This document shows, piece by piece, positions 1 through 64,000 of a stretch of DNA of 64,000 nucleotides. Within the stretch, counting starts at the first letter, position 1. Each line of letters starts with the position of its first letter. This DNA is from Prosopocoilus inquinatus. Taxonomy: Eukaryota; Arthropoda; Insecta; Coleoptera; Lucanidae. The translations under genes were made by a program, and so were the position numbers. The stretch spans positions 6,448,001-6,512,000 of the forward strand of contig CM069871.1 of NCBI GenBank assembly GCA_036172665.1, read 5' to 3'. The notes beneath the pieces are model-generated. The model was not told the origin of the DNA, made no database searches, and saw only the letters and a list, made by a program, of their open reading frames with translations.

Positions 1-650
1 ATTCACAGATGGTACTTTTATTAGAAATTAAAAACTGAAGAAGAATCGGACGTTTTTTTGTTTTAATTTTTCCTATTTTAAAGAAAGAGGGAAAAAAGGA
101 GCGTTAAAAATTCAACAGATGGAGTCAACAATCATCTGTAAATTAGCATCTAACCCCTTATGATTTTTTTGGACACACTGACAGTTTTCTCAGAAATAAA
201 AAAAAAACTAGAAGTTTAAAAAGAAAAACAGAATTCTCGCTTCCAGCTGATTACAGAGGAACTTAAAATTGCTCGACATTTTTCTTTTGTTTTATGATAT
301 GTCCTGCTCCTACAATTCACTCATGGTTTTCTTAGAAACAAAAGAAAGAAGGAGAAGAATCGGACGTTTATTGTTTTAATTTTAATTATATTTTAAAGAA
401 ATAGAAAAAAGGCAGTGTTACAAATTCAACTTTTTCAGACAACAGATGGCGCTAACAATCAGCTGTAAGTTGTAACGTCTAACCTCTTCTGATTTTTTTT
501 TTTTTTGGCCACACTAACGGGTCTTCTCAGAAACAAAAGAAAACTAAATGTTTAAAGAGAAAAACAGAATTCTCGCTTCCAGCTGATTGGAGCTGGAACT
601 GAAAACTGCCTGACATTATTCTTTTGTTTTATGATCTGTTTCTTTAAAAA
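1..650. repeat. Two tandem copies of a ~315-335-bp AT-rich unit
   Basis: Two consecutive copies share the ordered blocks AGAAGAATCGGACGTTT (near 38 and 353), a segment starting AACAGATGG (near 114 and 440), TCTAACCYCTTNTGATTTTT, and CAGAATTCTCGCTTCCAGC (near 229 and 564). The offset grows from about 315 to 335 bases because of small insertions. The left copy begins at or before the window edge, so more copies may lie outside. No coding capacity is seen. The family is not recognised. Confidence 0.8.
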
Positions 651-699
651 CAAAAAAAAAATAATAATTTTGTTCTTATTATAGACGTGGTTCCAAAGC

Positions 700-1260
700 T
701 GGTTTCAATTGAAAAAAAAAAAATGGAAAGATGGCGCCACTTGCCTTAGTTTGTTTAGCATTAAAACAACATTTTTTTAAAATTTAAATTTGATGTAAAT
801 TGATGTTGGCTTTTGAATTCTGATAAATTTGGATACACCATTATTCTGTTTATTAAAAACAAACGTTTGATTTAAATGTAGATATTAATGAATTTGGATA
901 GATGGCGGGATAATCATTATTTTGTTTATTACTAAAGACAATCTGTTTTTTTTTGTTAATTTAAATTTGATAGACATTCCAATGCTAGACTTTCGTTACA
1001 AACAAATTCGGGCAGATGTCGCACTTCTTGCCATTGTTTTGTTCACATTAAAATTAAATTTCATGGACATTCCAATGCTAGATTTTTATTGCAGATGTAT
1101 TTGGATATGGTGGCCCGATGACTGGCTTTATTATTCTGTTTCTTACTGAGAGCAATCGTTTTTTTTTTATTTATTTTATTTTTTTTTTGACATTCCAAGC
1201 AACTAGATCATAAATTCATATAAATTTGGATAGGCGGCGCGCTTACTTACATTAGCTTCG
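700..1260. repeat. Degenerate tandem repeats with GACATTCCAATGCTAGA blocks
   Basis: The block GACATTCCAATGCTAGA occurs at 973 and 1066, with a decayed third copy near 1189. TTATTYTGTTTMTTA followed by an A-rich stretch and CAATCG/AAACG recurs near 842, 918 and 1131, each next to a GATGGCG-like or TTTGGATA block. This looks like a diverged tandem array with 90-250-base spacing. Open frames here are short and lie inside the repeat. Confidence 0.6.
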
Positions 1261-2789
1261 TTCACATTAAAATCATATTCAAGGCTGGAAAAACTTAATT
1301 TAATTTATTCTGAGACGCTCGTGCGATTGAACAAATTATTTATTGATAATAACGGGAATTAAAGGCGGTTTAAAAAAAATATTAAGAACCGTTATTTTAT
1401 ATTGCAGCAATAAAATGGCTATTGTTTCTATTTAGTATCCTATAATTCGCGTAATGACGAAATAAGACGTCTCCTGTCACATTAAAATTGACGCTTCGTA
1501 TAAATAAAAACTCCTCAAGTAACTACAACGTGTACCGTGTTAAGAAGCCGAAAAATTTGTAAAATACTATAAGAGGAAGTTTCTAGAAGTTTTATTTCTA
1601 TTCTAACTTACTGATCTGATTTTTTGTACAAGATTTGATACAATAGAAATAAATTAGAAAAAAAAAAAATAGAAAACAGTACAATAAAAATAAATAAAAA
1701 TAGAAAACAGTACTTCTAAACACGTTGAAATTCTACAAATCACTTATTCCAAAAAAAATTGCCCCCAACCTCTTATAATAAAAACAGCCTTTAACAAAAT
1801 TACTTAACCTTGTATAAGAATAAGGGTCTTTGGCACAATTAAAATTATAAATAAGTGCATAAGTAAGCAAGTATGAAGCAAGAAGGATTATAAAACATTC
1901 ATATTGCGACTCTTCTTGAGAAACGATGACCTGAGTCAGGGATGTGCGAAACCCCACTCTCGACTGTTTGAGAAAATCTAGACTTGACTTTTATAAAATA
2001 ATTTATCATAGTGAAGTCGCCGACCAGGTGCAGTATAAAGCTTGCTGTTCATTAGCAATTCATGCGTTTTGTAAAGAAAAAAATTAATTTATTAAAGAAG
2101 CTAATTAAAAGCAGCATGTTCTAGTGAAAAATTCGTGATTGATTGCTGCATCTGGTCAACGCTTTGACTAGATACACTCAATTAAGTCATACAAGAATGA
2201 TTTCGTGAATTGCCCTGCAAGTAAATTTATCTGTACAGTGTACCAATACCAAAACAGCAGCAGCAACATGTGAAAGATCTAATCTCTTCCACCTGTCAAA
2301 ATAATTAAAACCGATTTTTTCTGTTTCCCCGAGTTTTATGTAAATTTTACCGTTGCCAATCAATCAGTTATCTGCCTCCAATAATGGCTGCAATTATAAC
2401 GTTAAGAAATCAGTACTTATAAGGTGAGAGAGGAAGACGAGCGTAACGGGCCAAAACGGCAAAGCCAGAAAAAAGAAGTTTTCAACGTAATTTACACACA
2501 CACGTTCGGTGTTTGGTTTTGCATTAAGATTCCACAATTTCTTAAACGCAGCACGACGATTATAGTAATTAAATTCGTTTATAATTACGGCACACTTGAT
2601 GTTTGCTGTGTATGTGTGTGTGTGTGTGTTTGATGCCATTGCGCTTTACAGTTACGTACCTGCTCATTATCGAGAGAGTTTCGCGAAAACACCTTTCAAG
2701 CAACCGTGCGTGTACATATTATGACCACACACGTCTAGATTATTATCTAAATTGTTATCGTTGGATTTTCACTACTGTCGATTTCTTCT
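1261..2789. other. Apparently single-copy AT-rich DNA
   Basis: No repeat partner was found elsewhere in the window and there is no convincing exon. A TATAAAG in a locally GC-richer context sits at 2034-2040 (after GACCAGGTGCAG), with a TTCATG 26-28 bases downstream. This could be a core promoter but nothing downstream supports a gene. Near 1655-1710 there is a short A-rich duplication (AATAGAAAACAGTAC twice). Confidence 0.4.
2613..2629. repeat. (TG)n microsatellite
   Basis: An uninterrupted TG dinucleotide run of about eight units, preceded by TGTGTA. The short open frames across it on both strands are low-complexity artefacts. Confidence 0.9.
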
Positions 2790-4470
2790 CACCTGTCCAT
2801 GACGAACCTAATCTTTTATTTCGTATACCCGTCTTAAAGTAGGTGATGAATGATAGATCCGGACTGAAACATATTGATAACACCTTGTAGGTGTATTTAA
2901 AACGTGTACGTCTGTGACGAACCTAATCTTTTATTTCGTGTACCCAAGCTGAGCATATTTTGGCAGTTGCCTAATTTATTGCACCTAATATAAATACTAT
3001 AACAATCCTGCAGCATAATTTTTAAGTTCAAAACAATTTTAAAGCTGTTTCTTTTTAATGACTGGGCATTTAGAGAAACCAATCAAGAAAACGCAAGATA
3101 ATAGAAAGTATATTTCTCCTAAAGAGGGACGTATAGTCATTACACTCATCTCAAAGTAGGTGATGAATGATAGATCCGGACTGAAACATGTTCATAACAC
3201 CTCGTATATTGAAAACCATTAGGAATATTTTGACAGTTTACTAATGGATTACTTCCAATATAAGTACTGTAACAATCCTGTAACATAATTTTTAAGTTCA
3301 AAATGATTGTATGGCTGGTCTTTTGAACTCTGGACATGAAGAAGAAGCGATCAAAAGCGTAACACAAGAGAAAACAGAAAATCTGTCCCTCCTAAAGAGA
3401 GACGAATGGTCACTTTAGTATATCCATAATGAATGACAGATCTGGTTTGAAACTTATTGATAATATCTTGTATGCTTGAGACCATTAATGAATCTTTTTA
3501 TTTATAATCATATACCCATCTTACAGTACGTGATATTATGATAGATCCGGATTGAAACATATTGATAACACCTCGTATATATAATACCATTAGGAATAGA
3601 ACGTGTACGTCTACGTCGAACCTAATCTTTTATTTCCTGTATCTAAACTGACCATATTTTGACAGTTTACTAATGGATTACTTCCAATATAAGTACTATA
3701 ACAATCCTGTAACATAATTTTTAAGTTCAAAATGATTGTATGGCTGGTCTTTTGAACTCTGGACATGTAGAAGAAGCGATCAAAAGCGTAACACAAGAGA
3801 AAATAGAAAATCTGTCCCTCCTAAAGAGAGACGAATGGTCACTTTAGTATATCCATAATGAATGACAGATCTGGTTTGAAACTTATTGATAATATCTTGT
3901 ATTCTTGAGACCATTAATGAATCTTTTATTTATAATCATATACCCATCTTAAAGTACGTGATATTATGATAGATCCGGATTGAAACATATTGATAACACC
4001 TCGTATATATAATACCATTAGGAATACAACGTGTACGTCTACGTCGAACCTAATCTTTTATTTCCTGTACCTAAGCTGACCATATTTTGACAGTTTCCTA
4101 ATCGATTACTCCTAATATAAGTACTATAACAATCCTGTAACATAATTTTTAAGCTAAAAACGATTGTACGGCTGTTCTTTTAAACTCTGGACATGAAGAG
4201 GAACCGATCAAAAGCGTAACACCAGAGAAAATAGAAAACTTGTCCCTCCTAAAGAGAGACGAATGGTCACTTTAGTATACCCATAAAAATGATAGATCTG
4301 GTTTGAAACACATTGATAATATTTCGTATATTTGAGACCATTAGTGAATCTTTTATTTATAATCGTGTCCCCCAACATAAAGTAGGTGATATTATGATAG
4401 ATCCGGATTGAAACATATTGATAACACCTTGTATGTTTGAGACCGTTAGGAATGAAGTGTGTGTAAGCGT
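2790..4470. repeat. Complex satellite with a 428-bp higher-order period
   Basis: The landmark ATAGATCCGGA occurs at 2853, 3170, 3541, 3969 and 4397. The last two spacings are both exactly 428 bases; the earlier ones (317 and 371) reflect shortened units. A second, related half-unit landmark (AGATCTGGTTTGAAAC near 3438, 3867 and 4294) shows that each unit is a diverged dimer. Other shared blocks are CGAACCTAATCTTTTATTTC and TAACAATCCTGTAACATAAT. The reverse frame is open over part of the unit and yields near-identical short peptides in adjacent copies, as expected from repetition; I see no start, splice or domain evidence that it is coding. Confidence 0.9.
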
Positions 4471-5536
4471 AATATAACTGAAAGAGTAGGGTGTACACCT
4501 ACTTAATCACCAATCGCCTTCATTAAAAATATTTTAATATTTCTTGAATGCTTAACAAGGACAATGAAATCATGGTAATTTATTCCAGCTCTCTTTGGCA
4601 AGGAAGGCAAAACTAAACTGCAAAAAGCAGAGTAGAAAATAACGCCCTGAACTGACTGCATGATTGATTATATGTATATAGTTCACTGTGCCAGCACAAT
4701 TATTATCCGCATTTGTTACCACCGCGCTATCTAGGTTCAATGTTTTACTATTTAAATTTTGCATAATATTAAATTTTGCATAATATTTCCCCTCCCCACC
4801 CGCCGCATCATCCAAATTCCTTTTAACAATTCCTTTTAACCATTCAAAAAACCGTCACAAATTTATCGTTCCATTACTTTTTTTTTGCTTGAGAAGTGCT
4901 CGTCAACAAAGTATTTCTGAAATTAGACAAGCATAACAGTTTTTCGCTCGTGTTTATTATTATTAGCTAGGCTATCAGATCCACGAGTGACTTGCGATAT
5001 TGAAGGAATTTTAAACAGTTTCCTCAACAAGAACGTGAACGCCAAAGATCAGTTCGTCCGCTTGGTTATAAATCAATTAGAATATGCAAAATGATGAAAA
5101 CTTAATATAAGTTATGATCGTTGAAGAACATCGATTATAATAGAGAGAATGCCAAGCATGCATTTTCTTCTTCTTCTTCTGCTCGTTTTGTTTGTTTGAA
5201 TTGAGTTTTCTTCTGGAAGCTATGAAGCTTGGAATTTGTGTCATTTGTAATGGTTGAATCGCATACTACAGTTAGCCAACATAAATGCGTGGCTTGCCAA
5301 CCTATTGCACCTACGCTGTCTCGGGTAATAAATCTTTAATAATGGGAAAACCTAAGCCGCGGATGAACCACAAAAATAAATAATACGCCATTCACCGCGG
5401 AAATAAAACGTTATGTTTATACAATCATTCGTTCGACAACCAGAACTTACTTGCCTGCTTACAGAGGTTGAAGGTTAATCTAACTCACCAAGAGGTTCAT
5501 CTCCAACCAATTTTGTTTCATTTTTTTTTTTTTCTT

Positions 5537-5690
5537 AAACCACCAGGTCAGATCAGATTATGGCCTTTAATGATCCCCCCCAATACTCTTGATTCTTTTT
5601 ATTTTTTTCATAAAACCAGGTCGTCAGATTATTCCCTTTTATGATCTCCCGCACCCAACACGTCTCTTGATTTCTTAAAGCAGTTCAAGA
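5537..5690. repeat. Two tandem copies of a ~73-bp unit
   Basis: AAACCACCAGGTCAGATCAG at about 5537 matches AAACCAGGTCGTCAGATTA at about 5613. Both are followed by a TTTTATGATCYCCC-like block and CTCTTGATTTC. CCAGGTC positions 5543 and 5616 give a 73-base period. Confidence 0.65.
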
Positions 5691-6049
5691 AACGTCCAAA
5701 TTATCCTGGTGCCAATTTAAAAATTACTTCTTGTAAATTCTTTGGACATGTAAATCTATTTCACTCGAGTGTAACACTAATATATTCAAACGACTTCATT
5801 AACAAGCAAGCTGAAGAATGTTATTCTGGGTTGGTGAAAAGACTAGACGACGTCAACTAGCTCGCAGCTTCGAGTTTTCTGTTCTTGCAAGAACAACAAC
5901 AATAACAACAAAAAGAAGTGAGTTATTCCAATAATGGTAAATGAGGGATTTAGATCGACGTCGACTTTTTTGCCCCCCCAACTTGCATACCTCTGACTGA
6001 CAGTTTTGCCGCAGTAATTTATGCGCAAGCGCGGTTCGTTTTACATCCT

Positions 6050-6064
6050 CACACACACACACAC
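6050..6064. repeat. (CA)n microsatellite
   Basis: Short uninterrupted CA run of seven to eight units. Confidence 0.85.
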
Positions 6065-7161
6065 TTTGCATGAACCTATTAACCCCGTTCTTTGAGCTAA
6101 TGCCATTATAAATTTATGCACGTCGTGCTTCACCCGGCAATAGTTGATTTATTAAAATTTCTATCTTTATGTTTGCCCAACGCAAACTTAGATTAATGAT
6201 AGGATACGATTAGAGAAGCGGCAAATAGATAATGCCTCTTTACGAGTAATTTATTATATAAACGAGGAGCAGCAAAGAAAAAGCCGAAGCTGAAATTTTA
6301 ATCATTTCCTCTGCTTCTAATAAACTGATAGGGAGTATTATTTATGCAATAATGAATTTGATATACAGCCATACCATGTGGGAATTAATGAAGACTTATT
6401 GCGTTACAATCTTTCGTTTGGAACTATTAGATTATATTCCCAACTAACGCAAGTTGAAAATCGCCGTACGTGCGTTTATTTAATTTAATTGAAGGCGCGA
6501 TTTACAGCAGCAACTTCACATGAGCGTGCGTAAAGGGCTGTAAATTTGTTTAATTCAAAAACCCATCGACATGTTTATCGCTAATCCAAAGAAACATTGT
6601 CCTTATCTTCAGAAAAAAATGAAGAGCGCAGTTTTATTTGCATAGCAACTGATTTATTGGATATAATTGGCCGCTTGCTTTTATGAATACATCGCCGCGC
6701 CGCCACTGATGTTTGATTCTTTTTTTTCAACTTTACTTGACAATCAGGTTTTATTATTAAATTCACGTCTGCCGCTTTGGGACGTTAATTATAATTAAAA
6801 TTTATAACCGCGTGCTGCTGCTGCATTTTCACCAATAACGATTTATCACCGTTTCGTGTTAAGTTGGATACGCCTGACGGTAATTGACAACTCTGATTGT
6901 TGCAATTCCTTTGCGTTAAAATTATAGGTTTTAAACATGCAACCTGTTATACCCAACTAAATTCATCGATCTTAAACGCACTAATAATTTTTCTCCGGTT
7001 GGTATTCTCAACGCCAAGCGCAAGAATCAAAATCCGTGCACAAGCAAAAATCCCCCCTTGTTTTTTATGCATGCCATGCACGGTAACTGTGAAGCCACGC
7101 TTAATACTTAATTATTAATTACTGCTTAACGTCTCTCGCTTCTCTTTTTCTTTTTCTGCAG

Positions 7162-7257
7162 GTCATGAACAACATTCCTTTAACAGTCACTCTGCCACGT
7201 ACTCACTCACCTGATGACCATATGCAACGAGTAAAGAAGCAACGCAGCCTATCCTAA
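7162..7257 (+). other. Candidate terminal exon (speculative)
   Basis: A strong-looking 3' splice acceptor, a pyrimidine tract ending TTTTTCTGCAG at 7161, is followed by an open frame of 31 codons (VMNNIPLTVT... ending KKQRSLS) closed by TAA at 7255-7257. ATTAAA, a polyadenylation-signal variant, lies at 7265-7270. The peptide is hydrophilic and basic at its end. I do not recognise it. A second frame (GHEQHSFNSHSATYSLT, stop) is shorter. With no linked upstream exon, this could equally be chance. Confidence 0.22.
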
Positions 7258-7339
7258 TCGAATAATTAAAATCCTCGTAAATTCTCGTAAACTTACTCCT
7301 CCTGCTGCTTGTTAGAATATTAGTACTATGTTAAGTCAT

Positions 7340-7862
7340 CATCGATTCGGTTCACTTGATACTCCTAAACAAGCATTGGTATCGAGGAGTGTCCTACAGT
7401 GATCCATTCTTGGTCCACTTTTGTACGTATCATCTTCGAAATAACCCAAAGTGGACGACTGCCACTTGATACTTCTAAACAAAGATGGGTATCGAGGGGT
7501 ATCACACATTCTTGGTCCACTTTTGTACGTAACATCTTCGAAAGATCTCAAAGGGTGCGACTGCCACTTGATAATTCTAGACAAACGCTGATATCGAAGG
7601 GTGTCTCACTTCTGTAGCACGTATCTTCTTCGAAAGAACACAAAAAGTGCGGCTGTCACTTGATAGATACTTCTAAACAAAGATTGGCATCGATGTTATC
7701 CCACAGTGATTCATTCCTGGTCCACTTTTGCAAGTATGATCTTTGAAAGAACCCAAAGAGTGCGACCGCCACTTGATAATTCTAAACAAGGATTGATACC
7801 GAGGGGTGTCCCACAGGAATCCATCCTTGGTCCGCTTTTGTACGTAGTATATACCTCAGTTT
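7340..7862 (+). repeat. Minisatellite made of a Jockey-like reverse-transcriptase fragment
   Basis: CACTTGATA-type landmarks at 7353, 7463, 7565, 7657 and 7770 mark five tandem copies of 92-113 bases. The last copy, in frame on the plus strand, reads RGVPQESILGPLLYVVYTS (about 7800-7856). This is the conserved palm motif GVPQGSxLGPLLYxxYT of non-LTR retrotransposon reverse transcriptases, Jockey-like in its YTS ending. The second and third copies contain the adjoining upstream part, such as ERSQRVRLPLDNSRQ. Each unit therefore corresponds to roughly 37 residues around this motif. Copies 1 to 4 contain deletions and frameshifts, so nothing is functional. No other part of a retrotransposon was found adjacent. 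Confidence 0.8.
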
Positions 7863-9894
7863 TTTTTTTTACTAAAAAGTAAAAACTTGTAACGTTCATA
7901 CGTATGCTGAAGTCACACAGTTGAATCATTCTTTCAACATTTGAGATAGTCAGCGTCCATTATCTGACATTTAAACCGATCTAGCAGCGATTGTTCAATC
8001 AGTATCAGGCCTCACTGATGCAGTACACTACTTCAAAATACATTGCATTACATTTGACAGTTAAAGATGTAGAAATTCTCTTGTGTATTCAAGCAAGACA
8101 ATGTACCATGAAATTAATCTTTGAAATTAAAGATACTATTGTTATATAACTTCGGAAATCTTAGGAAATCTTACATAATACTTGTTACACTCAATATCGA
8201 CAGAGTGCAAAACCGTCACTCATCAAATTTGAGTTATCTAAATCAATCATTACTTCAATGAGTTCATACGTAGATATGTATTTCGATAGCTGAGCTGCCA
8301 TCTCACTCACAAACACATTAAACACCTAGTTAAGAGCACACACGACAACATTAAACACTTGTTAATAACACTCACAAACACTCGTATACTAAAGGCGCCA
8401 AATCTCGAGTTGAAGTGCGCATAACCTAACTTACTATTCTTGGAAACCGCCGTTGAACCAAACCTAGAGATCTTCTACGCAGTAGTATCATCAAAAATCG
8501 AATTTCTGTCTACATATGAGAAAAGGACACGTACATACAAAGAAAGACCGTAGGTACCCATAGAATTCTGGATTATCGTCCTCTTTCTTTCGTCAAGTTG
8601 TAGTTATAAATAATTCGTTTTGGTTAAAACGTGATGAATCACTCGAATTATAAGTAAATACGCGACAAATTACTACTGAGTTCTGTCTACGCAAAAACCT
8701 TTTCGCCATCGTCGACCACCCAACCATCGACAAATCATCACCGAGTTTATTGAACCATAAAACAAGTCCAGAAGAATTCTTATTAAATCCTCGTTCCTTT
8801 TTTTTTTTTAATTACCGTTTATTGGTATTTTTATGTTGCTCGTTATGCGACGACGTGGAATGCTTACCAGTAATTTTTCATTCGTGAGCGCGATGTCGAG
8901 AATTCTGTCGTCTTAAACAATTCTCAAGCGGTGAGAACATTTCACTTGTCGATGCCTGGCCTGGCCTGCCAGCCCGCCTGGACTTGACCGAGGAGGTTAT
9001 TTCGGTATGTGTTCGGCTGTCAGAAGTTTGCAGTTGTGGACCACTTTAATTTTATTCGACAGCAGCGTCCCGGAATTGGAAGTATGAAGGCGGACGCAGT
9101 TGTTTCGGATTTGTCAAAACAGCGCCGCCGCTTCCGTTCCGGACGGACTTCCTGAAGTACGACGTTCCAAAACAATTTAATAATTTAAGGGAAAACCTGC
9201 TCGAATAAAATACACGGGATGAAGGAAGTCGTATTTAGATTACGAACAAAAAAAAATTTAAAAAAGTATCAATAAATCAATAGAATTAATTATACTTAGA
9301 AGAATGGTTCAAAACCGTTAAAAATGGGCATGCTATTTGCGGTAGATTTGTAAAAGTTTGGAAAATCCGGAATTAAATAGAAAATTAATCATCAGCAGAG
9401 AGGAATTTAAACCATGTTCTTAAAACCAGAATATACGGTTTTCAATTGTGTACAATCGGGTGTCATCCCTTACTGGGATCGTTAAAGTTTCATTCTCCTA
9501 AACCCTTGGTTCGTTTGGGTTGCGTAAACATCGAGTGGCGCCTATAAGTATCAAGTCAACATCTACATCCACAGGCCCGTGCTTCTCACGACCATTTCCA
9601 CTGAGTGGGCATATTTAAAATGCGACCCCATGGGTGACAACCCACGTCGATTCGGGGCAACGTTTTCTAAAGGACTCAGTGAGGACAATGGGAACTGAAC
9701 AATAAAATTCTTCTTTCCAAAACACAAACCAGTATCATTTTGTAAAACGTACGATAGACTACTTCAACCAAATCACTATTTTAGTTATTTGAAACGTCTT
9801 GAAACGATGAGGATCCATCAAACTTACGACAAAGAAAACAAGACGAGCAAGTTTGATTCGATGGTGAGCACTTTCAAAATCCATAAATACATTC
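7863..9894. other. No gene recognised
   Basis: AT-rich DNA with a locally GC-richer stretch around 8880-9160. Short repeats of ACATTAAACACCT/ACATTAAACACTT occur near 8305-8375. No long frame, RNA gene or transposon terminus was recognised. Confidence 0.4.
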
Positions 9895-10110
9895 TAAATT
9901 CTTTTTGGGTGTTTGGATTCCAATTTGGAGAGATTGAGACGTCCGCGTCATTAGAAATTCTCTCTTCCTCTTCCCCAAAGAAACGAATACATTCAACAGT
10001 CTTTTTGGGTGTTTGGATTCCGATTTGGACAGATTGGCACGTCTTTGGAAATTATTCCACCTTTCTTTCTTACTCTTCCCCAAAAGAAATAAAGTTGGAG
10101 TACTCTGGAA
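9895..10110. repeat. 100-bp tandem duplication
   Basis: CTTTTTGGGTGTTTGGATTC occurs at 9901 and 10001, exactly 100 bases apart. The following blocks ATTTGGAGAGATTG and ATTTGGACAGATTG, and the CTTCCCCAAA(A)GAAA ends, also correspond. The open frames across it arise from the duplication and are not recognisable proteins. Confidence 0.85.
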
Positions 10111-11040
10111 TTTCTTTGGCAATCAAAACACGCAAAGTAACTCCTTATCAGGAGTAACAGGAGCGATGACGAAGACTTGTCCAACAATAACTTCGTCGAA
10201 AACTTGCAGAAACAACAAAGACCAAGAACTGATACTTGTTAAGTGTAGTAAACTCATAATGACTTTTGACCCCTACACTGAATCGAATAGTGTTGGGATC
10301 TCTTAGCAAAAGGAATCAAAAGAATTCCGGAGAGACTGAGGGGAAGAGAGATACAAATGAAAATAGCTGCGACCTTCTCATTTCTCCAACCCATAAAGTC
10401 TTTTCTTTAACTGTGTTTGCATCTGAAATACAAAGTAGCATCAAAAGAAGGAGAAAAAATTAGCCTTATCTACAAATTGTATCTTCAGAATGAATGCCAG
10501 CCTGTCCTGTATTTATTAATGGAATCTTCGGATCGGTAACAAAGCCCGCGGTATTTAAAAATCATATAAAGTTGCTCCCTCTTCTTCAATGAATCGTTAA
10601 ACGTTTAACTTGCGGTGCTGTAATTAACCAATGATGATCGGTTTCACTATGTAAGCGCAAATAAACTATCGGTTTTCCTTGGCGATAAATCTATTTTTGT
10701 AGTTAATGAAAGAAGGCCATAAACGAACAACAGGGAAATTAGTTTTGTAACAACGGTGTTACTAACTTGGAAACCTCTTGGCAACTCAGTGGCATTAACG
10801 AAACGTTAACTTTTACACAATATTTGAAAACGATGACATTCGACTATTTGTTCTATTTTTAATTTTGGTGTAGTGTGGTTAGATCAAAATTAATTATCCA
10901 AAAATGGGGCAGTCCAAAACTACCTACCACACACCTATTTTCTTTAATTAAATATTTTTCAGTGAGAAAAAGTATTTAATTTTGCAAGTAACTTTACGAA
11001 AAAGAACTTGCATTTTACTTCCTAAATTTATCCTCAACGC
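10111..11040. other. No gene recognised
   Basis: AT-rich, apparently single-copy sequence. Short open frames in several phases give no recognisable domain. Confidence 0.4.
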
Positions 11041-11169
11041 CTATGTTTCCCAAACTAAATTTGACGGGAAATTTAATAGAAAGAAAATCGTGTATCCAAA
11101 TAACAACGATGCTGCTGTCTCATCTTAAGCTATCACGCAAGGGCTACCGACGCAAACCAATTTGGCGCG

Positions 11170-12560
11170 TCATCAGTGGTGCGAACTCTTCAATGATTGA
11201 ACTAATGATGATTAAAGATAAAAGGAGAAATAAATTTATACGGAAATATAATTCCAAAAAAAAAAACAGTATGCAAGAAGAAATAATAAGAGAGTGTGAT
11301 TTTTTAGATTTTCGGAGAAAGCTGAAAACAAAGAAAGATCGATTGATCATGACAGTGTCAAAAGAAAATCGACTAATGCCGACAGAATCAAAAGGAGATC
11401 GATTAACGACGACGCTCACTTGACCTTAAAAAAAACTGCAGGGAAAAAGTAAAAACGAAGTGAGACTCTAAAAAAAATTTGGAGAAATTCCGAAACAAAA
11501 GAAGATCGAATGATGCCGACAGAGCGAAGAGAAAGTCGACTCAAGAAGGTCTATTAACAACGACGCTTACTTGACCTTCAAAAACTCACGAGAAGAAGTA
11601 AAAAGTGAAGTGCGACTATGAAAAAAGTCCGGAACAAAGGAAGATCGAGTGATACCGACGGAGTCAAAAAAACATCGATCAACACCAACAGTAACAAAAG
11701 AATATCTAATGACGAAGACATTTATTTGACTTTTTAAAAGTAAAAGCGAAGCGCAATTCTAGATTTTCAGTGGGAAAGATGGAAACAAAAGACGATCGAT
11801 TGATCCTGAGTGTCAAAAGAAGGTCGACTGATACCGTCAGAAACAAATGAAGATCGATTAGCGATGACGCTTACTTGACATTAAAAAGACGACGGAAAGA
11901 AGTAAAAAGTGCGACTCTAAAAATGTTTGGAGAAAGTCCGAAACAAAGGAAGATCGATTAATACTGACGGAGCGAAGCAAAAAAATTGATTCACGTTGAT
12001 AGCAACAAAAGAAAATCGACTGACAATGACATTTGTTTGATGTAAAATAAAAAAATACTACGACGCGACGCGACGGGAGGAAATAAGAAGACATCGCAAA
12101 TTCTAAATTTTCAAAAAAAGGTGGAAACAAAAGAAGATCGATCGATTAATATGTGATAGAAGATCGATTAACGCCGGCGGAAATAAAAGAAGACAAGATC
12201 GAAACTGATGGGATCAAATGGAAAGACAGGACCACTTTAAAATTTCGGAGAAAATTTGAAACAAAGGAAAATCGATTGATGGTGATGGAGTCAAAACAAA
12301 ATCGACTGACACTGATAGAATCAAGAGAAGATCGATTAACGATGACACTTACTTGATTTAAAAATGATTGAAAAAATAGATAAAAAAGGAAGTGTGACTC
12401 TAAATTTTTGGAGAAAGTCGTCAGAAACAAAAAAAAGATCGATTGATGCTGACGAGGGAAAAAAGAAACGGTTTGACGAAGACAATTACTTTAGATTAAA
12501 AAAAAACGAGAAAGGGATAACCAGATTCGAAGTTATTGAACAAAGTCGATAACGAAAGGA
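11170..12560. repeat. Purine-rich tandem array, ~155-bp unit
   Basis: TACTTGACNTT-type landmarks occur at 11417, 11568, 11723, 11872, 12034, 12350 (two units on) and 12487, giving unit lengths of about 137-162. Each unit is built of shorter AAGAAGATCGATTGATG and AAAAGAAAATCGAC-like modules, so the array is hierarchical. The plus strand is strongly purine-rich (A and G), especially in GAAGA/AAAGA blocks. Open frames on both strands are by-products of this composition. A decayed tail continues to about 12860. Confidence 0.85.
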
Positions 12561-13344
12561 AGCAAAAACTAAGAAACAGAAAAAAAGGGAACGAAATAAG
12601 CAAACTGCGATTGGAAATTTTCGAACGAAGACAAGAAATTTGGAAATGTTTATTTCAAATAAAAGGAGGAGAGGAAACAGGAGAAAATGAGAAGGAAAAG
12701 GTGCAACATTGAAAAATAAAGACAAAAGAAAATCACAAAGGCATAAAATAAATCTATTTTGATAATATTTATTTAAAATTTGGAAAAATTAGAAGAAGAA
12801 AAAGACAGAAATAAAAGAAAATCGATCGATAAAGAAGCAAAAGGAAACATTTTGACGATGAGAAGAAGTTCAGGAATAAAGACTACATTTATTTCAGATT
12901 TTTTTTTTGTTTTGAAAAAAGTACAGTACAGAATATTGCTCTTTTTTGGGGTCGAATTTTCAGCAGCCGAAAACCCTGTATATGCATTTATTAATTTCTG
13001 TATTTTCTTATTATTTTATTAGTTTTGATCTACTACATTGATTTCTTCCAAATTGTCTAATGTAAGTTGGGGATTTTCTTTTATTTCATTTTTTAACTTC
13101 TTTTATTTTTCTGACTTAACTAGATAGATAGATACCATTTTTTTTCTTTGCATTATCTAGACACCTGTTCCAAACATTGTTTATTTTTCATTTTTTTTTC
13201 TTTTTTGAAAATAATTGTTTTTGAAACTTTAATCCCCTTTCGAAAATTTCCCTTTTTAAAAAAAATAAATCCATACACTTTTGTAAGATGTAATTAAAGT
13301 CATTTTGCAACTTTAACCGATTTTTTTAAAGAAAACAGTTTTTT
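12561..13344. other. A-rich to T-rich low-complexity transition
   Basis: The A/G-rich strand bias of the preceding array fades by about 12860 and is replaced by T-rich sequence to 13260. It includes a short (AGAT)n run near 13121-13134. No gene is seen. Confidence 0.5.
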
Positions 13345-13690
13345 AAACTTTAGAAGAACACTCAACGTTTCATTACCGCTTGATAGCTTCGTCAAGAGCT
13401 ACCAAAGCACCTTTAATCTAATTTTCTCTAAAAGATAACCTTTAGAAGAACACTCAAACTTTGACTATCGCTTAACAGCTTCATCAAGAGGTATCAAAGT
13501 AATTTAACCTAATTTTCTTTAAAGGAAATAGCTTTTAACCTTTAGAAGAACGCTCAACGTTTCACTGACGTTTGATAGCTTCGTCGAAAGCCATCAAAGC
13601 GATAGTGAAGTTGAGTGTTCGCCCCTATTTTGGCTATGGACGAAGCTATCAACCCAAGCGATAGTAAAACGTTGAGTATTCTCAAGGGCA
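13345..13690. repeat. Direct repeats followed by inverted copies (foldback)
   Basis: TAGAAGAACACTCAACG-like blocks at 13351, 13443 and 13543 form three direct units of 92-100 bases, each followed by GATAGCTTCGTC- or ACAGCTTCATC-type sequence. Inverted versions follow: GTTGAGTGTTCG near 13614, GACGAAGCTATCAA near 13639 and ACGTTGAGTATTC near 13670. The arm about 13548-13598 can pair with about 13630-13681. Confidence 0.75.
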
Positions 13691-15629
13691 GACCTCAATT
13701 AATTTTTTTTTAGTTGTCTCATCCTGAAAATGGAACTTTTAGGCCATTTTGAGTTCAGCTTAATTTTGTGCTACCTTCTCCATGCTTTCAGACGACCTCG
13801 TCCGACGAAATAATCAGTATTTATGGTTGGTTGATTTGGAATGAAAATTCAACAAAGTATTATTAAATAAACAAAATAAAAATCGCCGAATGTAATAAAA
13901 TACAATGTTGCTTGCTTATATTAAACAAGATTGAATTAATTTATCAGGACAATAGTTGGACCAATAAAGTATGACCATAAACGAGCTGGTTCTATCGAAA
14001 GCTCCATCCTCATTAAAACTGAGATGAATAGTCTTTTGTGCATTCTGCATTTTCCTTTGAAGGACCGTAAATGGGTTAATGAAATTTTTTCTTGATAGGA
14101 GTGAATATAATTATGGAAGGTAATAAAATCGAAGAGCCGTACATCAAACTAATCGTGTACATAATAGCACTGCCAATTAGCGTTAATAATAATAATTATC
14201 CAATTCTCTTCGTCATGTTCTTGTTTGTACCAAACCACCAATAAATTATTATTACAAAGTCGTCACCTGAAATGATTGGTTTCGTATATCGCGGTGACTT
14301 TCTTAAGTGACGGTTAAAAGCAGGTGCATTTCAATTGAAATAAAGGAGAGCGCATCGATAATAAATTGCAAGCAAACATTGTAGAGGGAGAGGAAGAAGC
14401 GAGGAGGGCTTTTTTTGCGCATTTTTAAGGGGATTCGCCGATTCGTTAAGCTTTTAGCGATGCTCAGCAAATTGATGAAGATTTATAAATGCAGCCGGCG
14501 AGCGCACTGGCGGCCGTCCTCATAACGACGGAATGATCGGAAGTATGAGGAAACACTCCGCCAAATTGAAAATGGTAATGAGATAGGAGCAATGCTAATA
14601 AATCTTGCACGAATTGATCCAAAAGAGTACCAATATCCAATATCGCTAACAGTTTTCCTGGTGCTAGGGATATGCCATAACGGGTATCAGTACTAAAAAG
14701 CATTAGACGGAAATCGCGCCAGCCTTGGGCTATTCAACCCGAAGAGCAGCAACAACGGGCAACGACAAAAACTGCATTTTTAAGTTAAGCTGAGAAGAAA
14801 AAAATCATTCAGTCATTAAGCCGATTATACAATGTACATAGGAAACAGTTAGGCAATTACATGCACGGATAATAACACACACTCGAGACGAGTGAAAACG
14901 AAATTAAACACGCAGTTACGATTTTTACGCAAACGATTAAGTATACTGGCAGACACGAAACCTCTGTGTTCACTCAACAACAATGGATGTATGGAAACGC
15001 CGTTACAACAACGCGTTGCCATTTTATTTTTGTTTAATCTCCAGGAGCGTGAGTCAGTAAAATTAGCATAAACACAAATTTACCTAACTGTATAACGCAT
15101 GATGGTATGAAATCAGCGATGCTGTCGTCGTAACTGTATGTGTCGCATCAAGACTACGTTATTAATAAACATTACACCTTAACGAAGCAATAAACTCTCC
15201 TTTTACGAACCGCCTTTGTCGTCTTGCGTTGCTTTAAAACAGGGATTAACGGGACAAAGTCAAAATTCCCCAATAATCACGATAATTTTGATTGAATACG
15301 TGGAAACGCTTAGGCGAAACGAATCGGTCGTAAATTTGGCATGTAATTTCTTGCTGCAATTTTCAAGATCATAAACACATCCCACTGCCGCTGAAACATG
15401 TAATAACTGTCAGAGTGATGGAAATCGACCGATTAGCACTCTGGGTATTTCATCAACAGCTCGCCAAGTTCCATAAAAATTAGCATTTACCTAGTTTCTT
15501 TCTGATGCCATGCATGCAAAACCAGAGAGAGAACCATCAAGACTAAGTGGATTATTCATTTATATGCAACGCGTACTTTGTAAGAACCCAACAAAAATTT
15601 TATAGCTACGAATATTGCATCCACATTTC
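13691..15629. other. Single-copy block, no gene recognised
   Basis: No repeat partner in the window, no long frame, no RNA gene. GC content is slightly above the surrounding arrays. The frames near 14464-14703 (minus) and 15547-15759 (plus) show no domain I recognise. Confidence 0.4.
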
Positions 15630-15639
15630 TTATTTAGCC

Positions 15640-15860
15640 ATCACATGTATAGCAATTAAATTGGTTCTTACGACCACAAAGTTAATACCATCAGACGTAA
15701 GAGAAATTGTCATTAATAAGTATGAAAAAAAAAACATGGGGCCCAAAAGTGAATCCTGAGGGACACCAGCGCTTGTAACTTTGACTTCAGAAAAGATTTC
15801 AGAAACTAACCGACCCACTTGTTCCATTTTATCCCACAAGAGAAAAAAAAAGATCATTTG
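15640..15860 (-). pseudogene. Reverse-transcriptase fragment of a non-LTR retrotransposon
   Basis: On the minus strand an open stretch reads VKVTSAGVPQDSLLGPMFF. The part encoded at 15739-15767 is GVPQDSLLGP, the palm motif of non-LTR reverse transcriptases, preceded by the usual strand (EVKVTS) and followed by a degenerate MTISLTSDGINFVV segment. Only about 70 codons remain and the FADD catalytic block is not found. It sits at the left edge of the 15.76-17.83 kb array, and the next unit (about 16150-16200) keeps the flanking sequence but has lost part of the motif. Confidence 0.7.
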
Positions 15861-17830
15861 GAAGCTCTATCCTAAATCGATTAGATCCTAATCTTAAGAA
15901 AATCGTCTTCCTCGCAGATTCTTTTTAAATAGTCGAAATGAGCAAAAGTCAGAACTTGATGGTCCTAACGAAGCGCCCGTGGTTCCGAAAAATTCGTTGA
16001 GCATTATTCTCTTCCAGAATTCTGCACAAGTGGGGAATACCGGATGCTGCATTTGTCGTGCAAAAAATATCCTTAATTGAGAGCAGAAATCAGGGGTTAT
16101 ATAACTTCAACTGACTGAAAAATTCAAGTGGTTTAAGCGGAAACTACGTAAATTGGACTCGAAATTGAATCCTGATTGTAATTTTGGTTTCAGAAAAAAT
16201 TTCAAAAGCTAGCCCACCTCTTCTACATCCCCTAAGAAAATCTTTTGGAAGCTTTATTTAAATTGTCTGTAGCTTCTTTCAGAGCTTCATCTGGAGAAAA
16301 TCGTTTTCCTTGCAAGTTCCTTTTAAATTATCGAAACGGGTAATAGCCAGAGCTGGTCGGTTCACTTAAATTAAGCGCCAGTAGCTTCAACTGACTCAAA
16401 TATTGTGCTGGTCGAAACTTCGAATTAGCGAATTAGGCTTCAAGGCAATCAGCGATGGTCCCAAATTTTGGGAAAAATCGTTACTCTTTCGTTGAAACGC
16501 ATTTTTGACTTTGACTCTGATTTGTAACAAGCAAAATTGTTGCCTTTGGGCCGACGACAATCCTCAAAAATCCACGCATAGCGTCCCCCTTCTCAAAAAA
16601 TTACTTTCTGGTGCAGTTTTTGGGGCTAAAGAGGCGAATGGACCGTACTTTTTCGAAAATGAAGGATTTTTGCTCTGAACCGAGGGGTGTTGGTTGAATC
16701 GGACATTATCTATTTTCAAGTGGATGATGCAACCTACCTGGATGGTCTAATTCACCGAAGCACCAGTGGCGTCAAAATATTCATTAACTTCCTCTGACTC
16801 AAAAATGAAAGCCAGAAAAACATGATTTGGGTCAATACCTTGCAAAACCTTCCCAAATTGTTGGAGGAAAATAATTTTTTCTATTGAAATGCATTTCTGG
16901 CTTACTTAATTTGTAAACAAATAAGGCTGTAGGGTTTGGATCAACGATTTTCCTCAAGAAATCTACGAATTGCTTCTTCTTTCCCAAAAAAATATTGTCT
17001 GGTGCAGTTTTTGAGACTAAAGATGCGACTGGACCGTACTTTTTTGAAAACGAACTATTTTTGCCAACGATTGGAAGGTGTTGCCCTGAATAATGTTTAT
17101 TTTCAACTGAATGGTGCAACATACCTGAACGATCCAATTCAACGAAGCGACAATGGCCCCAAAAAATTCCTTAACTTCAACAGACTCAAAAAATAAAGCC
17201 AGCTGGACATGGTTCAAGTCGAAACTTCGCAAAAACTAAACAAACAAAACCATAGGATTTGGACCAACGATAACCCCTACGAAATCCACGATCTGCTTCT
17301 GCTTTTCAAAAAAAAAAAAAAAATTGTCTGATGCAGTTTTTGGGACTACAGATGCGATTGGAGCATATTTTGTTAAAAGCGAACGACTTTTGACTTCAGC
17401 TGGAGGGTGTTGACTTGGACAGTGCCTATTTTCAACTGGATGGTACAATCTGCCTGTGTGGTTCAATTCACCGAAGCGCCGAAAAGTTCGTCAATTTGAA
17501 GTGACTCAAAAATCAAAGCCAACTGACCATGATTCGCTCAAAAGCTTCGCCAATTGAGCCTTAGAGCAATCAGACAACGATCTAAACTTTGGAGAAAAAT
17601 CATTTTTTCCGCTGAAACTGAATTTTTGGCTTACTGGATTTATAAAAAAACAAAACTGAAGAGTTTGGGTCTCGACAGACCTCGAAAAATCCACGGATTC
17701 TTCTCCTTTCTCAAATTATTACTGTTTGGTGCAGCTTTTGGGGCTAAAGACCTGGTGGGACCGTAGTTTTTAGAAATTTGATGATGATTTTTGACCTGGA
17801 ACCGGAAGGTGTTGACTTGGGACGTTATTT
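15757..17830. repeat. Complex tandem array, units of about 280-413 bp
   Basis: CTGACTCAAA-type landmarks at 16111, 16391, 16794, 17181 and 17501, and GTGCAGTTTTTG-type landmarks at 16611, 17002, 17331 and 17729, define at least five diverged units. Spacing varies from 280 to 413 because of internal deletions. The first two units also share the TTCAGAAAA...GGAAGCT blocks 413 bases apart. On the minus strand long parts of each unit are open and similar in translation (for example VASLVSKTAPDN and IASVVPKTASDN). This suggests a coding ancestor, possibly the same retroelement as the fragment at its left end, but the protein is not recognised. Confidence 0.8.
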
Positions 17831-20800
17831 TAACGAAATTTGCAACCTAGCAACGGCAGTACCTCCTCAGCAACGTGGTAACAGGCTATAATCTCGCCAA
17901 CGTTCGGTTGTAAGCAGGATGCAACGTCATGTACGTGCTCGGTAACAGGAACATACCATTTTGTAACTTGCAAATCCGATTAGAAGGACCCCCTTAGACA
18001 GTAGGATGGTGCAACCTGCCACACAGGTCGCCAAAGATTCGTTTTATGGCAAAGACATTTTTCTGATCACCTTATTTCGAGAAACGGCAATATTGGTTAG
18101 CTATCGAGAACTCCATTAGATATTTTCCCTCAAATTATTCGTGGAATTGTACGACTTATGAGAAAAATGAGGGAGAATTGGATTTTCGCAACAGACACCA
18201 TGGAGTCCAGGATGCGATTGATCTTTATCCTGTTGGTAAACCCTATTTATAAGTAGCTGTGGATAAAATCGTAAGAACGAAAGCACAAGTTATAATCGAC
18301 CTATTTGGAACGACACACATAATTTATGTGACTATTTTTTTTGCGAAACTCGTATAATTCCAGGCGAACGCATGGGAATTATAGGTCGCACGGTGTGCAT
18401 GAACTTGAACTGTAATTACCCAGATAAAATCGGAATTTTTTAGCAAAAGCGCATACGTGTAATTAAGAAAAAAACGGACGCATTTAAGTACCATATTTAT
18501 TTATCGATTCAAGTTTTATTTGCGTCTGAATGAGTCGGTGTAGTAGATAGAACACGCGGCCGGCCGGGATTGATCATATCGTATATAACTTTTCCTTATA
18601 CACCGGAGCAAAAAAAAAGAACACATTACGAACTAGTTTTCAGTCCGCGGACGATCATAAAAGTTACACAGACTGTTGAATCGGATACTTTACTTAAGTT
18701 AACTTCCCGATTCCTTTTCGAGCTCTATTCAAAAACATCTCGGACAGCAAAGCGCCATAAAGCATCGTTCGGTTACGGGAAAACTGCCGATAATGAACCT
18801 ATTATAGTGGCTACTGGATGCCGCAAATCACGCCAACATAGGGTTATGATACGTGTTCTGAAATTAAATTAAATAAGTTCGCTCGTATGTGAAGAACCTC
18901 GACGTAAGTTAACCGTAAATTAATTAGTTCCATCTGAAAGTTACGTTCGAATGTTTGAGCTTTTTACTTTTCGTATCTAATGGGTACGTATCTCTTTTCG
19001 CGAACGGTACATAGATCCGCAGATTTATTGGTCGGCTCGGTAATGACCGCTAATTGATTCAAATGAGATAATCAAATGAATTAATACTGACGCACCAATT
19101 TATTCGCGGACGAGCTTGTTTAGTACCTCGGGTAACGTAAGATCTCGGCCGCGGTATAAATACGACCGCTTCGCGTCATACATTACAGAATATGAAACAT
19201 GCTTCGTAGATTATTTCTTTACATTACTTATTCCCTGTACTCGTCGATATACGAGGCCGTACATTAACTATTACATATAAAGTTTGCTGTTGGCGTAAGG
19301 TATTTATTTTGCGTGTTTTATATTATGCACAGGAAATTAACAGCGTTTCATTTAAAAAGCTTAGTAACAATAAGGCAGAAAATTGTATAACAGTGCGATG
19401 CAATGTATTTATTGTAAGTGTTAATGATCTAGAACGATCAGATTTAATAAATACAAATAAATACAAGGAAAATTTTCGTTGTACAATTTACATATTTATT
19501 TTAACAGTGTATTATTGTTTCGTTATTAGGGGGGGGGGGCATAACGTACGAGTTGAATTTAATATTTGAACTGACAATAGATGAGGGGGTTCAATAACGT
19601 CTTATACAAAAGTGTTTTAGATCCGAATTTTCTATATTTTTTCGAAAACTAAAATACGCCACATTTTGCAGCGTCATTTCGGCATGTACTAACGCAGTAT
19701 ATTTGCGCAACTATTACATTCACCCTATATTCGAATTCGCTTGGTAGAAATTTAATTTATTCAAACAAATACTCAAAGATACTGTTGATACAGTGTGTCT
19801 AGGAACGGTACAAGGAAGTGATATGGAAACTTTGACGCAAGTATATCTAATGTAACAAATAAAGATAGATTTTCATTTCCACCCATTTTTTAGTGTAGGA
19901 AAGTGCTTGATACTGCATGGCAAAGAATGTTTTATATTTGATACCTAACAACACAATGATATTTAATTAGTCACATCCAAAGAAACCGAGTTGTTAAATT
20001 TTTGAGCTAAATACGCTTGTAAATGTGTTTGAACGGTTAAAAATGTTTGATATAAAAGGGTATCAACCGCCCACGTAAATAAATAATGAAACCTGTACAT
20101 AGAATTGCAGGAAAAACCACCGACGATAAACGTTAGTCGTGACTTATTACTTATTTGAGAACTTCCTGGACAACCATAATCCTGCGAACAAGTGCAGTAT
20201 AATACCCACGTGTAATAATCGGTAAACATAAAAACACTGTGTTCTCGCGAGCAAACAGTCGCCTTAACCATAATCCTATGTTAATACGGTAAATAATGCA
20301 TTATAAATTAAAATCGGTGGCGTGTATTCCGATATAATTGGTGCAGACCGGCCATACCGCTCTCGTATATCTTACCGTACACGATTAGCGTATTCCGAGC
20401 TGAGGTAACAAGGCCGTGATAATAACAGGGCAGATAAATATTACAATTACACGAGTGTGCTTGCTTGTTACGTGTTCTAATATGGCTATTGACCTCCTGC
20501 GGCGAACAGATACGTATATATGTCCAATGGCATCCTATCCTATCGAAATTGTTTTATCTATCTTCAGTTTCGCCAAACCAAACGTCTTAATGCTTTATTA
20601 ATGAACACATCCGTTATGTAAGGTGGTACTAAAAGGTTAACGACGATGCCTAATTCACATGTGTGATTTACTAGGTATTAATTAAACACATTGGAGTCTG
20701 TTACCCTTTCGCTTCCCCTGATTGCATGATACGTCCTTCCCCAATTCAAAAAATCAAAACTTTTTTTGGGGTAGCGCACAAAACTCCTGAATACGAAAGT

Positions 20801-22480
20801 TTCTTGGTCTAGGCGACAAGACTTCATCATAAGTAAAAGATAAATGAAGAGATGTTTTATCTCAGGATTTGATCGGCGGGAATTTACGATTGGTAAGGCT
20901 CGCAAAGGCAGGCAGGCAACGTTTCAAATGAATAAATACCATTTGTCCGGCAGGATTTTCTGTGCAGCAAGCAACTCTTGTGTAATAATCTCCTCCGTCC
21001 TTATAGCACGAACACTATCTGTATATACAAGATTGTAAACCACGGCATAACGGTGCGGTGTGTCAGTGCCTTTTTTATTCCGCTAGGAATTCTTGAATAA
21101 TTAATACGCGTAGAAGCACGCGATCGTTTGTGCGTAGGTTGTCTCATTTAAATTAGACTTAGGAGACTTAAGATTGTAAAGTTAAGGAAAGCGTGTACCA
21201 CATGTACAGTAGTGCTCACGCGGAATCGGGTGGACAAGACCGTAAAATGTTAATTAGCTACGTTCTAAAAACAACAACAACATCGACCTCCTACGATACC
21301 TCCCCACCGGCATGTTGTATGCAAGTACAAATGAGCTAGCGACTTGATGTACGACCTGCCGTTTCTGTTACCCAATCTCATTGAAGAATGAATACTTTAT
21401 GCCGAACCATACTTGCACCAAATACCGTAGGTGAATACATAACGAGTAACGGCAAAGGCCGTGATGGCTATACTGCCTATTTTCATTCTGCGCTTGTACA
21501 GGAACTACTAACATCAATTTATACTGGACGCTACTTACTCTAGTTAACTGGATTCGAATTATAATTTAAAATTTTCGCATTAATCTTCTCGCCGCAAAGC
21601 GGCAGTTAAGCGGCCGTGGGTTGTAGAAAGCAAACTCACCTGGAAAAGAACCAAACGGTAATTACACATCGTCAACTTAACTTATCTAGATATACCACAA
21701 GCACGGTGAACGATATATTAGGTAACGCCACAAGAGCACACGATAGGTGTACGAAAGCGCGAGATCAATTGCGAGAGCGACAGCTAAAACAGGGGTTCAA
21801 AGATAAATGCGCGAGAGCCAACGGTGCTTAATCCTTCAGCATGAGATAACATTATTAAAATATTTCTGGCAGTTGCGTGCACGTTCCGAACGCTCGCGTT
21901 ACTACCTATTGATTCTTTACTGTGACCACTACTATTATAAGTATACCTACATCATAGTATAACGGAACAACAATCATTTCTTATAATTATTTTGTCTTCT
22001 TTTTTGGATGAAACAAATTTTTTGAACTTGCCACAACAGATTTTAAGTAATCGACTTCGCAGAGTTTATAACTTTATAACCACATGACGCGACATTAATT
22101 ACTTTTAAAATCCGGTGCAACTGCAGCAACGAGTAAGTAACGGGCGATTGCTAAAATCAAAAAAGACGACGATAATAACTGGTTACACGAGGAGGAGCGT
22201 TTCGGAATTTAAGTTATAACGGTACTTATATAAAGAGTGGGCAATTTAAATGTGGTAGCGATTTATGCGAGATGCGGGGAAAAAACGAAAAAAAAAAAAC
22301 CTTAATAATCACGTGAATGTGTGTGTGTACAGGGCTTCTCAATTAACGAAGCAAAGTGCGGTAAACTCGTTCGGAACGCCGCGTGGAAAAAAAATACAAA
22401 TTGAAGAATGCAACTACTTTCATTTCTGATACTTTGTAATATTTAATACACACGTTTTGTGCTAGTCATGCGTTCTGTAA
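17831..22480. other. Longest single-copy block, CpG-containing, no gene recognised
   Basis: Repeat-poor sequence with many CG dinucleotides and CGTA/TACG words. A TATAAATA lies at 19155-19162 in a GC-rich setting (CTCGGCCGCGG upstream), with TCATAC 21-26 bases downstream. A run of eleven G (19529-19539) interrupts otherwise AT-rich DNA. Frames at 18570-18872 and 21616-21831 (plus) are hydrophilic and unrecognised. This is a good place to look for conserved non-coding elements. Confidence 0.4.
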
Positions 22481-22941
22481 ATCATATTTTGTTGCAGTAC
22501 AAAAATGTCATGAATTTTGCTTCAATAACAGAGTTTCCGTTTTCTTTTCATTACAACATTCCCTTGATTTTCCCTGACTTTGAGTCAAAAATAATGACAA
22601 ACTCGCAATTGACTGCGACTGTACAACTTCTTAAACTGTGCAGATTTAATGTTAATAATAATAATTGTAATAATCATATTTATTAAGCATATCAGTACAA
22701 CGAAATGAAAAATACGGAAGCAATAAGTTTGTGCTATGCTGCAAAATTTTAGAATAGAAATAACAGGGGTACAAGAATTGATAATTTATTTTTTTTTAAG
22801 TCCCGCGTATAATAATGTAATAAAAAATTATTGAAATGCGTTTAAGAATTATAAACAAAAAATTCAATAATGTGCCTGTTTGTTTAAAATACAATAAAAA
22901 AAATAAATAAAATTTCTACAAAAAAAAAGGAAGCCTTGGTG

Positions 22942-22981
22942 TAGGCAACCCGACGAGCACAGACGTTTATGCGGTTGCCTA
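22942..22981. other. Stem-loop of the TAGGCAACC/GGTTGCCTA family, copy 1
   Basis: A nine-base perfect inverted repeat, TAGGCAACC at 22942-22950 and GGTTGCCTA at 22973-22981. It encloses a 22-base loop containing GCACAGACG. Outer bases (GCCTTGG and TAAAGGTGC) pair partly. Confidence 0.6.
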
Positions 22982-23340
22982 TATTAAAGGTGCAAAAAAC
23001 TGGTAGTACGATTCACTGAGGTTATGATTTTTAATATGCGAAACAATTTTCCGTTTTTCTTTAAATTTCAAAAAAATATTTATTTTTTTTTTTACTTTTT
23101 AGTAGGCGTACAGAGGTTCCTAATTTCAAAACGTCACTGAAACCGAATTTATTTTTTCCTGCTTCTAGGCGCAGGCAACATCAAACAAAATCGTGAACTT
23201 TAGAAACCGGTTTCCACTTTCCAGTTTCATTGAAACACACCCCGACTTTTCCAGGTTTTCCTTGACTTTCCACCAAAAAAAAACTTACACTATTGATCGC
23301 GACTATACAACAACAATACAAAATTAGTTATTCTTATATA

Positions 23341-24095
23341 CAGGGTAGGGCAAAAGTATGAAACCGACTTAATATTCCGAAAACTGTTTGACGTATCTAT
23401 TTGAAATTTGGTATGTGATTCAGAGTCAATAGGACCTACATTATCAAATTTGTTTCAATTGTTTATCTGCTCTTACTTCTGAGATCCAGTGCCTACTTGA
23501 TTTTTCTTCAATGACAACCTGCTGATTTTTTCCTCTATTTAATAAATCGTTTAATTCTTTACAGGACCACATAAAAATATTTATCTATTGCATAAGAAAA
23601 TTTCTAGAAAATAATGTTTGAATGAAGAAGTTAGAAAAAATGGTTTACGCTGATATTTAGTACTTGTTTTTATGTTTTTAAGGCAATTTCAATTAAAATT
23701 TTCTTTAGTTCTATCTTAAAAACAGCCCATAATCTTGTGGTTTTACCGTTTTTTTGTTAAAACTAGAATTTTTGTCGAATATCAAACAATAAACCATTTT
23801 TCTTAACTTTTCATCAAACGTCATTTTCTCGAAAATTTTCTTATGCAACAGATAAATATTTTTATGTGGTCATTTAGGGAATTAAACGAGCTATTAAATA
23901 AAGGAAAGAAATCAGCAGTTTGTCATTTAAAAAAAATCAAGTAGGCGTTGAATCTCAGAAACAAGAGCAGATAAACAATTGAAACAAATTGGTAATATAG
24001 GTTTTATTGACTCTAAATCACATACCAAATTTCAAGTAGATACGTCAAACAGTTCTCGAAATATTAAGTCGGTTCCATACTATTGCCCTTCCCTG
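23341..24095. mobile_element. 755-bp foldback element with ~306-bp terminal inverted repeats, TA-flanked
   Basis: Starts CAGGGTAGGGCAAAAGTATG and ends with the inverted counterpart (minus-strand CAGGGAAGGGCAATAGTATG). Arms 23341-23647 and 23790-24095 match over nearly their whole length with scattered substitutions; the spacer is 142 bases. Both sides are flanked by TATA, compatible with a TA or TATA target duplication. No transposase frame is present, so the element is non-autonomous. The CAGGG terminus with TA flanks fits the Tc1/mariner-type or a similar cut-and-paste superfamily; assignment is inference. Confidence 0.85.
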
Positions 24096-24216
24096 TATAT
24101 ACAGTACAACCCCGGATTGAGAGAAAAAAAGTTTTTTAATTTTATAAAAAAATAAAAAAATATCAAAGGCATACATTTTTTGCTATCTGTGATTTGAACT
24201 TCAATCTTAATACATA

Positions 24217-24819
24217 CAGAGTATCCTTAAAATCGAAACAAAAAAAACTAAATCAACATTTTAATAAATTCGTATAACTTACTATAATCTTCAAGGTCAC
24301 GTCGTGCTAGCTCAATGTAACTGCTTAACTGCTAAGCAGTTCTTAAGATATTAAGTTTTCTCGATTTTTTTAATATTTCTCAATAATAATCTAATCTCAA
24401 ATCGTTAAGTCAGGCATCCCTTCGTGAACTACTTTTATCTATCCAATTATCTCCAAATTTGCGATTTAGTTAGAACAATACGAGATTGGTGTGTCGGACA
24501 AGTGTCGGACAAGAATCCTGGTGAAGTTTATTTTTTGTAATTACAGACTTGTTCGTTACTAATAAAAAAATAAAATAATTGGTTTGACATCTATAATAAT
24601 TTTTTTTATCCTCTTTTTGTAAACTCATGTCCCCGAATTGACAAAAACAAATGAGTTTTGTGACCGTCAAGGACTTAACAGTTTCAGACTTCTATTTCCG
24701 GAGGCGTTTAAAATAAATTGTTTTCAAGGAACTCTTAACTAATAATGTGAAAATATTTGAAATCGATTACAAGGAGCGGCGACGTAAAATTGCGACGTCT
24801 CTATTTTAAGAATACCCTG
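24217..24819. mobile_element. 603-bp MITE with short terminal inverted repeats, TA-flanked
   Basis: Left end CAGAGTATCCTTAAAAT (24217) and right end, read on the minus strand, CAGGGTATTCTTAAAAT (from 24819) match at 15 of 17 positions, with weaker similarity for a few more bases. TA dinucleotides abut both ends (24215-24216 and 24820-24821). There is no coding capacity; the small frame at 24470-24670 is unrecognised. Confidence 0.6.
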
Positions 24820-25054
24820 TATTAAGGTTGCTGTTTAATTGGAGATATGTACGATATAAATCAAGCTAAAAAAAATTTTTCTTGGATATAGTTTTAATAA
24901 AAATTAAAAATATGGTTTTCCTTCTTATAAACTCAATCAGAACACATTGTAAATATATTTATTCATCACGTGTATTATGGAGAAAATTGTTGAATTGCCT
25001 TTACAAATGATAAAAAAATTACAAATTAGTTAAAAAAAAAAAATAAAACAAAAG

Positions 25055-25113
25055 GTCTTCATATAGGCAAATCATTAAACACAGACGCTTGTACGGTTGC
25101 CTATATTGAAGAC
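25055..25113. other. Stem-loop of the GGCAACC/GGTTGCC family, copy 2
   Basis: GTCTTCATATAGGCAA (25055-25070) pairs with TTGCCTATATTGAAGAC (25097-25113) apart from one bulged base, with a loop containing ACACAGACGCTTG. The loop matches the ACAGACGTTTATG of copy 1, and the stem is longer here. Confidence 0.65.
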
Positions 25114-25296
25114 GCCCAATAAACGTAATCATTTTTTACAAACTTTTTTTAATATTTAAAACGATTTTCCAATTAATTTAACTAACTTTTGCATAAAAAA
25201 AAAACAAGCAAATGCCTTGACTTTCTTGTGACATTGTGAACCTTTACATTCAATTTCACGATTTTTCAGGTTTTCCCGGCGAGTGGAGACCCTGAA

Positions 25297-28189
25297 TAAT
25301 AAAAAGGTCTTTATATCACGTTAATCTATCATATATATCTTTTTTTTAAATAAATTATTTCTTACTTTCTCATAGTACATTACGTAATAATAATCGATTA
25401 CAAACAACAGAATAGATTTTACATGAATATATAAAATTGAATGGCATTATATGACCAAATTATTCTACAGGGTGGCGCAGAAATAATTACTCAAACTCTG
25501 AAAGCAAGCGCATTGAATTCAAACTATATAGCGCAAATTGTAACTTGACGTATCCATATCTAAGAGAAGAGATTTTGAGCTTATCGTAAATGACGAGGAG
25601 AGAAACAAAGAAATTAAAAAATACAAATCGTAATTTTTTAGATTCAAGGTTGGAAAAAGTGGTTGTTGCTTCTTCCGGAACGGAAGTCATTCCAGCCAAC
25701 CCGACTCATACTTTTATTAGTAAGTTTTAATACCCGCGCATCTTTAAAACCTACCCTCGTAAAATTACATAACCTAAAAATTACCGTATTTAAGTGCACC
25801 TCAAAAAAAGATTCCGAGATGCGCATCGCATATTTTCATTCGAACGACTTTTAACGACCGCTGGATTTTAAAACCCCGACTTCATTACACACTGTATAAT
25901 TACATATTACAGAAATGGCATGCTGTTGTGTGTACAATTTACATTCGGCTCGACTCCCATACACCCTTGGATTTTTATTTGAAAATTTTAATGACGGCAA
26001 ATGAGATGATGTTTAAGATCTCAAAGTCCTTATAAGCTGTATAATTAAATATAAGTTACAACTGTAGTTAAGAGCACGTACCATTTGCAATTCCAATAAC
26101 CCCTGGCGTATTAGTCATATTTGTTAATTATCGCTTCGTGGTGGTGGTGGTGGGGGTGGGGTGGAGTGGGGGGAATTGATTAGGATTTTAATTGAATAAT
26201 AACACCTCCTCGGTGTATTTATTAATTCAATCAATTAAACTGGTGGCCGCCGCCGCCGCCGTGAGTTTTTACGAGTAATGTTTATGGGATCGTGTACGTA
26301 AGTACAACAGTTATTTATTTTGTAAGACAATATACAGTAATGCTGACCTTGTAATATGAATATGCAAATCCGCACATATTAATAAACTTATAAATATGGA
26401 TAAAAGTGTTACGTATATTGAATGTGAGAACCTCTTTACAAACTTGCTTTTCAACAAAAAGGAATGCAGGCACCGGAACAATAATTATTGACTACTTCAT
26501 GTTGCATACTAATACGTATACACCTATAAGTAAGTAAGTAAGTATGCAGATTATCAAAGCAGAAGCCGTTATCGCGGTAGATTATTACGTAATGCGTGAG
26601 AAAGTTTACATTGTACTGATCCGAAACTATTGATGCATCCCATCCATGTAATTAGTGTTGTAATCTTCATACATATTAATTAGAGGTATTAAGTAGTATA
26701 CGCACCCAATGTTGCTAATGAACAGAATAGGTAGGTAAATATACGTAAAAAAGAAGAAAAGCGCGCGGTCTTCCTTAAGTAAACAACAAAATTACTAAAC
26801 GTGATATCCCCAGACATCATTAACGTTAATCAACCAAAACCAACACGGTAATTGCATATATAAATGAGTACGACTGAACTGCATAAGTATTGCTTCCGCG
26901 TGTATTAAGTATACGATATGGAGAGTTCGTGATTTTGGAAAACCACGTTTACAACTGAAACCATAAACAACAAGGAAAGTTATGCTTGTATGTGGAAGAA
27001 GGCGCGCAACCGCATATAATACTTCATACTGTAGAGAGCAGCGAGATATGTGATTTTTCCTGAAAGCTCATCATCATGATCTTACTTTCTAGAGTACGTG
27101 ATCGCAGGAGTTCAATAATTGATGATTTTCAGTATACGAGTACGTATACGTATGATTCCGACACCACACTTTATTGCGTAAAGCGAAAAAGCCGCCGCAA
27201 GGGAAACTCTACCTACATCATCATTAATCTCGTTAATTGTGAGATGGTGAGGCAGGGACGGACGGTGGGATTGATTGCATTTCTCAGACCTGTCAACCGT
27301 GCAAACAAAAACTCAAACACAAACGGGACAACGTAGATTTGCAATTGCGGATGTTAACTGCCGCCTGCCTGCGTTGGTTCAAATAGAAGTAGTAAATGGT
27401 CGGTGTCTTTGATTATGGGTCTTCAGCATAGAGAGAGAAGGAGGACGAGGAGGAGGCCAGTCCGGGAGGACGACTCCTGCTTTAAACGCCCGGAGCGCAG
27501 ATCAGATGTCGACGTTCCTGGAACGAGGTCTATTAGATTACCATTCCGGCAAATGCCTCGCCATCATGCAACCCTTTTTATCCTCGGCGAAATATTCGAT
27601 TATATGTGCGAACATCGCAGCTGATTAGCGATTGCTTGCACCTGTCACGCTTACACTATCTACCGCTAAATTAACTGCATCAAGTCCTCTTGATAATAAC
27701 ATCAGTTTGATACATCGCGCGCTGTTGTACTTGTTACAGCAGCATGCAAGTATATATCATTATTACCAATTGCTACACAGGATACGCCACTCTAAGTATG
27801 TACAACGGTCATTATTAAAATGAATTGTGCGTACGATACCTTCGAAAAGTATCCATTTACCACAATGGTCACCGGTGGTCTTAAGCACTATTCACTTTCG
27901 GTCTATTTTGTTGCGATGCGAAAGGATACTTCTCGAAAGCGTCGTACTTGCGATGGCGCACCCGGTATATTTCTACCAGGTCTTAAGCTTTATTACACAC
28001 TAATACGGATAGTTTAATACTGACCGTTAATACTACAATAAACAACGTATACGACGACGTAAAGCACAATTTACATAAATTTGATTAATTATCCGCCGTA
28101 TAACGCGCGTAAAATGCCTTGAACTGAATCAGTTATTACACGATTTAAAGAGATGAATACGCCGTTATGTTATTTATAGGTTAGGGGTT
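25297..28189. other. Single-copy block, no gene recognised
   Basis: Repeat-poor. An isolated ACAGGGTGGCGCAGAAATAA at about 25469 resembles an inverted-repeat element terminus but lacks a partner. The block contains a G-rich tract (26139-26173) and an (AAGT)n run near 26527-26544. Frames around 27076-27336, 27403-27624 and 27820-28017 show no recognisable domain. Confidence 0.4.
26139..26173 (+). other. G-rich tract, potential G-quadruplex
   Basis: A (GTG)n-type run passes into GGGGGTGGGGTGGAGTGGGG, giving several closely spaced runs of three or more G on the plus strand. It lies in otherwise AT-rich DNA, shortly before a GCCGCCGCCGCC run at 26244-26261. Confidence 0.5.
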
Positions 28190-28290
28190 CCCAACGGGGT
28201 GGATGAAGACTTGAAAGGGGTCGGTGAACCTCTGGGGATTGCGTTGGCGGAGCGGGGACAGTCGATGAACCTATTTTAAGGGATCGGAGT
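28190..28290. mobile_element. Possible hAT-type transposon end (fragment)
   Basis: TAGGGGTTCCCAAC (about 28191) followed by GGGGTCGGTGAACCTCTGGG resembles the terminal and sub-terminal sequence common in non-autonomous hAT elements of animals. The short GC-rich segment contrasts with its surroundings. No matching inverted terminus or 8-bp target duplication was found, so it is probably a truncated copy. Confidence 0.35.
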
Positions 28291-28532
28291 TATAAATTCT
28301 TGTTTAGTGGAAGCCTATCTGAATTGCTTATTTTTAAAAACAAAAAAAAAGTAAAACATTTACAATGTTAAATACATTTCAATTAAACATCGTACAGTGA
28401 CGAACATAGATAACGGGACGCTATTTTTTCCTAACTTAACTAAATCTAACACTAACTTAGCACCAAAATCAAAAATATAACGTAACATCAGCTTTAATTG
28501 GCAGTTCTGTGTTAATTAAATTTCTTATTGTA

Positions 28533-28722
28533 CTGGGTGATCATTTTCAATCCGGAATACGTAAGGTTAGTACGATTACCCTTGATAATTAATAATTTTG
28601 ATGTTTTTTAATATGATTTTAATTAAAGATGTCATTATCAAGGGTATTCGTAGTAATCTTCCATGTTCGAGGGTAGTCATGCTAACCTCCGACTAAGTTC
28701 CGGATTGAAAATGATCAGGTGG
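28533..28722. mobile_element. 190-bp palindromic MITE, TA-flanked
   Basis: Left end CTGGGTGATCATTTTCAATC and right end (minus strand CCACCTGATCATTTTCAATC) form terminal inverted repeats. Inner blocks ACCCTTGATAAT and ATTATCAAGGGT also pair, so nearly the whole element folds back. TA flanks both sides (28531-28532 and 28723-28724). Confidence 0.75.
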
Positions 28723-28849
28723 TATACACAGCAGTACTATAATAGCTCTAATAACTTCAAGAAGTAGACACTAATTCAGATTCAATTGCTTTTAAATTGC
28801 CGTCATTCACATACTAATTAAATCAAATAGAGTCAATTCGAATAAAAGA

Positions 28850-30680
28850 AAAAAGAGGCGATCAATTGATTTTCAAAATAGAAATGCTCCTAAAATACAG
28901 TCAACACATCGAATAACAACAAAAACAAAAGAAGAAAAGACGATCGTTCACGAAGATGGGGCGAAAATAAAAACTGTGTGAAATTCACTACGTCAAATCG
29001 ATATAAACACTGACGTTTTTTACGACGACCAAAGATTGCAAATCTGTAAACATTAAAGAAAAACGATTAGATAATAATTACAAAATAAAATATAGTCCAG
29101 TCGAATAAAAGAGAAAGAAAAAAAAACAAAACCGGTGATCAATAGACGAAATCAAAATGTGAAATAAAATCTTAACTTAAATAAGAAAAAGAAAAACAAA
29201 CAAAAGACGATCGCTTGATAATTGAAAATAAAAATAGAAAAAATCAAATAAAAGAAAAAAAAAACAAAGAACGAAATAATCAATTGATAGTTAAAAAATA
29301 AAAACAAAATAGATCAAATCGATTAAAAGGTCGAACAACCGATTCTGTTAAAAATTAAATAAAATAAACTCAAATGATGAATGTAAAAAATTAAAGATGG
29401 CGATAAAGTTAGGACTTGTCAAGTTAAAGAAAAATAATTACATTAAGGAAAAGGAAACTGAAGTCAAATCAAAAAGAAAAAGAAAAATCGACACGATTAA
29501 AGTGTAATATTATCCTGAATCGCGTAAACGAAAACAAAAACAAAACAAAAGGCGATTCACTTGATAATTAAAAAAAAAGTAAAATCGCGTCAAATAAAAT
29601 CAAACAAAAGAAAAAGCAAAATATGATAAGTCGATATTCAAAAAAAAATAAAAACGGAATAAACGTATTAACGTACGATTAAAAGAAAAAAGAAAACAAA
29701 GGTCAATCAATAGATTATAATAAAAGTGTTTAATAATAATAGTGTTTATTGTAAATTAAAATAAAGTCAAATAAGGAAATAAAAATGAAAACAGAAGACG
29801 ATCGGTGATGAAGATAAAATTAAAACAAAAATCCTGTAAGGCCAACGGATTAAGAAAAAAAATACGAAGAGAACAAAACTGCTTAATGGAATCAAGAAAA
29901 AGCAAAATGTAAAATAAAGTAAGCCTCCATCGAGCGAAAGTAAAATAAACAAAAGACGATCAATTGACAATTAAAAAACAAAAGAAAAATCATTTCTAAT
30001 AAAATCAAATGCGATCAAAAAAACCATTAAAAGAAAATAAACTCAAATGAAGAATGAAAAAATAAAAATAAAAGATGGCGATAAAGTTAGGATTTTTATC
30101 ATATTAAAGAGAAATATATAAATATTAAAGGAAAAGGAAAATAAAGTCAAATCAAATGGTTTGATGATTACTTTTATACGATTTGAGATTATTTTATTCC
30201 ACATTTTAATCCACAGAGAAAAGGGAACTCTAAACATAAACGAAAAAAAAATACTAAACAAACGACGATCAACTGAAAATCAAAAAATAAAAACGTGTTA
30301 AATAAAATAAAACTAAAGTTGATAAATTGATGATTAAAAAAAACAAATGTAAACGATTTAAAGAAAAAGAAATAAATAAAAATCGATCAATTGATTATAA
30401 AGTAAAGTCAAAGCAAGAAATAAAAACAAAAGACGATCGGTGATAAAAATTCTGCAAAACTAAGTCAAATAGAATCAAGAACACTGACGAATTAAGCGAG
30501 AGGAAAAAAAGAAGAGAAAGAAAGAAACAAACAGATAATAAATAAACAAAGCAAATCGAATCAAGAAGAATCGTTTTATTAACTAAAATTAAATTAATTA
30601 TTATTAAAAAAATATAATAAAGCGAAATAAAATAAACTGTTACAAGATAGATTTAAATTTAACATTACTAGTAAGTACAG
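28850..30680. repeat. A-rich complex satellite, array A
   Basis: Long modules built around AAAAGACGATCAATTGATAA, AATCCTGTAAGG/ATTCTGCAAAACT (29831 and 30449, 618 apart) and CTGACGAATTAAG recur with substitutions. The plus strand is extremely A-rich with few T and C runs. The array ends just before TACAGGGTGATTTATTAGCT (30682), the same junction that ends array B. Long minus-strand frames, for example 29767-29970, are F/L/S-rich artefacts of composition. Confidence 0.8.
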
Positions 30681-31220
30681 GGTGATTTATTAGCTCACCG
30701 ACAAGCTTTGCCATACGAAAGCCAACGCAATTTTAAGGACAAAAAAATCATTTGAACATACAGGGCGTTCACGCGAAGCCGCTACAACGGATAACTGCTT
30801 TATTTGCATTTTTACGAAGCAACTTGAATTAGGAAAGTTTCAGGATCTCTCCTGCTCGATTTTATAGTACCATCACAGAGTAACTTCGAGATTTTCAATT
30901 GTTTTACAACTTTTTTTTAGTGAAGTCTTTGAACGAGATGCTTTTGTTCAAAAGTGTTTCATTCAGATTTTCATACGATGAAGACAGAGTTGGAAAATAA
31001 AACAGCCTTATCAAGAGACGGTAAGCGCTATATTTTGATACTCAGGACAGAAATAGCTGATATGGACAGAGATCAAATCAACAAGAATTAATTAAATTAG
31101 GCCCGATTTTTCCAGCTCCAGATAAATTGATCTCCTAGATAAGATCCTAGGAATCAACACAATGGTTTCCAAGGATATTACCTAGCAGATAATTTTATTA
31201 GGAGGTGAAAAGACTGGGAC

Positions 31221-31354
31221 TTAGGTCCAGTTTTAAAATTGCAGATCAACTTTGAGCTGAGGTTTAAACCCTTAGCAACGATTATTTCAACAATAGTTGT
31301 AAAGGATTTAAGCTTCAGCTCAAAGTTAAACTGTCATTGTAAAACTGGGCCTAA
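31221..31354. mobile_element. 134-bp foldback MITE
   Basis: TTAGGTCCAGTTTTA at the left pairs with TAAAACTGGGCCTAA at the right. The inner segments CAACTTTGAGCTGAGG and CTTCAGCTCAAAGTT also pair, leaving a small loop around 31275-31300. A similar GGGCC-ended, AACTTT-containing foldback lies at 56305-56442. Confidence 0.75.
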
Positions 31355-31827
31355 ATCGTGTATTCCTAACAGCCGGTTAAAATGACTAAAGTATCCAGTG
31401 GCGTAGTCGTGAAAATACCACATTATTTTAGATGTGGAAAAACTTCGTTCTGCTCACTTTTCGGAGCTGTCAATTTATTTACGATTAATTATCTCTTACA
31501 AATTAAAGTTAGTAGACAAATGATTGTCACGTTCGATCATGTTTCCCTCGTTTCGAAAAATAACTACAACCAAACGTGCTTCATCAAATTAACGCTTGAA
31601 CTCGTTTCATGCATAAAACCAAAGAAGTAACAGTAGAATATCCAAGGTTCGCAATTAAAAAGCGACGTTAATAACCAGAGACTGTCCCTAATTGCAGCAA
31701 TACCGTATGAATGATTGCCTAAGATTACAGTTAAGTTGCATGATCTAATTAATCACGAAGATAGATAATTTGGCGAAATGAAAATCGGTTAGAAGAGTGA
31801 AGAACGAGCGGTAGGTTTGAATTGGAA

Positions 31828-31858
<31 letters not shown>

Positions 31859-33480
31859 CTCGCCGAGAACATCCATTTGCTTCACAAATGAAGATGGATG
31901 TAATTAATTACCGCCAGATACAAAATAAAACCGATACAATTCATTTCATTAAGTATACAACTCGGCTTATAATTACGTATTATTAAGTACGTTGCACGTA
32001 ATTTCATGCTTTTGCAAATCTCATAGTTTATTACGAATAAATGCATGGCCTGCTCACCTCTGCCTATACGTACTTGCGTTGTAAATACGTATAACTGCAC
32101 AGGCATTAAGAATTGCTAATTTTCAAGAGGAAGAAAAAAAATTATGCGAATTTAGATAACGGAGTTGAGGAAGACTGCGTGCGTCTTCCAGTTTCCGGGA
32201 ATATTTTTTTCTCACACCGTTACACTGTTTTAATAACAATATAAGACACGCAAGCGTATTCACAACGTATGGAAGAAAAATGGCATGCGTTCGTTATTAT
32301 AGTTTGCCTTGTTTGTGTTCGGGTCATTCGACAAGGCTCGAAGGACCATTATAAATAGGTTCTCCGGAACTACGTGGATGGATAGATGATGGTTAATAGA
32401 AACGTCGACGTTTCGATGAGATCTCACTTATCTTATTCCACTTGATATCAGTGTCAGTTTGCTTTATCTGTGAGCAGATCTGTCAGTTGACACATTGATC
32501 AATGTACCAACGGAAAATCGATAGATTATATTGGGATATACATACGAATAGAATTAATATAATCCCATGCAGATACGAATGACTTGGCCAGGCTGAGCAT
32601 GTTCTTCTTTGAAAGGCTCGCGTTCTTTAAATCATGCCTCCACGTCCTCAGGATATCTCAAGTTTAACAGTGCAATTCTCTTGAGACATGAAGGAACGTT
32701 AAACATCAACATTCAACGGTTAAACTCATATAAAATTTCAATCTATTTCAGTTTACTGCTTTAGTAGTTTCTGCATTACTACAAATTCTAAGCATTACGT
32801 AATGGTATAAACGTAAATAATACGAGTATAATGATCCTAGACAGGTGCACAAAATTAACAAGGCTTGAAATTGAAATCGCATTCGATTTCGTACGTGGAA
32901 AAACAGATTGCCAACTTTAGATTCCACGTTATTACCATAATTGATGGCCATCAAGGATGCTACAGATACCTACTTCTAACCGTTCCATTCTAAAACGGAT
33001 TTTTACACTCACTCTATTTTATGGCGGTTTAAAGAAGAAGCAACTCCTTTTAATTCCGTCCACGCCGACATTCCATCTGATTATTCTGTCATACCGAAGT
33101 AAAAGTACGCGCCGCCGTTTAATTGAAAAGTAAAACCGACGCGTACGCAAAACGAGAATGAAAACGATTCGACTTCGCTCTCGATGTATATAATTTCGCA
33201 GATGTTTCCGTTTCGGTTCGGTGTGCACAAACAACACAGGAACACACAAACTGACTGAATTTTTTCAAGTCGAAAAAGTGATGGTGTGCTCCTTGCTGCA
33301 GAACCGACGATAAATTGATTCTGAAATAACTATAGCACGGAAATAATCTTTTTTCGGGGAGAGAAGGAAGAAGAAATTACTAATTACTTTCTATGACATC
33401 GACAACTGATTGCAAACTAAACATTTTTACGGCCAGGTCAAAAAAATCTCCACTCCACTTCGTCGCCCTGCGTAACAAGA
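31355..33480. other. Single-copy block, no gene recognised
   Basis: Repeat-poor apart from the (GT)n tract. Around 32980-33260 CpG density is raised, including a partial inverted repeat (GTACGCGCCG near 33106 and CGACGCGTACG near 33138). No exon or RNA gene was recognised. Confidence 0.4.
31832..31858. repeat. (GT)n microsatellite
   Basis: An uninterrupted GT run of about 13-14 units, the longest dinucleotide repeat in the window. Confidence 0.95.
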
Positions 33481-33483
33481 AAA

Positions 33484-33600
33484 GCCAAGTCGAAGGACCA
33501 AAAAAATTTTGCCCTCTATTCCCATCCCTTCGTTATCTTAATAAAGAGAAGCCAGGTCGAAGGACCAAAATCCGCGTCGAGGTACCAAAACCGTTGAAAT
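33484..33600. repeat. Short tandem duplication, 67-bp period
   Basis: GCCAAGTCGAAGGACCAAAA at 33484 matches GCCAGGTCGAAGGACCAAAA at 33551, and a third partial match (CGTCGAGGTACCAAAA) follows at once. The open frame across it (33393-33641) is unrecognised. Confidence 0.6.
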
Positions 33601-33789
33601 CAGAAGAACCCATCGTGGTCTATAATCTCTTGAATAATTAAAATATTATTTTTTTTTTCATGAAATGAAACGATGATTGCTTTTACTTCAATATATCCTC
33701 TGATTTGTTTGTCGTTCCTTTTTCTCCATTTTACTTTCGTATTTAATCATATCTTCTTCATTTTTTTTTCAACGTTTTTCATTGTGCAC

Positions 33790-35400
33790 ACCTAACAAAA
33801 ATTCCGTAAAGCGAAGTCAAATCGAATCAAGTGCACTGACGGATTAAGAAAAAAAATACAAACTGATTCAAACTGATTGCATCGAGTAAACGAAAAACAA
33901 AAGACGATCAATTGGCAATTAATTTTTTTTTTAATCATTGCAAATAAAATCAAATTAAATAAGAAATAAAGGGAAGACAAGATAATCAGTGAAAACGAAT
34001 GAAATCGATTAAGAGAGAAAACAAAAAGCTGATTATATTAAAAATTAAATAAAATAAACTCGACTGAAGAATGAAAAAAATAAAGGGCGACGAAAAGGTT
34101 AGGACTTTTGGCATGTTACAGAAAAATAATTACGAAAAGGAAAGGAAACTAAAGTCAAATAAAAAAAAAAAAATAATCTCATCTCCGCATAAACGAAAAC
34201 AAAACAAAAGCCGATCAATTGATGATTAAAAAAAAAGTAAGATAGTGTCAAATAAAATCAAACAATAGAAAAAAATAAGAGATGATAACTTGATCGTCAA
34301 AACAATAAGAACAATACAAATGTAATGGATTTACAGAAAAAAAAACTAAGGCCGATCAATTGATAATAAAATAAAGCCAGATAAGGAAATAAAAACGAAA
34401 ACAAAAGACGATCGGACGATGGAGATAAAGATAAAGATAAAACAAAAATTCTGTAAAGCGAGTCAAATCGAATCAAGTGCACTGACGGATTAAAAAAAAA
34501 AATACGAAGAGAATCGAACTGATTAATGGAATAAAAAAAGTTGTCTAAAATAAAATGAGCTTACATGGAGTAAACGAAAAACAAAAGACGATCAACCGGC
34601 AATTAAAAAATTTGAAAAAAAATCATTGCAAATGAAATCAATTTAAATAAGAAATTTAAAAAAAATATAAGATAATCAATACAAACAAATGAAAGATTAA
34701 AAGAGAAAATAAAGGTCGATCAACTGATTATATTAAAAATTAAATATAATAAAGTCAACTAAAGAATGAAAAAAATAAAAGATGGCGATAATTGTCACAT
34801 TAAAGAAAAATATGTAGATATTAAAGGAAGAGGGAAATAAAGTTAAATCAGATGATTCGATGATTATTTTTACGCGATTTGAGATTCTTTTACTCCATAT
34901 TTTAATCCGAAGAGAAAAGAGAAATGGCGATCAATCGACAGGACAAGATGAAAGTGTAAAAAAATCTGAAATCATGTAAACGAAAAAAATGACAATACAA
35001 AAGACGATCAATTAAATTAAATAATAATTAAATAATTAGAAAATTAAATCGTGTCAAATAAAAACAAACAAAAGTTGATGAATTGATGGTTAAAAAATAA
35101 AAACAGCAAATGTAGTCGATTAGAAGAAAAAAAAAACAATATTCGATCCATTGATTATTATAAGATAAAGTCAAATGAGGAAACAAAAACTTAAACAAAA
35201 GAGTATCGGTGATAACGATAAAACGAAAATAGAAATTCTGTAAAACTTCTGTAAAAAGAAACTGAAAACTCAGACAGGAAACAAAATCAAAACGAGTCAA
35301 GAAAAGAGGTAAGATGATAAAAAATAAAATAAAATGAAAGAAAGTGAAATAAAGCGACAAACTGTTACAAGTTAAAAAAAAATCAATTTAACGTTATTGA
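33790..35400. repeat. A-rich complex satellite, array B
   Basis: Same family and orientation as array A. ATTCYGTAAAGCGA landmarks occur at 33801 and 34448, with a related block at 35235 (spacings 647 and 787), and CAAGTGCACTGACGGATTAA occurs in the first two units. The block with AAAAGACGATCGG is shared with array A at about 29798. The array ends just before TACAGGGTGATTTTCATTAG (35401), homologous to the end of array A. No coding capacity. Confidence 0.8.
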
Positions 35401-35479
35401 TACAGGGTGATTTTCATTAGCTCAGCGACAAGTTTTACATACGAAAGGTGATGCGATTTTAAGCAAAAAAAAAAGTCAA

Positions 35480-36239
35480 TTCAAATATAAAATAAAAATA
35501 TAACCAGCCCTGTTAATTAATGGGGAAAAAAAATGCAAAGTCGAGTGACCAATAAATACTATCGAAATAGCCAATATTTACCAATTCGTTTTAGTAATGG
35601 CTTCCCTATTCAATTAAATTCCAAATTGAAATATTCCTTCTACATAATCCAGCACAGATCTGAACTGCCGCATAATTAATTGCAAAACAATTTGCGTAGG
35701 GACACAGCGATTATCCTAAACAACGTTATTCAATTTGGCAAAACAAAACAAAACTGTCAATCACTATAATAATTTATTCGTTCCCCCCACCCCCCTCACC
35801 GCGAAACATTCGGGCAAATGAAGCGCGATCCAAATTAAACACATAGGCGATAATAATTTAATTATTAATTCGTTTCTCATAATAATAATAATAATATTTT
35901 ATTCCGAGCAAGATCCAATAATACCATGGACGGCGGCCTGCAGTTTTCGATTAGTATAACTCGGAATGACTCCATCGCAGCAGGCAAGGTGTTATTTTCC
36001 CGAAAGCAAAAGTGAATAAGAGAAACGCCAAAGCACAAGAAAAAAAAACGACGTACGTAACAAGGTAGTAATTTAAAGCGTACTTTCTTATACAGCGGTA
36101 ATGACATCGCGCAATAAAGTGAGTCGGTAATTCGCGTGTATTACAGAAAAATAAAAAAACAAGTGCGCGCGGTGCACACACGAGGAGCATTCACGTGAGA
36201 CTCCGTTTTATTTCTGCAAAACGAATTACAAGAGGGTAA
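35480..36239. other. No gene recognised
   Basis: Single-copy AT-rich sequence with a C-rich run (TTCCCCCCACCCCCC near 35781) and an (AAT)n run near 35879-35895. Confidence 0.45.
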
Positions 36240-37400
36240 TCTTGAGAGACCTTTTAAAATCATTTACTATCCGCTGGTCGCATTCTTGTATTCCACTTCG
36301 CAAAGGAATATTTGAAGTCTTAACTTTGCCAATCAATTTTCAAAAAAAAATTTCCTTCCACAACAACCTTTCTGCATAACGTGAAGTGTAAACAAGAGGC
36401 CTTTTGAAATAACTTAGTATCCGCTGGTCGCATTCTTGTACTTCGCTTTGCAAAGTCTTTAACCTTGCCATATTCAATTTTCAAAAACTCTTCCCTCCAC
36501 AATAAACTCTCTGTAAGACGAAATACAAAAGAGTTTTCTTGAGTGGCCTTTTAAAATAATTTACTATCCTTTGGTCGCATTCTTGTATTCCACTTTGTAA
36601 AGGAATATTTGAAGCCTTAACTTTGCCAATCAATTTTCAAAAAAAATTTCCTTCCACAACAACCTTTCTGCATAACGTGAAGTGTAAACAAGAGGCCTTT
36701 TGAAATAATTTAGTATCCGCTGGTCGCATTCTTGTACTCCGCTTTGCAAAGTCTTTAACCATGCCATATTCAATTTTCAAAAACTCTTCCCTCCACAGTA
36801 AACTCTCTGTAAGACGAAATACAAAAGAGTTTTCTTGAGTGGCCTTTTAAAATAATTTACTATCCTTTGGTCGCATTGTTGTATTCCACTTTGCAAAGGA
36901 AGTCTTAACTTCGCCAATCAATTTTCAAAAACTTTTTCCTTCCACAACAAACTTTCTGCAAAACGTAAAGTGTAAACAAGAGTGTAAACTTGACACGCCT
37001 TTTGAAATAATTTAGTTTACGCTGGTCGCATTCTTGTATTCCACTTTGCAAAGTCTTTAACCAATTTTCAAAAACTTTTCCCTCCACAGCAAACTTTCCG
37101 CAAGACGAAATACAAAAGAGTATGCTTGAGAGGTCTTTTAAAATACTTTAGTATCCGCTGGACGCATTCTTGTATTCATCTTTGCAAAGAAAAATTTGAA
37201 GTCTTAACCTTGCCATACAATTTTCAAAAAGTTTTTCCCCGTAGCAAAACGTAAAACACACCAGATCTTGAAAGGTCTTTTAAAATATTTTAATATCCGG
37301 TGGTTGTATTCTTGTATTCCACTTCGCAAAATGAAATTTGAAATCTCAAGCTTGCCATGCAGTTTTCAAAAAAAAAGAAAACCTTTTTTTCTTCCACACC
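36240..37400. repeat. ~148-bp tandem array with dimeric higher-order structure
   Basis: TGGTCGCATTCTTGTA-type landmarks at 36275, 36425, 36572, 36721, 36868, 37023, 37159 and 37301 give eight units of 136-155 bases. Alternate units are more alike than neighbours: units 1 and 3 share GGAATATTTGAAG, and units 2 and 4 share AACTCTTCCCTCCACA. The recently amplified unit was therefore a ~297-base dimer. The last units are more diverged. Confidence 0.9.
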
Positions 37401-37988
37401 AATCTATCACCTGTCCGTCAGGGTCTTGTGCAAATCACGCGCGATATTTATTATCCTATCGTATAGGTTCACTTGACACGAGAGTGATTTACCGGTGAGT
37501 GAGCTCTCGTTCTTTTGTCTTGTCCTAATCAGTTTCATCATCGTCGTCAGTTTTGATGAAGTATAATCCAGCGGAAAATTTAGTGTTATGACAAGCGGAG
37601 AAATATTTTATTTAACGAGAAGAGCAGAAGAACCCCGCGCAGTAAAGTTCATCCATAGTTTTATCTGTCGCAGTAAAGATGGTATGCAAGCTACGTGAGC
37701 AAGGAATAACAAACAGACAAACAAACCAACAAGCAAAGGAAAAAAAAAGATAGGTACAGCAATAGCCCCGAGCAACGCGCTTCACTTCACACGTGACTAG
37801 ATAATTATTTGGCATGTCCTCTTTCCAACGCGGTATTAAAGCTTGACCATCATGAATTCGCCGTGACCACGGTGGTTGTTTGATGGGTTGATAAACCCCC
37901 CCGTCCCCTCGTCCCCCTCGTTCGCTGCACTCGCACTTGAAAAACTGTTGTTAGCTTCAATTGCATAACATGTCTCAGAGCGACCGGG
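37401..37988. other. Single-copy block leading to a promoter-like site
   Basis: A segment bounded by a possible acceptor (CCTGTCCGTCAG, ending near 37421) and a good donor-like sequence (CCG followed by GTGAGT at 37496) is open in one frame (CPSGSCANHARYLL...). It could be an exon of about 74 bases, but no partner exon is identified. The rest is unremarkable until C-rich sequence near 37895-37920. Confidence 0.25.
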
Positions 37989-38022
37989 TATAAAAGGTGG
38001 CATTGAAAGGAAACACATTTCA
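37989..38022 (+). promoter_or_regulatory. Candidate TATA-box core promoter
   Basis: TATAAAAG at 37989-37996 in a GC-rich setting (GACCGGG upstream, GTGGC downstream). TTCACTT follows with its A at 38022, 33 bases from the first T of the box, close to normal TATA-to-start spacing in insects. An ATG opening an 89-codon frame follows at 38061. Sequence upstream (37860-37960) is C- and CpG-rich compared with the window. Evidence is motif-only. Confidence 0.4.
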
Positions 38023-38060
38023 CTTACGACCAACACCAGACTTCTTGTGCGAAGAGTAAT

Positions 38061-38330
38061 ATGCACTCGGCCGCCATTGTATTTATTTCCGCGCACTTTC
38101 TGCTCGATGGGAATGTATGGCCTTTTAAAACACAAACCGCTGTCAATATATTACGCAATGTGACCACTATCATTTATTTATGCGCGTCTAGTGCCCCTGT
38201 GGTCATTTTAACACGTTACCACTTCGACGTCTGCGTATCGCAAATTAAATCACGAGAGTGTACGTGTGTGTGTGTTTGTGCAAACTCGGCGAGGGCATCG
38301 AGAGTTGTAAATTCTAGACAGAAAACATAA
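38061..38330 (+). CDS. Hypothetical short frame downstream of the TATA box
   Basis: An ATG 39 bases after the inferred start site opens an 89-codon frame beginning MHSAAIVFISAHFLL, a hydrophobic stretch like a signal peptide or membrane anchor. The remainder contains a Cys/Val-rich segment translated from a GTGTGTG run, which argues against the whole frame being coding. If a gene starts here, only the first codons may be exonic, ending at an unrecognised donor such as one near 38111. No family was recognised. Confidence 0.2.
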   Translation: MHSAAIVFISAHFLLDGNVWPFKTQTAVNILRNVTTIIYLCASSAPVVILTRYHFDVCVSQIKSRECTCVCVCANSARASRVVNSRQKT

Positions 38331-39280
38331 CTGTTTGTCTTTACTGAGTTGTTTAACAAGCGCCATCTTCACTTTTGATGATTCCATCGCAAGTCGCAAG
38401 TCGTCAAAAACTTGTAAAAACATTTTAGTTTTATCATCCTTCACTTTTAAATTCTCCTTCGTTTGGTGTTGGGTAAATAAGTAAAATCTTCAGTTTCAAG
38501 TATTTCTGCAGATTGCCGAACCCTTTTGCCGAATTTTGGTTCAAATTTTGCCATACGGTTTTCTTTCCTCTACTTCCTTCCTTCTTACAGGCTGCCTCTT
38601 GAATTTCTTTCTTTGCAATCTACCCTTGTAAGAAGACACTTGATCATCTCATCGAATCTTCTCTTTGTATACGGCAGGCCTGATGTGCCATATGATTTTC
38701 AAAAGCGTTCATTCCGATAGTATCACACATTTTCCAATAATTAACGAACTCCCTTAGCTTTCGAAAATTGGTCCTTCTAAAATGCAGGGTGTTTTTGCGT
38801 TTGTGCCTTTGAGGTCTTGCCTCATGTATGGTTATCATTTTTTGTTGTTAGTTCTTCCTTGCAGTTTACCCTCTCCAACTTTTCATTCGCCTCAACTTGG
38901 TTATACAATTCGAGTTCCGTCAACATTTCTACAACTTCTCCCATTTTACAGATTTTCGTTTCCTATTTTATCTTCGAAACGGCTTGTTTGGTTAGGGCCA
39001 TTTATTTGCGACGAACACCTTCTGCAAAGCTTCTCTCCGATGAACTCAGTGATGTTTATTATTAAAACATCTTCGTTATCATTTCTTCCTGCTTTTATTT
39101 CTTTCCCTCTTATATTTATTTTCATATCTTTGAAGCATTTGCACCTTTGGTCATGAAAATTTAATTGCGACGAGTATTTTGTAGATATCGACTTTATTCC
39201 AGGACTAGGATTGCAATTACTCGTAGACTTTAGAAAAGTAAAAAGAATAACGAAGTGAATACAAAAAAAGTAACTCAAAA
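38250..39280 (-). other. Cluster of minus-strand protein-like frames, possibly a decayed coding region
   Basis: Consecutive minus-strand open stretches at about 38250-38444 (KTKMFLQVFDDLRLAMESSK), 38644-38838 (FRKLREFVNYWKMCDTIG) and 38946-39278 (EDVLIINITEFIGEKLC) are charged and amphipathic, with residue usage unlike frames in the satellites. Stops separate them and no domain is recognised. The overlapping plus-strand frame (38782-39156) is hydrophobic and looks like a shadow. A diverged transposon or host pseudogene is possible; chance is not excluded. Confidence 0.2.
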
Positions 39281-39339
39281 TGTTATATTATTTTATAGCG
39301 AGGGAGAGAAAAGCGTTTTTTTTCTGGAGGTGCAAGAAA

Positions 39340-40370
39340 AAAACTTAAAAAAAATTTAAGCTTGAAATAAAACAAAACTAAATAATTCTAATTTGAAAAA
39401 AAAATCGAAGTCTATTTTAATTAAGTCCAACCCAAACAAGGTTAATTTAGCTCAAATCTCCCTAACTTAGGTCGTCAAAATTTAGAAAAAATTCAAAGCT
39501 ACCAAAAAATTTCAATTCAATTGTAATTAGGGGCAGTTGAGCTCAATTTAACTCGACCTTAACCAAGCATAAAATTGAGAGACTCCAAAATATTACAACT
39601 TCATAAAATTCAAACACAATTAGTAAAAAAAATAAAAAGATTCAGATTTAGAACTCAAAAACTGAAAAACCTCAACACTCAAAAAATAAACTTAAGAATC
39701 GAAACATTTAAAAGCCAGCCCAATTCAGTTCAAAGTTGGATTTTTAATTGGTTTTAATTTTTTTTTTCTTGTTTTCTGGGTTGGGTTGTGTTGCTTGTGT
39801 CCGACTTCACTTTGATAGAGTTTTGTTTTGAGTATTTTTTTTAGTTTTAATGAAAATAATTAAAACAAAATTGAACAATTGAAACAAAACTCAACCAAAA
39901 TAAAGTCGGACACAAGTCTTGCTTGTATCCGACTCAACTCAAAACAAAACTTAATCAAAATAAAGTCGGGCTCACGCAAAAAAAACCCAACCCAACTCAA
40001 TACAGCAAAGAGAAAGGTTAAAACCAATCAAAACACTTAAAAATCCAAACACAATTTAAGCAAGTCTACCTATATTCTAAATAAAGAAATTTTAACTTTA
40101 ACAATGAAAAGTCAAAATTAAAATTTAAAAAATTTAAATCTCAACAAAACTTCAAAAAATTAAAAATTGGAAGTCCCAAAAAGTCCAACTTGCAAGACGT
40201 AAAACTTTATTAAAGTTAAATCCAACCCAATTTGAAGTCACTATAGCTCTACCCAACCCAAACAAAAAATTAAAAATCCAACTCAACCCAACCAACTCAA
40301 AAACAATCCAACTCAACCTAATTCTACAGAACCAAACCAAAAATTAAAAATGAAACTAGCAAGTGTATTC
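39340..40370. repeat. A-rich AACTCAACC-type repeat family, locus 1
   Basis: Made of recurring AAAAATTAAAAA and AATCCAACCCAACTCAA modules. It includes an internal inverted repeat around 39800-39970, where AAGTCGGACACAAG and CTTGTGTCCGACTTC-like blocks face one another. The same vocabulary appears at 44200-46060, 51700-51830 and 62760-63520. Confidence 0.7.
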
Positions 40371-41244
40371 TTACTCAAGAATGTTTCCTACTAGTTAGTT
40401 CCAAACCATCAGAATCAGTTGCCAACCAAAGTAATCGTTGATTTTAAAAGCACCAAGTATACACCTTTAATGATTGTACATTTTCTGACAGTTTCAAACT
40501 AGGGAGGAACGACTGTAAGAAAAGACCTAATTAAAAAAAAATCAACTGGTATAAAGTGCAATACAAGTAAGGCCAACCTGATCCAATTCGGAAAAACAAC
40601 ATGAAAATAATAAATAAAGTTAAAGAAGCAATTAAAAAAAATCAATCCAGCTCATAGCCGACAACCAGCAGAAACGAATCTAAATCAACAGAAATAATTT
40701 ATGAACCTATTTTATTAAACCTAAAACCTAAATAACTAGATTCGACATGTCTGAAATTTTGACAAAAAGTCACCAGAACTAAACAAAAGGTTACTAAATT
40801 GGTAGCTGTGTTTTAAATAATGAACAAAAACTACATGTTACTGATTAAAAAAATAAAAAGTACCTAAAAGCAACTCATCGACGAAAGAATTAGAATTAGA
40901 ATCTTTTATGGATTTCTTAGAAAAAAAAAAAACTTTCAACAATTAAAGTAACTCGTTCGGAGCCCTATTGTTAATTCTTCTTCAGCTGCTGAAGAAAAGA
41001 TTTCGAGTTCATTTAAACTCTGTCTTTTAATTTTTTCCCACCGTCGCTTGTGTTTTGGTTCAGGAAAAAAATCATGATCAGGTCTGATCCAGTTTTTCTT
41101 TTACATAAAGTCAGTCTGTTTTGATGGATTGTGTATTACTTATTCTTGTTCTTACTTAACTTCAACATTAATTGTTATTGGTTGTTCGTCAATCTTTCTC
41201 CTGCTTCTTCCCACCAATCGAGCTGTCTTTGCGTTTCTAGCTTC
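40371..41244. other. No gene recognised
   Basis: AT-rich sequence between two repeat arrays. A T/C-rich stretch near 41140-41240 leads into the following array. Confidence 0.4.
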
Positions 41245-42110
41245 CGTTCAATTGCTATATTGCCATAAACAAAATCATTCATCTTCCTTCGCCCAAGGTC
41301 ACACTAACATACCAGAACTTTACAGTAAAGTTTTTTCTTCGTGTTTCTGTGTTCTTCACTTTGAAGAATGACTACAGAAATGCCAAAAATTTGGAAAAGT
41401 TCAATGGGTGAGAAGAGAGGGTTTTCTAAAGGTATGAAGCTTAAGCGAAATTAATAAAGAGTTAAAGTCCTCGTATAGTGCGAGGATATTCTTTGGAAAG
41501 GAAGGAAGGAAGGAGAACGATTACTATAAAATTAAAGATCCATTCAATTGCTACATTGCCATAAGCAAAACATCGTTCTCCCTTCGTACAAGGTCATATT
41601 AATTTTAAACTTTTCCAGTAAAGCATTTTCTTCGTATTTCTGTATTCTTCATTTTGGTGAACGTCTTCAGTACTGCCAAAAATTTTGAAAAATGTATTGG
41701 GTGAGGAGAGAGGACTTCCTTGAAGAAGTTTCTGTATTCTACATTTTGATGGACATCTTCAAAAACTGCCAAAAATTTGGAAAAATTCAAAGGGTGAGGC
41801 GAGAGGATTTCCTTGAAAAAACGTGAAGCTCACCTGAGGTAAAGTCCTCATATAGCCCAAAGGTGCACTTTGGAAAGGAAGGAAGGAAAACGATTACTAT
41901 AAACAAGCAATAAGCCATAAGCGAAACCTTACTCCTTCGTACAAGGTCATACTAATGTGCAAGAACTTTTACAATAAAGTATTTCTGTATTCTTCATTTT
42001 GATGGACGTCTGCAGAACTGCCAAAAATTTGGAAAAAGTACAATGGATGAGGACAGGGGATTATCTTGAGACTAAAAGCTCGCGTCAGTTAAAGTGACTC
42101 AAAGATGTTC
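41245..42110. repeat. Tandem array, ~295-bp unit with a partial unit
   Basis: CAATTGCTAYATTGCCATAA occurs at 41249 and 41545 (296 apart). TGCCAAAAATTTGGAAAA-type blocks occur at 41381, 41674, 41767 and 42019. The 93-base step between the second and third shows a nested duplication. GGAAGGAAGGAAGG runs near 41500 and 41875 belong to the unit. Confidence 0.8.
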
Positions 42111-43075
42111 TTTTATATGAAAGGCAAACGATTACCATAAGGAAGCATTTTGTTAAAAACAAGGCAAAACTGAGCAAGTCTCACGTCTGAAGCATTAGTT
42201 TACATCTTCATACCACCCAGGATCAAAAAACTTGCCCACTCGTTAGCAGATGTTCGCCTACTTATTAAACTATTGCAGATAATATTCATATAAATTCATC
42301 TGCATAAAGTCGTACTTATGTCAAAGCATATTTTAGATTGCGATATGAGACACAAATTGATTACTTCCTCAACATCATCATCACGCATACTCATTCATTC
42401 ATGAATAATATCCATCTTAAATATTTCACACTTCTACTTCCTCTACTAATGCATTTTCCAAACCCTTTAATCGTTTGATTGATTTCGAGAAAATCGAGAA
42501 GAGAAAATAATCGTCTGTTGTCTCTTTTGGTGATGGTTCAATTAAAAAAAAAAAGAGGGCAATGGACGTTAGAGGACAATGAGACAGGGGAATGTAAAAT
42601 GTAAGACAAAGCGGCGCACAATGAATTTCTCATTAATTAAGCATGTAAACACGTTCGGCCTTGAAACGTGAAGTATATAGGTGACGAGGAACTGAAACGG
42701 AAAGTTAAACTTGGAGGAGGTCTTGACCTCCGAGTTCCTGCGACACCACCTTTCACGAGTGAACGACCTCATTACAGTTTCATGCTGAAACGGAGATCGC
42801 TGTAATAACGCATTATGTAATACACAATCGGCAATCCATCACCATAAAAACATTGCTTGCTTATCCGGTGGATAATTTATAATTTATAAAAAAAAAATAC
42901 AGAATTTTTTTGCATTTCGTAATCGTGGATAGGTAATTGAAACAAACATCATGTGCATGAGTGTGAGTATGGATTTCAACAAAAAAAAAAAAAAAAAAAG
43001 AAAACCGAAAGCACGTTATTTTTTGTGTAACTTTAAACGCGCTTGTCCTGCCCCCTGGCCATCGAACATCTGAAT
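42111..43075. other. Single-copy block, no gene recognised
   Basis: Contains a run of about 19 A near 42981-42999. From about 43030 the sequence becomes less AT-rich and leads into the promoter-like site. Confidence 0.4.
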
Positions 43076-43100
43076 TATAAAAGCTCAGGCCTCTGTTTCA
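43076..43100 (+). promoter_or_regulatory. Candidate TATA-box core promoter
   Basis: TATAAAAG at 43076-43083 is followed by GCTCAGGCCTCTG and TTTCAGCAGG, whose A (43100) lies 24 bases downstream, a little short of the usual 28-32. The roughly 130 bases after it are the least AT-rich of the local region. A candidate spliced micro-exon follows at 43363. Evidence is motif-only. Confidence 0.3.
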
Positions 43101-43362
43101 GCAGGTGCTTGGCGTTAATGAAACTTCAACCCTTCAGGTTTCTCGTCGTCACTGAAAAGTGTACGCATCGAGTTTCGAGAGGAACGCAGGCTGATCTAGA
43201 CCGTTAAATTCGCTATGATTGTCAAAAATTTAGCAAATTATTTCATATTTGTGCGCGATGGTTTCCGTTTTAATTCAAACTTCTCACTTTTTCATGTGTT
43301 TTCTTTTGCAATTAGAAAAAAAAAACGACAGGGAGGATTTTAATGTATTATTTTTGTTACAG

Positions 43363-43409
43363 ATTTCTAATAACGACAACACCACCACAAGAAACAGATT
43401 ACATACACA
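43363..43409 (+). other. Candidate 47-nt micro-exon with good splice signals
   Basis: Preceded by a pyrimidine-biased acceptor (TTATTTTTGTTACAG, ending 43362) and followed by ACA/GTAAGTAT, which matches the 5' splice-site consensus at every position except the last exon base. Two of the three phases are open (FLITTTPPQETDYIH and ISNNDNTTTRNRLHT). Position downstream of a TATA-like site could make this the second exon of a gene extending to the right, but no further exon was recognised. Confidence 0.3.
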
Positions 43410-44199
43410 GTAAGTATCTTCGTTGTTTGAAATGTTCAATCAAGTTTCCAGGCAAAATCAATTAGCTATGGTGTTCTTTTGCTGCCTCAAACAAGCATAA
43501 TTTGAATTAAGTACTGTAATATTGAATTGACGTTTTTTTTCCCTTAGCTGCTCGTTATGAATAACACTACTTGGAAATGCACTTAAAACTGGCATCATGC
43601 AGAAATTCGATTGCACTTAACTTTTTTGTCTGCGAGGTTTTTACCTATCCTAATTATATTAATAATAATAAGCAAGAGCACCTTTGCATATAGCAAGCCA
43701 GCGCATATTAACGGCGCCAATCAAAGCTTTCGGCATGTAATATGAACAAAAACCGCAGTGCTTATAAAGGCTGTTATCGATTTATAATTATCGTGTAAGA
43801 GAAGTACCCTTGGCTTTTTTCTTTTCGATTTGTAAATCAAAGAGTACGCGAGGAATATCTGAGATTAAAAACATATAATTCTTTTTTAACGTTGGGAAGC
43901 TGCGAGTTAATGTTTCCTTGCCAATTCTTTGATAATTTCAAGTTTTTGTTTGAGTAAAATTCATTTTTTTTTCCACTACCCTCACTGTTTCAGAAATTAT
44001 TTTAGCTGAGCGAGCAAGTTTCCAAACTACCATTCGTACTTCGTTGTTTGAAACTTTCAAAGTATAAAGCTAACAATGTAAAAATTAATTAAAGTTTATG
44101 TTCAATCATGCAAGTAGACTTATTTCACATATTCACGACTGCGAGTCGAGTAGAGCTTCAAAAATTAATAGTAACCAAGTGAAGAAAAAAGTGATTTAG
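43410..44199. other. No gene recognised
   Basis: Single-copy AT-rich DNA, intron-like if the micro-exon at 43363 is real. Confidence 0.4.
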
Positions 44200-46060
44200 A
44201 AGTAACACAAGATAGCATATTATGTATCAAAGAGGAGAAAAGCATATTTAAAAAGTATTTAAAAAATTAAAACTGAAAATATGTTAAAATTCAAATTATA
44301 ACAATTAATACTTCAAACTGAAAAAAGGTTAAAACTTAACACAAATGCTTAAAAAATCAACCTTTAAATTTAATTAAGTTGAACCCAAACAAAGTCGATT
44401 CAATCAAATCAACCTAACTTCAAGCAAAAAATTGTGACTCACAAAACAAACTCATCAAGAAAATGAAAATAAAACTTACAAACGAAGCCTCGAAACACCA
44501 AAAAAAATTAATAAATGAATTGAAACTCAACTTAACTCGACTCAATCAACCTGAGACTAAAATGTATTAATATTTATAACATTGAAACTCAGAAAGTTTA
44601 TTAATTAACTTAAAACAATGTAAAATTCAGTACAACTCAAAGCAAGGTTAATCCAAGTTCACTCAACTTAAGCTGCATTCAGTCCAAGTAAAAAATTTAA
44701 AATTAAAATAAAACTGAGAAGTTACTCGAAACAAAACACAATCAGAATTCAGACGAACGCAAGTAAGATTAAACCCGACTCCGTTCAATCCGGAACTCAA
44801 GAAAAAAAAATTAAAAACACGAAATTAAAAAAATTAAATCTCAAGATATTAAAACTTGGGACTCAAAAAATGAAACCTTTTATAAAAATCAAAACTCATT
44901 TTAAACAAATTAAATTAAATAAAATTCAAATGGACTAACTCGAGCCAACACCTGCAAAAAATTAAAAACACTCAAAAAATGAACTTGAAAATTGAATTAA
45001 AATTCAATCCAACCCAACTCAGGGATAATCCAACTGCACTCAACCTAACTGTACCAAGTTCAAGAAAATAATTAAAACAATTAAGGCGTACACACGAGTA
45101 AGATCAACCTAACTCCGCTCAATCCAGAACAAAAGGAGAAAAAATTAATTCCAATTAAAAAAAAAACTCAAAAAAAAATCAAAACTCAATTTGTCTCCAA
45201 TCTAAGCAAGACCTCTGCTCAGAAGGAATTTAAACACGAAAGTACTAATGAAATGAAAACTAAAACTCAAGATTAATACTTTAAAAATAAAATCTCAAAA
45301 AATTAAAACTTGCGACTTAAAAAAGCCGAGTTGGACAAATGTCGTTGTTAACTAATTCTTGATTAAACGCAGGATTTTCTACGCTTTAATTCGAGATTTA
45401 ACTTTTTAACTCGTTTCAAGTGGACATAAATCTCAAAAATCAATAAAAAAACTTGACGCTCAAAATAATTAAATATCAAAACTCAATCCTTGATTAAACA
45501 TGGGATTTTCTATGCTTTAATTCGAGATTAACTTTAATCAATCTCGGACATAAATCTCAACAAATTAAAAATTGTCACTCAAAAAAAAAATAAATATCAA
45601 AACTCAATCCTTGATTAAACATGGGATTTCTTATGCTTTAAGTCGGGATTAACTTTAGTCAGCGTCGATTCAACTGCACATAAGTCTGAAATCTCAAAAA
45701 ATTAAAACTCGACACTCAAAAAAATTAAAAATCAAAACTCAATCCTTGATTAAACTTAGGATTTTCTATGCTTTAATTCGAGGTTAAATTTAATCAATTT
45801 CGGTGCAACTGGACATAAATTAATTAAAACTTGACGCTGAGAAAAGTTAAATATCAAAACTCAATCATTGACTGAACACAGGATTCTCTACACTGTAATT
45901 CGAGATTAACTTTAATCAGCGTCGGTGCAATTGGACATAAGTCTTAGAAAATTAAAAAAACTTGACGCTCAAAAAAATTAAATTTCATAACTCAATCAAA
46001 TTTAAGTCTAATCCAACTCAAATCAAATTAATTGTACCCAACCCAAAGAAAAAAATTAAA
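44200..46060. repeat. A-rich AACTCAACC-type repeat family, locus 2
   Basis: The largest copy of the family seen at 39.3, 51.7 and 62.8 kb. Modules such as ATTCAATCCAACCCAACTCA, TAAGATCAACCTAACTCCG and AGAAGGAATTTAAACACGAA are shared with the 62.8-kb locus in the same order. It contains a regular sub-array at 45359-45980. Confidence 0.75.
45359..45980. repeat. Five-unit sub-array, 121-135-bp period
   Basis: TTGATTAAAC-type landmarks at 45359, 45490, 45611, 45746 and 45868 (the last is TTGACTGAAC). Each unit contains GGATTTTCTATGCTTTAATT and a dyad GATTAACTTTAATC, so every unit can form a small stem. A single unit of the same type occurs at about 63396 in the right-hand locus. Confidence 0.85.
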
Positions 46061-46502
46061 ATTGAAAATAGTACGTTCCTGTACCAGTTTCTAGACTGTA
46101 ATACTTCTGAACCATCAGAACCTTGATGATTGCAATTTCTTGACTGGTTCAAATTAATCAGAAACGGATGCAGGAACAGATCTAATTAAAACAAAAAGGA
46201 AAACAAAAGTCAAATAAAATTAAGTGCAACACATTTCAACTTGGAAAAACAGAAAAAACGAAAAGAAGATTTAAAAGTAATTAAAAAAATAAACAGTTAT
46301 TGAAAGTTATTATTGTTTCGAATTTCAAGGTTCGTTTAAAATTTATTTTAAAATAAAATACTCGCTAAATCTAATAACTAATTTATTAACAACGTTACGC
46401 TAGCACCAATTTATTTCATGCGGACTATAAATTAATTTAAATTTTAAATTAAAAAAAAAATTGTTGCAAATCGTTTTTGATTGCAGTGAAACTCTCGAGC
46501 AG

Positions 46503-46548
46503 CCTCTGTACAGCTGTTTCACCCTACTTGAGGCTTCCTCAGCAGAAA
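46503..46548 (-). ncRNA. Hammerhead ribozyme-like motif, type I, core intact
   Basis: Read on the minus strand. Stem I 5' strand TTTCTG (46548-46543) pairs with CAGAGG (46508-46503), including two G-U pairs. CTGAGGA (46542-46536) fits the catalytic consensus CUGANGA. Stem II AGCCT...AGGGT (46535-46521) has one mismatch and a CAAGT loop. GAAA is at 46520-46517. A minimal palindromic stem III (CAGCTG within ACAGCTGT) closes the A15.1-U16.1 pair, and A at 46509 is the predicted cleavage nucleotide (GUA). Short palindromic stem III is typical of hammerheads in Penelope-like elements and retrozymes, which are thought to work as dimers. No reverse transcriptase of that class was seen nearby. Confidence 0.6.
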
Positions 46549-46619
46549 AAAAAACTATCTAGGATGTCGCTGTTTAAACTAATTTATTTCTGTTGATTAT
46601 GGTCCATAATTAGGGAGAA

Positions 46620-46753
46620 AATTTAGACTGGATAAATTAAAACACTTTCTAGTTTAATAGTAGAATTTAATGCTAGCGATCGGTTTCGGTTATTCAAACT
46701 TTCTTCAGGCCTACAAATTTGTAAAATGCTTTAATTCATCCAGCCTAATTTAT
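46620..46753. mobile_element. Foldback element, ~33-bp arms
   Basis: AGACTGGATAAATTAAAACA near the left end pairs with TGCTTTAATTCATCCAGCCT near the right end, with matching TAAATT outer bases. The centre carries GCGATCGGTTTCGG and TTCTTCAGGCC, words common in arthropod interspersed repeats. It lies 72 bases from the hammerhead-like motif, but whether they belong to one element is unknown. Confidence 0.6.
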
Positions 46754-46759
46754 TTTTAT

Positions 46760-48734
46760 AAAAATTAAACGATCAGTTATCTTCGATGCAAACTATCGAT
46801 GTCTGTTATCTATGTATTTCCCCAGCCGACTGTTTAAATATGCGGGGATACTTTGCGAGATTGTTCGATCTCCCGAAAACTCCATCCCTTTCGGCGTCCA
46901 TCTGTTTATCGAAGTGCCCAGAAAATTCCGCCGCGGAATTAGAATCAGAGAGACGTAGACCAGAAGCTTCGAGATAATGTCGCGCCTGTTCTGACGCACG
47001 TACGACACATTCGTCACGCATTAGATCGTCATTTATTTATTATTATTTATAGATTACTAGAGAATGAATCAAAATCAACTGCAATAATTTATTTTATAAG
47101 AACTATTGCGACTTAAAAGGTTGGGTTAGGGTAATTTTCAAATGAAATCATTTTAAATTTTTGGTATGTCTGAAAAGAAAATCACCAGAACTAATGACCA
47201 AATCACTAAGTGGTAAAATAGTGAACAAAAAATAAGAAATCTGTGTAACATAACATGACGTATTAGAGTAGACGTGGTAAAGATCAGACTGAAACGTTCA
47301 TGCTAGTTGTAAAGGTACAGGACGCATGCGCCTAGCCCACTCCATCGCAGTCTTTGTCGTCAGCACACTTAATACAATGTCCCTTCTTTGTCTTGCTCAC
47401 TAACGAACCCCTACGTTACAAAAATCGATTAACAGATTGTATACTCAGGTTAATGTATTGCAAGGGAGATTCGCTGTTGATGTTTTTTTATTTTCCAAGC
47501 AGTCTACTTCACAATCAGACCATAATTACTGCAATTAATTTAAATCAGCTGGCTTGATAATCTTGTTATGTGTTTTTTTTTGGATGGAGAAGGTGAATAA
47601 AGCTCTAAAAAATTAGCGTTTACCACATGCAGATAGATCATTGTGGTTGATAGCATTAACTCGAGTGGACTGTCGATGTTGGCACTGCATATTACATGCG
47701 AACTAGTGGACACTAGAGGCTGCCGATAACAGAACCGTTAGAATAGGAAAGCCAGCCAACTACCAACTAACACACTTAATGATACCAATCAGCAAGAGCA
47801 CGGGGTTCGTGCAAATAACGTTTAGGAAAACGAAAGAAACTGTTTGTTTGATTATGCCTCCGATAAACTCCCCTTATACATAATATACTATAAACTAAAA
47901 CCGTACGATCCGACCGTGCACTTGGCTCACAATAATTTTAATCCAGGCGAGATTGCAGTGTAATAGCGGTAATCCGCGCTTCGCCATTACACCGGCACTT
48001 ATTTATATCTATAAATTAAAAAAATTAGTTGATAGTCGCGAGTAATTTGCGAATATTAACTGTAAAAACTGAATCTGCTGGTATTCAATTATTATTACGT
48101 CGTCGGCGGCGGCGGCGGTACATGTACTTTCACTCCGAAGACTGTTCCGGAGTTCTGCGGTATTCACGTGTGGTTTCGAATAGTTTGTATGCACGAGAAG
48201 CTCGGAGCTTTTACTTCAACGAAAGCTCCTCCTCAGCAACTCCTTCACAAGAACGCTTAATAAGCTTAAGAAATTTAATACTTATTGGTAATATCGCAGA
48301 TAAATTGAATGAAATTATAAAACTCTTTTTTTTTGGAGCTAAATGCGTGGTATTCCATCCGTTCTCGACGAATACTTATCACGGAAACATAAAAAACGCG
48401 TATGACAGCGCGCGTAGCGGTCGTCCTCGACGGGCGTTCCGTTATTTAAAACCTGGCAAACCGCTTGGGAATTGATAAAAGAATTACGAAATGTCGAGAT
48501 GAAGGCAGCAGTATTCGAAACGGCTTTTTACGTTTTACAAACGAAGAAAAACCGGAGCACCGCGCACCGCTTCGCTTATTCACGTCAACAGCATCAGAAA
48601 TACATTATTAAATTTCATTACTTTTTTGAAGCAAAAAAAAAAGCGTCCTCCAACTAAAAATCAACATCCGATCACTGGAGAAAAGACAAACAGTCACCCC
48701 TGTGCGCTGTTTCATACATGGCACGCCCTCACCA
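46760..48734. other. Single-copy block, no gene recognised
   Basis: Frames at 46786-47021 (both strands) and 48029-48475 (plus, 148 codons with a run of Arg from a GGC/CGG repeat near 48100-48117) are the longest here. None resembles a known protein, and a polyarginine tract with no other feature suggests chance opening of a CpG-rich stretch. Confidence 0.4.
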
Positions 48735-48960
48735 ATGATTTCACAACGTGCACATGACGTGAAATCATGATACACGTGATTTCACGTGCCCTCATGTTAT
48801 CCATGATTTCACCTTCAAATTATATTTCATAACATAAAATCACTGTTCACAGCAAGTGATAATGTGAAATCGTTTTGATTTCGCGTTATGACTCAAATCC
48901 GAGATCCCATCTCGCCCTTTATAGAATAAAATCAGGAGATATTTCTCGAAAATGAACTTT
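48735..48960. repeat. Cluster of TGATTTCAC/GTGAAATCA inverted motifs
   Basis: ATGATTTCAC (48735-48744) and GTGAAATCAT (48759-48768) form a ten-base perfect stem with a 14-base loop. CACGTGATTTCACGTG (48773-48788) is a seven-base inverted repeat with a two-base centre and contains two CACGTG E-boxes. Further half sites follow at about 48812 and 48867. The right part (GAGATCCCATCTCGC... to TTCTCGAAAATGAA) is homologous to about 50230-50395 and 54600-54765, so it belongs to the repeat unit described next. Confidence 0.7.
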
Positions 48961-48971
48961 GAAAAAATAAG

Positions 48972-50862
48972 AAGACAGACAGCAAAGTTTATTTAAAAAG
49001 TGCAAGCAACCACGGTAATTACATCAATTTAATTATAATTAACGAGTTCACCATTGATCATTACAAAATGCAAGGCACTGACGGTGGGTTTCACAAAAAA
49101 AAACTGTTATTCAGCGATTAATTTAATTCTCTGATTAACGAACGTCACTGGACGAAGTTAACCAACCCAACCAATCACAGACTTTAATCACGCTGTTAAC
49201 TTAATCAGTGATTAAATAACTTTTGTGAAACTGTGGGGTAAGACTCGTTCCAGAAGGTTAAGTGCGTCTGGTCACAATTTTTTTTAATTGGGAAAAAATT
49301 GATCAATTTTTTCGCAAATAAAAAAACTGTTCTGAGCTGAAGAAGATAAAATTCGACTCTATGCTGATAATAATCTACGGAGCAGAGATTATAACTATGT
49401 TAAGAAAACTCGATTACCAACTAAGAAAAGAAGACTTGCTGCAGGAAGCATAAATTACAGAAGAAATATTGTTCAAGATGCCCCAAAATAGTGGCCAAAA
49501 TATTTTTGGCAAGGTTTGACAGGGCATAATCAACCACTTTGAAGTCCTCAGACTGTTTGGTCCTAATAACCATCCCCTCCTTACCCGCAGGTCCGTGTAA
49601 GTACCCCTAAATCAACTGAAACAAAAGAAACTTAATTTGGATGGAGTCAACCACTTCGAAATATAGTCTGAAATGTCCTAAATGGTGTCCAGGATATTTG
49701 GTAAAATAAAAATGTTTTGAGACGACTGAGCCATTAAAATAGTTGATGTAAAAATGTTAATTGGGGAGAATTTTGAATATACGCACCGTCTGAGCCGACG
49801 AAGATAAAATTGGATTCTGTGCTGGTAATAATCTACAGAGGAAAGGTTATAACTACGTGAAGAGAACTAGTTTATCAAATAGGAGAAGAAGATTTGGTTC
49901 ATATGATATCAATTACAGAAAAAATATTATCCAAATATTGCCCAAAGTAAAAGTAAAAATATTTGGCAAAATTTGGCATGATACTATTAAATTCCTCAGA
50001 CTTTTTGGTCCAGACCCTCCTTTAACCGCTGGTCCTTTTAAGTGCCCTAAATCAATAATTGATAAAAAGAAAACTTAATTCGGAACCACTTTGGAAATAT
50101 TCTCCAGAATGTCCTGTATGGTGTCTAAAATATTTGACAAAAACAAAATGATTTGAGACCAGTAAACTGGTTGTTCGAAAATAGTTTTAAAAAAATCTCT
50201 GCCATCCAATACGGCATCCAAATTAGAGATCCCAACTTGCCTCCTCATGTTTCATAACATGAAATCATCGATGACAGCACGTGATAACGTGAAATCACAT
50301 GAAATTGTTATGATTTCACCTTATCAATCAAATCAGAGTTCCCATCTCGCTTCTTATAGAATACAATCATGAAAAATTTCTCGAAAATGAAATTTGCAAA
50401 AAATATTCACGTCCTCTCAGTTTCGTAAAGACCAAACAATTCGCAAAGGTACATATATGAAAACAGACAAAGAGCGTTTTCTTCAACAACGCCAGGAAGT
50501 CAACAGTGCCAGCGTGTTAAAACTTGTTATTGTTATTAACGACCTTCAGAAACTTTACTTTTAAGCATTAATCGACGAGGAACCTAACTGATGATTACTT
50601 TGAAAACTAGCTTCCTAGACTTTCCCGAAGACTTAAAATCGTCCATCAACTTCAAGGAAACTCATTTCTGCAAAAGTGATACCAATTACGGCCACTTCTT
50701 TCAATTTCAACATCCTTTGACTTTCACAGAGCGATCGCGCTTGAAGAAATTTATATTAATTAATTCAGCTGCAACGTGCAGTTGGTCGTAAGTAAGAAAA
50801 ACTTGCGGATAATAAAATCGCGAGATTTTTTCTTGATAATTATTATCGGTGTGATTATTTCA
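48972..50862. repeat. ~1.85-kb unit, copy 1
   Basis: Matches 53400-55231 with an offset falling from 4428 to 4370 bases through small deletions; much of the right half is above 90 percent identical by eye. In order it contains a foldback (49083-49239), two diverged internal copies of a ~455-base segment (about 49335 and 49790), a TGAAATCA cluster (about 50250-50330) and a short open frame (50591-50791, MITLKTSFLDFPEDLKS). The 455-base segments share a frame with NYVKRT...NYRKNIIQ; it is open in the second internal copy and broken in the first. The proteins are not recognised and no transposase motif is visible. Confidence 0.85.
49083..49239. mobile_element. Foldback MITE inside the 1.85-kb unit, copy 1
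   Basis: GGTGGGTTTCACAAAA at the left pairs with TTTTGTGAAACTGTGGGG at the right. Inner AGCGATTAATTTAA and TTAACTTAATCAGTGAT also pair. The second copy lies at 53492-53644. Confidence 0.65.
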
Positions 50863-53395
50863 CGTCCAAATTATATTTTATAACGTGAAATCATCGATGA
50901 CAGAACGTGAAATCATTCGATGACATATAATTTTCACGTGATTTCACGTCATCATGATTTCACCTTGTGAAATTTAATAAAGGACACGTTATGTATGAAA
51001 TATAAAATGATACAGCGTAGGGATGAATGTTATGAAAAGGAAAAAAAAATTTGGAATCTTAGTAATGTCAATTGTTGCAAAACCCTCCCATTTCTCTCCC
51101 TCTTTTAATGTTTGTTGCAGCAAAGAAAATATTAAAAATTAGTAACTCGCCCCATCTGTTGTGTATTTAATTTTTCTAATTCTTATTGTGTCTCAACTCG
51201 AAAGAACAAAACCTTTTCTTCTCAGCGGTCAAATAAATACATCACTGAGTGGCATGAAGACGGTAACCATCGCAGACGGCTCCTATAATAACAAGAAGAC
51301 ACTTAAAAATAAAATAATGCCGCGAGTAATTGCAGCCGAATAAAGAAAACACTTCTTCTCGACGGCTGTTATTAAATGATTTTTCTTACGCGTAGTCTAC
51401 AGGTAATTACAATTGGTTGTATTAATTATTGCACGTATCGGCGGTGAGTAGTAGTCAATTGTGTCGAAACGTAGATAATTACAAGAGAGGGCATTTACTT
51501 CATTATGTCCTTGGGGGTCGTCAAGAGGTTCTTCTTTGTCGTCTTGTCTTCTTTTAACTTATTTTAAAAACAGATCCGTTATTTCGTTGTCAGAACAACC
51601 TCTTCTAAAGATCGCTCGACCCCTTACCTTATAAGGGAATAAAAATTTCCATAGACCCCCTTTCCAATTTAGTTATTACCGAGATTCTGAATTTAAATTT
51701 AAACTTAAATAATGTTCACAGGAAAAAAAATTAAGTAAAATTCAACTCAACCCAAACTAACTCTATCCAACTCAAACAAAAAATTAAAAATTGAAAACTC
51801 AAAAGGTGAACGAACTTAAAAATTGAAATTCTCCACCGACCTAGCTGGGAACCTCTGATTTAAACCCCTGATCCAACGGCTATGAATAAAAAATATTACT
51901 TCGCGGTGTCTGTCCCTTTCTAATTGGGATATAACGAGATTCCTCAAAAAACTTCAAAGTTTCGGATCGATTTTTGAATTAAACAAATCACACGAGAACT
52001 TGAAAGTGGAAGATTAAACAAATCTTTAAGAAGGCAAGTACGAAATGCAGACTTTATGGCTTTCCTGATCTCCCAAGATGGTATCCAGAAGTAACTAAGT
52101 ATAACAATTTGCCGCCTGCTTTAAGCAAGTTGTGGTTACTGAAGGATGCTCTGAATCAATAAAATTAATGAAGGAATTAATATATTTAGTCAAAGTAAAC
52201 ATTCGCTTTGCCAAGATCCAATTTTGTGATTCGATTCGAATTAAGTTGCTCCCTCTTGAGTCTTCTGGAAGAGCGGTTTTAAACGTACCCGACACGCATA
52301 TTAACCGACAGATACATATCAATAAAGCAAAAAAGAAAAGATTTGTTACTCCTGAAGAATGTAATATCCGTGTGTGCGTTTTAAACACGTAAATCATTGT
52401 CATAACCTAATTTGCCCACCATACTAATTGGAATGAAATATAAATGATCGCATTAAGTGCGTCCGACAAGGCTGCAGCAAGTATGTTGATGTACCGTATT
52501 ATTTCTTCTCTAGAGCCAATAAATTTGACGTGTGATACGTTATGTGGAATGAAAATTTTAATTGTATTAAATTAATATAACGGTCGTCCTTACGCATATG
52601 TTGCGGCGACATTCCTCCGGTTTGTCGACTTTGTGAAAACGAGATCTCATTCCCCATTCCCCATTCCCAAAGAACTAAACTATGACGATGATGATACGTT
52701 TAAATTACACGGTGGTTTTATCGGCGTAACTAACTATTCGACTATTTGTTACCACCAACTTAATTGGCACACGAGAGGTCGAACATGACTTAAGGTATAC
52801 AAAACTACACGCCTGCATGATCACATCAGGCAAGACAGAATAAATTATAATGGCAGGTTCGTCTTGCTACAAGAAATCACTGATACAAACGCAGTGACTT
52901 GGCAAACGCAAGATCTAACCGCGAAATTAGAACTAACACGTTATTTGTTATTTGCATGTAATAATCCTTTCAGCATTCCTTCGTGCCAACAACAAAGTGT
53001 TGGTCAGTCGACGGCTTGTTCCACTTTTGATAAATTGGGGGAGGTGGGAGCGGAGAACTACGTAGGATATTACGATATCTGCGAAGGACCTACTGGAGAA
53101 AAGAAGAAAAAGGAAGGATAACACCGTCCGCATCTAAATATAAATGGAACGTACGGCGGCGGTCGAAAAACCCGATTGAATTCTTCTAAATAAAAAGATT
53201 AATTGAACACCGTCAAACAATGAGATCATAAATATTTCTTTGACTGGGAACATTACGTCGATGCACGAACCGCGGAACAAAAGAAACGAATTCAGTTAGA
53301 AAACAATGCGGATCTTAATGGTCTTCTTAATGTTTCTATTACTAACACACTCGTACAAATATTGCCTTTTCTTTTCCTTTTGGAATCTGGATTTC
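50863..53395. other. Spacer between the two 1.85-kb units
   Basis: Begins with another TGAAATCA/TGATTTCA cluster (50870-50990) homologous to the one at 48735-48830. It includes a short piece of the AACTCAACC family (about 51700-51830). The remainder (51850-53390) appears single-copy. Overlapping frames at 52095-52403 (minus) and 52132-52392 (plus), and one at 52864-53121, are unrecognised. Confidence 0.5.
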
Positions 53396-53399
53396 TCAG

Positions 53400-55231
53400 C
53401 AGACCAACAGCAAAGTTTTTAAGAAACGCTTGCAACCATAATTATAATTAATGAGTTCACCATTAATCATTATAAGAGGCAAGAAACTGACGGTGGGTTT
53501 CACAAAAATAAAAAATTGTTAATCAGCGATTAATTTGATTAACGGACGTCACTGGACGAAGTTAACCAACCCAACCAATCACAGGCTTTAATCACGCTGT
53601 TAACTTAGAATCAGTGATTAAATAATTTTTGTGAAACTGTGGGGTAAGACTCGTTCCAGAAGATTAAGTGCGTCTGGTAACAAATGTTTTTAATTGGGAA
53701 AAAATTGATCTGAGCTGAAGAAGATAGAATTGGACTCTCTGCTGATAATAATCTACGGAGCAGAGGTTATAACTATGTTAAGAAAACTCGATTACCAAAT
53801 AAGAAAAGAAGACTTGCTGCAGGTAGCATAAATTACAGAAGAAATATTGTTCAAGATGCATCAAAGTAGTGGCCAAAATAGTTTTGACAAGTTTTGACAG
53901 GGCATAATTAACCCCTTTGAGGTCCTCAGACTATTTGGTCCTAATAACCACCTCCTCCTTACCCTCAGGTCCGTGTAAGTACCCCTAAATCAACTGAAAC
54001 AAGGGAAACTTAATTCGCATGGAGTCAACCACATTGTCTGAAATGTCCTAAATGGTGTCCAGGATATTTGGTAAAATAAAAATGTTTTGAGCCGACTGAG
54101 CCATTAAACTAGATAATGTAAAAATGTTAATTGGGGAAAAATTTGATCACACGCACTTTCTGAACCGATGAAGTTAAAATTGGATCCTTTGCTGGTAATA
54201 ATCTACAGAGGAAAGTTTATAACTACGTGAAGAGAACTAGATTACCAAATAGGAAAAGAAAACTTGGTTCATATGGTAACAATTACAGAAAAACTATTAT
54301 CCAAATATTGCCCAAAATAAAAGTAAAAATATTTGACAAAATTTGGCATGATACAATTAAATTCGTCAGACTTTCCTGTCCAGCCCCTCCTTTAACCGCT
54401 GGTCCTTTTAAGTGCCTTAAATCAATAATTGATAAAAAGAAAACTTAATTCGGAACCACTTTGGATTTATTCTCCAGAATGTCTTGTATGGTGTCCAAAA
54501 TACTTGACAAAATCAAAATGATTTGAGACCAATAAACTGGTTGTTCGAAAATAGTTTCAAAAAAATCTCTGCCATCCAATACGGCATCCAAATTAGAGAT
54601 CCCAACTCGCCTCCTCATTTTTCATAACATGAAATCATCGATGACAGCACGTGATAACGTGAAATCACGTGAAATTGTTATGATTTTACGTTATGAATCA
54701 AATCAGAGTTCCCGTCTCGTCTCTTATAGAATACAATCATGAAAAACTTCTCGAAAATGAAATTTCCAAAAAATACTCACGCCCTCTCAGTTTCGTAAAA
54801 ACCAAACAATTCGCAAAGGTACATATATGAAAACAGACAAAGAGTGTTTTCTTCAACAACGCCAGGAAGTCAACAGTGCCAGCGTGTTAAAACTTGTTAT
54901 TGTTATTAACGACCTTCAGAAACTTTACTTTTAAGCATTAATCGACGAGGAACCTAACTGATGATTACTTTGAGAACTAGCTTCCTAGACTTTCCCGAAG
55001 ACTTAAAATCGTCCATCAACTTCAAGGAAACTCATTTCTGCAAAAGTGATACCAATTACGACCGCTTCTTTCAATTTCAACATCCTTTGACTTTCACAGA
55101 GCGATCGCACTTGAAGAAATTATTATTAATTAATTCAGCTGCAACGTGCAGTTGGTCGTACGTAAAAAACAAAACTTGCGGATAATTAAATCGCGAGATT
55201 CTTTCTTCATAAAAATAATGGTCGATGTGAT
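53400..55231. repeat. ~1.85-kb unit, copy 2
   Basis: Direct repeat of 48972-50862 in the same order and orientation. The frame at 54227-54448 (NYRKTIIQILPKIKVKIF) corresponds to that at 49857-50078, and 54961-55185 corresponds to 50591-50791. Both stay open between copies although several residues differ. The homology ends near GTGTGATTATTT/ATGTGATTATTT (50858 and 55231). Unlike copy 1, no TGAAATCA cluster follows. Confidence 0.85.
53492..53644. mobile_element. Foldback MITE inside the 1.85-kb unit, copy 2
   Basis: Counterpart of 49083-49239, with the same GGTGGGTTTCAC...GTGAAACTGTGGGG ends and the shared interior GGACGAAGTTAACCAACCC. Confidence 0.65.
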
Positions 55232-56100
55232 TATTTGCGTTGAGTGAGCATTGAAAAGCAATCAATTAGACGAGACCAGACCGTTCTCTTCAATATAAAC
55301 AAGTGATTAAATTGGGTCAATCAATTAACAGTACACATGAACGGTATTAAGAGTTTATTTGAAATCTTACCGTCACGATCAAGTTAATAAGACTTGAGTG
55401 TCCCTGAAACAAGTACATAGATTCAGGCGATATTATTATCTACTTTTCGAGAGAAATAGATAATAACTTGCTTGCTGCAATTATTGGCCCGCTTTTTATA
55501 ATTAAACGGAAACATCAGCAGTGATATGCAATAATTAACTTCGCTATGAAATTAATTAGAAATCCTCGTTTCACCGAATTCGCCAATGATCTGTGAAAAG
55601 CATTCATTACACGCGGACCTGCATTCTCAAAGGGGAGAATAGTATCTATTAATTATTGCAGTTGCATAAATAATAATAATAACAATAACAGTTGCTGTAA
55701 TTTTAGTAATTTTAGATCGGAGCTTGTTTTCACGCCATGATCTTTATTAAGAGGACAATTAGTTTCCTAACTCGGCCAAGAAGGATAAAAATGGTTTCGC
55801 TCGGCGCTGCTGTATCGACTGCACTTGGGGGGGTGGAAAACACCCCCCCCTCCCCCTGCTCTGGATACGTGCCAACCGGCCATTGTTTTCACGGTAAACA
55901 CGACTTTGGCTAAACTTGGAAGCAATACGCACTTATACAAAATTAAAGTTCCGATGTGTTTACCTCAAATGTGTGCGACGGAATTCGAAGGAAACAATTT
56001 CGGTGCAAACGTTTTAGAATTGGAACATAGAATTTTCATTTTACAGCAGAGAAAACAGTTTAGTAATATACGGTCGTAAACAACAATCAAAACCCCTATA
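55232..56100. other. Single-copy block, no gene recognised
   Basis: AT-rich with a short GC-rich patch around 55800-55880 containing the hairpin at 55827-55849. The 84-codon frame starting 55825 begins in that patch (a Pro run) and is not recognised. Confidence 0.4.
55827..55849. other. G7TG / CAC7 hairpin
   Basis: GGGGGGGTG (55827-55835), GAAAA loop, CACCCCCCC (55841-55849): a perfect nine-base stem with a five-base loop, followed by TCCCCC. It is both a cruciform and a G-run candidate. Confidence 0.8.
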
Positions 56101-56111
56101 GATTTTTATTA

Positions 56112-56183
56112 GAATAGGCAACCCATCAGTAACCTAAACTAATAAAAGCACACACACAGAAGCAAAATGGGTTGCCTAAATTC
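56112..56183. other. Stem-loop of the GGCAACCC/GGGTTGCC family, copy 3
   Basis: GAATAGGCAACCC (56112-56124) and GGGTTGCCTAAATTC (56169-56183) pair across a 44-base loop. The outer right flank (TTTTTAAGGCGTC) matches the GGCGTC/GACGC flank of copies 1 and 2. Confidence 0.6.
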
Positions 56184-56304
56184 CAATTTTTAAGGCGTCA
56201 AAATTTCACAACAATAATCACTGTATTCCGTACCAATTGTAAATTTATTATTCATGAAAAAATAGGAATCAGAATAGAAAAGAATTAGCTAATAACAATC
56301 TTGC

Positions 56305-56442
56305 TAAGGGCCAATCTTTTCATCTCTGATTAACTTTAACCGTTGATTAATTCCTATAGAAACAATTGTCTCTATAATTGTAACTATCTATGAGAATAAA
56401 TCAACGATCAAAGTTAACGAAAAATGAAAATACCGGCCCTAA
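56305..56442. mobile_element. 138-bp foldback MITE
   Basis: TAAGGGCCAATCTTTTCATC at the left pairs with the right end (minus strand TTAGGGCCGGTATTTTCATT). Inner GATTAACTTTAACCGTTGAT and ATCAACGATCAAAGTTAAC also pair. A small loop lies around 56360-56385. Confidence 0.75.
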
Positions 56443-56570
56443 ATATAAAATTGTTTTGCAGCCTGGTTCTCGAAGGTATAACTTGCTTTGTTTGCTGCGG
56501 TTTGCTGGACGGCACCTACTTAGATTTTCAGAATTGTTGACCGATTGGTTTACTCCTTCTCTTTTTTAAA

Positions 56571-56745
56571 GTAAAGAAGTACTTTTGTGCCGCCATCTAT
56601 TTCTTGGAGCACTCAAGTTTTTCAAGGTCATTTCTGACAAGTACGAAGTATATTCAATAAATTATATTCAAAGAAAGAATTACTTATGGCGCGGCACAAA
56701 TCATATTTTATACTTGAATTACACCAACACAAGCATATACAGGAT
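56571..56745. repeat. Duplicated segment, copy lacking the hairpin insertion
   Basis: Contains GTGCCGCCATCTATTT, CTCAAGTTTTTCAAGGTCAT, ATTCAATAAATTAT (56652-56665) and ATTACACCAACACAA. All recur in the same order at 58101-58430, where about 150 extra bases lie just after ATTCAATAAATTAT. A run of 14 C follows downstream at 56818-56831. Confidence 0.8.
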
Positions 56746-56831
56746 CTTTGGAAATTGCTAGTACAAAAAAAAAAACTGTGGCGTCTGGAAGTCCTAAGAA
56801 ATCCAAGAAAACAATTTCCCCCCCCCCCCCC

Positions 56832-57346
56832 ACAAAATAACAGCCTGTCCGTCAACTCATTATTTGTGTAAGCGGCATTCATTTTGGCAATAACAATGTA
56901 TCAAGTTGTGACTATTGTGACAGCTTGTTACCTTAACTCAGTGGCGCACCAACAATTTTGGCCAGATTTTTAGTAATCTCGAGAACTAAAGGACTTTTAT
57001 TAGATTTTTTTTTGCCGACGACTTCAACTAACCATCACCAACTACCAATTTTTTTTTACTAGCAATTTCCAAACACCCTGTTGTATAACTGACAGTGCCA
57101 TTAAAAGCGTAATGATAATTCGAAATTCACAAAGAAAAGCTAACAATTGCAACACAACACAAAGAAAAAATAAAGAAATTCTCGCGAAGAGCTCAAGGCG
57201 CGCCGTCAGACGGCCAGGGGTTTGACCTTACACTGTGCGGAATTTATAGCAAATGGCAACTGCAAGCTACACTGCGCAAAGCGGCCAATGCGGACACATT
57301 CGCGTGTCATCGCAATTTTACGCCGAAGCAAGTCTGCTCAAATTAC
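56832..57346. other. No gene recognised
   Basis: AT-rich DNA with a GC-richer patch at 57180-57300 (CAAGGCGCGCCGTC). No feature was identified. Confidence 0.4.
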
Positions 57347-57363
57347 AGTGGGGCCCTCAAGCA

Positions 57364-57414
57364 TCCTCTGTATAGCACTATTTCGGTCCTAATTGGGGCC
57401 TGATCAACAGAAGA
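57364..57414 (-). ncRNA. Hammerhead ribozyme-like motif, core mutated
   Basis: Minus strand. Stem I TCTTCTG (57414-57408) pairs with CAGAGGA (57370-57364) over seven positions. The core reads TTGATCA (57407-57401), two changes from CUGAUGA (C3 and G8), so catalysis is not expected. Stem II GGCCC...GGACC (57400-57385) has one mismatch. GAAA is at 57384-57381. Stem III ATAG/CTAT (57381-57378 and 57375-57372) has a TG loop, and A57371 is at the cleavage position. Sequence after the motif (GATGCTTGAGGGCCCCACTG) matches that after the 46.5-kb motif, so both derive from one family. Confidence 0.55.
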
Positions 57415-58100
57415 GTAGCTCGGAAAGATTCAAAGCTTCTTGACAAAATAACTAATAATAATTCGGAGATGTAACAGTACAAATTTTGGCAATCACAAAG
57501 AAATAAGAAGAAAAGAGAATAATCGGAACGAGAAAAAAAAGGGGGGAACGACGTGCTCGAAAAGGAAAAACAAATGACAATCGCAAATTTTACGGCGAAA
57601 GCAAAAGCAAGAACTTGCAGAAAACGGTGAGAACTTTTGAGGATGCATCACGATCACAAAATAAAGGGAAAAAAAAACAAAAGACGGACGGAAATATTTG
57701 AGCGCGAATTTCAAACATAAAAACCATCCACAAAACAAAGTCGTTTTTATATTTTGTTAATTACTATAACTATTACACGTCAAATTTTATATGATACGAG
57801 TTTCAACGTTTTCTTTTCTCTCTCTAAAACAAAATACAGCGTTCGCAGATTGGCGACTTGACAACTCTAAACAGGTGGCAGCACTTGACAGTTGACACAA
57901 CAAAAACAAAGTGCACTGCATAAACAAAATGTTCAGGGGTGTAAAACAAAAGACTACGCGTTATAACCACGAAAAGAAGTGTGTTCTTTCTGTATATTAA
58001 AAAAAAAAGCATCAGCAGATGGCGCGGGCGGTAATAAATATGGGAACGACTTTTTTTACGAAACTAAAACAAAATGATAGGGAAGGACCAAAATTAGTAA
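57415..58100. other. No gene recognised
   Basis: AT-rich with an A/G-rich stretch (57480-57680). Minus-strand frames at 57493-57738 and 57824-58012 are F-rich artefacts. Confidence 0.4.
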
Positions 58101-58430
58101 GTAAAGTACTTTGGTGCCGCCATCTATTTTTTGTTGCAGCGCTCAAGTTTTTCAAGGTCATTTCTGACAAGTATGTACGTAGTAAATTCAATAAATTATC
58201 ACAAATTAAAGGGAAAGATTTAGTATAATTAAATTAAATTAATTAAGAAAAGAAACACATGTGACAGATGTGATAGAAAAAGTCTGTCACATCTGTCACA
58301 TTTTTCTGTCCTCCTATCAGTGTTTCTTTACTTGATTAATTCAATAAATTATAGACGTATTTGAAGCAAGATGTGTAGATGGCAGAACAGGTGATATTTT
58401 ATAGTTTAATTACACCAACACAACCATACA
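58101..58430. repeat. Duplicated segment, copy carrying a hairpin insertion
   Basis: Homologous to 56571-56745 on both sides of an extra segment (58200-58352). The left part is 58101-58199, and the right part resumes at about 58353, through AATTACACCAACACAAC. Confidence 0.75.
58200..58352. mobile_element. ~153-bp insertion with a long hairpin, flanked by 15-bp direct repeats
   Basis: AATTCAATAAATTAT occurs at 58185-58199 and again at 58338-58352, and only once in the paralogous site at 56.65 kb. The insertion contains a bipartite stem. The outer arms 58237-58258 and 58320-58341 end AGAAACAC/GTGTTTCT, with one mismatch and one bulge. The inner arms ATGTGACAGATGTGATAG (58259-58276) and CTGTCACATCTGTCACAT (58284-58301) have one mismatch and a seven-base loop. 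It may be a small MITE or a local duplication; a precursor-microRNA-like shape is also possible. Confidence 0.55.
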
Positions 58431-58779
58431 GTGTGGAAAAAAAGTAAGGAACAAATTCGATCAAAAATAAACTATTGACTTTCAACAAAAATTCAAAAAC
58501 AGGTCAACTTTTGTTTTAAATTATACACTTTTTGACACTGAACTTAAATACACAGGGTGATATATGAAAAGTTATGATGTCATCGACATTTTCCGTATTT
58601 TTTGTTGACAATTTATATATCTGTCAGAATATTTGTGTAAAATTTTTACCTCTCTCATAAGAAAATTTTAATTGATATCCAAAACAATTAAAACAAAAAT
58701 TGACCCGTTTTTCGATTCTTGTTAAAACTCAACAGTGTATTTTTTAACGAATTTGTTTCTTACTTTTTTTCCCACACTG
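58429..58779. mobile_element. 351-bp mariner-like MITE, ~91-bp terminal inverted repeats
   Basis: Left end CAGTGTGGAAAAAAAGTAAG (58429) and right end (minus strand CAGTGTGGGAAAAAAAGTAA from 58779) belong to arms 58429-58519 and 58688-58779. The arms also share AACAAATTCG and TTTTGTTTTAA. TA dinucleotides abut both ends (58427-58428 and 58780-58781). CAGTG termini with TA targets fit the Tc1/mariner superfamily. There is no transposase frame. It lies immediately to the right of the duplicated segment. Confidence 0.85.
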
Positions 58780-58799
58780 TATATCATTGTACCCTTTAC

Positions 58800-61413
58800 A
58801 GACGAGTCTCGATTTTATTTCATTTACAAGTTAAGTGAGTAAGTTACTGAAGATATTTAAATAAGAAAATATATTTTCAGATATAAGAGAAAATTTCCTA
58901 CTACAGCAAACAGATTTGTACAGTAAAGAAACAACAGAAAAATATAACGATTAAAATAAATAGAATTACTGAAATTTTAACAATTAAAAATAAATTAAGC
59001 AGATTGCGACGATAAAGAGAGAAAATGGGACGAGGAAATAGGTACACTTCTTCTTGAAGCCTTTGTTAGCTTCTAAGCTCTTAAGCTGCAACAATTTTAT
59101 TCAAGCTCACTCTCATCGGTATACCATATTTAAATTCAAACAAATTATGTTCAGAACTGTGCAAGGCTCTCTCTCTCTTGAAATATTTATACTATTGCTT
59201 TATCTCACGTGGTTAGTTTAGGTTGGGCCGGAATTCTTAGAATTCGCTCGGGCTGTGTAATCTTATGGAAACACGTGGGGTTTTCCTATGACTCACTTCT
59301 GATTTTCAACGACATTTTCCTTTGTGATCGCAGGATAAATAAACAAACAAAGAAATAAACGAAAATAATACAAGGTTTCACAGATTCTATTGTGGAATTT
59401 CATGCGATATAAAGTTGGTTTGACTGGCTAATACATCTTAAGGTAATAAAAGTGGTCAAATTGGATAAGTATCGATAGTAATTCTCCCGAGACCCACGTT
59501 GTTAACGTTTGTAAGCGAACGTGTGCTAAACCGCACACAACTCCATTTAATATGGCACTGTAGTGCAACGTCAATTACTAAAGTGCCCATTTTCCCATTA
59601 AACTTCTCTGCCAATTTGCATGGATAAGAAGATCTTCGGCAAATGCACGGCGGTAATTTCACGAATTAAGAAGTAGTTACTTGCTTGTAAACGCACTCAT
59701 AGCAATCACCGATGCATAAAACTGGTATTCCTTCGAGGAGTGTATTCTGTGGCGGGAAAACACGACTCCACAATAATACAATATTTTATTTAAAAAAAAA
59801 AAAAAACAAAAACAATTTTAGATACTTGTAAATTAAAAAAGCTAGAAAAATTAAATCCAGAATAATTTTGTGAAGTTCACCAAACCTAGCTCTAAACTCA
59901 GCACTAGAATATTTTATTAAAAAAAAATAATTAAAATCTCATGGTTATTTATGAAACGCAAAATTTAAACGCAGCTGTCCTGAACGTAAATAAACAGCGA
60001 TTAAGTTGAAGTATCCTTATATGTAAAGTACGTACCACGAGAAGGTTTATGTCCTGTAATAAGCGATGTATTTAAATAAATTATTGGAGAAAAATCCCGA
60101 ACCGATACAACATTTTATTCAACTTTATGGCAACTGGCAATTCCCCCCCAATAAATAAATAGTCGGGCAACTAAAGGGGGGTCATTATAAAAGTGAACGC
60201 GCTGGTGTGGTCCGCGCAACCGCACAGCCGCGCCGCGCCGCATTTAAATCATCAACTCAGTTGTAAATTAAAACGTTATTTGAAATCTATTAATTCATTT
60301 TAATACACGGCGATAACGGATCGCGATTAACTAACTGATAAATGTCCGGCTGGCATTCATTATTTTAAATACATGTATTTACCATATTTGAATTTGCTGG
60401 TATGTATAAAATTACGTAATGAAATTCTAATTGCAGAGGTCAATGCAACGTTTATATCGCGGCGATAAATGAATAATAATTAATTAATTATTTCGAATTT
60501 ATTTAGCGTTTGATGTTTGTTTGAACTTAGAAGAAGAGCACTTAGAAGAAAACACTTAGAAGAGAACACTTAAAAGCGCATCCTTCGTTTCAGAGCGGAC
60601 GAGATTTACAAATAAAATGATCGATAAATAAAATGTTACCTATACACGTTTAATTAAATTAACAAACCGGGTTCGCGGACTTCTTAAATGCCACCGGACC
60701 ATTCGTTTCCTCTTATCTTTATTGAACTGTTTCAAGAAATAGCATCTCGCTGGCGGCTATGAATTTTAAAACTACTCCTCGCGAGGCTCACGTTGCAAAG
60801 ATATGCGTTTGGTTTCGATTACGTTTCTCTATTTTGCAACCGTGATGGCTCTAATAAATTGCAACGTCGATGTATAAAGAGCTTCTGAGATGAATAATGG
60901 ATGTTCCTTTATTTTGATGCAATATTTAGTTTCGACGGCTTCAGTGCGGAGAGGTATTAATAACAATGTGATTCCGTCGTGTCCGCGAAATAAAAGAGAT
61001 CAAACAAGAAAACAGAATGTGCCAGCAAGCAGCAGCAATCACCACATTGAAATAGAAGAAACAAATTGCATGTCTTGACGACCGCAGAACAGCGTTAGGT
61101 TCTTGACTCCTTCGTACAAGCAACCGTGTGGATGGATAATGCATGCACTACCAGAATTATACCGGATTAGAGCAAAATATATGGTTCCGTGCAATTTACT
61201 CTCAATTAAGATGGGTAGACTACAATAATTCTCTATCCTGATTGCACTATGGGCTAGATTATCGCCTATAAGCACCGTGTCACCCTAATATATGTGAGTA
61301 AGACATTTGCATATGCAAATAACTCATAAATCATTTAAGCACCGCTTGAGTTACTCAAACGTACTTAGCCGACGTAACAGACTACCTAATTACTTCTTAT
61401 CTTGCATGATATA
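58800..61413. other. Single-copy block, no gene recognised
   Basis: AT-rich with a GC-rich island at 60190-60245. A run of 14 A is near 59791-59804. AGAAGA(A)CACTTA repeats occur at 60536-60570. The frame at 60890-61078 is unrecognised. Confidence 0.4.
60186..60245 (+). promoter_or_regulatory. TATAAAAG with GC-rich island and paired Runx-like sites
   Basis: TATAAAAG at 60186-60193 is followed by TGTGGTC (60206-60212) and AACCGCA (60218-60224). These match the Runt/Runx consensus on opposite strands, five bases apart. A CCGCGCCGCGCCGC run comes next, and TCAGTT, an initiator-like sequence, is at 60257-60262. Whether it is a promoter or an enhancer cannot be told. Confidence 0.25.
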
Positions 61414-61648
61414 CAGGGCGTACGTCATTTAAACCCACTTCTTCAATAGAAATACATATCTTCTAATAAGAATTAGTGCATTCTATCTATGTATAAGTGA
61501 ATATCTTACTTTTAAAACATACTGTACATGTGAAAATAACTTACAAATATAAAACTCCTTTTACCCGATAACTTTTGTAGAAGATATTTTCTTTTAAAAT
61601 GAACAGTTAAGAAACTATTGTGAAAATCGATATCAATGACGCACCCTG
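61414..61648. mobile_element. 235-bp MITE with short terminal inverted repeats, TA-flanked
   Basis: Left end CAGGGCGTACGTCATT and right end (minus strand CAGGGTGCGTCATT) match apart from a two-base gap and one substitution. TA abuts both ends (61412-61413 and 61649-61650). Inner sequence is AT-rich, with partial pairing (TATCTTCTAATAAG and TAGAAGATATTTTC). Confidence 0.6.
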
Positions 61649-62220
61649 TATAGACAGACACTCTCTTCAAAGCAACGCAACAAAAAAAAGAACATGCGCT
61701 TACGCATTCATTAAATTCGAAAAAAATCGTAACGACCTTTAAAATAATCGACGTTACAAGATTATATTAATAATAATCGTAATTTTCTGCTTCACAATGA
61801 CACGGCATGCCGCATCATTATTCTTCGCTGAACGCCGACTTATTATATACTGTATCAAATTCAATGCTGCCGGAGATCCGAGTTTTTTTTTTTTCTCTCC
61901 TCTTGTCTCTGCAAGTGAATTTAATTATCAGGTATTATAATAATACCTTCTTTGTCGCAAGCTATTTATAAGAATATTAATAGTGACGCATTGAAGACTG
62001 CATAAAAAGAAGAAGATGAAAAATGTGCCAGAAGGTTTACCTAACGGTTGCTTGCTGTGTGTTTTGATTCACGCCGAAGGAGAAATGGGCTTGCTGCACA
62101 CATGATTTGGGAATATTATGTATTAACAGTTTTAAAATTACTTTAACCTGAAGAAGCAATCGATACCCAACGAGAAACGTGCATGTTTTAACATCAAACG
62201 CACTCAAAACTCTTTGGTAT
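61649..62220. other. No gene recognised
   Basis: Single-copy AT-rich DNA between a MITE and a foldback. Confidence 0.4.
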
Positions 62221-62454
62221 AATTGAATGGATGAGTGCATAATCGTGTTCAGTACTGTATTGAGAAAACGACAAATAACTTTGTAGATTTTTATTTTAAA
62301 TGAATCATTGGCTTGAAATTCTTTCAGAGAAGGATATCTGAAGCGCCTCCGAAGCCAATAATTACTTAAAATAAAAATCTAAAGAAAGTTATTTGTTGTT
62401 TTCTCGACACAGTAAATTTGGACTGAACACGATTATGCACTCATCGATTCAATT
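62221..62454. repeat. 234-bp palindrome with ~100-bp arms
   Basis: AATTGAATGGATGAGTGCAT at 62221 is mirrored by ATGCACTCATCGATTCAATT ending 62454. The arms 62221-62314 and 62352-62454 also share CGTGTTCAGT, ACAAATAACTTT, AGATTTTTATTTTAA and TTGGCTT. The spacer is 37 bases. TACAGGGTGTTGCTG follows at 62469 and may be an unrelated element end. No obvious target duplication. Confidence 0.8.
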
Positions 62455-62759
62455 ATTTACGTATGGCATACAGGGTGTTGCTGTATATCGGTGAAAACTC
62501 ATAAAGAGACAAATAAGACAGTTTGTTTGTTTATAAACTACATAAATATACTGAATGGATAAATTTTAATTAATGACGACGAAAATACTGAATGAATAAT
62601 GACAATATGTTACTGACAGTCTACCTGGATTAATTTTTTTTTTCTGTCTGGCCTGTTGGCAGGAGACTGCACGAATAATTATGTGCAAAGTGGATTGTTA
62701 AAATTGCTCAAGTTACAATCGTAAAAGCCATTTTTAAATAAATACAATATGAAGTTTTG

Positions 62760-63520
62760 CGCAAGAAAAAATAACCCACTCATTTCAGAACACAAGGAAA
62801 CAAATAAATAAATCCAAGTCAAAATAAGAAACTTAAAAAAACTCAATTGTTCTCCAAATAAAAGTAAGTCCGCCGCTGCTCAGAAGGAATTAATACACTA
62901 AAGGAAATGACCACTTTAAAAATTAAAACTCGAGATTAAAACTTTAAGAAAATTAAATCTGAAAATAATAAAATTGAAATTCAGTAAAATTTAACTCGAT
63001 TCAAACTCACTCGAGCCAACTCAAACGTAATACTAAAAATTGAAAATTCAGAAAATGAACTTAAAAATCAAAACAAATGAAATTCAATCCAACCCAACTC
63101 AAGATTAACAACTCAGCTTAATTGTCGCTAGTTCAAGAAAAAAATTTAAACTGAAAATAAAATTAGAAAGTTACTCAGCGAAACACAAACGGAATTAAGT
63201 GTAACATAACCAGCCCAATTCCAAGAAACTCTTAGAACTCAAAAAATCAAAATTCAATTCACACGAAAAGAAATGAATACTAATGAAATGAAAACTAAAA
63301 GTCAAGGTTAATATTTTAAAAAATTAAATCTGAAAAAATTAAAACTTGCGACTCAAAAAGGCTGAGACGGACAAATGTGATTGTTAACTAATTCTCGATT
63401 AAACATAGGATTTCCTATGCTTTAATTCGAAGTTAAATTTAATCAATAACGGTGAGACTGGAGATAAATCCCAAAAAATTAAAACTTGACCCTAAAAAAA
63501 TCAAACTCAATTAAAGTTTT
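62760..63520. repeat. A-rich AACTCAACC-type repeat family, locus 4
   Basis: Parallel to the 44.2-46.1 kb locus: AGTAAGTCCGCCGCTGCTCAG, then AGAAGGAATTAATACAC, AATCCAACCCAACTCAAG, AAAGGCTGAGACGGACAAATG and one TAAACATAGGATTTCCTATG unit (near 63402). It appears in the same relative order, so the family has a long ordered consensus rather than being simple low-complexity DNA. Confidence 0.7.
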
Positions 63521-63725
63521 CTATTTCCAGGGAAAACCTCCCTTACGCGACCTGGTACCCGTTTAAGTTGTATTAAGAATTTATTATCATATAATTTTAA
63601 TTAGTCAGATTCTTTAGCTTGGCTTGATTTTCTAGAGGCTCGGAGACTGTACAAGTAACAAAATACCTAGAGTGCTGGATTTATTGAGCACTAATTGATA
63701 CAAAAAATAAACAATTACAAAAAAA

Positions 63726-64000
63726 TTACGAATATAATAGTAAAACGAAAATTTTTATAAAAGGAGACGTGATGTATATGAAATCAGTCAATTCCAAAAT
63801 CACCCGTTGCTCCCTTACCACCCCGAGTCTGGACGCCAACAGCTCGTGAGATGTTGGAGGCGACCAACTCGTGTGACAATACCTTTTAGGCAGAACGGAG
63901 TAACAGAGACACTGGGGGTCTTCGATTAGATTCCGGGCGTCGAGGTGAGGATTCACAGCGTGTGAAACACCCACGCACTCACTCCTGTTACCCTGAAGAG
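63726..64000 (-). other. Open frame running off the right edge, in GC-richer sequence
   Basis: From the window edge the minus-strand frame is open for about 90 codons (GVSHAVNPHLDARNLIEDPQ...) until a stop at 63726. GC content of about 63790-64000 is clearly above the neighbouring A-rich repeat. The frame may continue outside the window. It is not recognised; a transposon edge or an exon of a flanking gene are both possible. Confidence 0.25.

What the first reader, a model, noticed from the sequence alone, without database searches (positions are those of the whole stretch)
46503..46548. Hammerhead ribozyme-like motif with a complete catalytic core
On the minus strand the sequence can form all three hammerhead stems around CTGAGGA, GAAA and a GTA cleavage site. 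Every universally conserved core position is kept (CUGANGA, GAA, A15.1-U16.1, H17). Stem III is a palindromic minimal stem, as in the dimer-forming type I hammerheads of Penelope-like retroelements and retrozymes. A functional self-cleaving RNA in otherwise gene-free DNA would be a real functional element.
Basis: partly seen in the sequence, partly recalled or inferred. Interest (0 to 1): 0.9.

Follow-up and report, generated by a model that had tools for sequence, protein, structure and literature searches.

The report
Hammerhead ribozyme of a beetle retrozyme
The spot is one worn copy of a very abundant, roughly 311-base jumping element in a stag beetle genome that carries a hammerhead ribozyme (an RNA expected to cut itself) and appears to be copied into DNA by the enzyme of a Penelope-type retroelement, which bears on an open question about how such ribozyme elements move.

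Summary
The motif is real. The window copy (minus strand, 46546-46499) keeps the hammerhead core but is a decayed, 5'-truncated insertion: its stem II lacks a base, and Rfam gives no hammerhead match even at E 10. Its family is convincing. The genome (650 Mb; stag beetle by a nuclear COX1 copy) holds 14,251 exact matches to a 34-nt hammerhead pattern, 0 for the reversed pattern. Among copies N7 varies freely, the essential core little, and subfamilies swap stem I and II pairs on both sides. Direct copies repeat every 311 nt. This is a metazoan non-LTR retrozyme family, a known kind. New, as far as my searches show, is the insertion architecture: copies mostly sit head-to-head, 3' ends outward, one end about 60 nt and the other about 198 nt past the cleavage site, with 13-14 bp target duplications at the five clearest loci. 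A young Penelope-like element in the same genome (RT plus GIY-YIG) inserts the same way, with two fixed ends and 11-15 bp duplications. A 2024 paper calls that two-site "tail" signature unique to Penelope-like elements. Best reading: retrozyme RNA is a trans template for a Penelope reverse transcriptase. Cleavage and mobilisation are inferred, not shown.

The parts
46449..46580 (.). whole composite insertion: retrozyme sense arm (minus strand) plus inverted arm, head-to-head, one short and one long outer end
   Evidence: L048 1550-1681, '-+', ends u=60 and u=194; coordinates converted; sequence
46449..46546 (-). sense arm: hammerhead motif and the sequence to the poly-T (short) end
46555..46580 (+). 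inverted arm: the long-end 'tail' of the element (..GATGTCGCTGTTTAAACT on the + strand)
   Evidence: inner boundary read by eye
46499..46546 (-). match to the family's hammerhead covariance model R1 (65.4 bits; this copy is one of the 37 rows R1 was built from)
46536..46542 (-). core CTGAGGA (C3-A9; N7 = G)
46521..46535 (-). stem II and loop; one base shorter than relatives and with one C-to-T change
46517..46520 (-). GAAA (G12, A13, A14, A15.1)
46510..46517 (-). palindromic minimal stem III ACAGCTGT (2 bp plus tetraloop as a monomer, 8 bp if two copies pair)
   Evidence: pairing inferred
46509..46509 (-). H17 (A); predicted cleavage 3' of this base
   Evidence: inferred from hammerhead rules (recalled)
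46505..46508 (-). stem I 3' strand CAGA, pairing with TCTG 46546-46543
57361..57411 (-). second, older copy (R1 45.2 bits); core broken at C3 and G8

Best explanation
The window feature is a decayed copy of a high-copy retrozyme family: a ~311-nt retroelement with a type I hammerhead ribozyme and no reverse transcriptase of its own. Proposed cycle: tandem copies are transcribed; the hammerheads cut the RNA into 311-nt units, probably best when two hammerheads share the palindromic stem III; units may be ligated into circles. A Penelope-like element's protein (RT plus GIY-YIG endonuclease) takes the RNA in trans, cuts both strands of an AT-rich target and starts reverse transcription internally at one of two sites, about 60 and about 198 nt 3' of the cleavage site. 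One cDNA from each strand gives a head-to-head pair with a short and a long outer end, variable inner (5') truncation and short target duplications. The window copy is such an insertion, truncated right at the ribozyme and since mutated. Shown: family, structure conservation, unit length, architecture, duplications at part of the loci. Inferred: transcription, cleavage, circles, the Penelope protein acting in trans.
For: 14,251 exact matches to the 34-nt hammerhead pattern, 0 in the reversed control. In 65 of 73 extracted copies N7 varies in 38 of 65 and eleven essential core positions in 12 of 715 cells; the other positions, without N7, H17 and two variable loop II positions, in 86 of 2210 (Fisher p 0.0038). 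On 77 distinct rows 35 cells have both-side pair changes against 11.8 +/- 2.9 in shuffles (0 of 500 reach it), with A-U 53 / G-C 14 at 10.1-11.1 and U-A 49 / C-G 14 in stem I. Seven Rfam Hammerhead_1 places over cut-off in this genome. Period 311 nt; direct neighbours 311, 312, 312, 624 and once 1024 bp apart. Architecture, 40 loci chosen by similarity: junctions 39 head-to-head, 5 direct, 2 tail-to-tail; of 92 outer 3' ends 44 lie at u 54-74 and 38 at u 185-211, 10 elsewhere; 28 of 37 head-to-head composites have one short and one long end. Ten loci taken in genome order instead: junctions 9 head-to-head, 1 tail-to-tail; 6 of 8 such composites have one short and one long end. First 100 pattern places in genome order: -+ 17, -- 4, ++ 1, +- 0. 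Duplications >=9 bp in 13 of 39 loci against 21 of 400 mismatched pairs. Penelope family: RT and GIY-YIG domains; 47 -+, 1 --, 0 +- neighbours; duplications of 11-15 bp in 15 of 15 loci, against 12 of 400 controls at >=9 bp, and two end types. PMC11167929 reports the two-start, both-strand mechanism in vitro.
Against: No Penelope element with the retrozyme's own ends was found: the young Penelope shares no blast-detectable sequence with the unit, and a short shared motif beside the short end is weak (29 to 240 of 2000 shuffles reach the score). The two ends lie about 137 nt apart here, against about 39 nt in the local Penelope. 9 of 37 composites and 2 of 8 in genome order lack the one-short-one-long pattern; 26 of 39 loci show no duplication >=9 bp. 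The 40 loci were picked by similarity to a copy that has the short end, so short ends are favoured there. Hammerhead: in four family loci searched at E<=10 Rfam gave one Hammerhead_1 match (L026, 26 bits, cut-off 34) and one Hammerhead_HH9 match (L041, 19.6 bits), none in L018 or L037; 20 loci at gathering gave none. The 14 control genomes are the tool's set; those it names are prokaryotes, so they say little. The family has A10.1-U11.1 instead of the usual G-C, and G at H17 in 3 of 65 copies. Two weaker covariation measures are not beyond shuffles (pairs changed on both sides 43 of 500, pair types 60 of 500; 98 of 500 each). A shared distal stem II variant (6 of 65) breaks a pair. MFE folds favour an inactive GCUG/CAGC pairing. 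No RNA data.
Confidence: 0.8

Rival explanations
1. Chance hammerhead look-alike in AT-rich intergenic DNA.
For: No Rfam match for this copy even at E 10; the bare core pattern is common by chance; a different hairpin is the MFE.
Against: Genome-wide family with 14,251 exact pattern matches and 0 in the reversed control, free N7 and conserved core, compensatory changes in stems I and II.
Confidence: 0.02
2. A MITE or foldback DNA transposon with terminal inverted repeats; the hammerhead resemblance is incidental to its palindromic ends.
For: Inverted arms, high copy number and short duplications are also seen in such elements (general knowledge); head-to-head pairs.
Against: The two outer ends differ (short and long) in 28 of 37 composites and 6 of 8 in genome order; inner junctions vary from copy to copy, as with 5' truncation (23 loci); direct neighbours at 311-312 bp spacing; the Penelope element in the same genome shows the same architecture.
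Confidence: 0.04
3. The repeat is the pseudo-LTR of a so far unseen autonomous Penelope element, and the copies are its solo pLTRs or 5'-truncated ends rather than an independent retrozyme.
For: Same insertion signature as Penelope; 11 of the 12 GIY-YIG loci fetched have a Penelope-type hammerhead motif.
Against: Units repeat directly at 311-312 nt, which leaves no room for an RT ORF; of those 12 GIY-YIG loci (+/-1.5 kb) only L070 holds this hammerhead, on the strand opposite to its GIY-YIG match.
Confidence: 0.12

Closest known systems
Metazoan non-LTR retrozymes (Cervera and de la Pena 2020, PMC7229834; abstract, parts 1-2 of 3 of the Results, and the Discussion read)
   Same: 311-nt unit, tandem copies, type I hammerhead, GC 43%, target duplications longer than 4 bp where seen, very high copy number, strongly self-paired circle predicted.
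   Different: That paper's main text has no occurrence of 'inverted' or 'head-to-head' and describes tandem repeats; here most adjacent copies are head-to-head with two preferred ends. The L018 circle's MFE has the ribozyme mispaired, whereas the paper says most metazoan circles leave it free.
Penelope-like elements and their minimal hammerheads (PMC3846280, passages; PMC11167929, abstract, passages and part 1 of 2 of the main text; Cervera 2014 and Lunse 2017 not held, known from citations)
   Same: Head-to-head inverted copies, optional tail at one end, short duplications, hammerhead with palindromic or minimal stem III.
   Different: No RT or endonuclease found in the unit, no detectable sequence similarity to the local Penelope, and ends about 137 nt apart instead of about 39.
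Amphibian satellite and axolotl retrozymes (from PMC7229834, Results part 2)
   Same: ~330-nt repeats, one or two stem III pairs capped by a tetraloop, weak monomers and active dimers reported there.
   Different: Different sequence and host; no cleavage test here.
Dolichopoda cave cricket pDo500 satellite (PMC2837043, search listing and start of abstract only)
   Same: Insect repeat family with a hammerhead.
   Different: Described there as satellite DNA; architecture not compared here.

Membership tests
Type I hammerhead ribozyme (Rfam RF00163) | Conserved core CUGANGA, GAA, A15.1-U16.1, H17 (list recalled) | tested here: met
   Window copy. Family: core 12 changed of 715 cells, N7 38 of 65; H17 is G in 3 of 65.
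Type I hammerhead ribozyme (Rfam RF00163) | Three base-paired stems | tested here: inconclusive
   Family: 92.4% of cells paired, compensatory changes in stems I and II (alignment fitted to the structure, unfitted). Window copy: stem II lacks one base.
Type I hammerhead ribozyme (Rfam RF00163) | Score over Rfam gathering cut-off (34 bits) | tested here: not met
   Window copy: none. 20 family loci at gathering: none. Of 4 loci at E<=10 only L026, 26 bits. 7 of 8 genome matches pass, six of them of a diverged subfamily.
Type I hammerhead ribozyme (Rfam RF00163) | Self-cleavage | not testable with these tools
   Needs in vitro transcription.
Metazoan non-LTR retrozyme | 150-450 bp unit in direct tandem with one type I hammerhead per unit | tested here: met
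   311 nt between two cleavage sites in L018; direct repeats about 310 nt apart also in L037 and L040; spacings 311, 312, 312, 624. The window copy itself is less than one unit.
Metazoan non-LTR retrozyme | GC under 50% | tested here: met
   43.1% in the L018 unit.
Metazoan non-LTR retrozyme | Target duplications longer than 4 bp when present | tested here: met
   13 of 39 loci >=9 bp against 21 of 400 controls. For the window copy the AT-rich flanks give no clear duplication.
Metazoan non-LTR retrozyme | No LTR, PBS or PPT | not tested
   No search was made for these.
Metazoan non-LTR retrozyme | Linear and circular RNAs of unit length | not testable with these tools
   No RNA data.
Penelope-like element (autonomous) | ORF with RT and GIY-YIG endonuclease | tested here: not met
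   The window element is 132 bp. The longest Met-started frame in the doubled 311-nt unit is 121 aa, longer than one lap; it was not searched for domains.
Penelope-like element (autonomous) | Head-to-head insertion with a tail at one of two fixed ends | tested here: met
   for the retrozyme; for the local Penelope element.

The most novel reading that the evidence does not exclude
Animal retrozymes are trans-mobilised by Penelope reverse transcriptase, and this beetle shows it in its genome: retrozyme RNA, possibly the circle, is copied from two internal start sites, one per target strand, giving the Penelope-specific head-to-head, two-tail insertion. The palindromic stem III may act as a switch: multimers cut as paired hammerheads, while the released unit locks its own core (GCUG with CAGC) and stays intact as a template.
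Probability: 0.55. Interest if true: 0.8.

Novelty: new variant of a known kind. Interest (0 to 1): 0.6.

Why it matters
The 2020 paper and a later review name Penelope-like elements only as the strong or likely candidate to mobilise animal retrozymes, on the grounds of co-occurrence and shared hammerheads, the paper also of tandem copies. A genome with 14,251 exact matches to the retrozyme's hammerhead, whose sampled copies carry the Penelope insertion signature, turns that into a testable statement: predicted start sites about 60 and 198 nt past the cleavage site of a known RNA, with an open 787-aa Penelope frame in the same genome. It would also explain how a ribozyme RNA without a reverse transcriptase became so abundant.

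Tried and rejected
Rfam at gathering and at E<=10 on the window: no hammerhead. Bare core pattern with a wrong spacing: uninformative. tRNA scan: none. Blast of the retrozyme unit against 16 Penelope loci: nothing. Shared motif between the Penelope and retrozyme short ends: 29 to 240 of 2000 shuffles reach the score in six copies, so not relied on. Target duplication of the window copy: AT-rich, no clear repeat; the window copy was not scored. Species: the COX1 copy is 99% identical to a Lucaninae cluster whose representative is Dorcus parallelipipedus, but that species' genome is 470.9 Mb (start of abstract in the listing) against 650 Mb here, so the species is left open.

Rows dropped and samples: the variability count used 65 of 73 copies; two partial or hybrid copies, the diverged-subfamily rows and, with them, one ordinary copy in L053 were left out. 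The pair counts use 37 chosen copies. The end-class table used 37 composites that run - to + of the 55 listed, with wider end classes (50-81 and 181-212) than the clusters quoted. The inner-junction list typed into one search is 23 loci taken by eye. The 40 loci are the best matches to the window copy, not a random sample; the ten are the first in genome order. One search uses the 150 scored hits of 2232 candidates, so copy numbers from it are lower bounds. In one search, 12 of 15 Penelope loci were scored as one short and one long end; three ends were not classified by the script.

Literature searches: (and 70 for the species). One search ('retrozyme', 'Penelope', 'head-to-head') found 0 papers. 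The library holds open-licence papers only, so 'new' means not found by these searches.

Full report
What was checked. Its core is complete, but stem II is damaged compared with relatives: one base of the 3' strand is missing and one C reads T. Rfam finds no hammerhead in the window at gathering, nor at E<=10 over the window or over 501 bases around the motif. Taken alone this copy would be a weak case.

The family. The window lies in a 650-Mb genome, contig C3:6448001-6512000. A DNA search with 181 bases gave 49 matches with 40 of 1173 candidates scored; after the copy itself the next 39 rows are 82-94% identical over about 95-150 bases, and the last nine are shorter or weaker. The copy itself and those 39 were fetched with flanks; one search aligns the repeat in all 40, as expected from how they were chosen. 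A 34-nt pattern with free N7 and two free loop II positions has 7128 forward and 7123 reverse exact matches, and the reversed pattern has none. The host is a stag beetle by a nuclear COX1 copy, 99% identical to a Lucaninae COX1 cluster.

Is it a hammerhead? In 65 of the 73 extracted copies, N7 departs from the majority in 38, two loop II positions in 28 and 27, and H17 in 13 (10 C, 3 G). The eleven fixed core positions depart in 12 of 715 cells and the remaining 34 positions in 86 of 2210 (Fisher p 0.0038; copies are related, so p is rough). Ninety-three covariance-model matches over 59 sources, 77 distinct, show 92.4% paired cells and 35 cells with changes on both sides, against 11.8 in shuffles and at most 10 in slid versions. 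The 10.1-11.1 pair is A-U in 53 rows and G-C in 14; the outermost stem I pair is U-A in 49 and C-G in 14. Two measures are not beyond shuffles: pairs with a both-side change (7 against 5.0, 43 of 500) and further pair types (17 against 15.1, 60 of 500). That alignment is fitted to the structure; the unfitted one of 37 sequences gives the same direction with smaller numbers (9 cells against 1.9, 0 of 500; the other two measures 98 of 500 each). Rfam Hammerhead_1 has 8 matches in the genome with 74 of 83220 candidates scored, 7 over the cut-off, and 0 of 14 control genomes; the control genomes that the tool names are prokaryotes. Six of the seven loci (L049, L050, L052, L053, L054, L055; L053 and L054 have the same sequence there) carry a diverged subfamily at the match. 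Against: in four main-family loci at E<=10 only L026 matches Hammerhead_1, with 26 bits of the 34 needed, and L041 matches HH9 with 19.6 of 52; 20 loci at gathering gave none.

What element it is. Direct copies repeat at 311 nt (L018), and the first 100 pattern places show direct spacings of 311, 312, 312, 624 and 1024 bp. The unit has 43% GC. The natural L018 unit folds as a circle at -101.5 kcal/mol against -75.8 +/- 5.3 for 100 shuffles, none as low. In that fold the hammerhead core GCUG pairs with CAGC of the palindrome, an inactive arrangement; ViennaRNA does not model hammerhead tertiary contacts. These features match the metazoan non-LTR retrozymes of PMC7229834.

How it inserts. Mapped on the unit (0 = cleavage site), 46 junctions between neighbouring pieces in the 40 loci are 39 head-to-head, 5 direct and 2 tail-to-tail. 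Of 92 3'-outward ends, 44 fall at u 54-74 and 38 at u 185-211. Of 37 composites running from a minus to a plus piece, 28 have one end of each group, 2 two short, 2 two long, and 5 have an end elsewhere (classes 50-81 and 181-212). The 40 loci were chosen by similarity to a copy with the short end, so I repeated the analysis on the first ten pattern loci in genome order: 9 head-to-head and 1 tail-to-tail junction, and 6 of 8 minus-to-plus composites with one end of each group; the other two have ends 56/105 and 61/65. Inner ends are scattered, as with 5' truncation (23 loci). Target duplications of 9 bp or more are seen in 13 of 39 loci against 21 of 400 mismatched pairs; five are 13-14 bp. The window copy has one end of each group, u 60 and 194, but no clear duplication.

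The Penelope element. A GIY-YIG search gave 150 scored hits of 2232 candidates. Neighbours within 10 kb are 47 head-to-head, 1 direct, 0 tail-to-tail. One locus, L081, has two 787-aa ORFs with RT and GIY-YIG domains (one of them searched). Of the 15 other loci fetched, 14 align with L081 as two-arm insertions and L095 as essentially one arm; the aligned pieces are 99-100% identical. In 15 loci analysed (L095 left out), duplications are 11-15 bp in 15 of 15 (controls 12 of 400 at >=9), and 12 of 15 are scored as one short and one long end; three ends were not classified. The long end is 39 nt longer. Its pLTR has its own hammerhead-like motif with a palindromic stem III, and four other GIY-YIG loci without nucleotide match to L081 (L071, L073, L074, L079) have minimal hammerhead-like motifs. 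PMC3846280 describes head-to-head as the most frequent arrangement and an optional 31-bp tail on one inverted pLTR. [quoted passage not shown] The same paper found hammerhead cleavage not necessary for insertion in vitro, so the ribozyme step is not required by the Penelope enzyme itself.

Reading. The retrozyme carries the same signature, so the most economical explanation is that a Penelope protein copies it in trans. PMC7229834 and PMC7761336 propose this from co-occurrence and shared hammerheads, the former also from tandem copies. What is missing is a specific partner: no sequence shared with the young Penelope was found by blast, the two ends are about 137 nt apart instead of about 39, and a short common motif near the short end is not convincing. 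The alternative that the unit is the pLTR of an unseen Penelope family remains open at about 0.12.

The copy in the window is a fossil: 132 bp, cut off right at the ribozyme so that the long stem I is gone, with a broken stem II. A second fossil at 57411-57361 has lost C3 and G8. The finding is therefore right about the kind of thing and, in all likelihood, wrong about this copy being a working element.

Noticed in passing
L081 733-3096 (-) and 5063-7426 (+); many loci: A very young Penelope-like family (787-aa ORF, fetched copies 99-100% identical) inserted mostly as head-to-head pairs with 11-15 bp duplications; good material for studying Penelope integration.
   Followed up: partly
L049, L050, L052-L055, and the matches near 1500 in L058-L068: A diverged hammerhead subfamily, several members with canonical G10.1-C11.1 stem II; six of its places are over the Rfam cut-off; 41 matches with 40 of 264 candidates scored. 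Its element boundaries were not mapped.
   Followed up: partly
L071, L073, L074, L079: Further GIY-YIG loci with their own minimal hammerhead-like motifs in which one extra base follows the core before stem II pairs.
   Followed up: no
L037 1009-1256; window 39794-39916, 58226-58351: Plant microRNA models score below their cut-offs on palindromic repeat sequence; in L037 this spans the head-to-head junction, in the window the hits on both strands suggest unidentified inverted repeats.
   Followed up: no
window 3225-4453, 36213-37230, 45350-45997: Tandem arrays with periods of about 428, 296 (or 147) and 122-256 bases; R1 lists no match in them at E<=1.
   Followed up: no
L097 and 41 other matches: Many nuclear copies or fragments of mitochondrial COX1, one nearly complete.
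   Followed up: no
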